The notes below the pieces were generated by a model. The model was not told where the DNA came from, made no database searches, and saw only the letters and a program-made list of their open reading frames with translations. A DNA stretch of 64,000 nt from Gammaproteobacteria bacterium (GTDB lineage Bacteria; Pseudomonadota; Gammaproteobacteria; DSM-19610), in the NCBI GenBank assembly GCA_011374975.1, contig DRNU01000225.1, positions 1-64,000 of the forward strand, written 5' to 3'. The translations under genes were made by a program, and so were the position numbers. Below are positions 1-64,000 of this stretch, one piece after another; the stretch's first letter is position 1; each line of letters opens with the position of its first letter.

Positions 1-2
1 GG

Positions 3-623
3 GCGGATGCCGAGCCAACCGTCGGGCTTGACCGCCCGGATGATGACCGGTTTTCCGGCATGGTGGCTGCACAGATCGGAATCGGCTCGCCGGCTCTCAG
101 GAACAGGGATGCGATGCCGGATTTCGCCAAACAGTACTTTGCCGGCCGCCTGTCCGCCCAGACCAAAAATGCCGAGGGCCTGCTGGCGATCCTGGATGAC
201 TATTTCCACATGCCGGCGACACTGGACCAGTTCGTCGGTGAATGGCTGGCCATGCCGGCGCATTCGCAGATGCGGCTCGGTATGTCGCGCCTGACCGGTT
301 CACTGGGCGAGACGACCACGCTGGGGGAGTATGTCTGGGAATGCCAGCATAAATTCCGGCTCACCTTCGGGCCACTGAGTATGGACGACTACCAGCGCAT
401 GCTGCCCGGGGGCGCCAGTCTTACCGCCCTGATTGCGATTGTGCGTACCTATATCGGGGACGAATACAACTGGGACGTCTGCCTGATCCTGGACAAATCC
501 GAAGTCAGGCCAACCTTGCTGGGTGAGTTCGGGCAACTGGGCTGGACAACCTGGATGTCTGACCAGGAACCGGAACACGATCCGCAAGACCTGTACCTGG
601 ACCCGATGCAGGAAGTGATTTGA
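3..623 (+). CDS. tssG: T6SS baseplate subunit TssG (VasB/ImpH family), C-terminal part; 5' end outside window
   Basis: Open from window edge; AKQYFAGRLSAQTKNAEGLLAILDDYF...VGEWLAMP...GETTTLGEYVWECQHKFRLTFGPL is TssG-like; followed by clpV. Confidence 0.88.
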   Translation, partial: ADAEPTVGLDRPDDDRFSGMVAAQIGIGSPALRNRDAMPDFAKQYFAGRLSAQTKNAEGLLAILDDYFHMPATLDQFVGEWLAMPAHSQMRLGMSRLTGSLGETTTLGEYVWECQHKFRLTFGPLSMDDYQRMLPGGASLTALIAIVRTYIGDEYNWDVCLILDKSEVRPTLLGEFGQLGWTTWMSDQEPEHDPQDLYLDPMQEVI

Positions 624-682
624 AGTGGCGCGGGTAAGCGCCTGCGCAGGCAGTTCAAACAAAACAGAGTAGGAGTAGGGAA

Positions 683-3442
683 ATGACGGAAATCAGCCGC
701 ACGGCACTGTTTGGCAAGTTAAACAAGGTGGCCTACAAGGCAATAGAGAGTGCAACCGTGTTCTGCAAGATGCGCGGCAATCCCTATGTTGAACTGGTGC
801 ACTGGTTGCACCAGATTCTCCAGGTCCGGGACTCGGACCTGCACCACATCATCAAACAGTTTGATATCAACCCGTCCACCCTGGTCAAGGATATGACCGA
901 TGCCCTGGACACCCTGCCCAGGGGGTCGACATCCATTTCCGACCTGTCGGTTCACGTCGAGGAAGCTGTGGAACGCGGCTGGGTCTATGGCAGCCTGATG
1001 TTCGGCGAATCACAGGTGCGTACCGGCCACCTGATGGTCGGTATTGTCAAAACACGGGGGCTGCGCAATGAGCTGCTGTCGATTTCAAAGGAATTCGACA
1101 AGATAAAAACCGAAACCCTGACTGAACGATTCGACGAAGTGGTCGCGGGTTCGCCCGAGGAAGGCATGGGTGCCACCGACGGCTTCCAGGCCGGTGGCGG
1201 GGCGGTTCCCGGTGAAGCCAGTGGTGCCATGCCGCCGGCGCAGATGGGCAAGCAGGAGGCGCTCAGGCAGTTTACTGTCGATCTCACCGAGCAGGCCCGC
1301 GAGGGGAAAATGGATCCGATTGTCGGTCGCGATGAAGAAATCCGTCAGATCATCGACATCCTCATGCGCCGGCGCCAGAACAACCCGATACTGACGGGCG
1401 AGGCGGGTGTCGGCAAGACCGCGGTGGTGGAAGGTTTTGCACAACGTATCGTGGCCGGTGATGTCCCGCCGCCATTACAGGATGTGATCCTGCGTTCGCT
1501 CGATGTCGGCCTGCTGCAGGCCGGTGCAAGCATGAAGGGGGAATTCGAACAGCGTCTGAAACAGGTGATCGAAGAAGTGCAGTCTTCGGAAAAACCCATC
1601 ATCATGTTTATCGACGAAGCGCACACCCTGATTGGCGCCGGCGGTGCAGCGGGTACCGGCGACGCCGCCAACCTGCTCAAGCCGGCACTGGCGCGCGGTA
1701 CCCTGCGTACCGTGGCAGCGACCACCTGGGCTGAATACAAGAAGCACATCGAAAAAGATCCTGCATTGACCCGCCGCTTCCAGGTTGTGCAGGTCGACGA
1801 GCCCAGCGAAGAAAAAGCCATACTGATGATGCGCGGTGTGGCGAGCGTGATGGAGAAGCACCACAAGGTTCAGTTGCTCGACGAAGCACTGGAAGCCTCT
1901 GTACGCCTGTCGCACCGGTATATCCCGGCGCGCCAGTTGCCCGATAAATCAGTCAGCCTGCTGGACACGGCGTGTGCCCGTGTGGCCATCAGCCAGCACG
2001 CGGTCCCAGCCGAGGTCGATGACAGCCGGCGCCGTATCGAAGCGCTTGAAAGAGAGCTGGATATCATCGGGCGGGAAAAGGCGGTGGGCGTCGATACCAG
2101 CCAGCGCGAGGCCAGTGCGGAAGAGAAACTGGCCGCGGAAAAACAGCGGCTGGAAGAACTGGATGGGCGCTGGAACGGTGAGAAGGCGCTGGTCGAACAG
2201 ATACTGGAGCTGCGGGGCAAACTCAGGGGTCGGGTGGAGAAGGTCGAAGGCACCGACAGTGAGCTGGAGCAGGCAGCCGATGAAGCTGCCGAAGATGTGT
2301 CCGTCGATTCAGCCGACCCCGGTGAGGGGGAAGACAAGTTGTCCGGGGCCGAGCGGGAAGCCTTGCTTGAGGAGTTGAAGGTCCTGCAGGCCAAACTGCG
2401 CGAACTGCAGGGCGAGCACCCCCTGATTCTGCCCTCCGTGGATCAACAGGCCGTTGGCTCGGTGGTCCAGGACTGGACCGGTATTCCGGTCGGACGCATG
2501 GTCAAGAACGAAGTCGAGACAGTGCTGCACCTGGCCGACATCATCGAACAGCGCATCATCGGCCAGCGCCATGCGCTGGATATGATTGCCAGGCGTATCC
2601 AGACATCGCGCGCCAGCCTGGATAATCCCAACAAGCCTATCGGTGTGTTCATGCTGGCCGGTACTTCCGGTGTTGGCAAGACCGAAACCGCTCTGGCGCT
2701 GGCAGAGGCGCTGTATGGCGGTGAACAGAACATCATCACTATCAACATGAGCGAGTACCAGGAAGCACACACGGTGTCGACCCTGAAAGGCGCACCGCCC
2801 GGCTATGTCGGCTACGGCGAGGGCGGGGTGCTCACCGAGGCGGTACGTCGCCGGCCGTACAGCGTGGTGCTGCTGGATGAAGTGGAAAAGGCCCACCCCG
2901 ATGTGCATGAAATCTTTTTCCAGGTGTTTGACAAGGGCTGGATGGAAGACGGTGAAGGCCGGGTTATTGATTTCAAGAACACCCTGATCCTCCTGACCAC
3001 CAATGCCGGTACCGACCTGATTGCCAACCTGTGCAAGGACCCGGAGCTCATGCCCGATCCCGAGGGCATCGCCAAGGCACTGCGCGAACCCCTGCTCAAG
3101 GTGTTCCCGCCGGCGCTGCTCGGTCGCCTGGTGGTGATTCCCTATTACCCGCTCACCGACGAAATAATTGCTGCAATCGCCAGGCTGCAGCTCAAGCGCA
3201 TCGAGAAGCGCATTATGGAAAATCACAAGGTGCCGTTCAGTTACGATGAGGATGTTGTCAAGCTGATTACCGAACGCTGTACGGAAGTCGAAAGTGGCGG
3301 GCGCATGATAGATGCGATCCTGACCAATACCGTTTTGCCGGAAATCAGCCAGGTATTCCTGACCCGGATGATCGAGGGCAAGCCGGCAGAAAAGGTACAT
3401 GTCGGTGTAAGTGAAGGTGAGTTCTCATATACTTTTGATTAG
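683..3442 (+). CDS. clpV: T6SS AAA+ ATPase ClpV/TssH
   Basis: 919 aa; two Walker A motifs (GEAGVGKTAVVEG, GTSGVGKTETALALAEALYGG), ClpV-type N-terminus, downstream of tssG; RBS aggag. Confidence 0.95.
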   Translation: MTEISRTALFGKLNKVAYKAIESATVFCKMRGNPYVELVHWLHQILQVRDSDLHHIIKQFDINPSTLVKDMTDALDTLPRGSTSISDLSVHVEEAVERGWVYGSLMFGESQVRTGHLMVGIVKTRGLRNELLSISKEFDKIKTETLTERFDEVVAGSPEEGMGATDGFQAGGGAVPGEASGAMPPAQMGKQEALRQFTVDLTEQAREGKMDPIVGRDEEIRQIIDILMRRRQNNPILTGEAGVGKTAVVEGFAQRIVAGDVPPPLQDVILRSLDVGLLQAGASMKGEFEQRLKQVIEEVQSSEKPIIMFIDEAHTLIGAGGAAGTGDAANLLKPALARGTLRTVAATTWAEYKKHIEKDPALTRRFQVVQVDEPSEEKAILMMRGVASVMEKHHKVQLLDEALEASVRLSHRYIPARQLPDKSVSLLDTACARVAISQHAVPAEVDDSRRRIEALERELDIIGREKAVGVDTSQREASAEEKLAAEKQRLEELDGRWNGEKALVEQILELRGKLRGRVEKVEGTDSELEQAADEAAEDVSVDSADPGEGEDKLSGAEREALLEELKVLQAKLRELQGEHPLILPSVDQQAVGSVVQDWTGIPVGRMVKNEVETVLHLADIIEQRIIGQRHALDMIARRIQTSRASLDNPNKPIGVFMLAGTSGVGKTETALALAEALYGGEQNIITINMSEYQEAHTVSTLKGAPPGYVGYGEGGVLTEAVRRRPYSVVLLDEVEKAHPDVHEIFFQVFDKGWMEDGEGRVIDFKNTLILLTTNAGTDLIANLCKDPELMPDPEGIAKALREPLLKVFPPALLGRLVVIPYYPLTDEIIAAIARLQLKRIEKRIMENHKVPFSYDEDVVKLITERCTEVESGGRMIDAILTNTVLPEISQVFLTRMIEGKPAEKVHVGVSEGEFSYTFD

Positions 3443-3455
3443 TTGACGGCTATGT

Positions 3456-3782
3456 GTGCATGACACAGGGACTGGAATAATACTCAACTATCCGCTTTTT
3501 GCATCGAGCAAGCGTATCCGGGCGGCCGCCAGGAATGCGCCACCGTTAAAGAAAGGCCACAGGGGGTACGGGGTGGCCCTTCTCCAGGGGGCGTTGATCG
3601 ACCTGGGCTACAAGCTGCCTCTTATAGAAGAGTCTGTTGAAATCAAGGATGCCTTCATGGGCGATTTCCACTGCCAGGGTCTGGCGAAAGAGTACAACGA
3701 GATCGGCTCTTTCAGTAAAACATTTGTCTGGAAGCATGGCGAAGCGATTCCTGCCGGGCAAATAACGCCGAAATCACGCTAG
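3456..3782 (+). CDS. Short protein with partial peptidoglycan-binding-like segment (PPLKKGHRGYGVALLQGALIDLGYKLP); possibly truncated T6SS cargo/accessory protein
   Basis: 108 aa ORF directly after clpV; only the first part of a PG_binding_1-like repeat is recognisable. Confidence 0.5.
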   Translation: MHDTGTGIILNYPLFASSKRIRAAARNAPPLKKGHRGYGVALLQGALIDLGYKLPLIEESVEIKDAFMGDFHCQGLAKEYNEIGSFSKTFVWKHGEAIPAGQITPKSR

Positions 3783-3802
3783 TGGAAAGCATGCGAGGGT
3801 CT

Positions 3803-4243
3803 ATGAAAATATCTGGAATACTCATCCTGTCACTCCTGCTGGCACTGGTAGCGTGTGATGGGGCAAGCGATAAGGGAACCGGCACAATGAATACGATCAA
3901 CCTCTCCGAATGGGAACGCAAAATGCACGTCACATTTCCCGAAGACACCCGGGCCCTGGGGCTTCGGGTCGAGCCCGGGATGGACGACGCAGCCTACCTG
4001 AAAGTGCGCATGCCGGTACGGGCCTGGGAGAAATTCCTTGAAGAATCCCCTGTCGATCCGCAGGATCTGGACACCGCAAAACGGTTCTTCCTCGGTGATG
4101 ACGACGACTGGTGGGATCCCGGTAAACCGGCGGAACTGCCCACAGCCCAGGCGAACCTGCCGGATGGCAGTGTTTTAAATCTTGGTGTGGATCTGTCCGG
4201 GGCGACTGAGGCCACGGTTTATCTCATGTGGCACCAGCGTTGA
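3803..4243 (+). CDS. Putative lipoprotein of unknown function
   Basis: MKISGILILSLLLALVACDGASD: signal peptide with lipobox (LVAC); upstream in-frame GTG at 3782 also possible. Confidence 0.65.
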   Translation: MKISGILILSLLLALVACDGASDKGTGTMNTINLSEWERKMHVTFPEDTRALGLRVEPGMDDAAYLKVRMPVRAWEKFLEESPVDPQDLDTAKRFFLGDDDDWWDPGKPAELPTAQANLPDGSVLNLGVDLSGATEATVYLMWHQR

Positions 4244-4292
4244 GCCGGACAGCAGGTGCAGTGACTGGCGATGGAGATACCGGTGCCCGGCC

Positions 4293-5816
4293 TTACCATT
4301 GTCCGGCCAGTGCAGGGCTGGTTTCTGAAACAGACTGAAAACGTGGCAGTCGCACACTGTTGGTATTTTTCAGGCTGACCAGTGGTATCAGGCCCAGCTG
4401 CAGAATACGGTCTATTGCTGTCTCTGACAGAAAAACCTCGCTACACGGGGTGAGCGTCCATTCTCCGTTCTCCTGGTAGCTGTAGGCCGGTAACTCACCG
4501 ATATCCTGCACGTCATCCGGTTGCATCCGCCAGCCCCGTTCGGTAAATGCCCGGGCGATCAACCGGGCGACGGCGAAGGCCGGGTTCCCCCACAGCAGCT
4601 GGTTTGTATTCCCGGGTTCTGTTATCTCCTCGAACGCAAACAGTTCAAGCTCGTCAGTGTTTTCACCATAGGGCAGGCGCATCAGCAGGCGCGGAAGTGC
4701 CAGCCCGATCCAGGGAGCGACCGGGCTTTGTCGCAGTGCCTGCCAGTTGTCTGATTCCTGTTCTGCGGGCTTCCAGTCACGCGGGTCCGGTGTCGCGGGG
4801 AGAGACCGGCAGCCGAGAATACCCGGGCTCGCGGCAGCCAGGAGCGGGCCCCCGGCCTGCGCTGCAACGGTGCCCAGTGCGGCAAGCACGGCAACATCTT
4901 CGGGGGACGCGTCAAAGGTATATGCCCCTACGATCAGTGACCAGGGTGAATTGCCGGGTGTTCTGCTGCCCTGCGTAACAAGCCGTTGAAACAGCCCGGA
5001 CTGCTCCAGGTCATCACCGGCCTGTTGAAAATCGCTCAACAGTTCATCCCTGGAAACATCACAGGCGAACAGTTTCAGGTTTTCATCCAGCTCTGTACGT
5101 CTTGCCAGGAAATCAAGCCCGCGCCACAGGGCTTCCAGGGCCCTGAATTCAGGATGCTGCAGGATTTGTCGCATCAGGTCACTGATCGCGTCTTCGGCGG
5201 CAGTCGTGTAGACGCGTTGTTCCGGTGCGGTTTCCGGTACTATCTGGTCTTTAATGGCTTCGCTGATCAGCTGTTCAACAGCGGAATGCGCATGCCGGGC
5301 GGGAGGGGATTCTTCTGTTGCAGCCGAACGGCCCAGAAGGCGTTCAAAGGTCGCGCTGTCGTCTTCCCCGCTGGCTGCAACTGTTGAGCGGGTTGACTCC
5401 TGCGTGGAGTTTGCAGTGATTGGCGGGCGGTGTATGGCGCGCAGTTGTGCGGCAGCTTCCGGGAATGTTGCGTTATCCGACAGGCGCCGGACGATATCAC
5501 GGAGTTCGTCAAAGACCGGCAGCCGCCGGTACAGACTGTCGGGATGGAAATCATCCATGGCCGAAAAAGTAACCGGCACCATCAGGCCATTCTCCAGCTG
5601 CAGGTCGAGTGTGGGCGTGAACTGCCCGGGCAGTTGGTCCAGGCTGTCGGGGTCAACCGGGTAGATCCGGCGTTCAGGCAGCGGGGTTCCTTCAGGCCGG
5701 GTCGATGAGGCCGAAAAATTGCCCAGTACCAGAATCTGCATGGGGTCAGTCTCGCGGGGAGCGGGTGTTCCGCGCGACGAGGAAAACCCGAAGCTGAATT
5801 CGATACGACCACCCAT
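4293..5816 (-). CDS. T6SS contractile sheath-like protein: TssB-like N-terminus fused to TssC-like C-terminus
   Basis: N-term ILVLGNFSA...FSAMDDFHPDSLYRRLPVFDELRDIVRRL (TssB-like); C-term LMRQILQHPEFRALEALWRGLDFL...SPWSLIVGAYTFDASPEDVAVLAALGTVAAQAGGPLLAAASPGILG (TssC/VipB-like); 507 aa. Confidence 0.8.
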   Translation of the reverse strand: MGGRIEFSFGFSSSRGTPAPRETDPMQILVLGNFSASSTRPEGTPLPERRIYPVDPDSLDQLPGQFTPTLDLQLENGLMVPVTFSAMDDFHPDSLYRRLPVFDELRDIVRRLSDNATFPEAAAQLRAIHRPPITANSTQESTRSTVAASGEDDSATFERLLGRSAATEESPPARHAHSAVEQLISEAIKDQIVPETAPEQRVYTTAAEDAISDLMRQILQHPEFRALEALWRGLDFLARRTELDENLKLFACDVSRDELLSDFQQAGDDLEQSGLFQRLVTQGSRTPGNSPWSLIVGAYTFDASPEDVAVLAALGTVAAQAGGPLLAAASPGILGCRSLPATPDPRDWKPAEQESDNWQALRQSPVAPWIGLALPRLLMRLPYGENTDELELFAFEEITEPGNTNQLLWGNPAFAVARLIARAFTERGWRMQPDDVQDIGELPAYSYQENGEWTLTPCSEVFLSETAIDRILQLGLIPLVSLKNTNSVRLPRFQSVSETSPALAGQW

Positions 5817-6034
5817 CTGGTATTCTCCCTGTTATGAATATCTGCGAGTGTAGACGCAATTGCCGGTAAAGACATCAGGCTGTCAGGCCCGGTATCGCTT
5901 TATTAAACGGTCAATTGGCATATAATTAAACTGATAAGAAGCGTAGTGAAGTCCCGTATGCTGACCAGCCGGATCGGCCCAGTAATTAAGAATATGCGGA
6001 ATAACTAACTATTAAGAACAGGACGGATTCCCCC

Positions 6035-8179
6035 ATGGCCAATACACGCCCCCTGACATTTAAAACGCCGCTTAAGGATGAACTGGCCATAACCTCATTG
6101 CAGGGGCATGAATCTCTGGGGCGCCTCTTCCAGTATGACCTTGAACTTTTCAGCCTCAACGAAGAAATCAATATCGACGATATTCTCGGGCAGGCTGTCA
6201 CCGTGCATTTCGATGCCGGTAGCGATGAGGAGCGGTACTTCAACGGTATTGTCAGCGCCTTCTCGCAGACCGGGCAGGTGGAGGATGGCGGTGCGACCTA
6301 TCAGGCGACGCTGCGGCCCTGGCTATGGTTCCTGACGCGCGCCGCGGACTGCCGTGTTTTCCTGCAGATGTCAGTGCCGGACATTATCAAACAGGTTATC
6401 AAGGACCAGGGATTCAGCGATATCAGGGACGAGCTGACCGAGAAGCACGAGGCCTGGGATTTCTGCGTTCAGTACCGCGAGACAGACTTCAACTTCATCA
6501 GTCGCCTGATGGAAGAAGAGGGGATCTATTATTACTTTACCCATGAGAAAGACAAACATATTCTCGTGCTGGCGGATTCCGGGAGTGCCCACGAGGCTAT
6601 CCGCAATGATGCGGTCATGTACTACGCTGTAGCGGGTTCCAACCTGAGAAGCGAACAGTGCGTGTCCTCATGGTTTGTCCGTCGCGAAGTGCAACCGGGT
6701 GCCTATGCATTAAACGACTATGATTTCAGACGGCCGAAGGCCGCCCTCAGAGTGCGCGAGCAGATACAGAAAAAACACGCCGGTTCGGAGTATGAAATCT
6801 ACGACTACCCGGGGGAATACGCGGACCGTTTTGAGGGGAGTAAAGGCGAATACGCGGATCTTCGGATCCAGGAACTGCATGTTCAGCAGGACCGGGCCGA
6901 GGGCATAACCGACCTGCGTATCATGTCCACCGGTGGCCTGTTCAAGCTGGACAACCACCCCAGGAAAGACCAGAACAAGGAATACCTGGTCACCGATACG
7001 GTCTACGAGATTTCCCTGTATGGCGACTCGGGTGGCGGGAATGAAATGGTGTACCAATGCCAGTTTACGGCCATTGACAGCCAGACACCGTTCCGCCCGG
7101 GGCGTGTAACACGAAAACCCGTGGTACAGGGACCGCAAACCGCGGTGGTCGTCGATGATGCCGCCGACGAATATGGCCGGGTAAAAGTCCGGTTCTTCTG
7201 GGACCGGGACGAGGATGATTCCTGCTGGGTGCGTGTCTCGCAGAATTCGGCGGGCATGGGCTGGGGCAGCATGTTTGTCCCGCACGTCGGGCACGAGGTT
7301 ATTGTCAGCTTCCTGGAAGGGGACCCGGACCGGCCGATCATTACCGGGCGGGTCTACAATGCCGAGAACATGCCGCCCGATCTCTGGACCGGGGGTATAG
7401 ACAACAGCGTGATAACAGATCACGTTGAGAACAAGATCAACCTGGACGGGGCGGGTACGCCGATAATCCATATTACCCAGCCGTCCGGTAATGAAATCCT
7501 GATGAATGATGACGAAGGGATTCAGGTCAGGGACCACTATGGCAACGAAATTGTCATGGATGCGCAGCAAGGTACGATCAAGATACGTTCTCCCAGCCAT
7601 GAATCTGTTTTTATCCTGGGTCAGAGCCTCTACTTTTCAACGGACAGCGATGCGAAAACCCTTGTAAAGGGTAATGAGACCAGGCTGATTTCGGGAAAGC
7701 TTGAGACAAAGATACTTGATTTTACATCAGAGACTTTTGTTGGCATGAAGCACTCGCAGTCGCTTGCCGCCACGTATGATACTTTCATTGGCCTGAAAAC
7801 CGCCACATCCATGGCAGTCGATATATCCGGGAACAAGGATATAAAGGTTTTCAAGGATAAAAAAGTCGAGCACACGCTTGACGAGTACATGAAAGTGGCC
7901 GCGAAGCAATATGTGAAGTTCAACGTCGACGGTGAGTCTTCGGAGCTGCACCTGACAAAGACAGCCGCGCTTACGGCATCCGGGGCATCCTCCATTGAAA
8001 TCAAGAAAGATGCCGAAATCATTATTTCGGGCAAGAACAAGGTGAATGTGAATGGCCCCGACCAGATCACATTAAGCGCAAAGAAAGGCGAAGTAAAAAT
8101 GAAGGCAGGCTCCAAGGGTATCAAGCTGAATACAGGTGGCAATGTGACCGTCAGCGGATCAAAGATCAACATCGGTTAA
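6035..8179 (+). CDS. vgrG: T6SS spike protein VgrG/TssI
   Basis: 714 aa; gp27/gp5-like: RMLLQYRETDFNFISRLMEEEGIYYYF-type motif (QYRETDFNFISRLMEEEGIYYYFTHE), DEYGRVKVRFFWDRDEDDSCWVRVSQNSAGMGWGSMFVPHVGHEVIVSFLEGDPDRPIITGRVYNAENMPP. Confidence 0.97.
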   Translation: MANTRPLTFKTPLKDELAITSLQGHESLGRLFQYDLELFSLNEEINIDDILGQAVTVHFDAGSDEERYFNGIVSAFSQTGQVEDGGATYQATLRPWLWFLTRAADCRVFLQMSVPDIIKQVIKDQGFSDIRDELTEKHEAWDFCVQYRETDFNFISRLMEEEGIYYYFTHEKDKHILVLADSGSAHEAIRNDAVMYYAVAGSNLRSEQCVSSWFVRREVQPGAYALNDYDFRRPKAALRVREQIQKKHAGSEYEIYDYPGEYADRFEGSKGEYADLRIQELHVQQDRAEGITDLRIMSTGGLFKLDNHPRKDQNKEYLVTDTVYEISLYGDSGGGNEMVYQCQFTAIDSQTPFRPGRVTRKPVVQGPQTAVVVDDAADEYGRVKVRFFWDRDEDDSCWVRVSQNSAGMGWGSMFVPHVGHEVIVSFLEGDPDRPIITGRVYNAENMPPDLWTGGIDNSVITDHVENKINLDGAGTPIIHITQPSGNEILMNDDEGIQVRDHYGNEIVMDAQQGTIKIRSPSHESVFILGQSLYFSTDSDAKTLVKGNETRLISGKLETKILDFTSETFVGMKHSQSLAATYDTFIGLKTATSMAVDISGNKDIKVFKDKKVEHTLDEYMKVAAKQYVKFNVDGESSELHLTKTAALTASGASSIEIKKDAEIIISGKNKVNVNGPDQITLSAKKGEVKMKAGSKGIKLNTGGNVTVSGSKINIG

Positions 8180-8232
8180 ACGCGGGCGCCGTATGCCATG
8201 CCCACCGGGAAGGATGTTCAGGAAGAATCGAC

Positions 8233-10455
8233 TTGGAAATATATAATTGTACAGATTATCAGTTCGCTATCCTGAATGGTCGCCTGGGGTTTCCGGGTCA
8301 TAGCGCGACTTTTATCGTAAAGGGCTGTTTTCAGTTAAACAATAACGGGACAGTCCAGCCTGTCGAAGAACAGATTTTTCCAACAGGCGATGAATACTAC
8401 CCGGATGACGATGAGCAACAGGGCAGTATTCGCTATCCCTCTGATTTCTCATATTTCAAGGCGCGGGCTGACATGGGGGTGGTCGGGCATTGTTATGCAC
8501 CGTCCGGGACTGTGGTCACTTCCAGTGCGGTCAGGGTCGCAATCAATGACCGGGCCAGGGAACTGCACGTGTTCGGCGACCGCTTCTGGGAGCGGAAAAT
8601 GGGTGTTCTGGGTGTAACAGAACCGGCACCCTTTGAAAAAATGGAGTTGCGCTACGAAAACAGCTTTGGTGGACAGGGCTTCGAAGCAAACCCGGCAGGC
8701 AAGGGCGTGGCAAAGGTCGCGCTGGAAAACGGGGCGACTGTCTGGCCGTTGCCCAACATAGAAAACCCGCAGCAACGGATCGGCACTCCTGATCACAGGC
8801 CGGAGCCGGCCGGTTTCGGACCTTTGAACGCGACCTGGCAGTATCGCAGGCAGAAGCTCGGCACGTACGATAAAAAATGGCTCGAGAACAAATGGCCCTG
8901 GTTTCCCGATGATTTCGATTCGGGTTACTTTAACGCCGCGCCACCGGCACAGCAGCTGGATACTTACCTGAACGGCGATGAATCACTGCAGTTTGTCAAC
9001 ATGCACCCGGAGATTGCGGATTACCGTACCCGGTTGCCGGGGCTCAGGGTGCGCTGTTTTACACGTACACATTCCGCGGATCCCGCCATCGGCAAGTCTT
9101 TCCAGGAAATAGCCATGAACCTGGATACGCTCTGGGTCGATATGGATGCTGAACAGCTGGTGCTGGTATGGCGCGGCTGGTCCCGGGTGGATTCCGGTGA
9201 AATGGAGGATATCCAGGATATCCTGGTGCTCGCCGAAGCCCTGGACGGGCAATCAATGGAAGTGGAGGACTGTTACGCGGTGCTGAATCAATGCATAGCG
9301 GAACTGGACCAGGACATGGAGGAAGAAGAACCGGAAAGGTCCGCCGTGCCTGTAGAAGCAGAACCGGCTGTCGATATCGACGGGATTATTGCCGGTGCAG
9401 AGGCGACTTCCAGGCAGGCCATGATCGATGCGGGAGTAGACCCGGACAATCTGCCGCAGCCTTCCGATGCAGACAAAAGAAAAGAAGCCGAGCTTCTGGC
9501 TGAGCTGGGTATAGAACGGCAGGAGGAAAATCCCCTGACACGAGAACACATTGCAACACGCGTTCTCAACCGGGAAAGCTTTTTCCAGGAAGATTTAACG
9601 GGCCTGGAACTCGGCGGTATTGATTTCAGCGGGATCGATTTGCGTGAAACGAATTTGTCCGGGATTGACCTGAAGCACAGCAACTTTTCATCAGCAGACC
9701 TGACCGGCGCGGTATTGAATGGGGCGGACCTGTCACGGGTTGATTTACAGGCCGCCTGTTTGCGTGACGCGGACCTGACGGGGGCGTTGCTGACCGAGGC
9801 GAACCTGGCCGGCGCGAACCTGGAGGGTACGGTGCTCGAATCCTGCAACTCGCAGTCGGCGAATTTTGAAAATGTCCAGGCGGCGGAGGCTGATTTCAGC
9901 AATGCCAGGCTGCGCGGGAGCCGGTTTTCCCGGGCCGTTTTAACGGCAGCATCTTTTGAAGAAGCCGATCTCAATCACACAGTGATGACGGGGGCACAGT
10001 TGCAGAATGCCAGGTTTGACAAGGCCACGGCAATCTACGCGAATTTCAGCGGGTCTGATATGACCGGTGCACGGGCTTCGGACAGTTGCGACTTCTCGGG
10101 TGCGGTACTGGGCGATTGCCAGCTGGAGGGGGCGAACTTTGAAGGCGCCCGGTGTATTCAGACTGATTTTTCCTATGCGGATATGCACGATGTCAATCTC
10201 ATCGGCGCTGATCTTAAAGATGCGAACCTGACTTGTGCCGATCTGCGGCAGGCGAAACTGGCCAAGGCCGGCCTGGAGAATGCCAGCCTGGTGCAGGCCA
10301 ACCTTTATGAGGCGAGCCTGGAACAAGCCGTGCTGGAGAAAACGGATTTCCGTGGCGCGAACCTGTACGCGGCTGAATTCCTTGACGCTGAAATTTCGCA
10401 TTCAGATTTTGAGCAGGCGAATCTGAAGATGACCAAGCTGGAAAGGACCGGGTAG
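8233..10455 (+). CDS. DUF2169 domain protein with C-terminal pentapeptide repeats (T6SS-associated)
   Basis: 740 aa, TTG start; N-term NGRLGFPGHSATFIVKGCF...RYENSFGGQGFEANPAGKG (DUF2169); C-term about 290 aa of A(D/N)LxxA repeats. Confidence 0.88.
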   Translation: MEIYNCTDYQFAILNGRLGFPGHSATFIVKGCFQLNNNGTVQPVEEQIFPTGDEYYPDDDEQQGSIRYPSDFSYFKARADMGVVGHCYAPSGTVVTSSAVRVAINDRARELHVFGDRFWERKMGVLGVTEPAPFEKMELRYENSFGGQGFEANPAGKGVAKVALENGATVWPLPNIENPQQRIGTPDHRPEPAGFGPLNATWQYRRQKLGTYDKKWLENKWPWFPDDFDSGYFNAAPPAQQLDTYLNGDESLQFVNMHPEIADYRTRLPGLRVRCFTRTHSADPAIGKSFQEIAMNLDTLWVDMDAEQLVLVWRGWSRVDSGEMEDIQDILVLAEALDGQSMEVEDCYAVLNQCIAELDQDMEEEEPERSAVPVEAEPAVDIDGIIAGAEATSRQAMIDAGVDPDNLPQPSDADKRKEAELLAELGIERQEENPLTREHIATRVLNRESFFQEDLTGLELGGIDFSGIDLRETNLSGIDLKHSNFSSADLTGAVLNGADLSRVDLQAACLRDADLTGALLTEANLAGANLEGTVLESCNSQSANFENVQAAEADFSNARLRGSRFSRAVLTAASFEEADLNHTVMTGAQLQNARFDKATAIYANFSGSDMTGARASDSCDFSGAVLGDCQLEGANFEGARCIQTDFSYADMHDVNLIGADLKDANLTCADLRQAKLAKAGLENASLVQANLYEASLEQAVLEKTDFRGANLYAAEFLDAEISHSDFEQANLKMTKLERTG

Positions 10456-10460
10456 CGGCT

Positions 10461-12278
10461 ATGGCTATTGTTCGTTCTGCTGAAGAGCTTGAAGCCTTCC
10501 TGAAATCCGGAGACGGGCCTGGAGGCTCGGTATTTTACGGGATCCGGGTGAGCGGGGCAGAGCTGTCAGGAAGATCACTCAACGAAGTCGTTTTCGATAA
10601 CTGCAATCTCGAAGGCGCGGATTTGCATGAGGCTGCGCTTGGCGCCACGGTGTTTGACCGAACCGCCCTGGGGCGTGCAAACCTGGAGAACGCGGATATG
10701 TCAGGGGCGATTCTAAACAACTGCTCGGGTGACGGTGCTGTCTTTGATCGTGCAAACCTGACAGGCTTAATGCTGCGCCGGGGCACGTTGCCTGTCACCA
10801 GCAGCGCTGAAGTCCTGTATTCCTTCGCTGATTTCAAGGTCGATGACGAGACTGCACAGTCAATGCGGGACTCGGGTGTGCTTGGCTTCGGTAGCGGCAG
10901 TTCCAGCCTGAAGAACGCATCCTTCCGGCAGGCATCCCTGTCGGGTGCCGTTTTCGAAGGCACCGACATGCGTGGTGCGACTCTGGAAGGTGCCTCCTGC
11001 GAGGCTTCGATTTTAAGGGAATGCACGGTTTCGGAATGCAATTTAGGCGCTGCTGTCCTGAACGGTACGGTTTTCGAAGACTGTATTCTGGACGGTTCGG
11101 GTTTTATGCATGCGCAGATGCAGGGAACCGAATTCCGCCGGGTGAAGCTTGACGGCGTCGATTTCAGCGATGCTGTTTTTGACGGCGTACTATTTGATTC
11201 GGTAGACCTGTCGAACCAGAAGACATTGCCGCGGAAACTGGACCGGTGCCGGTTTATACAATGCAATCTCCGTGGCCTGGATCTGTCCGGGTGTTCCCTG
11301 TCCGGCGCATACTTTGAGGATTCTGACCTGCGCGATGTTTCATTGCGGGAATCCGGCCTTGAAGAAGCCGGCTTTTATAACTGCGAGTTGACCGGGATTG
11401 ATTTGAGCGGCATGGATCTGTCGGAATGCGATTTCTCCGGGACGGATCTGCGTGGCGCCGGTTTCAGGGCTTGCCGCCTGGCGGGAACGGATTTTTCCGG
11501 GGCCCGGCTGATGAAGGCGGACTTTTCCGGGGCCTGTATTGACAGCGCCTGCTTTGTGGCAGCGGATATCTCGGGCGCTTCTTTCCAGGATGCGACAATT
11601 ATGGCGTCAGAGATGGACGATGTGGTCACCCGGCAGGCCAACCTGACGCGCACACGCATCGAAGAGACATCCCTGTCAGGTGTGGATTTTACCGGGATGA
11701 TTGTTTACCAGACATGCTTTCGGCTGTGCAACCTGAGCAATAGCAACTTTAAAGGCATGGACCTGGGCGGCTGTGACTTTTCGGATGCCGATATGACTGC
11801 TGCCGATCTCAGTCTGGCCTGCCTGGACAGGGCCAGCCTGTTCCAGGCCACCCTTGCGGGTGCCAACATGCTCGGGAGTTCACTGCGCGGCGCCAACTGC
11901 CATACGGCCAACTTCAGCGGGGCAAACCTGGAGCGGGCCAAACTGCACGGCGCCGATTTGCGTTGTGCCTGTTTTGCAAAGGCAATGGCGAAGGGGGCAT
12001 CCTTCGCTGATACCAGGCTGGAACGGGCGGAATTCAGCGACGCCAATTGCGAAGACGCCGACTTTCGGAATGCCGGGCTGGTCTATGGTGATTTGTCCCG
12101 GGGTATATTCAGCAGAGCCGGTTTTTCCGGTGCAAATCTTGCCCAGGCAAACTGCCACCTGGCTGAGACCGGTCAGGTTGACTGGCAGGGCGCCAACAGG
12201 AAGCTGGTAGAAGGTACCAATAACGATCTGGCACAGGCCGAGAGCTGGGTTCCACCAAGACCCCGGCCCGTTGAATAG
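10461..12278 (+). CDS. Large pentapeptide-repeat protein
   Basis: 605 aa, nearly all A(D/N)(L/F)xG/A repeats; 5 nt after preceding gene. Confidence 0.9.
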   Translation: MAIVRSAEELEAFLKSGDGPGGSVFYGIRVSGAELSGRSLNEVVFDNCNLEGADLHEAALGATVFDRTALGRANLENADMSGAILNNCSGDGAVFDRANLTGLMLRRGTLPVTSSAEVLYSFADFKVDDETAQSMRDSGVLGFGSGSSSLKNASFRQASLSGAVFEGTDMRGATLEGASCEASILRECTVSECNLGAAVLNGTVFEDCILDGSGFMHAQMQGTEFRRVKLDGVDFSDAVFDGVLFDSVDLSNQKTLPRKLDRCRFIQCNLRGLDLSGCSLSGAYFEDSDLRDVSLRESGLEEAGFYNCELTGIDLSGMDLSECDFSGTDLRGAGFRACRLAGTDFSGARLMKADFSGACIDSACFVAADISGASFQDATIMASEMDDVVTRQANLTRTRIEETSLSGVDFTGMIVYQTCFRLCNLSNSNFKGMDLGGCDFSDADMTAADLSLACLDRASLFQATLAGANMLGSSLRGANCHTANFSGANLERAKLHGADLRCACFAKAMAKGASFADTRLERAEFSDANCEDADFRNAGLVYGDLSRGIFSRAGFSGANLAQANCHLAETGQVDWQGANRKLVEGTNNDLAQAESWVPPRPRPVE

Positions 12279-12287
12279 GGAAACACT

Positions 12288-13160
12288 ATGGAAAATATAA
12301 GACCGATTTCACAGAACACATTACCGCGCGATTTTGTCGGTGTCGGCAGCATTACATCGGTTCCGGATGAAGCACCCTATTGCATGCTACAGGTGGTGTT
12401 TCAGTCAAGAAGCCTGGAAGTCCTGGCTACCCGTGCCGACGGGCTCACCGAAAGGCCCGCTGTCGGCGATCGCGTGCTCTGCGCCAGCAGCGCCGACGGG
12501 ACTGTGTACATTACAATGATCCTGGAGAAAGCCGGCCAGACCGGGTCGGACGGTACAACGCTTGAGCTGGACGGGGAAACCCGGGCCAGGGTCGTTTCCA
12601 GGAATGGCGGTCGCATCCTGGCGGTCCACAACAAACGTGGCGAGTTGATCTTTGAATACGACCCGGACAGTGACAGGTCCCGTGTGATTATGGCGTCCGG
12701 GGGGCTGGATGTTGCGGCACCGCAGGGCGATATCCGGTTCAGCGCCGGGGGGCGGATACAGCTCGAAAGCCGTTGCGTCGAAATGCTTGCAGGAGGGACG
12801 GCGGGTACACAGGAATCCAGGCTCAGCCTGGGCCAGTTCCGGACCGAGCTGCATAGCGCGAGCCTCGATATCAAGTCTGCCCGCAGCAGGCTCGAACTGG
12901 ATGAAGTCGACTATGTCGGCAAGCAGCTGTCGAGCCGTGTGTCGAGAGGGAAACTGCACTGGGGCAGGCTCGAAACCCTTGTCGACACCCTGATTCAGAA
13001 AGCCCGGACCAGTTTTACCAGCGTCGAAGAACTCAGCCAGACCCGGGCCGGCCGTATGCGCATGCTGGTCGCCGGTGCTTTCAGGTTGAAGGCGCAGCGG
13101 GCAAAACTGAAGACAGACAAGAATGTCGATATCGATGGAGAGCGGATCAACCTGGGTTGA
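12288..13160 (+). CDS. DUF3540-like protein (spike-associated)
   Basis: 290 aa; position between pentapeptide protein and DUF4150 gene; RGELIFEYDPDSDRSRVIMASGGLDVAAPQGDIRFSAGGRIQLES; C-term NVDIDGERINLG resembles the VgrG C-term. Confidence 0.75.
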   Translation: MENIRPISQNTLPRDFVGVGSITSVPDEAPYCMLQVVFQSRSLEVLATRADGLTERPAVGDRVLCASSADGTVYITMILEKAGQTGSDGTTLELDGETRARVVSRNGGRILAVHNKRGELIFEYDPDSDRSRVIMASGGLDVAAPQGDIRFSAGGRIQLESRCVEMLAGGTAGTQESRLSLGQFRTELHSASLDIKSARSRLELDEVDYVGKQLSSRVSRGKLHWGRLETLVDTLIQKARTSFTSVEELSQTRAGRMRMLVAGAFRLKAQRAKLKTDKNVDIDGERINLG

Positions 13161-13179
13161 TACCGCAAAGGAGAGCTTT

Positions 13180-13596
13180 ATGGTCGCCATATTCCCCGCA
13201 TCCACCACGGCAGGCGGAAACTGTTTCGCCATGCCGGACACATGCCTGACGCCGGCGCCCCCCGCGCCCCCGGTGCCGATCCCCTATCCCAATACCGGGA
13301 TGGTTAACCAGGCGAAAAAAACTGCCACCAAGGTGAAATTCGCCGGCAAGCCGGTGGTGACCAAAAAGTCGGAAATTTCCAGGACCATGGGTGATGAGGC
13401 CGGTGTCAACAAGGGGGTGATGTCCGGTATGAACATGGGCAAGCTGACTTATAAGATGGGTACCAGCAAGGTGAAAATAGAGGGTCAGGATTGTATCCGG
13501 CTTACCTCCATGTGCGGTCATAACGGTACCAGCGCCAATATGCCTGCCGGGGTCCAGGTTGCCCCGAGCCAGACCAAGGTGATCGTCGCGCCATGA
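13180..13596 (+). CDS. DUF4150 / PAAR-like protein, stand-alone (no fused toxin domain)
   Basis: GGNCFAMPDTCLTPAPPAPPVPIPYPNTG and GDEAGVNKGVMSGMNMGKLTYKMGTSKVKIEGQDCIRLTSMCGHNGTSANMPAGVQVAPSQTKVIVAP; RBS aaggag before ATG. Confidence 0.88.
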   Translation: MVAIFPASTTAGGNCFAMPDTCLTPAPPAPPVPIPYPNTGMVNQAKKTATKVKFAGKPVVTKKSEISRTMGDEAGVNKGVMSGMNMGKLTYKMGTSKVKIEGQDCIRLTSMCGHNGTSANMPAGVQVAPSQTKVIVAP

Positions 13597-14201
13597 GTGC
13601 TTCGTCACTTGTCGTGGTGCTGATGGTGTCCGGCTTCGTCGCCTTCGCGCTTGCCGCGGAGTACTACTTCTACATGGATTTTACCGGGCGGGGGTGGAAA
13701 CAGGCCCGCAACGAATTTCCCCCGGTTGCAGCGCGCCTTGGCCTGTCGTTAAAAGAGGCGGCGTACGATTACGAGATAGGAGAAATAAGCGGGGATTACC
13801 GGGGCTATAAAGTCAAAGTCATGCCCGATAAAGGCGCGCGGATCGAGCTTGATATGGACCATTCCGCGAATATCGACCTGGATACGGATGCTGACGGACA
13901 ATCCGGATCAAAAACCGGGTTTCAGACAGTAAACTTTGACGCGCCGGTATTGAATCACTATTTCAAAACGCGGTTTGCTAGGGCTGACGTTGCCGAAAGA
14001 CTGGCGAAATCAGGCGAACTTGCGCGTTTTATCGAACAGTTCAGGAGTCGGTGGGGACGCCAGGTTATGCGGCTGCGGGTGGAGAACGGCTTTATACGTT
14101 GTTCCTTCCCGCATGGCAGACAGCGCTATATCCCGTCACAGCTTATCGAGCCGATTCTAAAAGACCTCGCAGACCTGGCAGATATCCTCAAGTCTCTCTA
14201 G
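13593..14201 (+). CDS. Hypothetical protein with N-terminal TM segment
   Basis: 202 aa; ATGA overlap with DUF4150 gene indicates translational coupling; N-term SLVVVLMVSGFVAFALAAEYYFY. Confidence 0.7.
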   Translation: MSASSLVVVLMVSGFVAFALAAEYYFYMDFTGRGWKQARNEFPPVAARLGLSLKEAAYDYEIGEISGDYRGYKVKVMPDKGARIELDMDHSANIDLDTDADGQSGSKTGFQTVNFDAPVLNHYFKTRFARADVAERLAKSGELARFIEQFRSRWGRQVMRLRVENGFIRCSFPHGRQRYIPSQLIEPILKDLADLADILKSL

Positions 14202-14588
14202 GGCCGCAAAAATATCCCGGTAGTGTGTATGATTGCCTTACGGGCGGACAGCGGGTGCCGGAGAACAAAAACCGGTAAAGCCCCCGGGAAATTTTCCGAT
14301 AACTTAACGGTAAATCCGAGAATAATGTTTAGGCATTTGTTGTAAGTAGCAGAATAATCTGGTAAAAGATACTAATGCAAATTAGACTATGCATCGGCCG
14401 GGTTCAATCTGCGGTCAAAAAATATATATGAAAACAATAAGTAACATAATAACACTGCGCAGCTTGCCCCCGACGTATTTGCATACCGGCAAGCGTGTGT
14501 CGTCGACCTCGATGCATGGGCGCGGCAGTGTTACCAGGCGGGCTCCAGGGTTGGCGATGCCACGAAATCTGTATCCGGGGGGGCGGTA

Positions 14589-14873
14589 ATGGCCCACGCA
14601 AGAGTTGTCGAAGTCGATTATTACCAGCTTGTTGAGAACCTGAAGAAGGCCTCCAACGCCAACGGTCTGATCGAAAAAGCCGACAAGGAAAAATGGAAAG
14701 CCTATATCACTGAAAACAGGATCCAGGACATCAAGCTGGAGGCTTTCGGCAAGGTCAAGTTCATGGCCGGCAAACCCCGGCTTGCGGCGATCGTCACGGG
14801 TGGAAGCTGGGACGGTTGCTACGTGTATTCCAATGAAGATGAAGCTGCCCTGAAGTGGGAGGCAGCGGAATAA
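14589..14873 (+). CDS. Small hypothetical protein
   Basis: 94 aa ORF, MAHARVVEVDYYQLVENLKKASNANGLIEKADKEKWKAYITENRIQD..., plausible globular composition. Confidence 0.55.
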   Translation: MAHARVVEVDYYQLVENLKKASNANGLIEKADKEKWKAYITENRIQDIKLEAFGKVKFMAGKPRLAAIVTGGSWDGCYVYSNEDEAALKWEAAE

Positions 14874-14882
14874 TACCGGCTG

Positions 14883-15776
14883 TCAGGGCAGTTCCAGAAC
14901 GATACTGTCGGGCAGCTTGTTCGGATCAGACCCGATAAGCGAACTGTTGGCCGTATACAGATCTATCCAGCGGCTGGAATCTCCATACATTTTCAGGGCA
15001 ATGCTGCCGAGCGTGTCTCCGGGCTGAACGCGGTATGTTTTGTCCATTCCCTGTGTGGTTGTTTTCCGTGTTTGCGGCATTGCAGGTTGTCTGGCCAGGG
15101 CTGTCTTTTTCTGCAGGCAGCGATTGCTTGCGCTGACCGCATTGGCGTACTCGGTTCCCAGTTCCGCCTGTTTCCAGTCCACGATATTGGTAATCCAGCC
15201 AATTTCGTAACCGCCTTCCATCAGCCCCATGCCGTCCTTGCCGGCATCACCCGCCAGCAGGCACATGTCCATGGTGGTGCCGTCAGTATGGTCGTAAGGG
15301 CCCCACAGGCCGGCTGATACGAAGGGCGTCGGGCCCTGCGTGTAGTCGCGGATACGGATAATTTTCCCGTTTTCCGGGAAGTCGAACTGCAATATCTGCA
15401 ACTCGTTGCCTTCATAGACATGGAACGTGTAACCGCCGCATTCGGCGGGTGCCCTGAAATCGTAAACAGTCAGCATCAGGTTGGCGGGCTTGTTCGGCAG
15501 ATTGAGTGCGCGGTTACTGATGATCGCCGGGCTGCTGGTGCGCTTGATCGTATTAATCAGCGCAATGACGTCGTGTTTGTCGCCATAGGGACCGGAGATA
15601 TACCGCTTGTCGTCCAGTACGATGTAGCGGCGTTTTTCGCCGTCATCATCGAGGCCCAGTTCGACTATTTCGAAGGGGGTCTGTGGCGGCTTGTTGGCGG
15701 GCACGCTGGTGCAGGCACTTGCCAGCAGAAGGGTGCAGAGCGTACCCAGGCGGATGAACTTCCCGGTTGTTGACAC
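14883..15776 (-). CDS. LysM-domain lipoprotein with N-terminal domain of unknown function
   Basis: Lipobox LLLASACTS; C-term YRVQPGDTLGSIALKMYGDSSRWIDLYTANSSLIGSDPNKL (LysM). Confidence 0.82.
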   Translation of the reverse strand: MSTTGKFIRLGTLCTLLLASACTSVPANKPPQTPFEIVELGLDDDGEKRRYIVLDDKRYISGPYGDKHDVIALINTIKRTSSPAIISNRALNLPNKPANLMLTVYDFRAPAECGGYTFHVYEGNELQILQFDFPENGKIIRIRDYTQGPTPFVSAGLWGPYDHTDGTTMDMCLLAGDAGKDGMGLMEGGYEIGWITNIVDWKQAELGTEYANAVSASNRCLQKKTALARQPAMPQTRKTTTQGMDKTYRVQPGDTLGSIALKMYGDSSRWIDLYTANSSLIGSDPNKLPDSIVLELP

Positions 15777-15865
15777 AGTGTCGGTCTCCTTCGACGCGAT
15801 GACGTGAGGCTAGCCTGTTGTTGGTGTGCCGTCAATTGATGCGGTGGAGAAGGGGCTCGGCATAG

Positions 15866-15890
15866 AAAGGCCCGGCACAGCCGGGCCTTT
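15866..15890 (-). terminator. Stem-loop terminator downstream of 15920-16594
   Basis: aaaggcccggc-acag-ccgggccttt palindrome just past the minus-strand stop. Confidence 0.6.
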
Positions 15891-15919
15891 CGGGGCGCTG
15901 TCGCTATAAGACGACAGAC

Positions 15920-16594
15920 TTATTTCTGAACCAGGGTGTTTCCCGTGTTGTCCAGGCTGGCACAGTTTCCTGCCGTGTAAATGCTTGCGGAATAGGCGCG
16001 GCCATACTCGCTGGTCTTGGCCTGCGGTATTTCCGCGACGGTGCCGACCACGAAAGATGCCTTGACCAGGCCAAATCCTTCATCACTGCCATTGCTGATT
16101 ACAACGTGCATGGGCGCCGGGTCGTTGATGACCTGGTCGTAGGGACCCCAGAGCCGCGGTGCGGAATAGGGGCTGCCGCCGGCAAGCAGGTCGAATACGA
16201 CCTTGCCGTTGCTGTGAAAGCCGAGTGCGCTGAAGTTCTTGCCTTCATAATAGCTGAAGGTCTGGCCGCCACAGGCAATCGGGAAAGTCAGGTCATAACG
16301 CTGGATGACCCGGTTTTCGCTCTTGTCGGGTATGTGCAGGCCACGGCTGCTGATCGCGTGCCTGGCGCCGTGATAACGTACCATGCTTGCCACGTTGATG
16401 ATGGCGGCGGTTTCGCCGTAAGGCGTGGAGGTAAAGCGGTAGCCTTCCGAACGTACCGGCAGATAGTGGCTGGCGCCGTAGACCATATCCACGGAGCCTG
16501 TCGCGAGCGCGGTGGCCGGCAGGGCGATACCGGTTGCCAGCAGCAGGCAGACAGAGTTGATGAGTTTGGTAAAATTGCGGCGCATAGTGGTCAC
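15920..16594 (-). CDS. Secreted protein of unknown function, paralogous to N-terminal domain of the LysM lipoprotein
   Basis: Signal peptide; shared ACGGxTFxxYEGxxxxxLxF..GKxx...(S/F)xSAxLWGPYD with neighbour. Confidence 0.72.
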   Translation of the reverse strand: MTTMRRNFTKLINSVCLLLATGIALPATALATGSVDMVYGASHYLPVRSEGYRFTSTPYGETAAIINVASMVRYHGARHAISSRGLHIPDKSENRVIQRYDLTFPIACGGQTFSYYEGKNFSALGFHSNGKVVFDLLAGGSPYSAPRLWGPYDQVINDPAPMHVVISNGSDEGFGLVKASFVVGTVAEIPQAKTSEYGRAYSASIYTAGNCASLDNTGNTLVQK

Positions 16595-16904
16595 CTCGTG
16601 CTTTGCAATTGTGTAGCCAGTCCGGGGATGTTGATGCCGGATTGTGCTGTTAGCTGGCTCCTGCCAGGGGATATCCTTTCTATAACCCCTGTAGCGGCGA
16701 CGGGAGCGGGAAGATAAGCCGCCCGATGTGCCGGCCGGCTGCCCGGGAGGGTGCCATCCAGTTAAGGTGTGCAGGAAGGAATGCGTGTTAATTGATTGTT
16801 TCTATGGGTGAGCCAGCTTGTTTCTGGCAAAATTCCGGGCCAAAGGCCCGTCTGGAGAGTGTGTGAAACCGTTCACACTTCCGGCAAGTAGCCGGGAACA
16901 CTAG

Positions 16905-17684
16905 ATGCGTATTGCCTGTGGCGTTGAATATGACGGCAGCGGTTTTCATGGCTGGCAGCGTCAGCCGCACGCGCGTTCGGTCCAGGAGGATATCGAAACT
17001 GCCCTGTCGAAAGTGGCCGACCACCCGCTACAGGTGGTCTGTGCCGGGCGCACGGATGCCGGTGTCCACGCCACCTGGCAGATCATCCACTTCGATACCC
17101 GCTCCGAGCGCAGCGAACGTTCCTGGATGCTGGGCGCCAATGCCAACCTGCCGGCTGATGTGCGCCTGTTGTGGGCGCGCGCTGTGGATGACGATTTCCA
17201 CGCTCGTTTCTCGGCGCAGGCACGCAGTTATCGCTATGTCATTTTTAACCGCGAGGTGCGCAGTGCGCGACTGAGGCACCAGGTAACATGGCAACATCAA
17301 TCGCTGGACAGCGAACGTATGCAGGAAGGTGCCCGGCACCTGCTGGGCGAGCACGACTTTTCCTCGTTCCGCGCCCTGGCCTGTCAGGCGCACAGCCCGG
17401 TACGCACCATCCGGCGCCTGGCATTGGCGCGGCACGGTGATTACCTGTACCTGGACGTGGAAGCCAATGCTTTCCTGCACCACATGGTGCGCAACATCGC
17501 CGGTGTGCTGATGGCGGTGGGGCGTGGCGAGCAGGCCCCGGACTGGGTGCGCGAGATCCTGGAGCGGCGCGATCGCCGGCAGGGCGGGGTGACCGCCCCG
17601 GCCACCGGCCTGTACCTGGTGGGCGTGCAGTACCCGGCGCAGTACGGGATTGCAGCACAGGGCGCAGTACCGGCGTTTGGCTAG
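16905..17684 (+). CDS. truA: tRNA pseudouridine(38-40) synthase TruA
   Basis: GVEYDGSGFHGWQRQ..VCAGRTDAGVHATWQIIHFDT; upstream of trpF. Confidence 0.97.
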   Translation: MRIACGVEYDGSGFHGWQRQPHARSVQEDIETALSKVADHPLQVVCAGRTDAGVHATWQIIHFDTRSERSERSWMLGANANLPADVRLLWARAVDDDFHARFSAQARSYRYVIFNREVRSARLRHQVTWQHQSLDSERMQEGARHLLGEHDFSSFRALACQAHSPVRTIRRLALARHGDYLYLDVEANAFLHHMVRNIAGVLMAVGRGEQAPDWVREILERRDRRQGGVTAPATGLYLVGVQYPAQYGIAAQGAVPAFG

Positions 17685-17758
17685 AACGTCGCCAAAATTC
17701 CCGAAACAGGCCGCTTTCTGCTAACATGCACGTTTTACTTTGCCTGCCTTGTGGATCG

Positions 17759-18397
17759 ATGCGAACCCGCGTGAAAATCTGTGGAATCACCCGTCCCGAA
17801 GACGGCCACGCGGCGGCGCAGGCGGGCGCGGATGCCATTGGCCTGGTGTTCTATGCCAAAAGCCCGCGCTACGTGGAGCTGTCGCAGGCACAGGCGATAT
17901 GCCGGGCGTTGCCGCCCTTTACCAGTGTCGTGGCGCTGTTCGTCGATGCGCCGCGTGAACAGGTCGAGCAGGTGCTGCGTGCCGTGCCGGTGGATATCCT
18001 GCAATTCCACGGCAATGAAACTGCGGAGCAATGCACGGGTTTCACACGCCCCTATATCAAGGCCGTCGCTATGCAGCAGGGCAGTGACCCGCTGCCGGTC
18101 ATGGCGGCGCATCCTGCGGCCAGCGGTTTTTTGCTGGATGCCTGGCAGCCGGATACACACGGCGGCGGCGGTGTGGCCTTCGACTGGGCGCAGATGCCGC
18201 GCAGCGCTGACCGGCCGCTGATCCTGGCCGGAGGTCTGACACCGGACAATGTCAGTGCCGCCATTGCGCAGACGCGGCCTTTTGCGGTGGATGTCAGCAG
18301 TGGTGTCGAGCAGGAAAAGGGCATCAAGTCCGCGGACAGAATTGAAGCATTTATACGAGGTGTAGAACGTGGTGACGCAGGTCAAATCAACGGCTGA
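17759..18397 (+). CDS. trpF: Phosphoribosylanthranilate isomerase
   Basis: [31 protein letters not shown]...[18 protein letters not shown]. Confidence 0.97.
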
Positions 18398-19601
18398 TTC
18401 GGTTCCCCTGACCGAGTTGCCGGACGCCAACGGGCACTTTGGCCCCTACGGCGGGCGCTTTGTCGCAGAGACATTGATGGGGCCGCTGGAAGAGTTGCGC
18501 GCGGCCTATGAAAAGTTTTGCCAGGACCCGGATTTCCAGGCCGAGCTGGACAGCGACCTGGCGCACTTCGTGGGCCGCCCGTCGCCGCTGTACCACGCCG
18601 AGCGCTGGAGCCGGGAGCTGGGTGGCGCACAGATTTACCTGAAGCGTGAAGACCTCAATCATACCGGTGCGCACAAGGTCAACAACACCGTGGGTCAGGC
18701 GCTGCTCGCCAGGCGCATGGGCAAAAAACGCATTATCGCGGAAACCGGCGCCGGCCAGCACGGTGTGGCAACGGCCACCGTGGCGGCGCGCTTCGGCATG
18801 CAATGCGTGGTGTACATGGGCGCCGAGGATATCCAGCGCCAGGCTATCAACGTCTACCGCATGCGCCTGTTGGGCGCCGAGGTGGTGTCGGTCGAGTCCG
18901 GTTCGAAGACGCTGAAAGACGCGCTCAACGAAGCCATGCGCGACTGGGTGACCAATATCGACGATACCTTCTACATCATCGGTACCGTGGCCGGTCCGCA
19001 TCCCTACCCGGCCATGGTGCGCGATTTCCAGACCATCATCGGGCGCGAGGCGCGTGCGCAGATATTGGAACAGGCCGGGCGCCTGCCGGACGGTCTGATT
19101 GCCTGTGTCGGCGGCGGTTCGAACGCGATCGGGCTGTTCTATCCTTTCCTCGAAGATACGGATGTCGCCATGTACGGTGTCGAGGGCGGAGGCGACGGTG
19201 TCGACAGCGGCCGGCACGCCGCACCCCTGTGCGCCGGGCGTCCCGGTGTGCTGCACGGCAACCGCACCTACCTGATGGAAGACGCGGACGGCCAGATTAT
19301 TGAAACCCACTCAGTGTCCGCCGGGCTCGACTACCCGGGCGTCGGCCCCGAGCATGCATGGCTCAAGGACAGCGGCCGGGCGCAGTATGTCGCCGCCACC
19401 GATGAACAGGCACTGCAGGCCTTCCATGAACTGACCCGCGTCGAGGGCATTATTCCTGCGCTGGAATCCAGCCATGCGCTGGCCTACGCCGGGCAACTGG
19501 CGCCGACCCTGGACAGTGACAAACTGCTGATCGTCAACCTGTCCGGGCGTGGCGACAAGGACATCCACACGGTGGCCGGGCTGGAAGGAATCAAGGTATG
19601 A
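18369..19601 (+). CDS. trpB: Tryptophan synthase beta chain
   Basis: [57 protein letters not shown] start overlapping trpF. Confidence 0.98.
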
Positions 19602-20404
19602 GCCGTATCGCAACCCGTTTCGAGGCGCTGCGCGCAGCCGGCCGCAAGGCACTGATCCCCTATATCACCGCCGGTGACCCGCAACCCGCGGTCACAGTGC
19701 CGCTGATGCACGCGCTGGTGGAAGCCGGTGCCGACATCCTGGAGCTGGGTGTGCCGTTCTCCGACCCGATGGCCGACGGCCCGGTGATCCAGGCCGCCTG
19801 CGAGCGCGCGCTGAAACACCATGTCAGCCTGCACCAGGTGCTGGACATGGTGCGCAGCTTCCGTGAGCGCGACGCGGAAACCCCCGTGGTGCTGATGGGC
19901 TATCTCAACCCGGTCGAGGTCATGGGCTACCAGGCCTTCTCCGAGGCGGCGCAGGCCGCCGGTGTCGACGGTGTCCTCACCGTGGACCTGCCGCCGGAAG
20001 AGGCGCACGAACTGGTCGCCTGCATGAAGGCGCAGCAGCTGGACCCGATTTTCCTGGCGGCGCCCAACAGCGATGCGACGCGTATTCGCCTGATGACGGA
20101 AAACGGCGGCGGTTTCCTTTATTATGTCTCCTTCAAGGGCGTGACCGGCGCCAATCGCCTGGACGTGCAGGCGGTGCAGGACAAGTTGAATGAGATACGC
20201 GCCAACACCGACCTGCCGGTCGGCGTCGGTTTCGGCATCAGCGATGCGGAAACGGCAGCGCAGATCGCCGCCTTTGCCGATGCCGTGGTGGTGGGCAGCG
20301 TGCTGGTCAAACGGGTTGCCGCGCTGGCCGGTCAGCCGGACCAGATACCGCTGCAGGCGCCGCAGGTTATTGCCGAGATGCGGGCGGCGATGGACGCTGT
20401 CTGA
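19598..20404 (+). CDS. trpA: Tryptophan synthase alpha chain
   Basis: [33 protein letters not shown] overlap with trpB. Confidence 0.98.
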
Positions 20405-20433
20405 GTGGCGGGCGTTAACACAGGAACAGGAAC

Positions 20434-21297
20434 ATGAGCTGGTTTGAAAAACTGATGCCGTCGCGCATCCGCACCGAAAGCAGGGACAAACGCGCGGTAC
20501 CGGAAGGTATCTGGAGTAAGTGCCGTTCCTGCGACGCCGTGTTGTACCGTACCGAACTGGAACGTAACCAGGACGTCTGCCCGAAGTGTGACTACCATAT
20601 GCGTATAGGAACCCGTCGCCGTCTTGATTTGTTTCTGGATCCCGAGCCGCGCGAGGAAATCGGCGCTGAAGTCCTGCCCAACGATCCGCTGAAGTTCCGC
20701 GACAGCAAAAAATATATCGACCGTCTCAAGCAGGCACAAAAGAGTACCGGCGAAACCGATGCGCTGGTGGCCATGCGCGGCCAGGTCGAGGGTGTCCCGC
20801 TGGTGGCGGCTGCCTTCGAGTTCGGTTTCATGGGCGGGTCCATGGGTTCCGTGGTGGGCGAGCGTTTTGTCCGCGCGGTGAACACCTGCCTGGACCACAG
20901 CATCCCGCTGGTGTGTTTCTCGGCCAGTGGCGGCGCGCGCATGCAGGAAGCCCTGCTGTCCCTGATGCAGATGGCGAAGACCAGTGCCGCGCTGTCGCGC
21001 CTGTCGAAGGCGGGTATTCCCTTTATCTCGGTGATGACCGACCCCACCATGGGTGGTGTATCCGCCAGTCTGGCGATGCTGGGCGATATCAATATCGCGG
21101 AGCCGAAAGCGCTGATCGGTTTTGCCGGCCCGCGCGTCATCGAGCAGACGGTGCGTGAAACCCTGCCCGAGGGTTTCCAGCGCAGCGAATTCCTGCTCGA
21201 ACACGGCGCCATCGACATGATCGTCGACCGGCGCGAAATGCGCGAGCGCATTGCCACCCTGCTGGCCATTCTCACCCATCACGCACCGATCAATTGA
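20434..21297 (+). CDS. accD: Acetyl-CoA carboxylase carboxyltransferase subunit beta
   Basis: CxxC zinc ribbon [52 protein letters not shown]. Confidence 0.97.
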
Positions 21298-21380
21298 TCC
21301 CCGCAACGCTGATTGATTCGTCATGCACTGGCCGGCATGGCAGTACAGGGATTGATCAGGGTTTGCTTGCCTGACCGGAG

Positions 21381-22661
21381 ATGTCCGCCCCGCGTTTCAC
21401 CGCTCTCGACGACTGGCTGACCTGGCAGGAGACGCTGCACCCTTCCGCTATCGATCTCGGCCTGGAGCGGGTGGCGCGTGTCGCCGACCGCCTGCAATGC
21501 CGCACCCCGGCACCGCTGGTTATCTCGATCGCCGGTACCAATGGCAAGGGCTCCTCGCTCGCCTTGCTGGAAGCCATCCTGTCCCGCGCCGGCTACCGTG
21601 TCGGTTGTTATACCTCCCCGCACCTGCTGCGTTACAACGAACGGCTGCGGCTGTGTGGCGAGAATGTATCCGACCAGGCCCTGTGCGATGCCTTCGCGCG
21701 TATCGACGCCGCGCGCGGCGAGGACTCGCTGACCTACTTTGAATTCGGTACCCTGGCCGCGCTGGATATCATGTCGGGTGCCGCGCTCGACGTGGCGCTG
21801 CTGGAAGTGGGGCTGGGCGGGCGGCTGGATGCGGTCAATATTGTCGATGCGGACGCTGCGCTTATCACCAGTATCGGCATCGACCACACCGAGTGGCTGG
21901 GGCAGGACCGTGCGGCGATTGCCCGGGAGAAGGCCGGGATACTGCGTGCCGCGTGCCCGGCAGTGTGCGGGGACGCCGATCCGCCGCAGACGTTGCGTAC
22001 CGAGGCACAGCGTATTGGTACCCGCTTGCGGGTGCTGGGCGAAGATTTCCGCCTGCATGAGGTCGCGCGCGGCTGGCACTGGCAGGGAGAGGGCATGCAG
22101 TACCAGGACCTGCCCCGACCGGCACTGCCCGGCGCACACCAGCTGGCCAACGCCGCTGCCGTGCTGATGCTGCTGGAAACGCTGGCACCGCGCCTGCCGG
22201 TCACGCGTGAAGCCATCGATGCCGGCCTGAAATGGGTGCGGCTGGCGGGGCGTGTGCAACGCCTGCCGGGCAGGGTGGAACAGGTGCTGGATGTGTCCCA
22301 TAATGCGCAGGCGGCGCTGGCGCTGGCGGATACACTCGGGAAGCTGCCGCTGGCGGGCAAGACCCATGCCGTGCTGGGCATGATGCGGGACAAGGATTGC
22401 GCGGCATTTGCCGGTGCGCTCGCCGCTCAGGTGTCGCACTGGTACCCGGTGGGGCTGGCCGGTGAGCGCGCCAGCCCGGTTGGAGTACTGGCGGACACGC
22501 TGGCGGGCATAGCGGGTACGGAACACGTGACTGCCTGCACGTCCCTCGCGGATGCGCAGGCGTTACTCGGGAAAACCACACGCGCGGGTGACCGCATCCT
22601 GGTTTGCGGTTCGTTCTATACCGTGGCCGGATGGCTGGCACTGCCCCCTGAATTTGGCTGA
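21381..22661 (+). CDS. folC: Bifunctional folylpolyglutamate/dihydrofolate synthase
   Basis: VISIAGTNGKGSSLALLEAIL..GCYTSPHLLRYNERLRL. Confidence 0.95.
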   Translation: MSAPRFTALDDWLTWQETLHPSAIDLGLERVARVADRLQCRTPAPLVISIAGTNGKGSSLALLEAILSRAGYRVGCYTSPHLLRYNERLRLCGENVSDQALCDAFARIDAARGEDSLTYFEFGTLAALDIMSGAALDVALLEVGLGGRLDAVNIVDADAALITSIGIDHTEWLGQDRAAIAREKAGILRAACPAVCGDADPPQTLRTEAQRIGTRLRVLGEDFRLHEVARGWHWQGEGMQYQDLPRPALPGAHQLANAAAVLMLLETLAPRLPVTREAIDAGLKWVRLAGRVQRLPGRVEQVLDVSHNAQAALALADTLGKLPLAGKTHAVLGMMRDKDCAAFAGALAAQVSHWYPVGLAGERASPVGVLADTLAGIAGTEHVTACTSLADAQALLGKTTRAGDRILVCGSFYTVAGWLALPPEFG

Positions 22662-22670
22662 CGAGGCAAG

Positions 22671-23270
22671 ATGGACGTATTGTTGAAACAGCGCCTGGTG
22701 GGCGCCATCGTACTGGTCGCACTGGGCGTTATCTTCGTGCCCATGATTCTCGAAGGCCCCGCTCGCACCCTGGTGCCGGAAATGGAAGCGTTGCCGGAAC
22801 CTGGTAAACAGGCGCCGGTGCGTTCACTCGATACTTTTCCCACACCTGATGCCGTACCGGCAGAGCCTGAAGTCTCCGTGCTGCAGGCTGATCCCGAGCC
22901 GGTGGCCGAAAAACCGGTTCCTGCATCCGGGACGGAGCAGCCGCCCGTACCGCAGGTTGACGTTGCGCCGGAGCCGGCTGCACCGGTGAAGGCAGAGAAA
23001 ACACCCGTCCAGCCGACGGCCGCGCCGGGTCCGCTGGGGAACTGGGTGGTGCAGATGGGCAGCTTCTCCAGCGAACAGAACGCGTTGCGCCTGCGCAACC
23101 GCCTGCGCAAGGCGGGCTTTGCCACCCAGGTGGAAAAGGTGCGTGTCGAGGGCAAGCCGCGCTTCAGAGTGCGTGTGGGGCCGTTCCTGGAGCGCAGCGA
23201 GGCCGAGGACAGGCGCAAGCGGATACAGGACAAACTGAGCCTCAAGGGGCGCGTGCTGTCGTATCCCTGA
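22671..23270 (+). CDS. SPOR domain protein (DedD-like)
   Basis: N-term TM, Pro-rich linker, C-term WVVQMGSFSSEQNALRLRNRLRKAGF. Confidence 0.88.
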   Translation: MDVLLKQRLVGAIVLVALGVIFVPMILEGPARTLVPEMEALPEPGKQAPVRSLDTFPTPDAVPAEPEVSVLQADPEPVAEKPVPASGTEQPPVPQVDVAPEPAAPVKAEKTPVQPTAAPGPLGNWVVQMGSFSSEQNALRLRNRLRKAGFATQVEKVRVEGKPRFRVRVGPFLERSEAEDRRKRIQDKLSLKGRVLSYP

Positions 23271-23363
23271 TTGAGTGTCGCTATAGTTCACCTTATTCGA
23301 GTAAAATACCCGCATGTATGGTTGTGACAGGTGGGTCGCCCGAAGCCGGGGCAGGGTTTTCGG

Positions 23364-23852
23364 GTGATCTGGGTAGATTTTGTTCTGCTGGGGATCATTG
23401 CCATCTCGGCCCTGCTGAGCCTGTGGCGCGGGTTCGTGAAAGAGGCGCTGTCGCTGGCCGGCTGGATCGTGGCATTGTGGGTCGGCATGCTGTTTTTCGG
23501 TGATCTTGCCGACCTGATGCGCGACTGGATCGACACACCGTCGATCCGCAACGTGGTCGCTTTCGCCATGCTGTTTGTCGGCACGGTGCTGGTCGGCGGA
23601 CTGGTGAACTACCTGGCCGGTCAGCTGGTCGCCAAAACCGGCCTGACGGCAACGGACCGTGCGCTGGGCATGATCTTCGGTATTACACGTGGTGTAGTGA
23701 TTGTCGCAGTACTGGTTCTACTGGCAGGGCTGACCAGCCTGCCGCAGGACCCCTGGTGGCAGGAATCGCTGCTATTGGCACATTTTCAGGATATGGCCCT
23801 GTGGCTGCGCAGTTTTCTGCCCGCCGATATCGCAGACCGTATCCATTTCTGA
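23364..23852 (+). CDS. cvpA: CvpA family protein
   Basis: WVDFVLLGIIAISALLSLWRGFVKEALSLAGWIVALWVGMLF; upstream of purF. Confidence 0.9.
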   Translation: MIWVDFVLLGIIAISALLSLWRGFVKEALSLAGWIVALWVGMLFFGDLADLMRDWIDTPSIRNVVAFAMLFVGTVLVGGLVNYLAGQLVAKTGLTATDRALGMIFGITRGVVIVAVLVLLAGLTSLPQDPWWQESLLLAHFQDMALWLRSFLPADIADRIHF

Positions 23853-23888
23853 CATTCAAATTGTATTCGTAACGCTGAGGCTGAAACT

Positions 23889-25403
23889 GTGTGTGGCATA
23901 GTCGGTATTGTTTCTTCTTACACTGCGGTTAATCAGTCCATCTACGATGCATTGACCGTGTTACAGCACCGGGGCCAGGACGCGGCCGGTATCATGACCT
24001 GCGAGGGCAGCAAGCTCTGGCTGCGCAAGGACAACGGCCTGGTGCGCGACGTGTTCCACACCCGCCACATGCTGCGCCTGCGCGGCAACATGGGCATCGG
24101 GCACGTGCGCTACCCGACCGCCGGCTGCGAGAGTTCCGCCGAGGCCCAGCCGTTCTACGTGAATTCCCCCTACGGTATTACCCTGGCGCACAACGGTAAC
24201 CTGACCAACGCCGGCGAGCTGAAGGACAACCTGTTCCGCGAAGACCTGCGTCACCTCAATACCGATTCGGATTCGGAAGTGCTGCTGAATGTGTTCGCGC
24301 ATGAGCTGCAGCGCTGCGGCAAATTGCGCATCAATGAAGACGATGTGTTTGCCGCAGTGTCCAACGTGCACCGGCGTTGCCGTGGCGCCTACGCGGCGGT
24401 CGCCATGATCACCGGTTTCGGCGTGGTGGCCTTCCGTGATCCCTACGGCATTCGCCCCCTGGTGTACGGGAGTCGCAAGACCGAACGGGGTACAGAATAT
24501 ATCGTGGCCTCGGAAAGCGTGGCGCTCGATTCGCTGGGTTTCGAACTGATCGCCGACGTGCGTCCCGGTGAGGCGTTGTTCCTGGGGAAGGACGGCAGTA
24601 TGTCGATACGCCCGTGTGCAGAGGAAGCGCACTATATGCCCTGTATTTTCGAGCATGTCTACCTGGCAAGACCGGATTCGATTATCGATGATGTCTCCGT
24701 GTACAAGGCGCGCCTGCGCATGGGCGAGGCGCTGGCGGCGAAGATCCAGCGCGAGCGTCCGGAGCATGATATCGACGTGGTCATCCCCATTCCCGATACC
24801 AGCCGTACCGCTGCATTGCAGCTGGCCAATAACCTGGGTATCAAATACCGCGAAGGCTTTATCAAGAACCGCTACATCGGCCGCACCTTCATCATGCCCG
24901 GCCAGCAGCAGCGCCGGAAATCGGTGCGCCAGAAACTGAATGCCATCGACCTGGAATTCCGTGACAAGAACGTCATGCTGGTGGACGACTCCATCGTGCG
25001 CGGTACCACCTCGCAGCAGATCATCCAGATGGCGCGCGACGCCGGTGCGAAGCACGTCTATTTTGCCTCGGCCGCGCCGCCGGTGCGTTATCCCAACGTG
25101 TACGGTATCGACATGCCGACCCGCGACGAGCTGATTGCGCATGACCGCAGTGTCGAGGAGATCGCGGCTGCCATCGGTGCCGACTGGCTGGTCTTCCAGG
25201 ATCTGGACGACCTTATCGATGCGGTCAGGAAAGGCAACCCGGAGCTGGAAGGTTTCGACTGCTCGGTGTTCACCGGTGAGTACGTGACCGGCACAGTAAC
25301 GAAGGATTACCTCGCCAGTCTCGAACAGATGCGCAGCGATTCCGCCAAGGAGAAGCGCCGCCTGTCCGACGACGCGGTGATCGAGATGCACAATAACGCT
25401 TGA
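23889..25403 (+). CDS. purF: Amidophosphoribosyltransferase
   Basis: [21 protein letters not shown] (Ntn Cys); [21 protein letters not shown] start. Confidence 0.98.
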
Positions 25404-25527
25404 CCCGCACGGCTGAACTTGTCTAACCTTGTCACGCGCCGATTTGAAATTCAGCTTGCGGGCGCATAACAAATTCGGCTAAAGCGACGGCACCTGCTTT
25501 CGTTGTTAGTCGAAGCAGGAGAGGGCA

Positions 25528-26709
25528 ATGCCTGATACACACGACAAGCCGCCCGGTTTCGAAACCCTGGCGGTACGCGCCGGCCAGCAGCGCACGGCGG
25601 AATCCGAACACTCGGAACCGATTTTCCCGACCTCCAGCTACGTGTTCGAGAGCGCCGCAGCGGCAGCCGCACGTTTTGCCGGTGACGAGCCCGGCAATAT
25701 CTATTCACGCTTTACCAATCCCACGGTACGCACCTTCGAGCAACGCCTGGCGGCACTGGAAGGCGGCGAACGCTGCGTGGCGACGGCATCCGGCATGGCG
25801 GCCATCTACGCTACCTGCGCCGGCCTGTTGCAGTCGGGTGACCACATCGTGTCATCGCGCAGCATTTTCGGCAGCACCACGCTGCTGTTCAATAATTACC
25901 TCGGCAAGTTCGGTATCGAAACGACCTTTGTGGGGCAGGACGACCTGGCCGGCTGGGAGCAGGCCATCCGCCCGGAAACCCGCCTGTTGTTCCTGGAGAC
26001 GCCGTCCAACCCGCTTACCGAGGTGGCCGACATTGCCGCGCTCGCCGAACTGGCGCACGCCAACGACTGCCTGCTGGCGGTAGACAACTGTTTCTGCACG
26101 CCGGCCTTGCAACAGCCGCTGGCGCTGGGCGCGGATATCGTGATCCACTCGGCCACCAAGTACCTGGATGGCCAGGGGCGCTGTGTGGGCGGCGCTGTGG
26201 TCGGACGCGAGGATGTGGTCGGCGAAGGTGTGTACGGCTTCCTGCGCACCTGCGGCCCGACCATGAGCCCGTTCAACGCCTGGGTATTCCTTAAAGGTCT
26301 TGAGACATTGTCGATTCGCATGCGGGCGCACTGCGCCGCTGCGCAACAGTTGGCGGACTGGTTGCAGGAACAACGCGGCGTGAGCCGGGTCTATTACCCC
26401 GGGCTTGAGTCGCACCCGCAGCACACACTGGCGGCGCGCCAGCAGAGCGGCTTCGGCGGTATTGTCGCGTTCGAGGTGGAGGGCGGCCAGGCGGCCGCGT
26501 GGAAACTGATCGATGCGACGCGGATCTGTTCTATCACGGCCAACCTGGGTGATACCAAGACCACCATCACCCACCCGGCGACCACCACGCACGGCCGCCT
26601 GACGCCGGAGCAGCGTGACGAGTCCGGAATTTCCGATGGTCTGATCCGCGTAGCGGTCGGGCTGGAAACGATTGATGATATCTGTGCCGACCTGGCGCAT
26701 GGACTGTAA
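25528..26709 (+). CDS. metZ: O-succinylhomoserine sulfhydrylase
   Basis: PLP Cys/Met metabolism fold; FETLAVRAGQQRTAESEHSEPIFPTSSYVF; HSATKYLDGQGRCVGGAVVG; follows purF. Confidence 0.93.
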   Translation: MPDTHDKPPGFETLAVRAGQQRTAESEHSEPIFPTSSYVFESAAAAAARFAGDEPGNIYSRFTNPTVRTFEQRLAALEGGERCVATASGMAAIYATCAGLLQSGDHIVSSRSIFGSTTLLFNNYLGKFGIETTFVGQDDLAGWEQAIRPETRLLFLETPSNPLTEVADIAALAELAHANDCLLAVDNCFCTPALQQPLALGADIVIHSATKYLDGQGRCVGGAVVGREDVVGEGVYGFLRTCGPTMSPFNAWVFLKGLETLSIRMRAHCAAAQQLADWLQEQRGVSRVYYPGLESHPQHTLAARQQSGFGGIVAFEVEGGQAAAWKLIDATRICSITANLGDTKTTITHPATTTHGRLTPEQRDESGISDGLIRVAVGLETIDDICADLAHGL

Positions 26710-26721
26710 GGAGTGAAGCTG

Positions 26722-27411
26722 ATGTATAGAATGCGCAGGCTGGTTTTGATGTGTGCATTGTTGCTGCTGCCACCGGTATTACTGGCGGACGGAGCGGCTG
26801 TCGAGGACCAGGTCAGTTTCCAGGTCGAGGCCGGGCAGGATGTTGCCAATGACCGCGTGGTTGCCGTATTGAGCATCACCGCCGAGGGCAGTAAACCGGC
26901 GCGCCTGGCGGAGAAAATCAATGCCGCCATGGCCTGGGCGCTGGAGCAGGCGCGCGCCAGTGACAAAGTGAGTTCACGCAGCGGCAGTTACCAGACCTAT
27001 CCCGTGTACGATGATCGCAAGATCGTGCGCTGGCGCTCGCGCCAGGAGTTGCAGCTGGAATCGCGCGACGTGGATCAGCTGAGCGGGCTGGTGGGCACCC
27101 TGCAAAGCCGTTTGCAGGTGCAGTCGATACAGTTTTCCGTATCGCCCGATACGCGCGGGAAAGTTGAGGACAGCCTGATCAAGCAGGCGCTGGCGGCATT
27201 CCAGGCGCGCGCCGATATTATCCGTACAGCCCTGGGCGCGAAAGGCTACCGCGTGCTGGATATCAATATCCATAGCGGCGGTCGTGGCCCGGTGCCATTG
27301 CGTGTCGAGGCGGCATCGATGGCCGGCCGCTCCAATCAGCCGGCACTTGAGCAGGGCACCAGTCGGGTTACAGTGCAGGTGAGCGGGAAAATTCGTCTGT
27401 TGCGTGACTAG
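26722..27411 (+). CDS. SIMPL (DUF541) domain secreted protein
   Basis: Signal peptide; VVAVLSITAEGSKPARLAEKINAAMAWALEQAR..YQTYPVYD..KIVRWRSRQELQLES. Confidence 0.82.
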   Translation: MYRMRRLVLMCALLLLPPVLLADGAAVEDQVSFQVEAGQDVANDRVVAVLSITAEGSKPARLAEKINAAMAWALEQARASDKVSSRSGSYQTYPVYDDRKIVRWRSRQELQLESRDVDQLSGLVGTLQSRLQVQSIQFSVSPDTRGKVEDSLIKQALAAFQARADIIRTALGAKGYRVLDINIHSGGRGPVPLRVEAASMAGRSNQPALEQGTSRVTVQVSGKIRLLRD

Positions 27412-27431
27412 CGGGTATGGTTTGATATTTC

Positions 27432-27506
27432 TCTCGCCAAGGCGCAAAGATCGCAAAGAAAGGTATCTACAAGTTTTTTCTTTGCGATCTTTGCGTCTTG
27501 GCGAGA
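27432..27506. repeat. Long inverted repeat (30-bp arms) in convergent gap
   Basis: tctcgccaaggcgcaaagatcgcaaagaaa ... tttctttgcgatctttgcgtcttggcgaga, one mismatch. Confidence 0.9.
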
Positions 27507-27521
27507 ACCCTTGTTTTCCTG

Positions 27522-27863
27522 TCAGGTCGTTAACGGACTGATTTTCCCAACCCCCCAGCGGGTGAAATCCTCAAAGCCGACACTGGTACGCTGTTCCAGG
27601 TCAGAGCCCGGCGGCACCCGGACAATATTCACCGTGCAGCAGCTGTTCACCGCACGGTCGATCTTGTCGCCGTTATAGCGTGGCAGAACCAGCAGCAATT
27701 CCACCTTTTCATGTTCGTATTCGAACGGGGTATCGAGACGCAGCAGGTAATAGTTGTCGCGCATCGGGCCGGTCAGCACGGCGACGCCCGAGACATTCAG
27801 CGGGTTTTGCCCGGTATACTCATAGGGCTCATAGATCTCGAGAAAATGGTGTTGGTCATTCAC
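27522..27863 (-). CDS. Hypothetical protein
   Basis: 113 aa, MNDQHHFLEIYEPYEYTGQNPLNVSGVAVLTGPMRDNYYLLRLDTPFEYE. Confidence 0.65.
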   Translation of the reverse strand: MNDQHHFLEIYEPYEYTGQNPLNVSGVAVLTGPMRDNYYLLRLDTPFEYEHEKVELLLVLPRYNGDKIDRAVNSCCTVNIVRVPPGSDLEQRTSVGFEDFTRWGVGKISPLTT

Positions 27864-27980
27864 TATTCTGTCCCCCCACCAGTAATGCTTTGAGCATGCC
27901 CAAAGCTGACAGTCCTGTCAAAGAATGCAGGCTCCTCTTATAATGCAAAATATAATATATATTCTACAATCTATTGATAT

Positions 27981-29219
27981 ATGGAAATAAACAATAGAAG
28001 GCTCATCCTCGACCTGGCCCGCCATGCGCTGGCCTGTGTGGCCGGCGACCAGGTAACGGAACATGCGGCCCACAGCTGCGATTTCTGGCAACCGCTACAC
28101 GTGGTGGCGATCGGCAAGGCCGCCGCGGCGATGGCTGCCGGGGTACAGCGGGCCCTGCCGCGACAACTGCGGCGCACGCTGGTGATTACCCGGCCGGGCC
28201 ATGCGGATAACTGGCAGCGGGAATTGCCCGGCGCGGAACTGATCGAGGCCGGACATCCCCTGCCAACACAGGGCAGCCTGGTTGCCGGCGAGCGCTTGCT
28301 GGCATGGCTGGCCGAAGCCGACAGCGATGCGCATATCCTGCTGTTGTTGTCCGGTGGTGCTTCCAGCCTGGTCGAAGTACCGCTGGCGGGGGTCGATCTT
28401 GCCCTGTTGCAGCGCGTCAACCGCTGGCTGTTGGGCAGCGGCCTGTCCATCGGGCAAATCAATCGTGTCAGGTGTCGCCTGTCGCGTATTAAGGGCGGCG
28501 GCCTGTTGCAGTATCTGCACGGGCGCACCACCAGCGTGTGGTTGCTGTCCGACGTGGCGGGCGACGATCCCGCCGTGATCGGCTCCGGTCTCTGCTACCC
28601 GGCGTCGTCACCGGCAGCGTCTGCCGAATACCCGGACTGGCTGGCAGAGACACTGGCCGGACTTCCCCCGCTGCCGGACGTGTCGGCACTGCCCGTGCCG
28701 GAACACCGCCTGCTGGCCAACCTGGAACAGGCATGCACGGCGCTGGCCGATGCCGCGCACGACCAGGGGCTGAAATGCACCCTGCATGATCTGTCGCTGG
28801 ACGGCGATGCGGAAACCACCGGGCGGCAGCTGGCAGACGAGCTGGCCCGGCTCCCGCCCGGTATCCATGTCTGGGGCGGTGAAACCACGGTTCGTCTGCC
28901 GCCGCACCCGGGACGTGGCGGACGCAACCAGCAGCTGGCACTGGCCGCGGCACAGGTGCTGGCCCGCCGGGACGGAATCAGTCTGCTGGCGCTGGGCACC
29001 GATGGCAGCGACGGCGCCAGCGAGGATGCCGGTGCACTGGTGGATGGGGGTACAATAGCGCGTGGCGAACTCGCCGGGCTGGATGCCGCACGGCAGTTGC
29101 GTAACGCGGATGCCGGGCGTTTCCTGGAAGCCAGCGGCGACCTGGTATCCACCGGGCCCACCGGCACCAATGTGCGGGACATGATGGTAGCCTGTGTCAG
29201 AAGCCAGGCGAGCCGGTAG
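27981..29219 (+). CDS. Glycerate 2-kinase family (DUF4147/MOFRL)
   Basis: VVAIGKAAAAMAAGV; LLLLSGGASSLVEVP; C-term LLALGTDGSDGASEDAGALVDGGT..STGPTGTNVRDMMV. Confidence 0.93.
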   Translation: MEINNRRLILDLARHALACVAGDQVTEHAAHSCDFWQPLHVVAIGKAAAAMAAGVQRALPRQLRRTLVITRPGHADNWQRELPGAELIEAGHPLPTQGSLVAGERLLAWLAEADSDAHILLLLSGGASSLVEVPLAGVDLALLQRVNRWLLGSGLSIGQINRVRCRLSRIKGGGLLQYLHGRTTSVWLLSDVAGDDPAVIGSGLCYPASSPAASAEYPDWLAETLAGLPPLPDVSALPVPEHRLLANLEQACTALADAAHDQGLKCTLHDLSLDGDAETTGRQLADELARLPPGIHVWGGETTVRLPPHPGRGGRNQQLALAAAQVLARRDGISLLALGTDGSDGASEDAGALVDGGTIARGELAGLDAARQLRNADAGRFLEASGDLVSTGPTGTNVRDMMVACVRSQASR

Positions 29220-29284
29220 GTTGGGCTGAGCGCAGCCCGACAGGTTGCCGTACATTGTTGGATGAGTGGTGTAGTGAAATCATA

Positions 29285-30121
29285 ATGCCTGATACAGAAC
29301 ATAACCCTGCCGGCAACAACCTGTTCGCCCGTGCCAGGCAGTGCCTGGACTGTGCCGACCCGGAGACCAAGTGCAAACTGACAGACCTCGCCGTTGACGA
29401 CCTGAACGCCGGCCGGCTCGACCTGCGCAACATGGATCAGCCGCAACCCATCGCCGCCCCCGGCCGGCCGCCGCGCCCCGAACTGATTGCACCGCGTGAC
29501 CTGCCGCGCCGTCGCCCCGGCAGTGTCGCGGGCCGTGCCGCCCTGCTGCATGCGGTGGTGCATATTGAATTCAACGCCATCAACCTGGCCTGGGACGCGG
29601 TCTACCGTTTTCGTGATATGCCGGAGGCGTTCTACCGTGACTGGGCCAGAGTTGCCCGTGAAGAGGCGTATCATTTCCACCTGCTGTGCGAACGGCTGGC
29701 GGCGCTCGGTTATGCTTACGGTGATTTCCCCGCCCACGACGGCCTGTGGGAAATGGCCTGCAGGACCGCACACGATCCGCTGGTGCGCATGGCGCTGGTG
29801 CCGCGTGTGCTGGAAGCGCGCGGCCTGGACGTGACACCGGACATGATCCGGCGCCTGGAACAGGCGGGTGATGTGGAGGTCGTCAGGGTGCTTGAGATTA
29901 TCCTGCGCGATGAAATCGGGCACGTGGAGATCGGCACGCGCTGGTACCGTTACCTGTGCGAGCAACGTAATATCGAGCCGGATGCCACCTTCGAGGCGCT
30001 GGTGGTGGAGTATATGCCGGGGCAGGTGAAAACCCCGTTTCATTATGCGGCCAGGCAACAGGCCGGGTTCAATGCCGCGGAAATGGCCAGCCTGGAACGG
30101 CTCGCGGCGACAAAGAGGTAG
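29285..30121 (+). CDS. DUF455 ferritin-like protein
   Basis: HAVVHIEFNAINLAWDAVYRFRDMPEAFYRDWARVAREEAYHFHLL; LRDEIGHVEIGTRWYRYL. Confidence 0.88.
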   Translation: MPDTEHNPAGNNLFARARQCLDCADPETKCKLTDLAVDDLNAGRLDLRNMDQPQPIAAPGRPPRPELIAPRDLPRRRPGSVAGRAALLHAVVHIEFNAINLAWDAVYRFRDMPEAFYRDWARVAREEAYHFHLLCERLAALGYAYGDFPAHDGLWEMACRTAHDPLVRMALVPRVLEARGLDVTPDMIRRLEQAGDVEVVRVLEIILRDEIGHVEIGTRWYRYLCEQRNIEPDATFEALVVEYMPGQVKTPFHYAARQQAGFNAAEMASLERLAATKR

Positions 30122-30128
30122 TACAGCA

Positions 30129-30833
30129 GTGACAGTCAGTTTGTATTCACACGTATGGCGCTGGTTCGCCGTTTCCCTGGTATTGATCGGCACCGGTGCG
30201 CAGGCCGGGGTGAACGGTACCGTGCTCTGGTACCTGGAGCGCGAGGCGGGTATCGAACCCTACAAGGTGCGTTACCTGGTGACCGAGGATTTCATGCGTA
30301 CGGATGAAGGTCCGGATACGCAGGGTTTTGCGCTCTTCAATCGCAAGACCCGGCAGATTTACAGTGTGGTGCCCGAGGACCGTACGATATTACGCATCGA
30401 CGGCAGCGGTGATGCGCCGGTGGTGCCGCAGCAGCTGGTGCTGGATATCAAGCAGCACGCCGATGCGAATGCGCCGGCGGTGGAGGGCAGGGTACCGTTG
30501 ACGGTGGAGCTCAGTGCTGACCGGGAGTTGTGTCATTCGGCGGTGGTGGTGCCCGGTTTCCCGGGGCCGGCGCGAGCTGCGTTCCAGGAGTTTGCGCAAT
30601 CGCTGGCGATCCAGCAGTTGCGCACCCTGGACAGTACGCCGCCGGAGTTTCGCACGCCCTGTTTTCTGTCGCGCTATCTGTATGCGACGGATTTTTACCT
30701 GCAACTGGGTTTGCCGCTGGTGGACTGGAATAATCAGGGCGAGCGGCGTGAATTGATCGATTACCGTTTTGATGTTGAGCTGGATGAGGCGCTGTTTGAA
30801 TTACCTGAAGGTTACCGGACAGTTGAGCCCTAG
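30129..30833 (+). CDS. Putative secreted protein of unknown function
   Basis: GTG start, signal peptide WRWFAVSLVLIGTGAQA; 234 aa. Confidence 0.65.
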   Translation: MTVSLYSHVWRWFAVSLVLIGTGAQAGVNGTVLWYLEREAGIEPYKVRYLVTEDFMRTDEGPDTQGFALFNRKTRQIYSVVPEDRTILRIDGSGDAPVVPQQLVLDIKQHADANAPAVEGRVPLTVELSADRELCHSAVVVPGFPGPARAAFQEFAQSLAIQQLRTLDSTPPEFRTPCFLSRYLYATDFYLQLGLPLVDWNNQGERRELIDYRFDVELDEALFELPEGYRTVEP

Positions 30834-30918
30834 CAGGCTGGGCCGGGAAAAGCAGCGAAGCCAACGAAGTTCAACGAAGCCTGACAGGGTAGTTGAGGGC
30901 GGGGTCTCTGATTGGGCC

Positions 30919-31006
30919 TTTTTGCGCCTGGCCGGGGAGACCTTTCCGGCTTAAGGCGCAGGCATGCGCAATGCACCGGAAAGGTCTCCCCGGCCAGGCG
31001 CAAAAA
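30919..31006. repeat. Perfect 31-bp inverted repeat with nested inner hairpin
   Basis: tttttgcgcctggccggggagacctttccgg / ccggaaaggtctccccggccaggcgcaaaaa; 26-nt spacer contains gcgca-ggca-tgcgc. Confidence 0.95.
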
Positions 31007-31070
31007 ATTGTAGTCCGGCCGTGCGGCTTTGGTTTGGCAGGGTGTTGTGCTTTGCTGCGCCCGGCCCGAC

Positions 31071-31793
31071 CTACAGGTTCAGGGTTTGCAGGTGGCGGTG
31101 TTGTTCGTCGACTGTCAGTACACTGCCCTTGTTGTACCAGTCGCCCAGTACGATGCGGGTGCATGTCTGTGTGCCGTTGCTGAAGCTGTGTTCGCCCGGG
31201 CGGTGGGTGTGGCCGTGGATCAGTAACGTCACGTCCTGTTCCGCCATTACGCGGCGTACTGCGTCCTGGTTGACATCCATGATGTATTCATCCTTGCCCT
31301 GTTTCGACAGGGCGCTGAGTTCGCGTGCCTGTTCGGCCATTTCCATGCGCTGTGCCACCGGCAGGCTGCGTGCCTGTTGCTGCCAGTCGGGATCGCGCAC
31401 CTGTGCCCGCAGTCGCTGGTACTCTTTGTCGTCGGTGCACAGCGAGTCGCCGTGCATCAGCAGTGTGGCTGTGCCGTACAGGTCGATGCGGGTGGGGTCT
31501 GCGATGAGGGTGCAGCCGGTTTCGGCGGCGAACTGTTGTGCCAGCATGAAGTCGCGGTTGCCGTGCATGAGGTAGACCGGGGTGCCGGCGGTGTTGCAGG
31601 CCAGCAGTGCGGTTTTTACCGGCTGGTAGGCGGGTTCCGGGTGGTCGTCACCGACCCAGGTTTCGAACAGGTCACCGAGGATGTACAGGGCTTCTGCCTT
31701 GCCGTGCTGGCGGCCGAGGAAATCCAGGAAGGTGTCGATGCTGGCCGCACGCGAGGGATGCAGGTGCAGGTCCGAGATGAACAGGGTGGTCAA
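31071..31793 (-). CDS. lpxH: UDP-2,3-diacylglucosamine diphosphatase
   Basis: TTLFISDLHLHPSR..LYILGDLFETWVGDD..LMHGNRDFMLAQQF..HGHTHRPGEH. Confidence 0.96.
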   Translation of the reverse strand: MTTLFISDLHLHPSRAASIDTFLDFLGRQHGKAEALYILGDLFETWVGDDHPEPAYQPVKTALLACNTAGTPVYLMHGNRDFMLAQQFAAETGCTLIADPTRIDLYGTATLLMHGDSLCTDDKEYQRLRAQVRDPDWQQQARSLPVAQRMEMAEQARELSALSKQGKDEYIMDVNQDAVRRVMAEQDVTLLIHGHTHRPGEHSFSNGTQTCTRIVLGDWYNKGSVLTVDEQHRHLQTLNL

Positions 31794-31810
31794 GGTGAGG
31801 TAAACCCGGC

Positions 31811-31834
31811 CCCCTCCCCCGTGCGGGGGAGGGG
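31811..31834. repeat. Short perfect GC hairpin between lpxH and ppiB
   Basis: cccctccccc-gtgc-gggggagggg. Confidence 0.7.
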
Positions 31835-31843
31835 TGGGAGGTT

Positions 31844-32440
31844 TTACTCTTCGACGGTGACTTTCTCGATGATGACGTCTTCGTTCGGTACGTCGCCGTG
31901 GCCGCCGTGGTTGCCGGTCGAGACTTTCTCGATCGCCTCTACCACGTCCATGCCTTCGACCACTTTGCCGAACACGCAGTAACCCCAGCCCTGCGGCGTG
32001 GGTGACGAGTGGTTCAGGAAGTCATTGTTCTTGGTGTTGATGAAGAACTGGGCGGTGGCGGAATGCGGATCGGAGGTACGCGCCATGGCGATGGTGCCAA
32101 GGTCGTTTTTCAGGCCGTTGTCCGCCTCGTTCTTGATGTGGCCGCGGGTGGCTTTCTGCACCATGCCGGGCTCGAAACCACCGCCCTGGATCATGAAGCG
32201 CGGGATGACGCGGTGGAAGATGGTGCCGTCGTAGTGGCCTGACTTGGCGTATTCCACGAAGTTGGCTACGGTTTCAGGGGCTTTTTCGGCGTCCAGTTCA
32301 AGGACGATGGTGCCTTTATTGGTCTGCATGCGCACGGTCACGGTGGAATCTCCTTCTGTCGGGGTTGCTTTGGTTGCTCCGGCAGTGAAGGGCAGAACAC
32401 AGAACAACATTGTAAAAATGAATCGGTTGAAGATAGTCAT
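31844..32440 (-). CDS. Periplasmic cyclophilin-type peptidyl-prolyl isomerase
   Basis: Signal peptide; [43 protein letters not shown]. Confidence 0.93.
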
Positions 32441-32601
32441 GTGAATATCGGGCTCCTTTTCGCCAGCGCAGTATCATATACCCGACGCACCCGGTTTTTC
32501 CATCGCCACGGGCGTCTGCGCTACCCGGACGGACGATTTTTGCTAACATGTTCGGCTTTCCTGTGCCCGGCGCGGCCGGCGCGCCACTGGAGCGGAGATC
32601 C

Positions 32602-33996
32602 ATGCTGAAGCTGTTCAACAGTCTCACCCGCAAAAAAGAAGAATTTGTGCCGATCGAACCCGGCAAGGTGCGCATGTACGTGTGCGGCATGACCGTGTAC
32701 GACCTGTGTCACCTGGGCCATGCCCGGGTGCTGGTGGTGTTCGACGTGATTGTGCGGCACCTGCGCAGCCTGGGGTACGACGTGACCTATGTGCGCAACA
32801 TTACGGATGTTGACGACAAGATCATTGCCCGGGCGGTGCAGAACGGCGAGAACATTACCGAGCTGACGGAACGTTTCATTGCCGCCATGCATGAAGATGC
32901 CGATGCGCTGGGTGTGCTGCGCCCGGATTTCGAGCCCCGCGCCACCGAGTCGATGGACGATATCCTGGACATGATCGGGCGCCTGGTGGACAAGGGCTAC
33001 GCCTACCAGGCGGACAATGGCGACGTGTACTACGCGGTCAGCAAGTTCGAAGGCTACGGGCAGCTGTCCGGCAAGCGCATCGACGAGCTGCGTTCCGGTG
33101 CGCGGGTGGATATTGAACAGGCCAAGCACGACCCGCTGGATTTCGTGTTGTGGAAAGTCGCCAAACCCGGCGAACCCAGCTGGCCATCGCCCTGGGGTCC
33201 GGGGCGTCCCGGCTGGCATATCGAGTGCTCGGCAATGTCCACCGACTGCCTGGGCGCGCATTTCGATATTCATGGCGGCGGAATGGACCTGCAGTTCCCG
33301 CACCATGAAAACGAGATCGCCCAGTCCGAGGCCGCCACCGGCGAGCATTTTGTCAACTACTGGATCCACAACGGCTTCGTGCAGGTGGACGAGGAGAAGA
33401 TGTCCAAGTCACTGGGCAATTTCTTCACCGTGCGCGAAATCCTGCAGCGCTACCAGCCCGAGGAAATTCGCTACTTTATCCTCTCCAGTCACTACCGCAG
33501 CCCGCTGAACTACTCGGATGACAACCTGGACAAGGCGCGCGGTGCCCTGCAGCGCCTGTACACGGCGCTGCGCGATGCCGGTACATTACAGGCGGATGCC
33601 GGCCTGGACAGCGCTTACGAGGAACGTTTCCAGGCGGCGATGAACGATGATTTCAACACCCCCGAAGCGCTCGCGGTGCTGTTTGACCTGGCGCGGGCCC
33701 TGAACCGTGCGCGCGAGCAGGGCGATGCCGGCGTGGCCCGGCTGGCGAACACCCTGCATGTACTGGCCGGGCGGCTGGGTATCCTGCAGGCGGAGCCGGA
33801 GTCCTACCTGCGTGGTCCACAGGGTGCCGCCGAAACGGGGCCGGACGATGCGGAAATCGATGCGCTGGTGGCGCAACGCGAGCAGGCCCGGGAGAATCGT
33901 GACTGGGCCGAGTCGGACCGCATCCGCGACCAGCTGGCAGAACTCGGCATTGTGCTCGAGGACGGCGCCGGCGGAACCCGCTGGCGGCGGGAATAA
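32602..33996 (+). CDS. cysS: Cysteinyl-tRNA synthetase
   Basis: [37 protein letters not shown]. Confidence 0.98.
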
Positions 33997-34185
33997 CCGC
34001 AAAAAAATCAAGCAATTCCTGTAAAGAAACCGGCCAATCTGTCGATTGATCCTGTACCGGTAATGGAGTTGTCATGTTGTTCCCGAATCATCAGCCACGC
34101 GGGGCTGAAACGCGTGTAGTCCAGGGGCTGAAGCCAGGCCCGGGCCACGTGTCGACCTGCTTTTGCCACTGTTATTGAAGCCGCC

Positions 34186-36624
34186 ATGCCAGTCACGCAA
34201 GATCCCAGTCTCAGATCCATGAAAACCCTGCCGGTGCGCGTTACCGGCATTGTGTTCTGGGGGCTGCTGGTTATCGGCCTGATCGTGGTGCTGACCATGC
34301 TCAATGGCCGTGAGAACCAGATCCATCAACGCCACCAGGCGGCGGTGGACCGTTTCATGGCTGACATGTATCACCAGCTGGCCCTCAAGCCACTGACCGA
34401 ACCGGAACAGCTGGGCGAACTGGCGCGCCGGCTCACGGCCGGCTCGGGGTCGATTTCTTCCGTGGTGGTGGAGGCGGGTGGCCGCAGTATACGGCTCGGC
34501 GAGTACACGCCTGACATGGTGTCCTACACGCGGCCGGTGTTGCTGGGGGCCGGGGATCGCGCCGGGCAACAGGCGCTCGTGACGCTGTCCCTGCCGTCCA
34601 TAGAGCGTGAAGTCAGTGACGAGCGCAAGGCACTGCTGCTCGGCATGGGCGGGCTGTTCCTGATGTTCGGCCTGATACTGCAGCGTGTGCTCGACCGGGT
34701 GCTGACCCGGCCGTTCCAGCAGATGGTGGGTACCGCACGCGCATTTTCCTCCGGCGACGAGGCGGTGCGTTTCGACGAGCAACGCAACGATGAATTCGGT
34801 TACCTGGGGCGCTTCACCAATCAGGCACTGGATTACGCCACAGAACAGAAGAATGCCCTGCACAGCGCCCTGGAGCGGGCACAGAAATCCGAGAGCGAAC
34901 TTTTCGAGGAAAAAGAAAAGGCAGTGGTTACCCTGCATTCCATTGGCGATGCTGTGATCACCACTGACGAACACGGGCGCGTGGCCTATATGAACCCGGT
35001 GGCCGAGGAACTGCTGGGCTGGAGCCTGGAGGATATCCGCCAGAGTTCGCTGAGTAAGGTCATGCGGCTGATCGACGAGGACAGCGGCAAGCCCTTGCTC
35101 AACCCGGTGGACCTGTGCCTGGAAAGCAGGGAAAAGGTGATCGGGGAAGGGCACAAGTTGCTGGTGCGCCATGACGGACAGCAGGTGCCGATTGCCGATT
35201 CGGCGGCGCCGATACTGGACCAGATGGGCCACCTGATCGGTGTGGTCATGGTGTTTCATGATGTCGGCCATGCGCGCAAGCTGGCGCGCCAGTTATCCTA
35301 CCAGGCACGTCACGACCCCCTGACCGGCCTGTACAACCGGCGTGAGTTCGAGAACCAGCTGGCGGAGATGCTGGAAAGCGCCCGCAGCCAGGGACGGCAG
35401 CACGCGGTGTGTTATATCGACCTGGACCAGTTCAAGGTCGTCAATGATATCTGCGGCCACAGTGCCGGCGATGAATTGCTGCGGCAGCTGGCGGAGATCC
35501 TGCACACCCAGGTCCGCGAGGCCGACATCCTGGCACGTCTGGGCGGTGACGAGTTCGGCGTCCTGTTGACACATTGCAACGTGGAACAGGCGATACGCAT
35601 TGCGGAAAACATCCGCTCGGAGGTGCGGGATTTCCGCTTCCTGTACGAAGACCGCAGCTTCAAGGTCGGTGCCAGTATCGGCATCGTAGCCATTACCCGG
35701 GAGTCGCATTCCACGTCGGAACTGATGAGTGCCGCGGATATCGCTTGTTATGCCGCCAAGGACAGCGGGCGCAACCGTGTCCACCTGTACGAGCCCAGCG
35801 ACGGGGAAGTCACCGACCGGCGCGGTGAAATGAACTGGGTCTCAGTGATCCGCGACACCCTGGACCAGGGCCGTTTCTATTTCCTGTTCCAGCCCGTTAT
35901 CCCGCTGACCAGCAGGGCCGACCGCAGCCGTCCCAGTCACTACGAGCTGTTATTACGCATGCGTGACACCCTGGGTAACGAGATTCTGCCGATGGCGTTC
36001 ATTCCCGCTGCCGAACGTTACGGGCTGATGGCCGAGATCGACCGCTGGGTCGTAAGCTCCGCCATGCAGTTGTTCGAACAGCCTGAGCAGGTGCCGGCCG
36101 AGGGTATCTTCCTGATTAAACTGAGCGGTCAGTCGCTGTGCGACCAGGCTTTCGTTGATTTTGTGGAGCAGGCCATAGCGCGGGCGAAACTGCCGGCAAC
36201 CCGGCTCTGCTTTGAGATTTCCGAGGCCTCGGCAATCTCGCACCTGCGCTCGATCGGCGGCGCCATCCAGCAACTGCGCGGCCTGGGTTGTCGCTTCGGG
36301 CTGGATAATTTCGGCAGCGGCCTGAGTTCTTTCGGCTACCTGAAAAACATGCAGATCGATTACGTGAAAATCGATGGCAGTTTTGTCAGGGACATGGCCC
36401 ACGATGAAATGGACGCGGCCATGGTGCGCGCCATCAACGAGATCGGCCACGTCATGGGAGTGCAGACCATTGCCAAGTTCGTGGAGACCGAGGAAATCCT
36501 GGAGAGCCTGTACCAGCTCGGGGTCAACTTCGGCCAGGGGCACTGTATTGCTTCACCGCGCCCTGTCGAGGAGTTATTCCGGGCGACGGGCCACCAGCCC
36601 AGCCTTACCCTGATCCAGTCCTGA
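34186..36624 (+). CDS. Membrane PAS-GGDEF-EAL protein (diguanylate cyclase with degenerate EAL domain)
   Basis: N-term TMs; PAS; RLGGDEFGVLL with upstream READ I-site; EAL-like YELLLRM..LDNFGSGLSSFGYLKN..VKIDGSFV. Confidence 0.92.
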   Translation: MPVTQDPSLRSMKTLPVRVTGIVFWGLLVIGLIVVLTMLNGRENQIHQRHQAAVDRFMADMYHQLALKPLTEPEQLGELARRLTAGSGSISSVVVEAGGRSIRLGEYTPDMVSYTRPVLLGAGDRAGQQALVTLSLPSIEREVSDERKALLLGMGGLFLMFGLILQRVLDRVLTRPFQQMVGTARAFSSGDEAVRFDEQRNDEFGYLGRFTNQALDYATEQKNALHSALERAQKSESELFEEKEKAVVTLHSIGDAVITTDEHGRVAYMNPVAEELLGWSLEDIRQSSLSKVMRLIDEDSGKPLLNPVDLCLESREKVIGEGHKLLVRHDGQQVPIADSAAPILDQMGHLIGVVMVFHDVGHARKLARQLSYQARHDPLTGLYNRREFENQLAEMLESARSQGRQHAVCYIDLDQFKVVNDICGHSAGDELLRQLAEILHTQVREADILARLGGDEFGVLLTHCNVEQAIRIAENIRSEVRDFRFLYEDRSFKVGASIGIVAITRESHSTSELMSAADIACYAAKDSGRNRVHLYEPSDGEVTDRRGEMNWVSVIRDTLDQGRFYFLFQPVIPLTSRADRSRPSHYELLLRMRDTLGNEILPMAFIPAAERYGLMAEIDRWVVSSAMQLFEQPEQVPAEGIFLIKLSGQSLCDQAFVDFVEQAIARAKLPATRLCFEISEASAISHLRSIGGAIQQLRGLGCRFGLDNFGSGLSSFGYLKNMQIDYVKIDGSFVRDMAHDEMDAAMVRAINEIGHVMGVQTIAKFVETEEILESLYQLGVNFGQGHCIASPRPVEELFRATGHQPSLTLIQS

Positions 36625-36680
36625 TCCGAATGGAGCCTGAGTTTAAGCGCCGGCACACAGGTGCTCCTGTTCTTCCGGCG

Positions 36681-37535
36681 CTAGTCCCTGTGCAGTGTTT
36701 CTGCAGCGTACAGGGTGTTTTGCAGCAGGGTCGCCACGGTCATGGGGCCCACACCACCGGGCACCGGTGTGATCCAGCCGGCGCGTTCCTGCGCGGCGGC
36801 AAACACCACGTCGCCGATCAGCCCGTCATCGCTGCGGTGGATACCGACATCGATAACCGTCGCGCCCGGCCGCACCCATTCGCCGGGCACCAGCCCCGGC
36901 TTGCCCGCCGCGACCACCAGGATCTCGGCATTGCGCACATACGCCTCGAGATCACGGGTGAAGCGGTGGCAGACGCTCACGGTCGCACCGGCCAGCAGTA
37001 ATTCCAGCGCCATGGGGCGCCCGACGTGGTTGGAAGCGCCGACCACCACGGCGTCGCGCCCGTAGTAGACCTCGTCCGTGCTGTCCAGCAGGGTAATGAT
37101 GCCGCGCGGTGTGCAGGGGCGCAGTTGCGGGGCGCGCAGCGCCAGGCAACCCACGTTATAGGGGTGGAACCCGTCCACGTCCTTGTCCGGGTGAATACGT
37201 TCGATGACGGTGCCGGCATCGATAGCGTCCGGCAGCGGTAGCTGTACCAGGATGCCGTCGATCTCCGGGTCTTCATTCAGCGTATCGATGAGATCCAGCA
37301 GCGCCTGCTGCGAAGTCGTGTCCGGCAAGTCATAGGAACGCGACAGCAGGCCGGCTTCCTCGCACGCCATGCGCTTGTTGCGCACATAGATTTCGGAGGC
37401 CGGGTCCTGGCCCACCAGCACCACGGCCAGACCGGGGCGGCGCTTGCCCGCCTTGAGTCGCTGTTCGATCCCCAGCTTTACCTGCTGTCGAAGGTCTGCG
37501 GCAATGGCCTTGCCATCGATGATGCGGGCACTCAT
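36681..37535 (-). CDS. folD: Methylenetetrahydrofolate dehydrogenase/cyclohydrolase
   Basis: [65 protein letters not shown]. Confidence 0.97.
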
Positions 37536-37703
37536 AGGGTCGCGGCTTCTTCTCGGGATGGACAGGGCCGGGATTTTCGCACGCGGGGTCGGGTCGGACA
37601 AGCGTGCGCGCCGGGATCTGATATACTTGCCTACCGGGTTATTGACGAGGGTTTGGTGGAAACGTATCATCGCCCGCCCGGTTGACCCTGAAAGCAGGGT
37701 TTT

Positions 37704-37780
37704 CGGGGTATAGCGCAGCCTGGTAGCGCGCCTGCTTTGGGAGCAGGATGTCGGGAGTTCGAATCTCTCTACCCCGACCA
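37704..37780 (+). tRNA. tRNA-Pro (TGG)
   Basis: cggggtatagcgcagcctggtagcgcgcctgctttgggagcagg...accccgacca; CCA encoded. Confidence 0.95.
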
Positions 37781-37794
37781 GATGGAAAAGTTCG

Positions 37795-37871
<77 letters not shown>

Positions 37872-37938
37872 TACAGTGGGAGAGTGTTGTGCCGCGGTAG
37901 TGGTTCCGTGTACGGAGGTAGTGCAGTAACAGTTTAAT

Positions 37939-38015
37939 GGCGGGCGTAGCTCAGTTGGTAGAGCCCCGGATTGTGATTCCGGTTGTCGTGGGTTCGAGCC
38001 CCATCGTTCGCCCCA
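37939..38015 (+). tRNA. tRNA-His (GTG)
   Basis: ggcgggcgtagctcagttggtagagccccggattgtgattccgg...cgttcgcccca; G-1 encoded. Confidence 0.95.
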
Positions 38016-38021
38016 GTTCGG

Positions 38022-38097
38022 GGGCCGTTAGCTCAGTTGGTAGAGCAGGAGACTCTTAATCTCTTGGTCGAAGGTTCGAGTCCTTCACGGCCCACCA
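38022..38097 (+). tRNA. tRNA-Lys (CTT)
   Basis: gggccgttagctcagttggtagagcaggagactcttaatctctt...acggcccacca. Confidence 0.95.
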
Positions 38098-38104
38098 TCT
38101 GTCA

Positions 38105-38134
38105 AACCCGCGCCCGGCGCGGGTTTTTTATTTC
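38105..38134 (+). terminator. Rho-independent terminator after tRNA cluster
   Basis: aacccgcgcccggcgcgggttttttattt. Confidence 0.85.
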
Positions 38135-38224
38135 CATTATCTATCCGGGGTTATGCTGGATTTTCCAAACCCGTATAATGGGTTGCCATCTTTGGAGCCC
38201 CGCCATAGGTTCTCGGGTTATATT

Positions 38225-38309
38225 GCGAAAGTGGCGGAATTGGTAGACGCGCCGGATTTAGGTTCCTGTGGGGTAACCCGTGAGAGTTCGAGTCTCTCCT
38301 TTCGCACCA
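38225..38309 (+). tRNA. tRNA-Leu (TAG)
   Basis: gcgaaagtggcggaattggtagacgcgccggatttaggttcctg...ctttcgcacca. Confidence 0.95.
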
Positions 38310-38400
38310 AAAATTATATTAATCAGGCGGTTATGCTTACCAAGAGCCTGTTTGTACTGTCACATTAACTAAATTTTGATATCAGGGTAGAGGAAACAAC

Positions 38401-39675
38401 ATGCAAGTCTCTGTAGAAACGACCAGCGGACTGGGGCGCCGTATGACGGTGCAGATACCGGCAGATCAGATCGATATGCAGGTGCAGGGCAAACTCCAGC
38501 AACTGGCGCGTTCGGTGCGCCTGGATGGTTTTCGTCCCGGCAAGGTGCCGATGAGTGTGGTGAAAAAGCGCTATGAGGCCCAGGTGCGGCAGGAAACCGC
38601 CGGCGAACTGATCGCCTCGACCTACCAGGATGCCTTGCAGCAGGAAAACCTGAAGCCCGCCGGTGACCCGAACATCGAGCAGACCAAAAACCAGCCGGGT
38701 ATGGAGCTGGAGTATGTCGCCACGTTCGAGGTTTACCCGGACATCGAGCCGCCTGAGATGGGTGATATCACCATCGAACGCATGGTGGCCGAAATTCAGG
38801 ACAGCGATATCGACAACATGATTGAACGGCTGCGCAAGCAGCGCATCACCTGGAGCAAGGTGGAGCGTGCTGCGGCCGAGGGTGACCGCCTGGAAATCGA
38901 TTTCGAGGGCACGGTCGACGGCCAGCCCTTCAGCGGCAACGCGGCGAAGAACGTGCCGCTGGAACTGGGTAGTGGCAGCATGATCCCGGGTTTCGAGGAA
39001 CAGCTGGCCGGAGTCAGTGCCGGTGAGGCGAAGACCATCGAGGTCACGTTCCCGGATGACTATGGTTCCAGTGAAGTGGCCGGCAAGACGGCAAAATTCG
39101 ACGTTACCGTACATTCTGTGTCCGAGGCCAGGTTGCCGGAAGTGGACGACGAGTTCGCGCGCGCCTTCGGTATCGGCGATGGCAGCCTCGACCAGCTGCG
39201 CGAAGAAATTCGCAGGAATATGGAGCGTGAACTGGAAGCGGCGGTCAAATCACGGGTCAAACAGCAGGTTTTCGATGCGCTGCTGGAGAAGGCGAATATC
39301 GATATACCGGCTTCACTGATTGACAGTGAAGTGGACGCATTGATCAAGAAAGACGAGAACGCTGCCGATGCAGGGGGCGACCGCGGCAAGTATGAAGAAG
39401 AGGCCCGGCGTCGTGTGTCGCTCGGCCTGCTGATCGCGGAGATCATTCAGCGCAACCAGCTGCAGGTCGACCCGGAACGGGTCCGGAAAACGGTTGAGAA
39501 CATTGCACAGTCCTACGAAAAGCCGGAAGAGGTCGTGCAGTGGTACTACAGCAACCAGGAGATGCTGTCGGGCGTACAAACCCTGATTATGGAAGACACG
39601 GTTGTTGAATGGGTTGCCGAACAGGCAAAATCCACTGAAAAATCAATGACTTTTGATGAGCTCATGCAGGCCTGA
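38401..39675 (+). CDS. tig: Trigger factor
   Basis: [45 protein letters not shown] domain; upstream of clpP. Confidence 0.97.
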
Positions 39676-39707
39676 CAGGCGCTTGCCACAGTAAAGGAAG
39701 GAATTAC

Positions 39708-40352
39708 ATGTCCGATAGCAACAGTACAGGCGGGGCAGGGAACGTCCAGGCGCTGAACCTGGTTCCCATGGTCATCGAGCAGACGGCGCGTGGCGAACGT
39801 TCCTACGATATTTATTCCCGCCTGCTCAAGGAGCGGGTGGTGTTCGTGGTGGGCCCGGTCGAGGACTACATGGCCAACGTGATCGTGGCCCAGTTGCTGT
39901 TCCTGGAATCGGAGAACCCGGACAAGGATATACACCTGTATATCAATTCTCCCGGCGGTTCGGTGACAGCGGGCCTCGCGATTTACGACACCATGCAGTT
40001 CATCAAGGCCGATGTCAGCACCATGTGTATCGGCCAGGCGGCCAGCATGGGCGCTGTGCTGCTGGCGGGTGGTGCGAAGGGCAAGCGTTTCTGTTTGCCG
40101 CACTCGCGCATGATGATTCACCAGCCGCTGGGCGGTTTCCAGGGGCAGGCGTCCGATATCGACATCCACGCCAAAGAGATCCTGCTGGTGCGTGAACGCC
40201 TGAACAAGATCCTGTCCCTGCATACCGGCCAGCCGATGGAGAAGATCCAGACGGACACCGACCGGGACAATTTCCTCGGTGCCGAGGATGCGAAAGAGTA
40301 CGGCCTGATCGACGAGATCATGGTGTCGAGAAAGGTTGCGGCGGAAGAATAG
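39708..40352 (+). CDS. clpP: ATP-dependent Clp protease proteolytic subunit
   Basis: [51 protein letters not shown]. Confidence 0.98.
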
Positions 40353-40508
40353 GGTGGAAAAACCGTAGATTGCCACCGGGAACACTTGTCAGCCCGTGTA
40401 TTACGGTGTTGAATAGGAACCGGCCGTTCTGATAACAGTCTGAGTATTCAGGCGATCGCAGATCTGCCGTTGTTAGATGTAAGGAGTACCGCGAGTCGGG
40501 GACAGCAC

Positions 40509-41786
40509 ATGAGTAACGATCGAAACGGCAAGAGTGACGACGGAAAACTGCTTTATTGTTCTTTCTGCGGAAAGAGCCAGCATGAAGTGCGCAAGCTGAT
40601 TGCCGGTCCGTCGGTATTCATCTGTGACGAATGTGTCGAACTCTGCAATGACATTATCCGCGAGGAGATGCAGGAGAAGACCACCAGCGGCGGCAGCAAG
40701 CTGCCCCGGCCACAGGAAATCAACGAGGTGCTGGACGAGTACGTGATTGGCCAGCGTAGCGCCAAGAAAGTCCTCTCGGTTGCGGTATACAATCACTACA
40801 AGCGCCTGGAAGCCGGCCACAAGAAAGATGAAGTGGAGCTTTCCAAGAGCAACATTCTGCTGATCGGCCCGACCGGTTGCGGCAAGACCCTGCTGGCCGA
40901 AACGCTGGCGCGCCTGCTCAATGTGCCCTTTACCATTGCTGACGCCACCACACTGACCGAGGCCGGTTATGTGGGTGAAGACGTCGAGAACATTATCCAG
41001 AAACTGCTGCAGAAGTGCGACTACGATGTCGACAAGGCGCAGACCGGTATCGTCTACATCGACGAAATCGACAAGATCTCGCGCAAGTCCGATAACCCGT
41101 CCATCACGCGTGACGTGTCCGGTGAAGGTGTACAGCAGGCACTGCTGAAACTCATCGAGGGTACCGTGGCTTCGGTGCCGCCACAGGGCGGCCGCAAGCA
41201 CCCGCAGCAGGAATTCCTGCAGGTGGACACCTCCAATATCCTGTTTATCGTTGGCGGTGCGTTCGCGGGCCTGGAGAAAATCATCAAAGGTCGCTCCGAA
41301 AAGGGCGGCATCGGTTTCTCGGCCGAGGTCAAGACCAAGGACGAGGAAGTCAACGTCGGCGAAATCCTGTATGACGTGGAGCCCGAGGACCTGATCAAGT
41401 TCGGTCTGATCCCCGAGTTCGTCGGCCGCCTCCCCGTGGTGGCGACGCTGGAAGAGCTCGATGAGGAAGCCCTGGTACGGATTCTCACCGAACCGAAGAA
41501 TGCGCTGACCAAGCAGTATGCGAAACTGTTTGAGATGGAAGGTGCGGAAATCGAATTCCGCGATGAAGCGCTGAGCGCCATCGCCAAAAAGGCCATGGAG
41601 CGCAAGACGGGTGCCCGCGGCCTGCGCACCATCATGGAGCATGTGCTGCTGGATACCATGTACGAGATTCCCTCCCTGGAGAATGTCGAAAAAGTCGTGG
41701 TCGACGAGCGGGCGATTGCCGGTGAATCCGAGCCCTACCTGGTGTATGAGTCGGAACCGGAGCAGCGCGTCGCGTCCTCTGACTGA
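40509..41786 (+). CDS. clpX: ATP-dependent Clp protease ATP-binding subunit ClpX
   Basis: Zinc finger [38 protein letters not shown]. Confidence 0.98.
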
Positions 41787-41852
41787 GCCGGTTCCTCCTT
41801 CCACTTGCGGGTGTGAATGACACGGTGCCCGAGCCCTGGAAATATATGTATT

Positions 41853-41994
41853 CCCGTCATTCCGGCGTATGCCGGACAAAAGCGCTGGCGCGTTGAACGC
41901 CCGGAGGGCAGCCCGGGAGGGCGAGCGTAGCGAGTAATCCATGAACCATGATCATACAGCCTGGATTCCGGCCTGCGCCGGAATGACAATGACG
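41853..41994. repeat. Intergenic composite repeat bounded by inverted CCGTCATTCCGGC/GCCGGAATGAC motifs (clpX-lon gap)
   Basis: cccgtcattccggcgtatgccgg ... ggattccggcctgcgccggaatgacaatgacg. Confidence 0.8.
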
Positions 41995-42045
41995 ATTGGC
42001 AGCTGGCGCAGTTCTTGCAATTTTTCAGGCAGGGATCAAAACCGT

Positions 42046-42075
42046 CATTGAAATGTCTTATGGTTGTCCCCATAT
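42046..42075 (+). promoter_or_regulatory. Candidate sigma-32 heat-shock promoter of lon
   Basis: cattgaaa-N14-ccccatat vs sigma-32 consensus CTTGAAA-N(11-16)-CCCCATNT; 50-65 nt upstream of lon start. Confidence 0.75.
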
Positions 42076-42124
42076 GAGCGATGGAGCTTTGTAATATACA
42101 GGTGCTCTCCGACCAGAACCGGAT

Positions 42125-44584
42125 ATGAGGTACTCCCCGATGGAGCAGAACGAAAACACCCCTGAAGAGAACAATAAAGAGACAGCGATCGTCCCGGTAC
42201 TTCCGCTGCGCGATGTGGTTGTCTATCCGCATATGGTCATTCCGCTGTTTGTCGGGCGGGAAAAATCCATTCGTGCGCTGGAAGCCGCCATGGATGACGA
42301 CAAGCGCATTCTGCTTGTGGCGCAAAAGAGCGCCGAGGTCGATGACCCCCAGGTCGAGGATATCCATGAAATCGGAACCCTGTCGACCATACTGCAATTA
42401 CTGAAACTCCCGGACGGTACCGTCAAGGTGCTGGTGGAAGGTGCGGAGCGTGCTTCTGTTGTGAAGTTCGAGACCACCGACGAATTCTTCTCCGCGCAGA
42501 TCGACCCCAAGGGTGCCGGCGAGCAGTCCGGCGAGCGCGAGGTCGAAGTGCTGATGCGTTCCCTGCTGACGCTGTTCGACCAGTATGTGAAACTGAACCG
42601 CAAGGTGCCGCCCGAGATACTGACTTCATTGTCGGGCATCGATGAGCCCGGCCGCCTGGCCGATACCATTGCCGCACACATGGCGCTCAAGCTGGACGAG
42701 AAACAGCGCATCCTGGAAATCGAGGACGTGCGTGAACGTCTCGAACACCTGATGGGTATCATCGAGGGCGAAATCGATGTGCTGCAGATCGAGAAGCGCA
42801 TCCGCGGCCGTGTCAAGCAGCAGATGGAAAAAAGCCAGCGCGAGTATTACCTCAACGAACAGATGAAAGCCATCCAGAAAGAACTGGGCGAGATGGACGA
42901 TGTGCCCAACGAAACGGATGAGCTGCAGGAGAAAATCGAAAAGGCCGGCATGAGCAAAGAGGCCAAGACCAAGGCGATGGCCGAGTTGAACAAGCTTAAG
43001 ATGATGTCGCCGATGTCGGCCGAGGCCACGGTGGTGCGCAACTACATCGACTGGCTGGTGAGTGCGCCCTGGAAAAAGCGCACCAAGATCCGCCACGACC
43101 TGGTACGTGCGCAGACGGTACTCGACGAAGACCACTACGGGCTGGACGAGGTCAAGGAACGTATCCTGGAATACCTCGCCGTGCAGCAGCGCGTGCGCAA
43201 GCTGAAAGGGCCTATCCTGTGCCTGGTAGGCCCCCCGGGGGTAGGCAAGACCTCACTGGGCCGTTCCATCGCCCGTGCGACCAATCGCAAGTTCACCCGC
43301 ATGTCGCTGGGTGGCGTGCGCGACGAGGCCGAGATACGCGGTCACCGCCGTACCTATATCGGTTCGCTGCCGGGCAAGATCATCCAGAACCTGTCCAAGG
43401 CCGGCGTGCGCAACCCGCTGTTCCTGCTGGACGAGATCGACAAGATGTCGATGGACTTCCGCGGCGATCCTTCTTCGGCCCTGCTGGAAGTGCTGGATCC
43501 CGAACAGAACAGCACCTTTGGCGACCATTACCTGGAAGTCGAATTCGACCTGTCCGATGTCATGTTCGTCGCGACTTCCAACTCGCTGAATATTCCGGGG
43601 CCGCTACTGGACCGCATGGAAGTTATCCGCATTCCCGGTTACACCGAGGACGAGAAGGTGAATATCGCGACCCGTTACCTGCTGCCCAAACAGGTCGGCA
43701 ACAACGGCCTCAAGGAACAGGAGCTGAGTATCGAGGATGATGCCATACGTGACATCGTGCGCTTCTATACCCGTGAAGCCGGTGTGCGTAACCTGGAACG
43801 CGAGATCGCCAAGATCTGCCGCAAAGTGGTCAAGGAACTGTTGCTAAGTGACGACGGTGAGAAAATTACCGTGTCGACGGAGAACCTGGAGAAGTACCTG
43901 GGCGTGAAACGTTTCCGCTACGGGCTGGCCGAAGAACACGACCAGATCGGGCAGGTGACGGGCCTGGCCTGGACCGAGGTGGGTGGCGAGCTGCTCAGTA
44001 TCGAAGCGACTATCGTGCCCGGCAAGGGACGCCTGATCCACACCGGCCAGCTGGGCGAGGTGATGCAGGAGTCCATCCAGGCTGCAACGACCGTGGTACG
44101 CAGCCGTGCCGAGGCACTGGGTATCGAGGAAGATTTCTACCAGAAATACGATATCCACGTGCACGTGCCGGAAGGTGCAACACCCAAGGACGGTCCCAGT
44201 GCCGGTGTCGGTATGTGCACCACGCTGGTATCCGCGCTGACCCGCATACCGGTGCGTGCCGATGTTGCCATGACCGGTGAGATCACGCTGCGCGGTGAAG
44301 TGTTGCCGATCGGCGGCCTGAAGGAAAAACTGCTGGCTGCACACCGTGGCGGTATCACCACCGTGCTGATCCCGGAAGAAAACCGCAAGGATCTCGCTGA
44401 AATCCCGGAAAACGTCAAGGAGAAGCTGGATATCCGCCCGGTGCGCTGGATCGATGAAGTGCTCGAGGTGGCGTTGCAGCATGCACCGGTACCGTTGACG
44501 GCTGAACCGGCCGCGAAAACGGAAGCAAAAGCAAAGGGAAAGGATAAGCCGGCCGGCAAGGGCAAGGCGCTCAGAACACACTGA
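42125..44584 (+). CDS. lon: ATP-dependent protease Lon
   Basis: [48 protein letters not shown]; alternative start 42140. Confidence 0.98.
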
Positions 44585-44601
44585 CCAGCTGTACACAAAT
44601 T

Positions 44602-44656
44602 GCCCGCTTTCTGCGTAATCAGTATTCCTTTGCGCAGATAGCGGGCTTTTTATTTG
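44602..44656 (+). terminator. Rho-independent terminator of lon
   Basis: gcccgctttctgcg...cgcagatagcgggctttttattt. Confidence 0.75.
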
Positions 44657-44788
44657 ACGTATCCCGAACCCGCTTGGTATAAAGCCCGCCACAGACGTGT
44701 CGGGAGCCCTGAATAATCATTTCGCGGTTAAATCCTGTACACTTTTCTGTTCCAGATTAACTTACTCCTATGTTGAGGGTCGCACTCG

Positions 44789-45061
44789 ATGAATAAAGCT
44801 GAATTAATAGAAGCCGTTGCCAGTTCCGCAGATCTTTCCAAAGCAGACGCGACCCGGGCGGTGGATGCCGTGGTTGATAACATCACCGAGACCCTGCGCA
44901 AGGGCGACTCCGTGACACTGGTCGGCTTCGGAACCTTCGAGGTTCGTTCGCGCGCCGCGCGTGCCGGTCGCAATCCGCAGACCGGCGAGACGATCCAGAT
45001 CAAGGCCTCCAAGGCGCCTGCTTTCAAAGCTGGCAAAGCATTCAAGGATGCCGTAAACTAG
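44789..45061 (+). CDS. hupB: DNA-binding protein HU-beta
   Basis: [51 protein letters not shown]. Confidence 0.97.
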
Positions 45062-45073
45062 CGCGCTTTCCTG

Positions 45074-45149
45074 GGGTGCTTAGCTCAGCTGGGAGAGCGT
45101 CGCCCTTACAAGGCGAATGTCGGGGGTTCGATCCCCTCAGCACCCACCA
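45074..45149 (+). tRNA. tRNA-Val (TAC)
   Basis: gggtgcttagctcagctgggagagcgtcgcccttacaaggcg...cagcacccacca. Confidence 0.95.
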
Positions 45150-45156
45150 GGGTTTT

Positions 45157-45233
45157 GGAGCGGTAGTTCAGCTGGTTAGAATACCGGCCTGTCACGCCGG
45201 GGGTCGCGGGTTCGAGTCCCGTCCGCTCCGCCA
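45157..45233 (+). tRNA. tRNA-Asp (GTC)
   Basis: ggagcggtagttcagctggttagaataccggcctgtcacgccgg...ccgctccgcca. Confidence 0.95.
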
Positions 45234-45241
45234 TCTACCAG

Positions 45242-45275
45242 AACGGGCGTCCGACAGGGCGCCCGTTTTTTTTTA
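45242..45275 (+). terminator. Rho-independent terminator after tRNA-Asp
   Basis: acgggcgtccgacagggcgcccgttttttttt. Confidence 0.88.
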
Positions 45276-45343
45276 CCGGTGCGCGTTACAATAGGCGCCG
45301 TAATTTTTACACTACAACAAGTACGAAACGGGAATACGTTGTC

Positions 45344-47254
45344 ATGTTGCAAGCAATGCGTGAAAAGGTCATGGGGGTTCTGGGCTGGATCGTTATCGGT
45401 CTGATCATTGTCACCTTTGCCCTGTTTGGCCTGGGCTCCTACCTGCAGGACAAGTCGCGGGCCTATGCGGCCAGGGTCAATGACGTGGAGATAACTCCGC
45501 GCGAACTCCAGGAGACCTACCAGCAGCAGCGTGCACGGATGGAACAGATGCTGGGCGATGCCTTTGACCCGGCATTGATCGACGAGGACAAGCTGAAGAG
45601 CCGTGCCCTGGAAGCGCTGATTGAAAAGCAGCTGCTGTTGCAGGCCTCGCAGGAAGCCGGCATGGCAATCAGTGACCAGTTACTGGCCGCGCGCATCCAC
45701 GCGATTCCTTCTCTCCAGGTCGACGGAAAATTTTCCGATACGGTATACCGGAACATGCTGACCCGGCAGGGGCTTGTTGCCGCTGAATTTGAAGCGTCGG
45801 TCAGGGCCGAATTGCAGGCGCAGCAGCTGATGAACGGTTTGTCGCAAACCACGTTCGTGACTGCTGAAGAAGTGGATAATGCGTACCGCCTGCAGGAACA
45901 GAAACGTGATTTCAGCTACATCGTTGTTGCCGCGGAACCGTTCAAGGCGGGAATCGAGCTCAGTGATGAGCAGATACAGGCCTATTACGACCAGCACAAG
46001 GCAGAATTTACCGTGCCGGAGCGCGTGCGCCTGTCCTACTTGCGATTGAATGGTGACGTGCTCGGCGAGGCTGTCGAAGTCAGTGAAGACGATCTGCTGG
46101 CCCACTACGAGGAAAGAAAACAGTCGCTGCTGACCCGGGAGCAGCGACGTGCCAGCCATATTCTGATCCAGGTGGAGCCGGGTGCCGATGCGGAAACCGT
46201 CAGCAAGGCCAGGGCCGAAGCGGAAAGCCTGTTGCAGAAGATCCACGCGGGCGAGGACTTTGCCGAGCTTGCCAAACAGCACTCCGATGATCCCGGTTCG
46301 GCAGCGCAGGGCGGTGACCTGGGTTTCTTCGAGCGTGGCGTTATGCTGCCGGAATTTGACGAAACCGTATTCACTATGAAAACCGGCGATGTCTCCGGGC
46401 CGGTCAAGACACAGTTCGGTTTTCACATCATCAAACTTACCGGTGTGCACGGCAGCAAAATCCCCACGCTGGAAGAAGTGCGTGCCGAACTGGTAAAAGA
46501 ACTGAAACAGCGCCGTATCGATGACATGTTTTACGAGCAGCTGGAACTGTTGACCGATACCAGTTACGAAACGCCGGATTCTCTCGCGGCAGCGGCAGAT
46601 GCGCTGGGGCTGGAAATACAGACGTCTGACTGGATTACACCGGACAAGGGAACCGGTATCGGCCAGTATCCCAAAGTACGTGCCGCTGCGTTCAGCGATG
46701 ACGTACTGGAAGGCGGTAACAACAGTGAACCTGTCGAGGTCGGCCCTGCCGATGCGATCGTGGTGCGCGTCGAGGAACGGGAGGCTGCACATCCCGCGCC
46801 GCTGGAAGATGTCAGGGATGCCATTGTCAGCAAGCTGAAGCATGAGCTGGCCGCGGAACAGGCGGCAGCCAAAGGTGCCGAACTGCTGCAGAAACTGGCT
46901 GCGGGCGAGTCACTGGAAGCACTGAAAGACCAGGATTATTTCACCTATCGCAATGCCGAGGCTGTTACGCGGGCCGCGTCCGGTTTCGATCCCGAGGTCG
47001 CGCGCGAGGCATTCCGGCTGCAGCGGCCGCCGGAGGGAGGTGCGCAGGACAAGGGTATCCAGCTAACCAGCGGTGATTACGCCGTTATTCACCTGACCGC
47101 GGTGGTCGATGGCGATCCGGCAACCATGCCGGAAAATGTCCGCACCCAGCTGACGCAGGTGTTTGAGAACATGCGTCGCGCAATGATGCTCTCTGTCCTG
47201 GTTGACGACTTGCGCTCACGTGCCGAGATCGTGATTCCGGAAGACACCCAGTAA
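45344..47254 (+). CDS. ppiD: Membrane-anchored periplasmic peptidyl-prolyl isomerase PpiD
   Basis: SurA_N + parvulin domain; downstream of hupB; N-term MLQAMREKVMGVLGWIVIGLIIVTFALFG. Confidence 0.93.
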   Translation: MLQAMREKVMGVLGWIVIGLIIVTFALFGLGSYLQDKSRAYAARVNDVEITPRELQETYQQQRARMEQMLGDAFDPALIDEDKLKSRALEALIEKQLLLQASQEAGMAISDQLLAARIHAIPSLQVDGKFSDTVYRNMLTRQGLVAAEFEASVRAELQAQQLMNGLSQTTFVTAEEVDNAYRLQEQKRDFSYIVVAAEPFKAGIELSDEQIQAYYDQHKAEFTVPERVRLSYLRLNGDVLGEAVEVSEDDLLAHYEERKQSLLTREQRRASHILIQVEPGADAETVSKARAEAESLLQKIHAGEDFAELAKQHSDDPGSAAQGGDLGFFERGVMLPEFDETVFTMKTGDVSGPVKTQFGFHIIKLTGVHGSKIPTLEEVRAELVKELKQRRIDDMFYEQLELLTDTSYETPDSLAAAADALGLEIQTSDWITPDKGTGIGQYPKVRAAAFSDDVLEGGNNSEPVEVGPADAIVVRVEEREAAHPAPLEDVRDAIVSKLKHELAAEQAAAKGAELLQKLAAGESLEALKDQDYFTYRNAEAVTRAASGFDPEVAREAFRLQRPPEGGAQDKGIQLTSGDYAVIHLTAVVDGDPATMPENVRTQLTQVFENMRRAMMLSVLVDDLRSRAEIVIPEDTQ

Positions 47255-47281
47255 CAACCCCTGATCACCGGATCTGTCACT

Positions 47282-48562
47282 ATGCGTATCAAACTTCACT
47301 GGCAGATTCTTATTGCCCTGCTGCTGGCAGTCATTGCCGGTCGGCTGAGCGGTACCGACGGCACCTTGCTGGGCATACCGTTGTACCCGGTCTACGTCTT
47401 CATCGGCGCGCTGTTCATGAATGCGCTGAAGATGCTCATCGTTCCGCTCATCATGTCGTCCATTATCACCGGGGTTGCCGGTATCGGCGATTCACGCGGT
47501 CTGGGACGGCTGGGTGGCAAGACCCTGCTGTTCTATATGACCACCAGCCTGCTGGCTATCCTGATCGGCCTGTTGTTCGTGAACCTGCTCAATCCCGGGA
47601 TCGTCAATGGCGAACCGGCTCGCCAGGTGCTGGGGCTGAGCCAGGAAGCGGCGGCCCTGGCCACCGAGAAAGTGCAGGGGCGCTCAGCTTCCGACCTGAC
47701 CGATGTGTTCCTGAGCATGGTGCCGCCCAACGTGGTGGCCGCCGCTGCCGACGGGCAGATGCTGGGGCTGATTTTCTTCAGCCTGCTGTTCGGGTTTTTC
47801 ATGACCCGTATCGATAAAGAGACTGGCAGCCTGCTGGGACGCTTCTGGCAGGGTGTCGCCGACGTCATGATGGGTATCACTACGCTGATCATGAAATTCG
47901 CGCCGCTGGGCGTGTTCGGCCTGGTGGCGAAGACGGTGGCCGGTATCGGCCCCGAGCAGCTCGATGACCTCGCGGTATCGCTGGGCACCTTTACCCTGAG
48001 TGTGTTGCTGGCGCTGGCGGTACATGTGCTTGTGACATTGCCGTTGATGCTGATATTTGTAGCGCGCGTCAACCCGCTGCGACACTACAAGGCCATGATG
48101 CCGGCGCTGCTGACGGCCTTCTCCACGGCGTCTTCATCCGCCACCCTGCCGCTGACCATGGAATGTGTGCAGGACAACGCCAAAGTTTCGACCCGCACCT
48201 CGAGTTTCGTCCTGCCACTCGGTGCCACGGTGAACATGGACGGGACAGCCTTGTACGAGTGCGTCGCGGCAATGTTTATTGCCCAGGCCTACGGGCTGGA
48301 GTTGAGCCTGACTACCCAGTTCACGGTGGTGCTGGTAGCGCTGCTGACTTCGGTCGGTGTGGCGGGTATTCCTGCCGCCAGCCTGGTGGCGATTACCATT
48401 ATTCTCACGACCATCGGGCTGCCCGCCGAGGCCATCGGTCTGATCCTGGCAGTGGATCGCATACTGGATATGTTCCGCACCTCGGTGAACGTGTTCAGCG
48501 ATTCCTGTGGCGCGGTGATTATCGCCCGCAGCGAAGGCGAGCAGGGTATCCTGAAAGGCTGA
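47282..48562 (+). CDS. Dicarboxylate/amino acid:cation symporter (DAACS/SDF)
   Basis: VPLIMSSIITGVAGIGD; STASSSATLPLTMECV; LPLGATVNMDGTALYE. Confidence 0.95.
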   Translation: MRIKLHWQILIALLLAVIAGRLSGTDGTLLGIPLYPVYVFIGALFMNALKMLIVPLIMSSIITGVAGIGDSRGLGRLGGKTLLFYMTTSLLAILIGLLFVNLLNPGIVNGEPARQVLGLSQEAAALATEKVQGRSASDLTDVFLSMVPPNVVAAAADGQMLGLIFFSLLFGFFMTRIDKETGSLLGRFWQGVADVMMGITTLIMKFAPLGVFGLVAKTVAGIGPEQLDDLAVSLGTFTLSVLLALAVHVLVTLPLMLIFVARVNPLRHYKAMMPALLTAFSTASSSATLPLTMECVQDNAKVSTRTSSFVLPLGATVNMDGTALYECVAAMFIAQAYGLELSLTTQFTVVLVALLTSVGVAGIPAASLVAITIILTTIGLPAEAIGLILAVDRILDMFRTSVNVFSDSCGAVIIARSEGEQGILKG

Positions 48563-48566
48563 TATT

Positions 48567-48619
48567 TGTGGGAGCGGCTTTCCAGCCGCGATAATCGCGG
48601 CTGGAAAGCCGCTCCCACA
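48567..48619. repeat. REP-like perfect palindrome, 26-bp arms, 1-nt centre
   Basis: tgtgggagcggctttccagccgcgat-a-atcgcggctggaaagccgctcccaca between convergent genes. Confidence 0.95.
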
Positions 48620-48627
48620 TATTAACA

Positions 48628-49413
48628 TTAGCCCAGCGGCGGCATGCCGGTGGTGTTATAGCCGGCATCCACGTAGGTCACTTCACCGGTAATGCCCGAA
48701 GCCAGGTCCGAGCACAGGAATGCGGCGGTATTACCCACTTCATCGATCGTCACATTGCGCCGCAGCGGTGCGGTCTTTTCCATCAGGTCCAGCATCTTGC
48801 GGAAATTGGTGATACCGGCGGCGGCCAGGGTGCGGATCGGCCCCGCGGAGATGGCGTTGACGCGGATACCGTCCGGCCCGAGGCTCTGTGCCATGTAGCG
48901 CACGTTGGCTTCCAGGCTGGCCTTGGCCAGGCCCATGACATTGTAGTTGGGCATGGTCTTCTCGGCGCCGTAGTAGCTCAGCGTCAGCAGCGAACCGTCG
49001 CGACCCTCCATCATGCGGCAACCGGCCTTGGCGAGCGCGGAAAAGCTGTAGGAGCTGATTTCATGCGCGACGCGGAAGCCTTCGCGGCTGACCGATTCGA
49101 GGTAGTCGCCTTCCAGCTCGGTGCGGGGTGCGAAAGCCACCGAGTGGACGATAATATCGAGATGATCCCAGTAATTGTCGAGGTGGTCGAAAACCGCATC
49201 GATTTCCTCGTCATTGGAGACGTCGCAGGGCACGGTGATTTCCGTGCCGCATTCGCCGGCCATTTTCTCCACGCGGTCGCGCAGCCGTTCATTCTGGTAG
49301 GTGAAGGCGAGTTCCGCGCCTTCCCGTTGCATGGCCCTGGCAATGCCCCAGGCAATGGACCGGTTGCTGGCGAGCCCGACGATGAGCGCACGTTTACCGC
49401 TTAGAAATCCCAT
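48628..49413 (-). CDS. fabI: Enoyl-[ACP] reductase (NADH)
   Basis: [27 protein letters not shown] pair: [27 protein letters not shown]. Confidence 0.97.
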
Positions 49414-49511
49414 GGCTGCTTATGACCTCTGCTGTATGATTCAGAGCGGTACGGTACCGGAAAAAAGCCGCCACTGGAAGACCCTGTGAATCCCGGGGTT
49501 CGCACCCTATA

Positions 49512-51722
49512 ATGCCGGAAATGCGTGCGCCAGAACCGCTGTCTAATCCGCTGAACCCCGTTGCCCGATGGATACTCTTCATCCTGGCCGGCGTTGTGCT
49601 CGCCGCCTGTAACGACCAGCCGTGGAACAGCCCCTATCCGCCGGACCAGGCGGGGGCGAATATTCTTTATTCCTCGTTCAACGCCCGGCCCAAGCACCTC
49701 GACCCCGCGCAATCCTACAGTGCCAACGAAGCGGTGTTTACCGGGCAGATCTACGAGCCGCCGCTGCAATACCATTTCCTGAAGCGCCCCTACCAGCTGG
49801 AGCCGCTGACAGTCACGGAAATGCCGCGCCCCTATTACCTGGATGCCGAAGGCCGGCGTCTCGCTGACGACACGGCCGTCGAGGATATTGCCTTCAGTGT
49901 CTATGACATCAGCATCCGGCCGGGCATCCGTTACCAGCCGCACCCGGCCTTTGCGCGTGACGGGCAGGGTGAGTATGCCTACCACCGGCTGGACGCGGCG
50001 GCCCTGGACGATGTTGAAAACCTGGACGACTTCCCGCTCAGCGGCAGTCGCGAGCTGATTGCCGCCGATTACGTCTACCAGGTCAAACGTCTCGCCCATC
50101 CGCGCCTGCATTCGCCGATATTCGGGCTGATGGCGGACTACATCGCTGGTCTCAAGGACTATGCCGTCACCCTGCGCGAGGCCGACAAGGCACTGCCGGA
50201 AGCCCGCGTGCTCGATCTCAACCAGTATCCCCTCAGCGGCGCACAGGTGCTGGACCGTTACCGTTACCGCATCACCGTGCGCGGCAAGTACCCGCAGTTC
50301 CAGTACTGGCTGGCGATGCCGTTCTTCGCGCCGGTGCCCTGGGAAGCGGATGTGTTCTACAGCCAGCCGGGTATGAAGGAGCGCAACATCAGCCTCGACT
50401 GGTACCCGGTCGGCACCGGCCCCTACATGCTGACGGTGAACAACCCCAACCGCCAGATGGTGCTGGAGCGCAACCCGAACTTTCACGGCGAGCGTTACCC
50501 TGACAGCGGAGAAGCCGGGGATGCAGAGGCCGGCTACCTGGACGATGCCGGGCGCGAACTGCCGTTTATCGACAAGGTGATCTACAGCCTGGAGAAAGAG
50601 GCTATTCCGACCTGGAACAAGTTCCTGCAAGGTTACTATGACGCGTCGGGCATCAGTTCCGACAGCTTCGACCAGGCGATCCAGGTCGGCGGGGGCGGTG
50701 ATATTTCACTGACGCCCGATCTGAAGGCCAGGGGTGTGCACCTGAATACCGCCGTTTCCACCTCGGTCTACTATATGGGCTTCAACATGCTCGACCCGGT
50801 GGTGGGGGGCGACAGCGAACGCGCCCGCCTGCTGCGCCGTGCCATTGCCATCGCCATGGACTACGAGGAATACATATCCATTTTTGCCAACGGCCGCGGC
50901 ATCCCGGCACAGAGTCCGTTGCCGCCGGAGATATTCGGTTTCCGTGAAGGGCAGGCCGGTATCAATAATTACGTCTATGCCTGGACGGAGCGCGGCCCGC
51001 AACGCAAGCCGATCGCGGAAGCGCGCCGCCTGCTCGCCGAAGCCGGTTATCCCGACGGGCGCGATATCAAGACCGGCAAGCCGCTGGTGCTGTACCTGGA
51101 TGCCACCGGCGGCGGTCCCGACGATTCGGCGCGCCAGAACTGGATACGCAAGCAGTTCGACAAACTCGATATCCAGCTGCAGATCCGTAACACCGACTAC
51201 AACCGTTTCCAGGACAAAATGCTGAAGGGCAGGGCGCAGATTTTCCAGTGGGGGTGGAATGCCGATTACCCCGACCCGGAGAATTTCCTGTTCCTGCTGT
51301 ACGGCAAGAACATCAAGTTCAAACACAACGGCGAGAACGCGGCCAACTATAAAAACCCCGAGTACGACCGCCTGTTCGAACAGATGAAGAACATGGAAAA
51401 CGGTCCGCAGCGCCAGCAGATCATCGACCGCATGATAGAGATCCTGCGCCACGATGCGCCCTGGGTATTCGGTTTTCATCCCAAGCAGTTTGTGCTGTAC
51501 CACGCCTGGTATTTCAACGCCAAGAGCAACCTGATGGCCAACAATACCCTGAAATACCGGCGCATCGACCCGCAACTGCGCGAGCAGCGACGTCATGAAT
51601 GGAACCAGCCGGTACTCTGGCCGCTGGGTCTTGTCGCGTTGTTGCTGGTCCTGATGGTGGTCCCGGCAGTGGTCAGTTACCGGCGCCACGAAAACCGGCG
51701 CGTGCAGACGGTGCAGTCCTGA
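49512..51722 (+). CDS. ABC transporter substrate-binding lipoprotein (SBP family 5) with C-terminal TM segment
   Basis: Lipobox LAGVVLAACND; SBP_bac_5 features; C-term WPLGLVALLLVLMVVPAVVSYRRHENRR. Confidence 0.9.
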   Translation: MPEMRAPEPLSNPLNPVARWILFILAGVVLAACNDQPWNSPYPPDQAGANILYSSFNARPKHLDPAQSYSANEAVFTGQIYEPPLQYHFLKRPYQLEPLTVTEMPRPYYLDAEGRRLADDTAVEDIAFSVYDISIRPGIRYQPHPAFARDGQGEYAYHRLDAAALDDVENLDDFPLSGSRELIAADYVYQVKRLAHPRLHSPIFGLMADYIAGLKDYAVTLREADKALPEARVLDLNQYPLSGAQVLDRYRYRITVRGKYPQFQYWLAMPFFAPVPWEADVFYSQPGMKERNISLDWYPVGTGPYMLTVNNPNRQMVLERNPNFHGERYPDSGEAGDAEAGYLDDAGRELPFIDKVIYSLEKEAIPTWNKFLQGYYDASGISSDSFDQAIQVGGGGDISLTPDLKARGVHLNTAVSTSVYYMGFNMLDPVVGGDSERARLLRRAIAIAMDYEEYISIFANGRGIPAQSPLPPEIFGFREGQAGINNYVYAWTERGPQRKPIAEARRLLAEAGYPDGRDIKTGKPLVLYLDATGGGPDDSARQNWIRKQFDKLDIQLQIRNTDYNRFQDKMLKGRAQIFQWGWNADYPDPENFLFLLYGKNIKFKHNGENAANYKNPEYDRLFEQMKNMENGPQRQQIIDRMIEILRHDAPWVFGFHPKQFVLYHAWYFNAKSNLMANNTLKYRRIDPQLREQRRHEWNQPVLWPLGLVALLLVLMVVPAVVSYRRHENRRVQTVQS

Positions 51723-52699
51723 TGTTTGCCTATATCATCCGCCGCACCCTGTATGCCATCCCGATCCTGATCGGCGTGAACATGATCACCTTCGTGCTGT
51801 TCTTCGTGGTGAACAGTCCCGATGACGTGGCGCGCATGAACCTGGGCATGAAACACGTTACCCCCGAGGCAATCGAAAAGTGGAAGGCCGATCACGGTTA
51901 CGACCAGCCGCTGCTGTATAACGCCGACGCGCCGGGTGTCGAGCGCCTCACCGATACCATATTCTTCGAGAAGTCCGTCAAGCTGTTCGCGTTTGAGTTC
52001 GGTTCCTCGGATGCCGGGCGTGACATCGGTGCGGATATCAGCGAGCGCATGTGGCCGAGCCTGGCCATTGCCGTGCCGACGCTGCTGCTGGGCCTGCTGG
52101 TGCACGTCAGCTTCGCCATGCTGCTGGCCTTTTTCCGCGGCACCTACCTCGACCTGTCCGGCGTTATCCTGTGCGTGGTGCTGATGTCGATATCCGGCCT
52201 ATTCTACATCATCGCCGGGCAGTACCTGTTCAGCAAACTGTTCCACCTGGTGCCGGTATCCGGCTACGAGCCGGGCTGGCAGGCCTGGCGTTTCGTTCTG
52301 CTGCCGGTACTGATCGGCGTGTTTTCCGGGCTGGGGGCCAGCGGGCGCTGGTACCGCACCATTTTCCTGGAAGAGATCAACCGCGATTATGTGCGCACCG
52401 CGCGCGCCAAGGGCCTGCCGGAACTGCGCCTGTTGTTCAGGCATGTGCTGAAGAATGCCATGGTACCGATCCTGACCGGCGTGGTGGTGATATTGCCGTT
52501 GCTGTTCATGGGCAGTCTGATCATGGAGTCCTTCTTCGGGATTCCCGGCCTCGGCAGCTACACCATCGAGGCAATCCAGAAACAGGACTTCGCCATCGTG
52601 CGCGCCATGGTGTTCCTGGGCTCGGTGCTGTACATCATCGGCCTGTTGCTGACCGACCTGTCCTACACGCTGGTCGACCCGAGGATACGCCTGTCATGA
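51722..52699 (+). CDS. Peptide ABC transporter permease (YejB-like)
   Basis: MFAYIIRRTLYAIPILIGVNMITFVLFF; EEINRDYVRTARAKGLPE EAA loop. Confidence 0.93.
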   Translation: MFAYIIRRTLYAIPILIGVNMITFVLFFVVNSPDDVARMNLGMKHVTPEAIEKWKADHGYDQPLLYNADAPGVERLTDTIFFEKSVKLFAFEFGSSDAGRDIGADISERMWPSLAIAVPTLLLGLLVHVSFAMLLAFFRGTYLDLSGVILCVVLMSISGLFYIIAGQYLFSKLFHLVPVSGYEPGWQAWRFVLLPVLIGVFSGLGASGRWYRTIFLEEINRDYVRTARAKGLPELRLLFRHVLKNAMVPILTGVVVILPLLFMGSLIMESFFGIPGLGSYTIEAIQKQDFAIVRAMVFLGSVLYIIGLLLTDLSYTLVDPRIRLS

Positions 52700-54105
52700 T
52701 GTGGGTACTGCTGTGGACCGACGCCCTGGTGTTCGCGCTGGTTGCCGTCATCGTTACCTTTGTCCTGTACGCCCGCAAGCATGAACACATGCGCGCGCCC
52801 TGGCGCGAAGTGGTGCGCGGGCGTATCGCGGTGGCCGCGCTGGTGGTGTTGATGACCTATACCGTGACCGGGTTGCTCGATTCGGTGCACTTCCGCAAGG
52901 CGCTGCCCATGCAGGACGGTCAGCAGGAGGTCCAGTATGCCGGTGACGTGGTCAGCCTGCTCGACGGCCTGCTGGGTGACCTGGCGACACAGGTGGAAAA
53001 AACCTACTCCGCGCCATTCGCAACCACGCTGTATACGCGTGAGACAGTGATTGCCGAAGACGGCACGCAGCAACGCATTTTCCCTCGCCTCAAGTATGGC
53101 GGGGCACACCTCGCCGACCCTGTCTCCGAAAGGGTCGGCGATATCGCCCTGCGGTCACTGCGCGCGCTGGGTGAGGCGCTGCTGATTATATTGCTGCTGT
53201 ATGCGCTGCTGTCGGCCTGGCTGGGTCGGCGCTGGAATACGGGTAGCGCCGCGGCCGCGCTGCGCATGCTGCGCGGGGAGACGGACGTGCCCTGGCGCAC
53301 GGCCCTTGTCACGCTGTTCGTGTTCGTGTTCCTTGCCGCACTGATCGTCAACCTCGCCAGTGTCTGGCACGTGTTCGGCACCGACAAGGTCGGCAAGGAC
53401 GTGCTCTACCAGACCATCAAGAGTATCCGCACCGGGCTGGTGATCGGCACCCTGACCACCCTGGTGATGCTGCCGTTTGCCGTGTTCCTGGGCATGATGG
53501 CGGGTTACTTCCGCGGCTGGGTGGATGACGTCATCCAGTACCTCTATACCACGCTCAATTCCATCCCCGGCGTGTTGCTGATCGCGGCTTCGGTGCTGAT
53601 GATGCAGGTCTACATGGATACCCATCCGGAACTGTTCGAGACCATGGAGGAACGTGCCGACCTGCGCCTGCTGTTCCTGTGCCTGATCCTCGGCATCACC
53701 AGCTGGACCGGCCTGTGCCGCCTGCTGCGCGGCGAGACCCTGAAGCTGCGTGAACTGGAATACGTACAGGCGGCCGATGCCTTCGGCGTGGCCAAGGCCA
53801 CCATACTGATGCGCCACCTGCTGCCCAATCTCATGCACCTGGTCCTGATTGCAGTGGTCATCGACTTCAGCGGCCTGGTGCTGGCCGAGGCGGTGCTGTC
53901 CTACGTCGGTGTCGGTGTCGACGCCACCACCATGAGCTGGGGCAACATGATCAACCGCGCGCGGCTGGAGATGGCGCGTGAACCGATGGTGTGGTGGTCG
54001 CTGCTGGCGGCCTTCAGTTTCATGTTCATGCTGGTGCTGGCGGCCAACCTGTTCGCCGACGCGGTGCGGGATGCCTTCGATCCTCGTTTACGGGCGCAAC
54101 GATAA
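52696..54105 (+). CDS. Peptide ABC transporter permease (YejE-like)
   Basis: [45 protein letters not shown]; overlaps upstream permease. Confidence 0.92.
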
Positions 54106-56144
54106 TGACGCAAACCCTGTTACAGGTAGACAACCTGAGTGTCCGCATCGGCAACGGTGACAGTGCCATCCGCCCCGTGGACGGCGTGAGTTTTGAAATC
54201 CGGCGCGGCGAGACCTTTGCGCTGCTGGGCGAATCGGGTTGCGGCAAGTCGATGACCGCGCTGGCGCTGTTGCGGTTGTTGCCGCAGCCGGCCGGTGAGA
54301 TCGTGTCCGGTTCGGTGCGTCTGGACGGCGAGGAACTGCTGGCGCTGACCGAGAGCGGTATGCGCGCCGTGCGCGGCGGCCGTATCGCGATGATCTTCCA
54401 GGAACCCATGACCTCGCTGAACCCGGTCATGACTGTCGGCGCGCAGATCGCCGAAAGCCTGGAACAGCACAAGAACCTGCGCGGCGAGGCGGCCCGGCAG
54501 CGGGTGCTGGAGTTGCTCGACGATGTCGGCATCCCGGATGCCGCGCGGCGTTTCGGTGAATACCCGCACCAGCTGTCCGGCGGCATGAAGCAGCGCGTCA
54601 TGATCGCCATTGCGCTGGCCGGTGACCCGGACCTGCTGATCGCCGATGAGCCCACCACGGCACTGGACGTGACTATCCAGGCGCAGGTGCTGGACCTGAT
54701 GCGCAAGTTACAGCGCGAGCACGGCATGGCGGTCCTGCTCATTACCCACGACCTGGGCGTGGTGTCGGAAATGGCGGACCGTATCGCGGTCATGTATGCC
54801 GGGCAACTGGTCGAACAGGCGCCGCGCGACGTGTTCTTCGGCAAGGCCCGCCACCCCTACAGTAAAAAACTGTTCGCGGCGCTGCCGGACAGCAGCAAGC
54901 GCGAACAGCGTCTCACCGTGATTCCCGGAACCGTGCCGCCGCTCAACCAGGTCTTCTATGCCTGCCGTTTTGCCGAGCGTTGCGAACGCGCCTGGGAACT
55001 GTGTAACCGTCAGCAACCGGACTGGTTCGCTGTCGATGCAGAGCAGGGCGTGCGCTGCCACCTGGCCGATCCCACCCTGTCCCCCCCGACGAGCAGCGAT
55101 GAGCAGGATGCCGTTGCTGTGGCCCGTTCGCAGCCGTCCACGGCGCCGCCGCAGACACTGCTCGAAGTCAACGGACTGAAAATTCATTTCCCCATTCAAA
55201 GGGGATTGTTCAAACGCGTGGTCGGGCAGGTGCGCGCCGTCGACGGCATCGATCTGGCAATTCCCTCCGGCCAGACGCTGGCGCTGGTCGGCGAGTCCGG
55301 CTGCGGCAAGACCACGGTGGGCAAGGGTATCCTGCAACTGCTGAACGTGACCGCGGGCAGCGTCTGTTTTGAATCGGTGGAACTGACCCAACTGAAGGGC
55401 GAGGCGTTGCGCAGCCGGCGCTCGGACTTCCAGATCATCTTCCAGGACCCGTACTCTTCCATGAACCCGCGCATGAGTGTCGGCGATATCATCGAAGAGG
55501 GCATGATCGCGCAACGTATCGGTGCCGGGAAGGCCGAGCGCCGGCAGCGTGTGGCGAAATTGCTGGAACAGGTCGGCCTGCGCCCCGAGCATATCCACCG
55601 CTACCCGCACGAGTTCTCCGGCGGCCAGCGCCAGCGCATCTGTATCGCGCGTGCGCTGGCGGTCAATCCCAAACTCATCGTCTGCGACGAGCCCACCAGT
55701 GCGCTGGATGTCTCGGTGCAGGCACAGATACTCAACCTGCTGCAGGATCTGCAAAATGAACTCGGTCTGTCCTTCCTGTTCATTACCCACGACCTGTCCG
55801 TGGTCGCCTACCTTGCCGACCGTATCGCGGTGATGTACCTGGGGCGCATCGTGGAGGAGGGCAATGTGGAGGATGTGCTGGAGAACCCCCGGCACCCCTA
55901 CACCGAGGCCCTGCTGTCGGCAGTGCCCCGCGTCAATGACGGTGACGGGCGCAAGATCATCCGCCTTGAAGGGGACCTGCCCTCACCCTCGAACCCGCCC
56001 ACGGGCTGCCACTTCCACCCGCGCTGCCGGCACGCGCAGGCGCAGTGCAGTGCGGAATATCCGCCGGTCAGCGAAGTGTCCGGGACGCACCAGGTGCGGT
56101 GTTATTTATGGGACCGGCAGACCGGCAGCGTGCCACCGGAGTAG
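54105..56144 (+). CDS. Peptide ABC transporter, tandem ATP-binding protein (YejF/GsiA-like)
   Basis: Two NBDs: [16 protein letters not shown] / [15 protein letters not shown] and [15 protein letters not shown] / [15 protein letters not shown]. Confidence 0.95.
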
Positions 56145-56209
56145 AATGGCACGACCGGCCCGTGATGGTGTCCGGGTAATCGCATGCTTACGAGGCAGGT
56201 TCTTCGCGC

Positions 56210-57655
56210 ATGAAACTGGGTGGATCAATTCGTATCGTGGGGCTGCTGAACATCGGCTTCAGCCTGACGATGTTACCGCCGTTGCTGGTCTCGGCCTGGT
56301 ACCAGGATGGCCAGTGGCTGCATTTCTTTAAAGCTTTCCTGATCGGTTTCAGCGGAGGCCTGGTGGTCTGGTTGCTGGCAAGAAACCAGGACACCACACT
56401 GCGGCGCAAGGACGGCTTTGTCGTCGTTACCCTGTTCTGGATTACGCTCAGTCTGCTGGGTGCGATGCCCTTTGTGTTCGGGCCGCACCTGGGTTTTATC
56501 GATGCCCTGTATGAAGCCGTGTCGGGGTTTACCACCACGGGTTCGACGATCCTCACGCATATCGATGCGTTACCCCGCTCGATGCTGTATTACCGGCAGC
56601 AGCTGCAATGGCTGGGCGGTATGGGGCTGGTGGTGCTGGCCGTGGCGATCCTGCCGCTGCTGGGTATCGGTGGCATGCGTATCTACCGCGCGGAGACGCC
56701 GGGGCCGATGAAAGATGAAAAAATCACCCCGCGACTGGCCAGCAGTGCGCGGGCATTGTGGGTGATCTATGTGTCACTGACCGTGGCCTGTGCGCTGGCC
56801 TACTGGCTCGCAGGTATGACGCCCTTCGATGCCATCACGCACAGTTTTTCCACCATATCGACGGGTGGCTTTTCCACTCATGATGCCAGTCTCGGTTATT
56901 TTCAAAGCGAGCTGATCGAAGTGATCGCCACTGTCTTTATGTTGTGCGGTGCTATCAACTTCAGCATCCATTTCACCGCATTCAGGAACGGTTCATTGTC
57001 CCCCTATATGCGGGATGTCGAGGTCCGGTCGTTTTTGCTGTTCGTGCTCGCCGCCCTGCTGATGGTGGCCTCGGTGCTGTGGCTGAGCGGGGAGTACCCG
57101 AGCCTGCCGCATGCCCTGGTCAACGCTGACTTTGAAGTGGTGTCCGTCATCACCAGTACCGGCTTCGGCGCCGACGACTTTACGCATTGGCCCCTGTTCC
57201 TGCCGGTATTCCTGATCTTTATCAGTTTTATCGGCGGCTGTGGGGGTTCCACCGCCGGCGGCATGAAAGTGATGCGCGTGCTGTTGTTGATGAAGCAGGG
57301 CATGCGCGAAGTGGATACGCTGGTGCACCCGCGCTCGGTGCGGCCGGTCAAGATCGGCGGACGCACGCTGAGCGAGCGCACGGTACAGGCGGTGTGGGGC
57401 TTCTTTGCCATCTATGTCGTGGTGTTCGTGCTCCTGACACTGGCCATGATGGCCACCGGGCTGGACCAGGTCAGCGCCTTTGCCGCGGTGGCGACGTCGA
57501 TCAACAACCTGGGTCCCGGACTGGGCGAGGTGGCGTATAACTTTGCCTCGGTGAGCCCGGCCGCCAAGCTGATCTCCATGGTTGCCATGCTGCTGGGACG
57601 GCTCGAGATTTTCACCATCCTGGTGCTGTTCACGCCGGCCTTCTGGCTGGAGTGA
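56210..57655 (+). CDS. trkH: Trk/TrkH family potassium uptake protein
   Basis: SGFTTTGSTIL; STGGFSTHDASLG; TSTGFGADDF; GGCGGSTAGGMKVMR. Confidence 0.95.
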   Translation: MKLGGSIRIVGLLNIGFSLTMLPPLLVSAWYQDGQWLHFFKAFLIGFSGGLVVWLLARNQDTTLRRKDGFVVVTLFWITLSLLGAMPFVFGPHLGFIDALYEAVSGFTTTGSTILTHIDALPRSMLYYRQQLQWLGGMGLVVLAVAILPLLGIGGMRIYRAETPGPMKDEKITPRLASSARALWVIYVSLTVACALAYWLAGMTPFDAITHSFSTISTGGFSTHDASLGYFQSELIEVIATVFMLCGAINFSIHFTAFRNGSLSPYMRDVEVRSFLLFVLAALLMVASVLWLSGEYPSLPHALVNADFEVVSVITSTGFGADDFTHWPLFLPVFLIFISFIGGCGGSTAGGMKVMRVLLLMKQGMREVDTLVHPRSVRPVKIGGRTLSERTVQAVWGFFAIYVVVFVLLTLAMMATGLDQVSAFAAVATSINNLGPGLGEVAYNFASVSPAAKLISMVAMLLGRLEIFTILVLFTPAFWLE

Positions 57656-57746
57656 TTTCCCTGCAATTCCTGTGGCCTGCCGGGGGGTTCCCGCTTCGGC
57701 ATCATGCTAGAATTCTGCGACTTTTTTATTAACCGGGAAGACCGCC

Positions 57747-58925
57747 ATGACAAGCAAATCCTTTCACCCGCCGGTGCGTACGCTGATGGGGCCGGGCCCC
57801 TCGGACGTCAATCCACGTATCCTCGAAGCCATGTCACGCCCTACCATCGGGCACCTGGACCCGGCTTTTGTCGGCCTGATGGACGAGATGAAAGGGCTGC
57901 TGCGCTATGCCTTCCAGACCGACCATGAACTGACCATGCCGGTATCGGCGCCGGGTTCGGCCGGCATGGAGACCTGCTTCGTCAACCTGGTCGAGCCGGG
58001 TGACAAGGTGGTGGTGTGCCAGAACGGCGTGTTCGGCGGTCGCATGAAAGAGAACGTCGAGCGTTGTGGCGCAACCGCCGTGATGGTCGAGGATGAATGG
58101 GGCAAGGCGGTCGATACCAATAAGGTCGACGAAGCCCTGCGCGCCAACCCGGATGCCAAAGTGCTGGCTTTCGTGCACGCCGAAACCTCGACCGGGGCCT
58201 TGTCGGATGCAAAGACCCTGGCGGAAATTGCACACCGGCATGATTGTCTGGTCATTGCCGACTGTGTCACCTCACTGGGCGGCTCGCCGATCATGACCTC
58301 CGAATGGGGGCTGGATGCCGTGTATTCCGGTACCCAGAAATGCCTGTCCTGCACACCTGGCCTGTCTCCGGTGACATTCAGCGAACGTGCCGTGGAAGCC
58401 ATCAAGCAGCGTAGCAGCACCGTGCAAAGCTGGTTCATGGACCTGAACCTGGTGCTCGGCTACTGGGGCGGTGGTGCAAAGCGCGCCTACCACCACACGG
58501 CGCCGGTCAACGCCCTGTACGGTCTGCACGAGGCGCTGGTGGTGCTGGAAGAGGAAGGCATCGAGAACGCCTGGCAGCGCCATACCGACAACCACATGGC
58601 CCTGCGTGCCGGTATCGAGGCGATGGGGTTGAGCTTCGTGGTCGACGAGGCGGACCGCCTGCCGCAGCTGAACGCTGTTTCGATTCCCGAGGGTGTCGAT
58701 GATGCCGCGGTGCGCGGTCGCCTGCTGAACGAATATAACCTGGAGATCGGCGCCGGCCTGGGACCGATGGCCGGCAAGATCTGGCGTATCGGTCTGATGG
58801 GTTACGCGAGCAATCGCACCAACGTGTTGCTGTGCCTGGGCGCGCTGGATGCCGTGCTGTCGGGTATGGGTGCGCCCATCAAGAGCGGGGTAGCGGTGGA
58901 AGCCGCGATGCAGGCTTACGCCTGA
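57747..58925 (+). CDS. Alanine/serine--glyoxylate aminotransferase family (class V)
   Basis: LMGPGPSDVNPRILEAMSRPTIGHLDPAF; YSGTQKCLSCTPGLSPVTFS. Confidence 0.93.
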   Translation: MTSKSFHPPVRTLMGPGPSDVNPRILEAMSRPTIGHLDPAFVGLMDEMKGLLRYAFQTDHELTMPVSAPGSAGMETCFVNLVEPGDKVVVCQNGVFGGRMKENVERCGATAVMVEDEWGKAVDTNKVDEALRANPDAKVLAFVHAETSTGALSDAKTLAEIAHRHDCLVIADCVTSLGGSPIMTSEWGLDAVYSGTQKCLSCTPGLSPVTFSERAVEAIKQRSSTVQSWFMDLNLVLGYWGGGAKRAYHHTAPVNALYGLHEALVVLEEEGIENAWQRHTDNHMALRAGIEAMGLSFVVDEADRLPQLNAVSIPEGVDDAAVRGRLLNEYNLEIGAGLGPMAGKIWRIGLMGYASNRTNVLLCLGALDAVLSGMGAPIKSGVAVEAAMQAYA

Positions 58926-58936
58926 GAGCCTGAATG

Positions 58937-58972
58937 AAAAAGGGGACGGCCAGTTGGCCGTCCCCTTTTTTG
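58937..58972. terminator. Bidirectional rho-independent terminator
   Basis: aaaaaggggacggccagttggccgtcccctttttt between convergent genes. Confidence 0.85.
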
Positions 58973-59017
58973 TGCCGGTTGTCAGCCCGGCCTGCGCCGG
59001 CATGACGAAAGATACCG

Positions 59018-59974
59018 CTATTCAGACTTTTCCTGGTGCGTATCGCCGGCAGTCTCTGTTGCCGGTTCAGCAGCAGCCTTGTCAGCCGCGCCGCTGTCCG
59101 GTGTCGCTGCCGGCGGCTGTGCCGGTGCCGCCGGCGCGGTCATTTCGATATTGGCGCCACTGCGCAGCTTGGCAATGTACTGCTGTACACGCTGTTTCTG
59201 CACGAAGGTCTGCAACTGCGGTTTCACCTGCTCGAAGGCCGGCGGGGTGGAAGCGCGCTTGTCATCGAGAATGATGACGTGCCAGCCAAACTGGGTCTGT
59301 ACCGGTGTCTTGGTGTACTGGCCTTTTTCCAGACCCGCAGCGGCTTCGGAGAACGGCGCCACCATCTGCTTGGGTGAGAACCAGCCCAGTTCGCCGCCGG
59401 TCTTGCCGGACGGGCCGGTGGAATGCTCTTTGGCCAGTTCCGAGAAGTCCGCGCCCTTGTCCAGTTCGGTGATCAGATTTTTCGCCTCATCTTCGGTCTC
59501 GACCAGGATATGCCGTGCCTTGAACTCGTCACCCTGCGGCACCTGCTCGGTGTAGATTTTTTTCAGTTCTTCATCAGTGATCGGGTTGCTCTTCAGCTCA
59601 TGCTGAATGGCCGCCGATGCCAGCACCGCGCGCTGCTGTTGCTCGATCTGCAGCTGGATCTTGCTGTCCTTGCCCAGACCTTCCTGTTCGCCGCTCTGGC
59701 GTGCCAGCTCCAGGTTGATGACTTCGTTGAGCACCGCATTGCGGCTCATCATGGGGCTGCCCGGTTGCCGTGCGTGCATCTGTTGCAGGTAAAGGTCCAC
59801 TACAGCCTCGGTGATCGGCTTGCCGTTGACACGGGCCAGTACCGGGCTGGTGTCGTTGACGGCTGTCTGGGCAGCGGCTGTCGGTGTGCTGTTGTGTGAG
59901 TTCATCGGCAGCTGGTCGCAGGCAGCAAGCAATCCGCCGGCAGCCAGTGCAAGAGTGAGATAACGAAGTTTCAT
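59018..59974 (-). CDS. Parvulin-type peptidyl-prolyl isomerase lipoprotein (EpsD/PrsA-like)
   Basis: Lipobox AGGLLAACDQ; FKARHILVETEDEAKNLITELDKGADFSELAKEHSTGPSGKTGGELGWF. Confidence 0.93.
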   Translation of the reverse strand: MKLRYLTLALAAGGLLAACDQLPMNSHNSTPTAAAQTAVNDTSPVLARVNGKPITEAVVDLYLQQMHARQPGSPMMSRNAVLNEVINLELARQSGEQEGLGKDSKIQLQIEQQQRAVLASAAIQHELKSNPITDEELKKIYTEQVPQGDEFKARHILVETEDEAKNLITELDKGADFSELAKEHSTGPSGKTGGELGWFSPKQMVAPFSEAAAGLEKGQYTKTPVQTQFGWHVIILDDKRASTPPAFEQVKPQLQTFVQKQRVQQYIAKLRSGANIEMTAPAAPAQPPAATPDSGAADKAAAEPATETAGDTHQEKSE

Positions 59975-60006
59975 GGTTCCTTCCTTATAAGGGTTTTATC
60001 AGTCAA

Positions 60007-60282
60007 TCAGGATTCCGCTTCCGCGGGTGTGGATGCCTTAATACTCAGGGCGTGGATCTCGCTGTGCATGATGTCGCCCAGCGCATCGTATACCAGCCGG
60101 TGGCGCTGGATAAGGTTTTTGCCGGCAAAGGCGTTGGACACAATCTCGACGCTGAAGTGACCGGCACCGCCGGCGCTGGCGTGGCCGGCGTGTTTGGCAC
60201 TGTCATCGATGATGTTCAGTGCCGCGGGTGTGAATTCGCGGTTCAGGCGCGTTTCGATCATGGTAATGCGTTCAGCTGTCAT
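60007..60282 (-). CDS. BolA family protein
   Basis: IETRLNREFTPAALNIIDDSAKHAGHA..HFSVEIVSNAFAGKNLIQRHRLVYDALGDIMHSEIHALSI. Confidence 0.93.
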   Translation of the reverse strand: MTAERITMIETRLNREFTPAALNIIDDSAKHAGHASAGGAGHFSVEIVSNAFAGKNLIQRHRLVYDALGDIMHSEIHALSIKASTPAEAES

Positions 60283-60581
60283 CAGGGCAGTACTCGCTTG
60301 AAAGGTTTGACGTCGATGTGCGCGTAAACGCCGGCGGCGACATAGGGGTCGGCGTCGGCCCAGCGGCGAGCGTCTTCCAGTGAGTCGAATTCCGCCACCA
60401 CCAGGCTGCCGGTAAAGCCGGCGGGGCCGGGGTCTTCACTGTCGATGGCGGGATGCGGGCCGGCCAGGATCAGGCGGCCTGCGTCGCGCAGCTGCTCCAG
60501 GCGTTGAACATGATCGGGACGGGCCGCCAGCCGTTGCTCCAGGCTGTCGGGCACATCCTGGCTGATAAAGGCGTACAGCAT
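60282..60581 (-). CDS. yciI: YciI family protein
   Basis: [49 protein letters not shown]. Confidence 0.93.
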
Positions 60582-61132
60582 CAGGATTCTTCTTCCACTT
60601 TTTCGTGGTCTTCAATGTAGCGGCTGAGATAGAAAGCCTGGCCGATCACAAAAGCGAAGGTGATACCAAGCATGCCGAACAGCTTGAAGTTGACCCAGAT
60701 CTCTTCGGAGTAGTTGAACGCGACGTAGAGATTGAGTACGCCGACCCCGATGAAGAAACACACCCACAGAAAGCTCAGGCGCAGCCACACCGGGCGCGGT
60801 GCCTGGATTGCGTGGCTCATCATGCGCTCCACCAGCGGCTTGTCGCCGACCCAGTGGCTGCCCAGGAATACCATCGCGAACAGCCAGTTGATGGCGGTCG
60901 GTTTCCATTTGATAAAGACCGGGTCGTGCAGGAACAGCGTAAGGCCGCCGAACACCAGCAGCAGGCCGAACGTGACCAGGTGCATTTTTTCAAAGCGCCG
61001 GTGCTTCAGCCAGAAGGCGCCGGTCTGTACCGCGGCAGCGGTCATCGCCACGGCGGTCGCCACATAGATGTCGAACATCTTGTAGGCGATAAAAAACAGC
61101 AGGATGGGGAAAAAATCGTAGAGAAATTTCAT
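60581..61132 (-). CDS. yciB: Inner membrane septation protein YciB
   Basis: [30 protein letters not shown]. Confidence 0.95.
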
Positions 61133-61170
61133 CAGTTATTTAACGTCTGTCAATCCGGTTCCGTCCCGGC

Positions 61171-61959
61171 TCAGTGCAGGGATCGGTTCACACTCCATTT
61201 TCTGTAGTATCGATCCATCACTTCACGCACATGGGGCGGGTAGTTTAGCAAGTCCATCTGTTCCATGCCCTGTGTAAAAAAGCCCGGCGCGTCTTCCGGC
61301 AGGTGTTCGATCAGTACCGCAAATGCCTCGTCCATGATGTCCGGCTGGTGGCTGCGGGTTGCCACAATGGCCCGGTTCAGGTGCAGGATGCGCCACGGCC
61401 GCCCCGGGTTGCTCTTGTCCAGGTCCTGGCGGATCAGTGAGGCGGTGGCCTCGATCACCTCTCCCATGGCGCGGTACAGGGTCAGCAGTTCACCCGCTTC
61501 CTGGGTACGGTTGGCGGCCCGTGCCAGCGCATCGGCGACCGGTTCCAGGTTGATCAGCTCACCGCCGTGACGCCCGATCCAGCATGCCATGGCTATAGTA
61601 AACGCTTGCAGTGTGTCAAAAACCTCAGGAAGATCAAGGTGATTGGCCCAGTGCAACGACTGGTCGAACAGCTCCAGCGCGTATTCGCCCAGTTCTGTGA
61701 CACCCTCGGCGCTGGCGGGGTTCCCGCCGGTTGCCGCAGCGCCGCGGCTGAGGCTGGCCTCGGTGCGCTGCATGGCGTCGTACAGCTGTGGAAAAGTCTC
61801 GACCAGCAGTGGCGGGGAGGACTCGCCAGGGCCGGATTTATCGTCCCGCAGCTGCCAGGTCTCCAGCAGCTCGGCAAGCGGTTCGGTGAGCTGGTCGCGA
61901 AAATTGTCGACAACAGGTTCGGGAAGTTTCATGGGCAGCATGGTACCGGATCGGAACAC
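61171..61959 (-). CDS. Conserved-looking hypothetical protein
   Basis: 262 aa, helical, no recognised domain; start may be internal Met at MKLPEPVVDNF. Confidence 0.7.
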   Translation of the reverse strand: MFRSGTMLPMKLPEPVVDNFRDQLTEPLAELLETWQLRDDKSGPGESSPPLLVETFPQLYDAMQRTEASLSRGAAATGGNPASAEGVTELGEYALELFDQSLHWANHLDLPEVFDTLQAFTIAMACWIGRHGGELINLEPVADALARAANRTQEAGELLTLYRAMGEVIEATASLIRQDLDKSNPGRPWRILHLNRAIVATRSHQPDIMDEAFAVLIEHLPEDAPGFFTQGMEQMDLLNYPPHVREVMDRYYRKWSVNRSLH

Positions 61960-62007
61960 TTCTCGCAGGGGGAGCGGCGCAGGCGGCGCTCCGGTACAAT
62001 GCGGGGG

Positions 62008-62859
62008 ATGTGCTGCTTTGATTTACACAGTCATTCGACCGCCTCCGACGGTACCCTGAGCCCTGCCGAGCTGCTGGTAAAAGCCCGTGGCGCCGGTGTC
62101 GACGTGCTGGCATTGACCGACCACGACACGCTGGACGGCATCGCCGAGGCACGGGTTGCCGCGCGGCAGCAGGGTGTGGGGCTGATTGCGGGGGTTGAGA
62201 TTTCCGTCACCTGGAAGGCCATGACCCTGCATGTGCTGGGCCTGAACGTGGACCCGCACAACCCGGCCTTACTGGCCGGTTTGCAGACCTTGCGGGACAC
62301 GCGGGACGAGCGTGCACGGGAAATCGGCCGCAAGCTGGAAAATCGCGGCATCCCCGGTGCGCTGGAAGGTGCCGACCGGTTGTCGCAGGGCAAGATCCTC
62401 AGCCGTACCCATTTCGCGCATTTCCTGGTCGAGAGCGGGCGTGCGACCTCGGTGCGCGAGGTCTTCAGACATTACCTGGTGAAGGGCAAGCCCGGCTACG
62501 TGCGCGGAGAATGGGCGCCGCTGGAACAGGCACTGGGCTGGATCAGGGATGCCGGCGGCCTGCCGGTCATCGCGCACCCGGCGCGCTACCGCCTGACGCG
62601 CACCAAACTCAGGACCCTGCTCGGTGAGTTCAGCGACTGCGGCGGGGTAGGCCTGGAAGTCGTGTCCGGCAGCCACAGCCGTGACGAGACCCTGCACATG
62701 GCTGCCGTCGCGCGTGAGCACAAGCTGTTCGCCTCCTGTGGTTCGGACTATCACGGGCCGGAAAAGCCCTGGGTGGAACTGGGTGGCCTGCGCCGTTTCC
62801 CGGACGGTTGCATCCCGATCTGGCAGGCCGAAGGCTGGCCGGCGGCGAGCGCGGCGTGA
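62008..62859 (+). CDS. PHP domain phosphoesterase (RNase AM/TrpH-like, yciV family)
   Basis: DLHSHSTASDGTLSPAELLVKARGAGVDVLALTDHDTLDGI; frame also open upstream. Confidence 0.92.
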   Translation: MCCFDLHSHSTASDGTLSPAELLVKARGAGVDVLALTDHDTLDGIAEARVAARQQGVGLIAGVEISVTWKAMTLHVLGLNVDPHNPALLAGLQTLRDTRDERAREIGRKLENRGIPGALEGADRLSQGKILSRTHFAHFLVESGRATSVREVFRHYLVKGKPGYVRGEWAPLEQALGWIRDAGGLPVIAHPARYRLTRTKLRTLLGEFSDCGGVGLEVVSGSHSRDETLHMAAVAREHKLFASCGSDYHGPEKPWVELGGLRRFPDGCIPIWQAEGWPAASAA

Positions 62860-63476
62860 GCCAGTTTTTCGCGATCCACCCGGATAACCCGCAGCCGCGC
62901 CTGGTACGGCACGCGGTGGAGATCATCCGTGACGGCGGCATCGTGGTGGTGCCCACCGATTCCAGCTACGCCATCGCCTGTCACCTGGACGACAAGAGCG
63001 CAGTGGAACGCATTCGCCGCATTCGCGAACTGGAGAAAAAACACAATTTCACCCTGGTGTGCCGCGACCTGTCGGAAATTTCCAACTATGCGCGCGTCGA
63101 CAATGCTGTCTATCGCCTGCTGAAGGCGAAAACCCCCGGCCCCTACACCTTCATCCTGCGTGCCACCGCTGTCGTACCGCGCCGCCTGCAGCACCCGAAA
63201 CGCAAGACCATCGGTATCCGTTTTCCCGATCACGCCGTGATCGCTGCCTTGCTGGCCGAGCACGGCCAGCCGCTGATGAGCGTGACGCTGATGCTGCCCG
63301 GCAACGACTACCCGGAAACCGATGCGGAGGATATCCGTGACAAACTGGAGCACCAGGTGGACCTGATCATCGACGGCGGTCACTGCGGGGTGGAACCGAC
63401 CACGGTTGTCGACCTGACCGGGAGTGTGCCGCTGGTGACACGGCACGGTAAAGGCTCGACGGAAGGTCTGGCATGA
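62856..63476 (+). CDS. Sua5/YciO/YrdC family protein
   Basis: GTG start; HAVEIIRDGGIVVVPTDSSYAIACHLDDKSAVERIRRIRELEKKHNFTLVCRDLSEIS. Confidence 0.94.
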   Translation: MSQFFAIHPDNPQPRLVRHAVEIIRDGGIVVVPTDSSYAIACHLDDKSAVERIRRIRELEKKHNFTLVCRDLSEISNYARVDNAVYRLLKAKTPGPYTFILRATAVVPRRLQHPKRKTIGIRFPDHAVIAALLAEHGQPLMSVTLMLPGNDYPETDAEDIRDKLEHQVDLIIDGGHCGVEPTTVVDLTGSVPLVTRHGKGSTEGLA

Positions 63477-63507
63477 GACATACGCTGACAGCAGGTATAC
63501 TGGGGTG

Positions 63508-64000
63508 ATGTTACGCGTCAATCTTGCCCAGCAGATCGCCGCCTGGTTGCTGCCGGTACTGCTGGCGGTCACTGTGCATGAAACCGCGCATGGCTGGGTC
63601 GCGCGCCGTCTGGGCGACCGGACCGCGGAAATGCTGGGGCGCCTGACCCTGAACCCCTTCAAACATATCGACCCGGTCGGCACTATCCTGGTGCCGGGTA
63701 TCATGCTGCTGCTGCCGGGTAGTTTTATCTTCGGCTGGGCCAAACCGGTGCCGGTGGACTGGCGTAATTTCCGCCACCCCAAGCGGGACATGGCCTGGGT
63801 GGCGCTGGCGGGACCGGTCTCGAACCTGCTGATGGCGGTCGCCTGGGCGCTGACTGCGCGTTTTGCGCTGGGGCTGTCAGCGGAAAACCCGGTGGCGCTG
63901 CCACTGTTATTCATGGGCGTGGCGGGCATGTTCATCAACACCTTGTTGATGGTGTTGAACCTGCTGCCGCTGCCGCCACTGGACGGCGGGCGGGTACTGA
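63508..64000 (+). CDS. Site-2 protease family (M50) membrane metalloprotease; 3' end outside window
   Basis: HETAH zinc motif, GRLTLNPFKHIDPVGTILVPG, FGWAKPVPVDWRNFR; open at window end. Confidence 0.92.
   Translation, partial: MLRVNLAQQIAAWLLPVLLAVTVHETAHGWVARRLGDRTAEMLGRLTLNPFKHIDPVGTILVPGIMLLLPGSFIFGWAKPVPVDWRNFRHPKRDMAWVALAGPVSNLLMAVAWALTARFALGLSAENPVALPLLFMGVAGMFINTLLMVLNLLPLPPLDGGRVL

What the first reader, a model, noticed from the sequence alone, without database searches (positions are those of the whole stretch)
4293..5816. Antisense TssB-TssC fusion inside the T6SS spike island
Canonical sheaths use separate TssB and TssC. This single 507-aa ORF carries a TssB-like N-terminus and a TssC-like C-terminus joined by a low-complexity linker, and is transcribed opposite to clpV and vgrG. 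It could be a sheath-modifying or cargo-associated pseudo-subunit rather than a sheath builder.
Basis: partly seen in the sequence, partly recalled or inferred. Interest (0 to 1): 0.6.

Follow-up and report, generated by a model that had tools for sequence, protein, structure and literature searches.

The report
Sheath-like fusion protein of type VI secretion
Next to the parts of a bacterial toxin-firing machine (the type VI secretion system) sits a gene for a one-piece look-alike of its two sheath proteins that lacks the part needed to build the sheath; relatives in many bacteria suggest an unnamed accessory that may handle the enzyme recycling the sheath.

Summary
Window 4293-5816 (-) encodes one 507-aa protein with a TssB domain (PF05591, residues 25-114) and a TssC N-terminal domain (PF05943, 208-495). 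It lies between clpV and vgrG, on the opposite strand, in a T6SS island whose overlapping contig carries canonical tssA-B-C-hcp-tagJ-E-F-G. It belongs to a widespread, unnamed family: 23 members from Gammaproteobacteria and Desulfurivibrio, plus Alphaproteobacteria and Eleftheria. All 23 lack TssC's gp25-like "handshake" domain (PF18945) and end at the same place, so none should polymerise as a sheath. They keep domain 2 and, in an otherwise variable linker, a short helix aligned with TssC's N-terminal ClpV-recognition helix; its type tends to follow that of the host's own TssC. The family is under purifying selection, occurs with two canonical T6SS classes, and is head-to-head with vgrG in 9 of 23 loci. 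Rhodobacterales plasmid homologues add a 500-670-aa acidic extension with many LDxLL repeats. Best reading: a non-polymerising sheath mimic that binds ClpV and tunes sheath recycling. Anatomy is shown; function is inferred (about 0.45). True full-length TssB-TssC fusions exist separately in small-genome Alphaproteobacteria. Public annotation calls some members "contractile sheath large subunit".

The parts
4293..5816 (-). TssB-TssC(N) fusion gene, 507 aa
5475..5744 (-). TssB/VipA domain (residues 25-114)
   Evidence: PF05591; hhalign with 60 canonical TssB, probability 99.5%
5784..5807 (-). N-terminal arm-like strand RIEFSFGF (residues 4-11), aligned with TssB IEYDVEV; the TagJ-binding stretch before it in TssB (SSQKFIARNRAP) is missing
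   Evidence: hhalign local alignment starts here; TagJ contact residues from PMC4239648
5334..5351 (-). linker motif TFERLL (residues 156-161), aligned with the ClpV-recognition helix of TssC
   Evidence: alignment; predicted helix 153-160 in a disordered linker
4332..5195 (-). TssC/VipB N-terminal domain (residues 208-495)
   Evidence: PF05943; Foldseek best match P. aeruginosa TssC1 5n8n_B
4296..4310 (-). C-terminal LAGQW, a recurring [LI]xGxW end of the family, where canonical TssC would go on into PF18945
5817..6034 (.). 218-bp gap between the divergent fusion and vgrG; possible shared promoter region
6035..8179 (+). vgrG (TssI)
   Evidence: TIGR03361
683..3442 (+). clpV (TssH)
   Evidence: TIGR03345
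3..623 (+). 3' part of tssG; overlaps the tssG end of contig C189, which carries tssA-B-C-hcp-tagJ-E-F
8233..10455 (+). DUF2169 + pentapeptide protein
12288..13596 (+). DUF3540 and PAAR-like genes of the spike island

Best explanation
The gene encodes a single-chain, non-polymerising mimic of a TssB-TssC protomer. Shown: it keeps the heterodimer core (domain 2) and the tether that carries TssC's N-terminal recognition helix, and it lacks the gp25-like domain 1 with which protomers knit into a sheath. Inferred: the tethered helix docks on ClpV, so the protein engages the sheath-recycling ATPase without being a sheath. It would act either as a competitor or reservoir that delays disassembly, or as an adaptor that places ClpV near sheath ends or the spike. 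It would work for the canonical T6SS of the same cell, with expression in this window probably linked to vgrG through the shared intergenic region.
For: Both domains in 23 of 23 members and PF18945 in none, against presence in canonical TssC. Structure model pLDDT 83.6, pTM 0.82, best match TssC1 of P. aeruginosa. In the variable linker only one short motif is aligned without gaps in all members: hydrophobic at column 157 in 20 of 20 sequences, at 160 in 19 of 20, at 161 in 20 of 20; a profile made only from canonical TssC motifs finds it above shuffled linkers (Fisher p 5e-17; the sequences are related, so this overstates). The motif is like that of the host's own TssC more than that of others (permutation p 0.003): class A hosts TFERLL/DFARLI/DFAALL with TssC DFASLL and the like; Desulfurivibrio LLDQII with LLDRII; G705 FLDSIM with LLSQIM. 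The LLD-type motif lies in two separate places of the fusion tree. ClpV binding by this TssC helix is established in V. cholerae and EAEC (PMC4239648; PMC5048182). Co-occurrence with T6SS: 17 of 18 fusion-bearing genomes of the class survey (two with partial fusion genes) have canonical TssC, present in about 70 of 369 genomes. Purifying selection. Subfamily members carry further copies of like motifs in their tails.
Against: In P. aeruginosa H1, the class to which this window's T6SS belongs (TagJ, DFASLL), the N-terminal helix of TssC1 was not needed for ClpV1 binding and the N domain alone was not sufficient (PMC4239648), so the helix may serve another partner. The motif is short, and LDxLL-like helices are common. 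Phylogeny explains part of the motif match. G301 has an LLD-like motif with a class A TssC. One genome (G214) has the fusion but no ClpV over the cut-off or canonical TssC found. No interaction, expression or phenotype data.
Confidence: 0.45

Rival explanations
1. Sheath-end cap or terminator: the retained TssB-like arm plugs into the handshake sheet of a sheath or baseplate subunit, but without its own acceptor strands the protein cannot take the next subunit, so it ends or locks the polymer.
For: N-terminal arm-like strand aligned with TssB beta-1 while the TssC strands 11-13 region is absent. In the P. aeruginosa sheath, TssB1 beta-1 and TssC1 beta-13 are donors to the beta-11/12 acceptor (PMC5807055). 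Mutant subunits are dominant-negative at low level and a TssB linker longer by 2 residues blocks contraction (PMC5797969); by my count the linker here is mostly longer than that of TssB.
Against: The arm is weakly conserved (missing in G490, altered in the LLD group), and the model gives residues 1-16 low confidence. Does not explain the conserved linker motif or the motif-rich tails.
Confidence: 0.22
2. Spike or effector accessory: the fusion serves vgrG-linked cargo, for example as a loading or delivery factor that borrows the sheath fold.
For: Head-to-head with vgrG in 9 of 23 loci and directly upstream of vgrG in Rhodobacterales operons.
Against: Many members are far from any vgrG or T6SS gene. 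Sheath fold and motif have no known role in loading.
Confidence: 0.13
3. A second, alternative sheath used under some conditions.
For: Homology to both sheath subunits; full-length one-chain TssB-TssC sheath candidates exist in small-genome Alphaproteobacteria.
Against: All members of this family lack PF18945, which the full-length fusions scanned keep.
Confidence: 0.04
4. Decaying or chance fusion without function.
For: Fast divergence (25-40% identity between the window protein and other members, against about 76-86% for canonical TssB and TssC of several class A hosts).
Against: Uninterrupted in 23 diverse genomes, constant end point, dN/dS 0.15-0.27, conserved signatures.
Confidence: 0.03

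Closest known systems
TssB/VipA and TssC/VipB sheath subunits
   Same: Homologous core; Foldseek best hits are TssC chains (5n8n, 3j9g, 5urx).
   Different: One chain; lacks the TssC C-terminal gp25-like domain PF18945; lacks the TagJ-binding N-terminus of TssB; much faster divergence.
TagJ/HsiE (ImpE family)
   Same: Accessory of the same T6SS class, proposed to bring ClpV to the sheath (PMC4239648).
   Different: No ImpE domain here; TagJ is a TPR plus ImpE fold and is present in addition to the fusion in this island.
Full-length TssB-TssC fusions of small-genome Alphaproteobacteria (e.g. L174, L181)
   Same: TssB followed by TssC in one ORF.
   Different: Keep PF18945 and full TssB; no separate TssC turned up in those genomes at the cut-off used, so they are probably the sheath itself.
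TssA/TagA class sheath-end proteins
   Same: Considered as functional analogues for an end cap.
   Different: Unrelated in sequence as far as the Pfam scan shows; the window's island has its own tssA.

Membership tests
T6SS contractile sheath subunits (TssB/TssC) | Homology to VipA and VipB core | tested here: met
   PF05591 and PF05943 above cut-off in the window protein; matched by all 23 members
T6SS contractile sheath subunits (TssB/TssC) | TssC gp25-like handshake domain PF18945 | tested here: not met
   Absent in 23 of 23 fusions; present in canonical TssC
T6SS contractile sheath subunits (TssB/TssC) | NCBIfam equivalog cut-offs TIGR03355 / TIGR03358 | tested here: not met
   221.9 bits against 271.5, and 39.9 against 97.25
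T6SS contractile sheath subunits (TssB/TssC) | Polymerises into a sheath around Hcp | not testable with these tools
   needs biochemistry or microscopy
ClpV substrate or adaptor | N-terminal TssC-type recognition helix | tested here: inconclusive
   A like motif is in the linker of all members, but the resemblance is short and the helix is reported dispensable in the H1 class
ClpV substrate or adaptor | Binds ClpV | not testable with these tools
   no interaction data
TagJ/HsiE | ImpE domain PF07024 | tested here: not met
   not in P0001; a separate tagJ exists

The most novel reading that the evidence does not exclude
A general, unnamed T6SS regulator family: sheath-mimic scaffolds that carry one to many copies of the TssC recognition helix and so gather ClpV (or ClpV-TagJ) away from or toward the sheath. 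The Rhodobacterales form, with a 500-670-aa acidic extension full of LDxLL repeats, would be a multivalent hub.
Probability: 0.25. Interest if true: 0.75.

Novelty: new variant of a known kind. Interest (0 to 1): 0.52.

Why it matters
ClpV timing decides how often a T6SS can fire, yet in the TagJ class it is unclear how ClpV finds the sheath. A conserved protein built from the sheath core plus the recognition helix, without the polymerising domain, would be a natural regulator. Public annotation now labels some members 'contractile sheath large subunit', so the family has probably been overlooked and sheath counts may be inflated. It also yields direct tests with pure proteins and a gene removal.

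Tried and rejected
Same-genus and same-family genomes: none of those sampled carry the fusion, so no close-strain comparison. Literature searches for TssB-TssC fusions found nothing on this protein (one query malformed); subscription papers are not covered. Phage origin: no PHROG and only partial, mostly TssC-part hits in phage records. DUF2169 co-occurrence: not general. Alternative sheath and pseudogene readings rejected as above. The motif test on single linkers is weak for several members (p 0.05-0.5 in G354, G249, G490, L007, L008 and others) and only the set as a whole is clear.

Full report
Observation. The ORF at 4293-5816 (-) is real and as described: 507 aa, TssB at residues 25-114 and TssC N-terminal domain at 208-495, with both NCBIfam models matched below their equivalog cut-offs. 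Solved relatives are T6SS sheath proteins. It lies between clpV and vgrG on the opposite strand.

The island. The genome holds exactly one other PF05943 and one other PF05591 gene, the canonical tssC and tssB on contig C189. C189 carries tssA-tssB-tssC-hcp-tagJ-tssE-tssF and ends inside tssG; the window begins inside the same tssG with an overlapping stretch of identical protein sequence. So the canonical sheath genes and the fusion are in one island, of the TagJ type (ImpE domain).

A family. A profile of six first relatives and class and phylum surveys gave 23 full-length members, with a score gap to canonical TssC for all but one (276 bits or more against at most 227); the exception, G167, scores 217 but spans both domains in one frame. 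Among the fusion-bearing genomes of the class survey, 17 of 18 also have canonical TssC (two of the 18 have only pieces of the fusion gene at contig ends); G214 does not, nor was a ClpV over the cut-off found there. Canonical TssC of fusion-bearing genomes falls in two groups of the TssC tree: the TagJ group and a group with tandem TssC genes; other groups of the sample have none. Later finds: an alphaproteobacterium (G898), Rhodobacterales plasmids and Eleftheria.

Anatomy. Every one of 23 members matches both Pfam domains and none matches PF18945, the gp25-like tail sheath domain that canonical TssC of this genome has. All end where that domain would begin, apart from short or tail extensions, many with [LI]xGxW. 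Profile alignment of the N-terminal part with 60 TssB begins at IEFSFGF against IEYDVEV, the arm strand, and leaves out the SSQKFIARNRAP stretch that TagJ holds in P. aeruginosa (PMC4239648). An FHPD signature (residues 90-93) marks the family: P92 is invariant and H91 and D93 nearly so, where the canonical TssB of this genome has FSPA. The AlphaFold2 model has a confident core (pLDDT 83.6, pTM 0.82) and a disordered linker with a helix at 153-160. In the P. aeruginosa sheath, the inner-layer handshake is made of TssC beta-11 and 12 plus donor strands TssC beta-13 and TssB beta-1 (PMC5807055). My inference: without domain 1 this protein cannot build a wall.

The linker motif. In the variable linker one six-residue stretch aligns without gaps in all members: for example TFERLL, TLARLL, DFARLI, LLDQII, FLDSIM. 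It lies where TssC has its N-terminal ClpV-recognition helix: LLDEIM in V. cholerae VipB, EFASLL in P. aeruginosa HsiC1 (PMC4239648). Motifs resemble those of the host's own TssC more than shuffled pairings do (p 0.003), and the LLD type occurs in two separate parts of the fusion tree. Limits: relatedness, small numbers, motifs picked by alignment and eye, one mixed case (G301), and the report that the helix is dispensable for ClpV1 binding in the H1 class.

Tails. L006, G213 and Eleftheria have a C-terminal tail with motifs such as DLDALLASL or ELAALLADL. The Rhodobacterales proteins (L165, L166, L168) have the same kind of end and an acidic N-terminal extension of 673, 513 and 565 aa with 15, 8 and 11 strict LDxLL-type motifs, against shuffled means near 1 or below. 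They sit in the T6SS operon just upstream of vgrG, same strand. The likeness to TssC's EFASLLQKEF is suggestive only.

Linkage and selection. The fusion is head-to-head with vgrG in 9 of 23 loci, 170 to about 1000 bp apart, and next to tssA in four of those. Several others are far from any T6SS gene in the stretch read. dN/dS is 0.15-0.27 in four pairs.

Mechanism and rivals. I commit to a ClpV-directed sheath mimic at 0.45; end cap 0.22; spike accessory 0.13; other readings small. Steps shown: family, anatomy, missing domain, conserved helix, co-occurrence, selection. Steps inferred: ClpV binding, effect on recycling, co-expression with vgrG.

Novelty. No paper in the held library that I found describes it, which does not prove absence elsewhere. 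It is a new variant built from known parts, not a new kind of machine.

Noticed in passing
L174, L175, L179, L181, L182, L183, L184, L189 (genomes of 0.8-1.9 Mb, Alphaproteobacteria): ORFs of 631-664 aa join full TssB and full TssC in one frame; PF18945 is kept in the two scanned (L174, L181); likely one-chain sheaths and the only sheath gene seen at the cut-off used.
   Followed up: partly
L165:18036-21767, L166:16459-19647, L168:8363-11770: Rhodobacterales members with a long acidic extension of repeated LDxLL motifs; the records label them sheath large subunit.
   Followed up: partly
L100-L103, L123, L131, L132, L138, L142 and others: Canonical T6SS group with two tandem tssC genes, the second very diverged in the TssC tree.
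   Followed up: no
window 3456-4243 (+): Two small ORFs between clpV and the fusion without any Pfam or NCBIfam match; the second starts like a lipoprotein.
   Followed up: no
L009:2686-3726, L005:4058-5080, L052:18103-19128: A protein of about 340 aa recurs between DUF2169 and PAAR-like genes in several spike islands; I labelled it ketosynthase-like by eye only.
   Followed up: no
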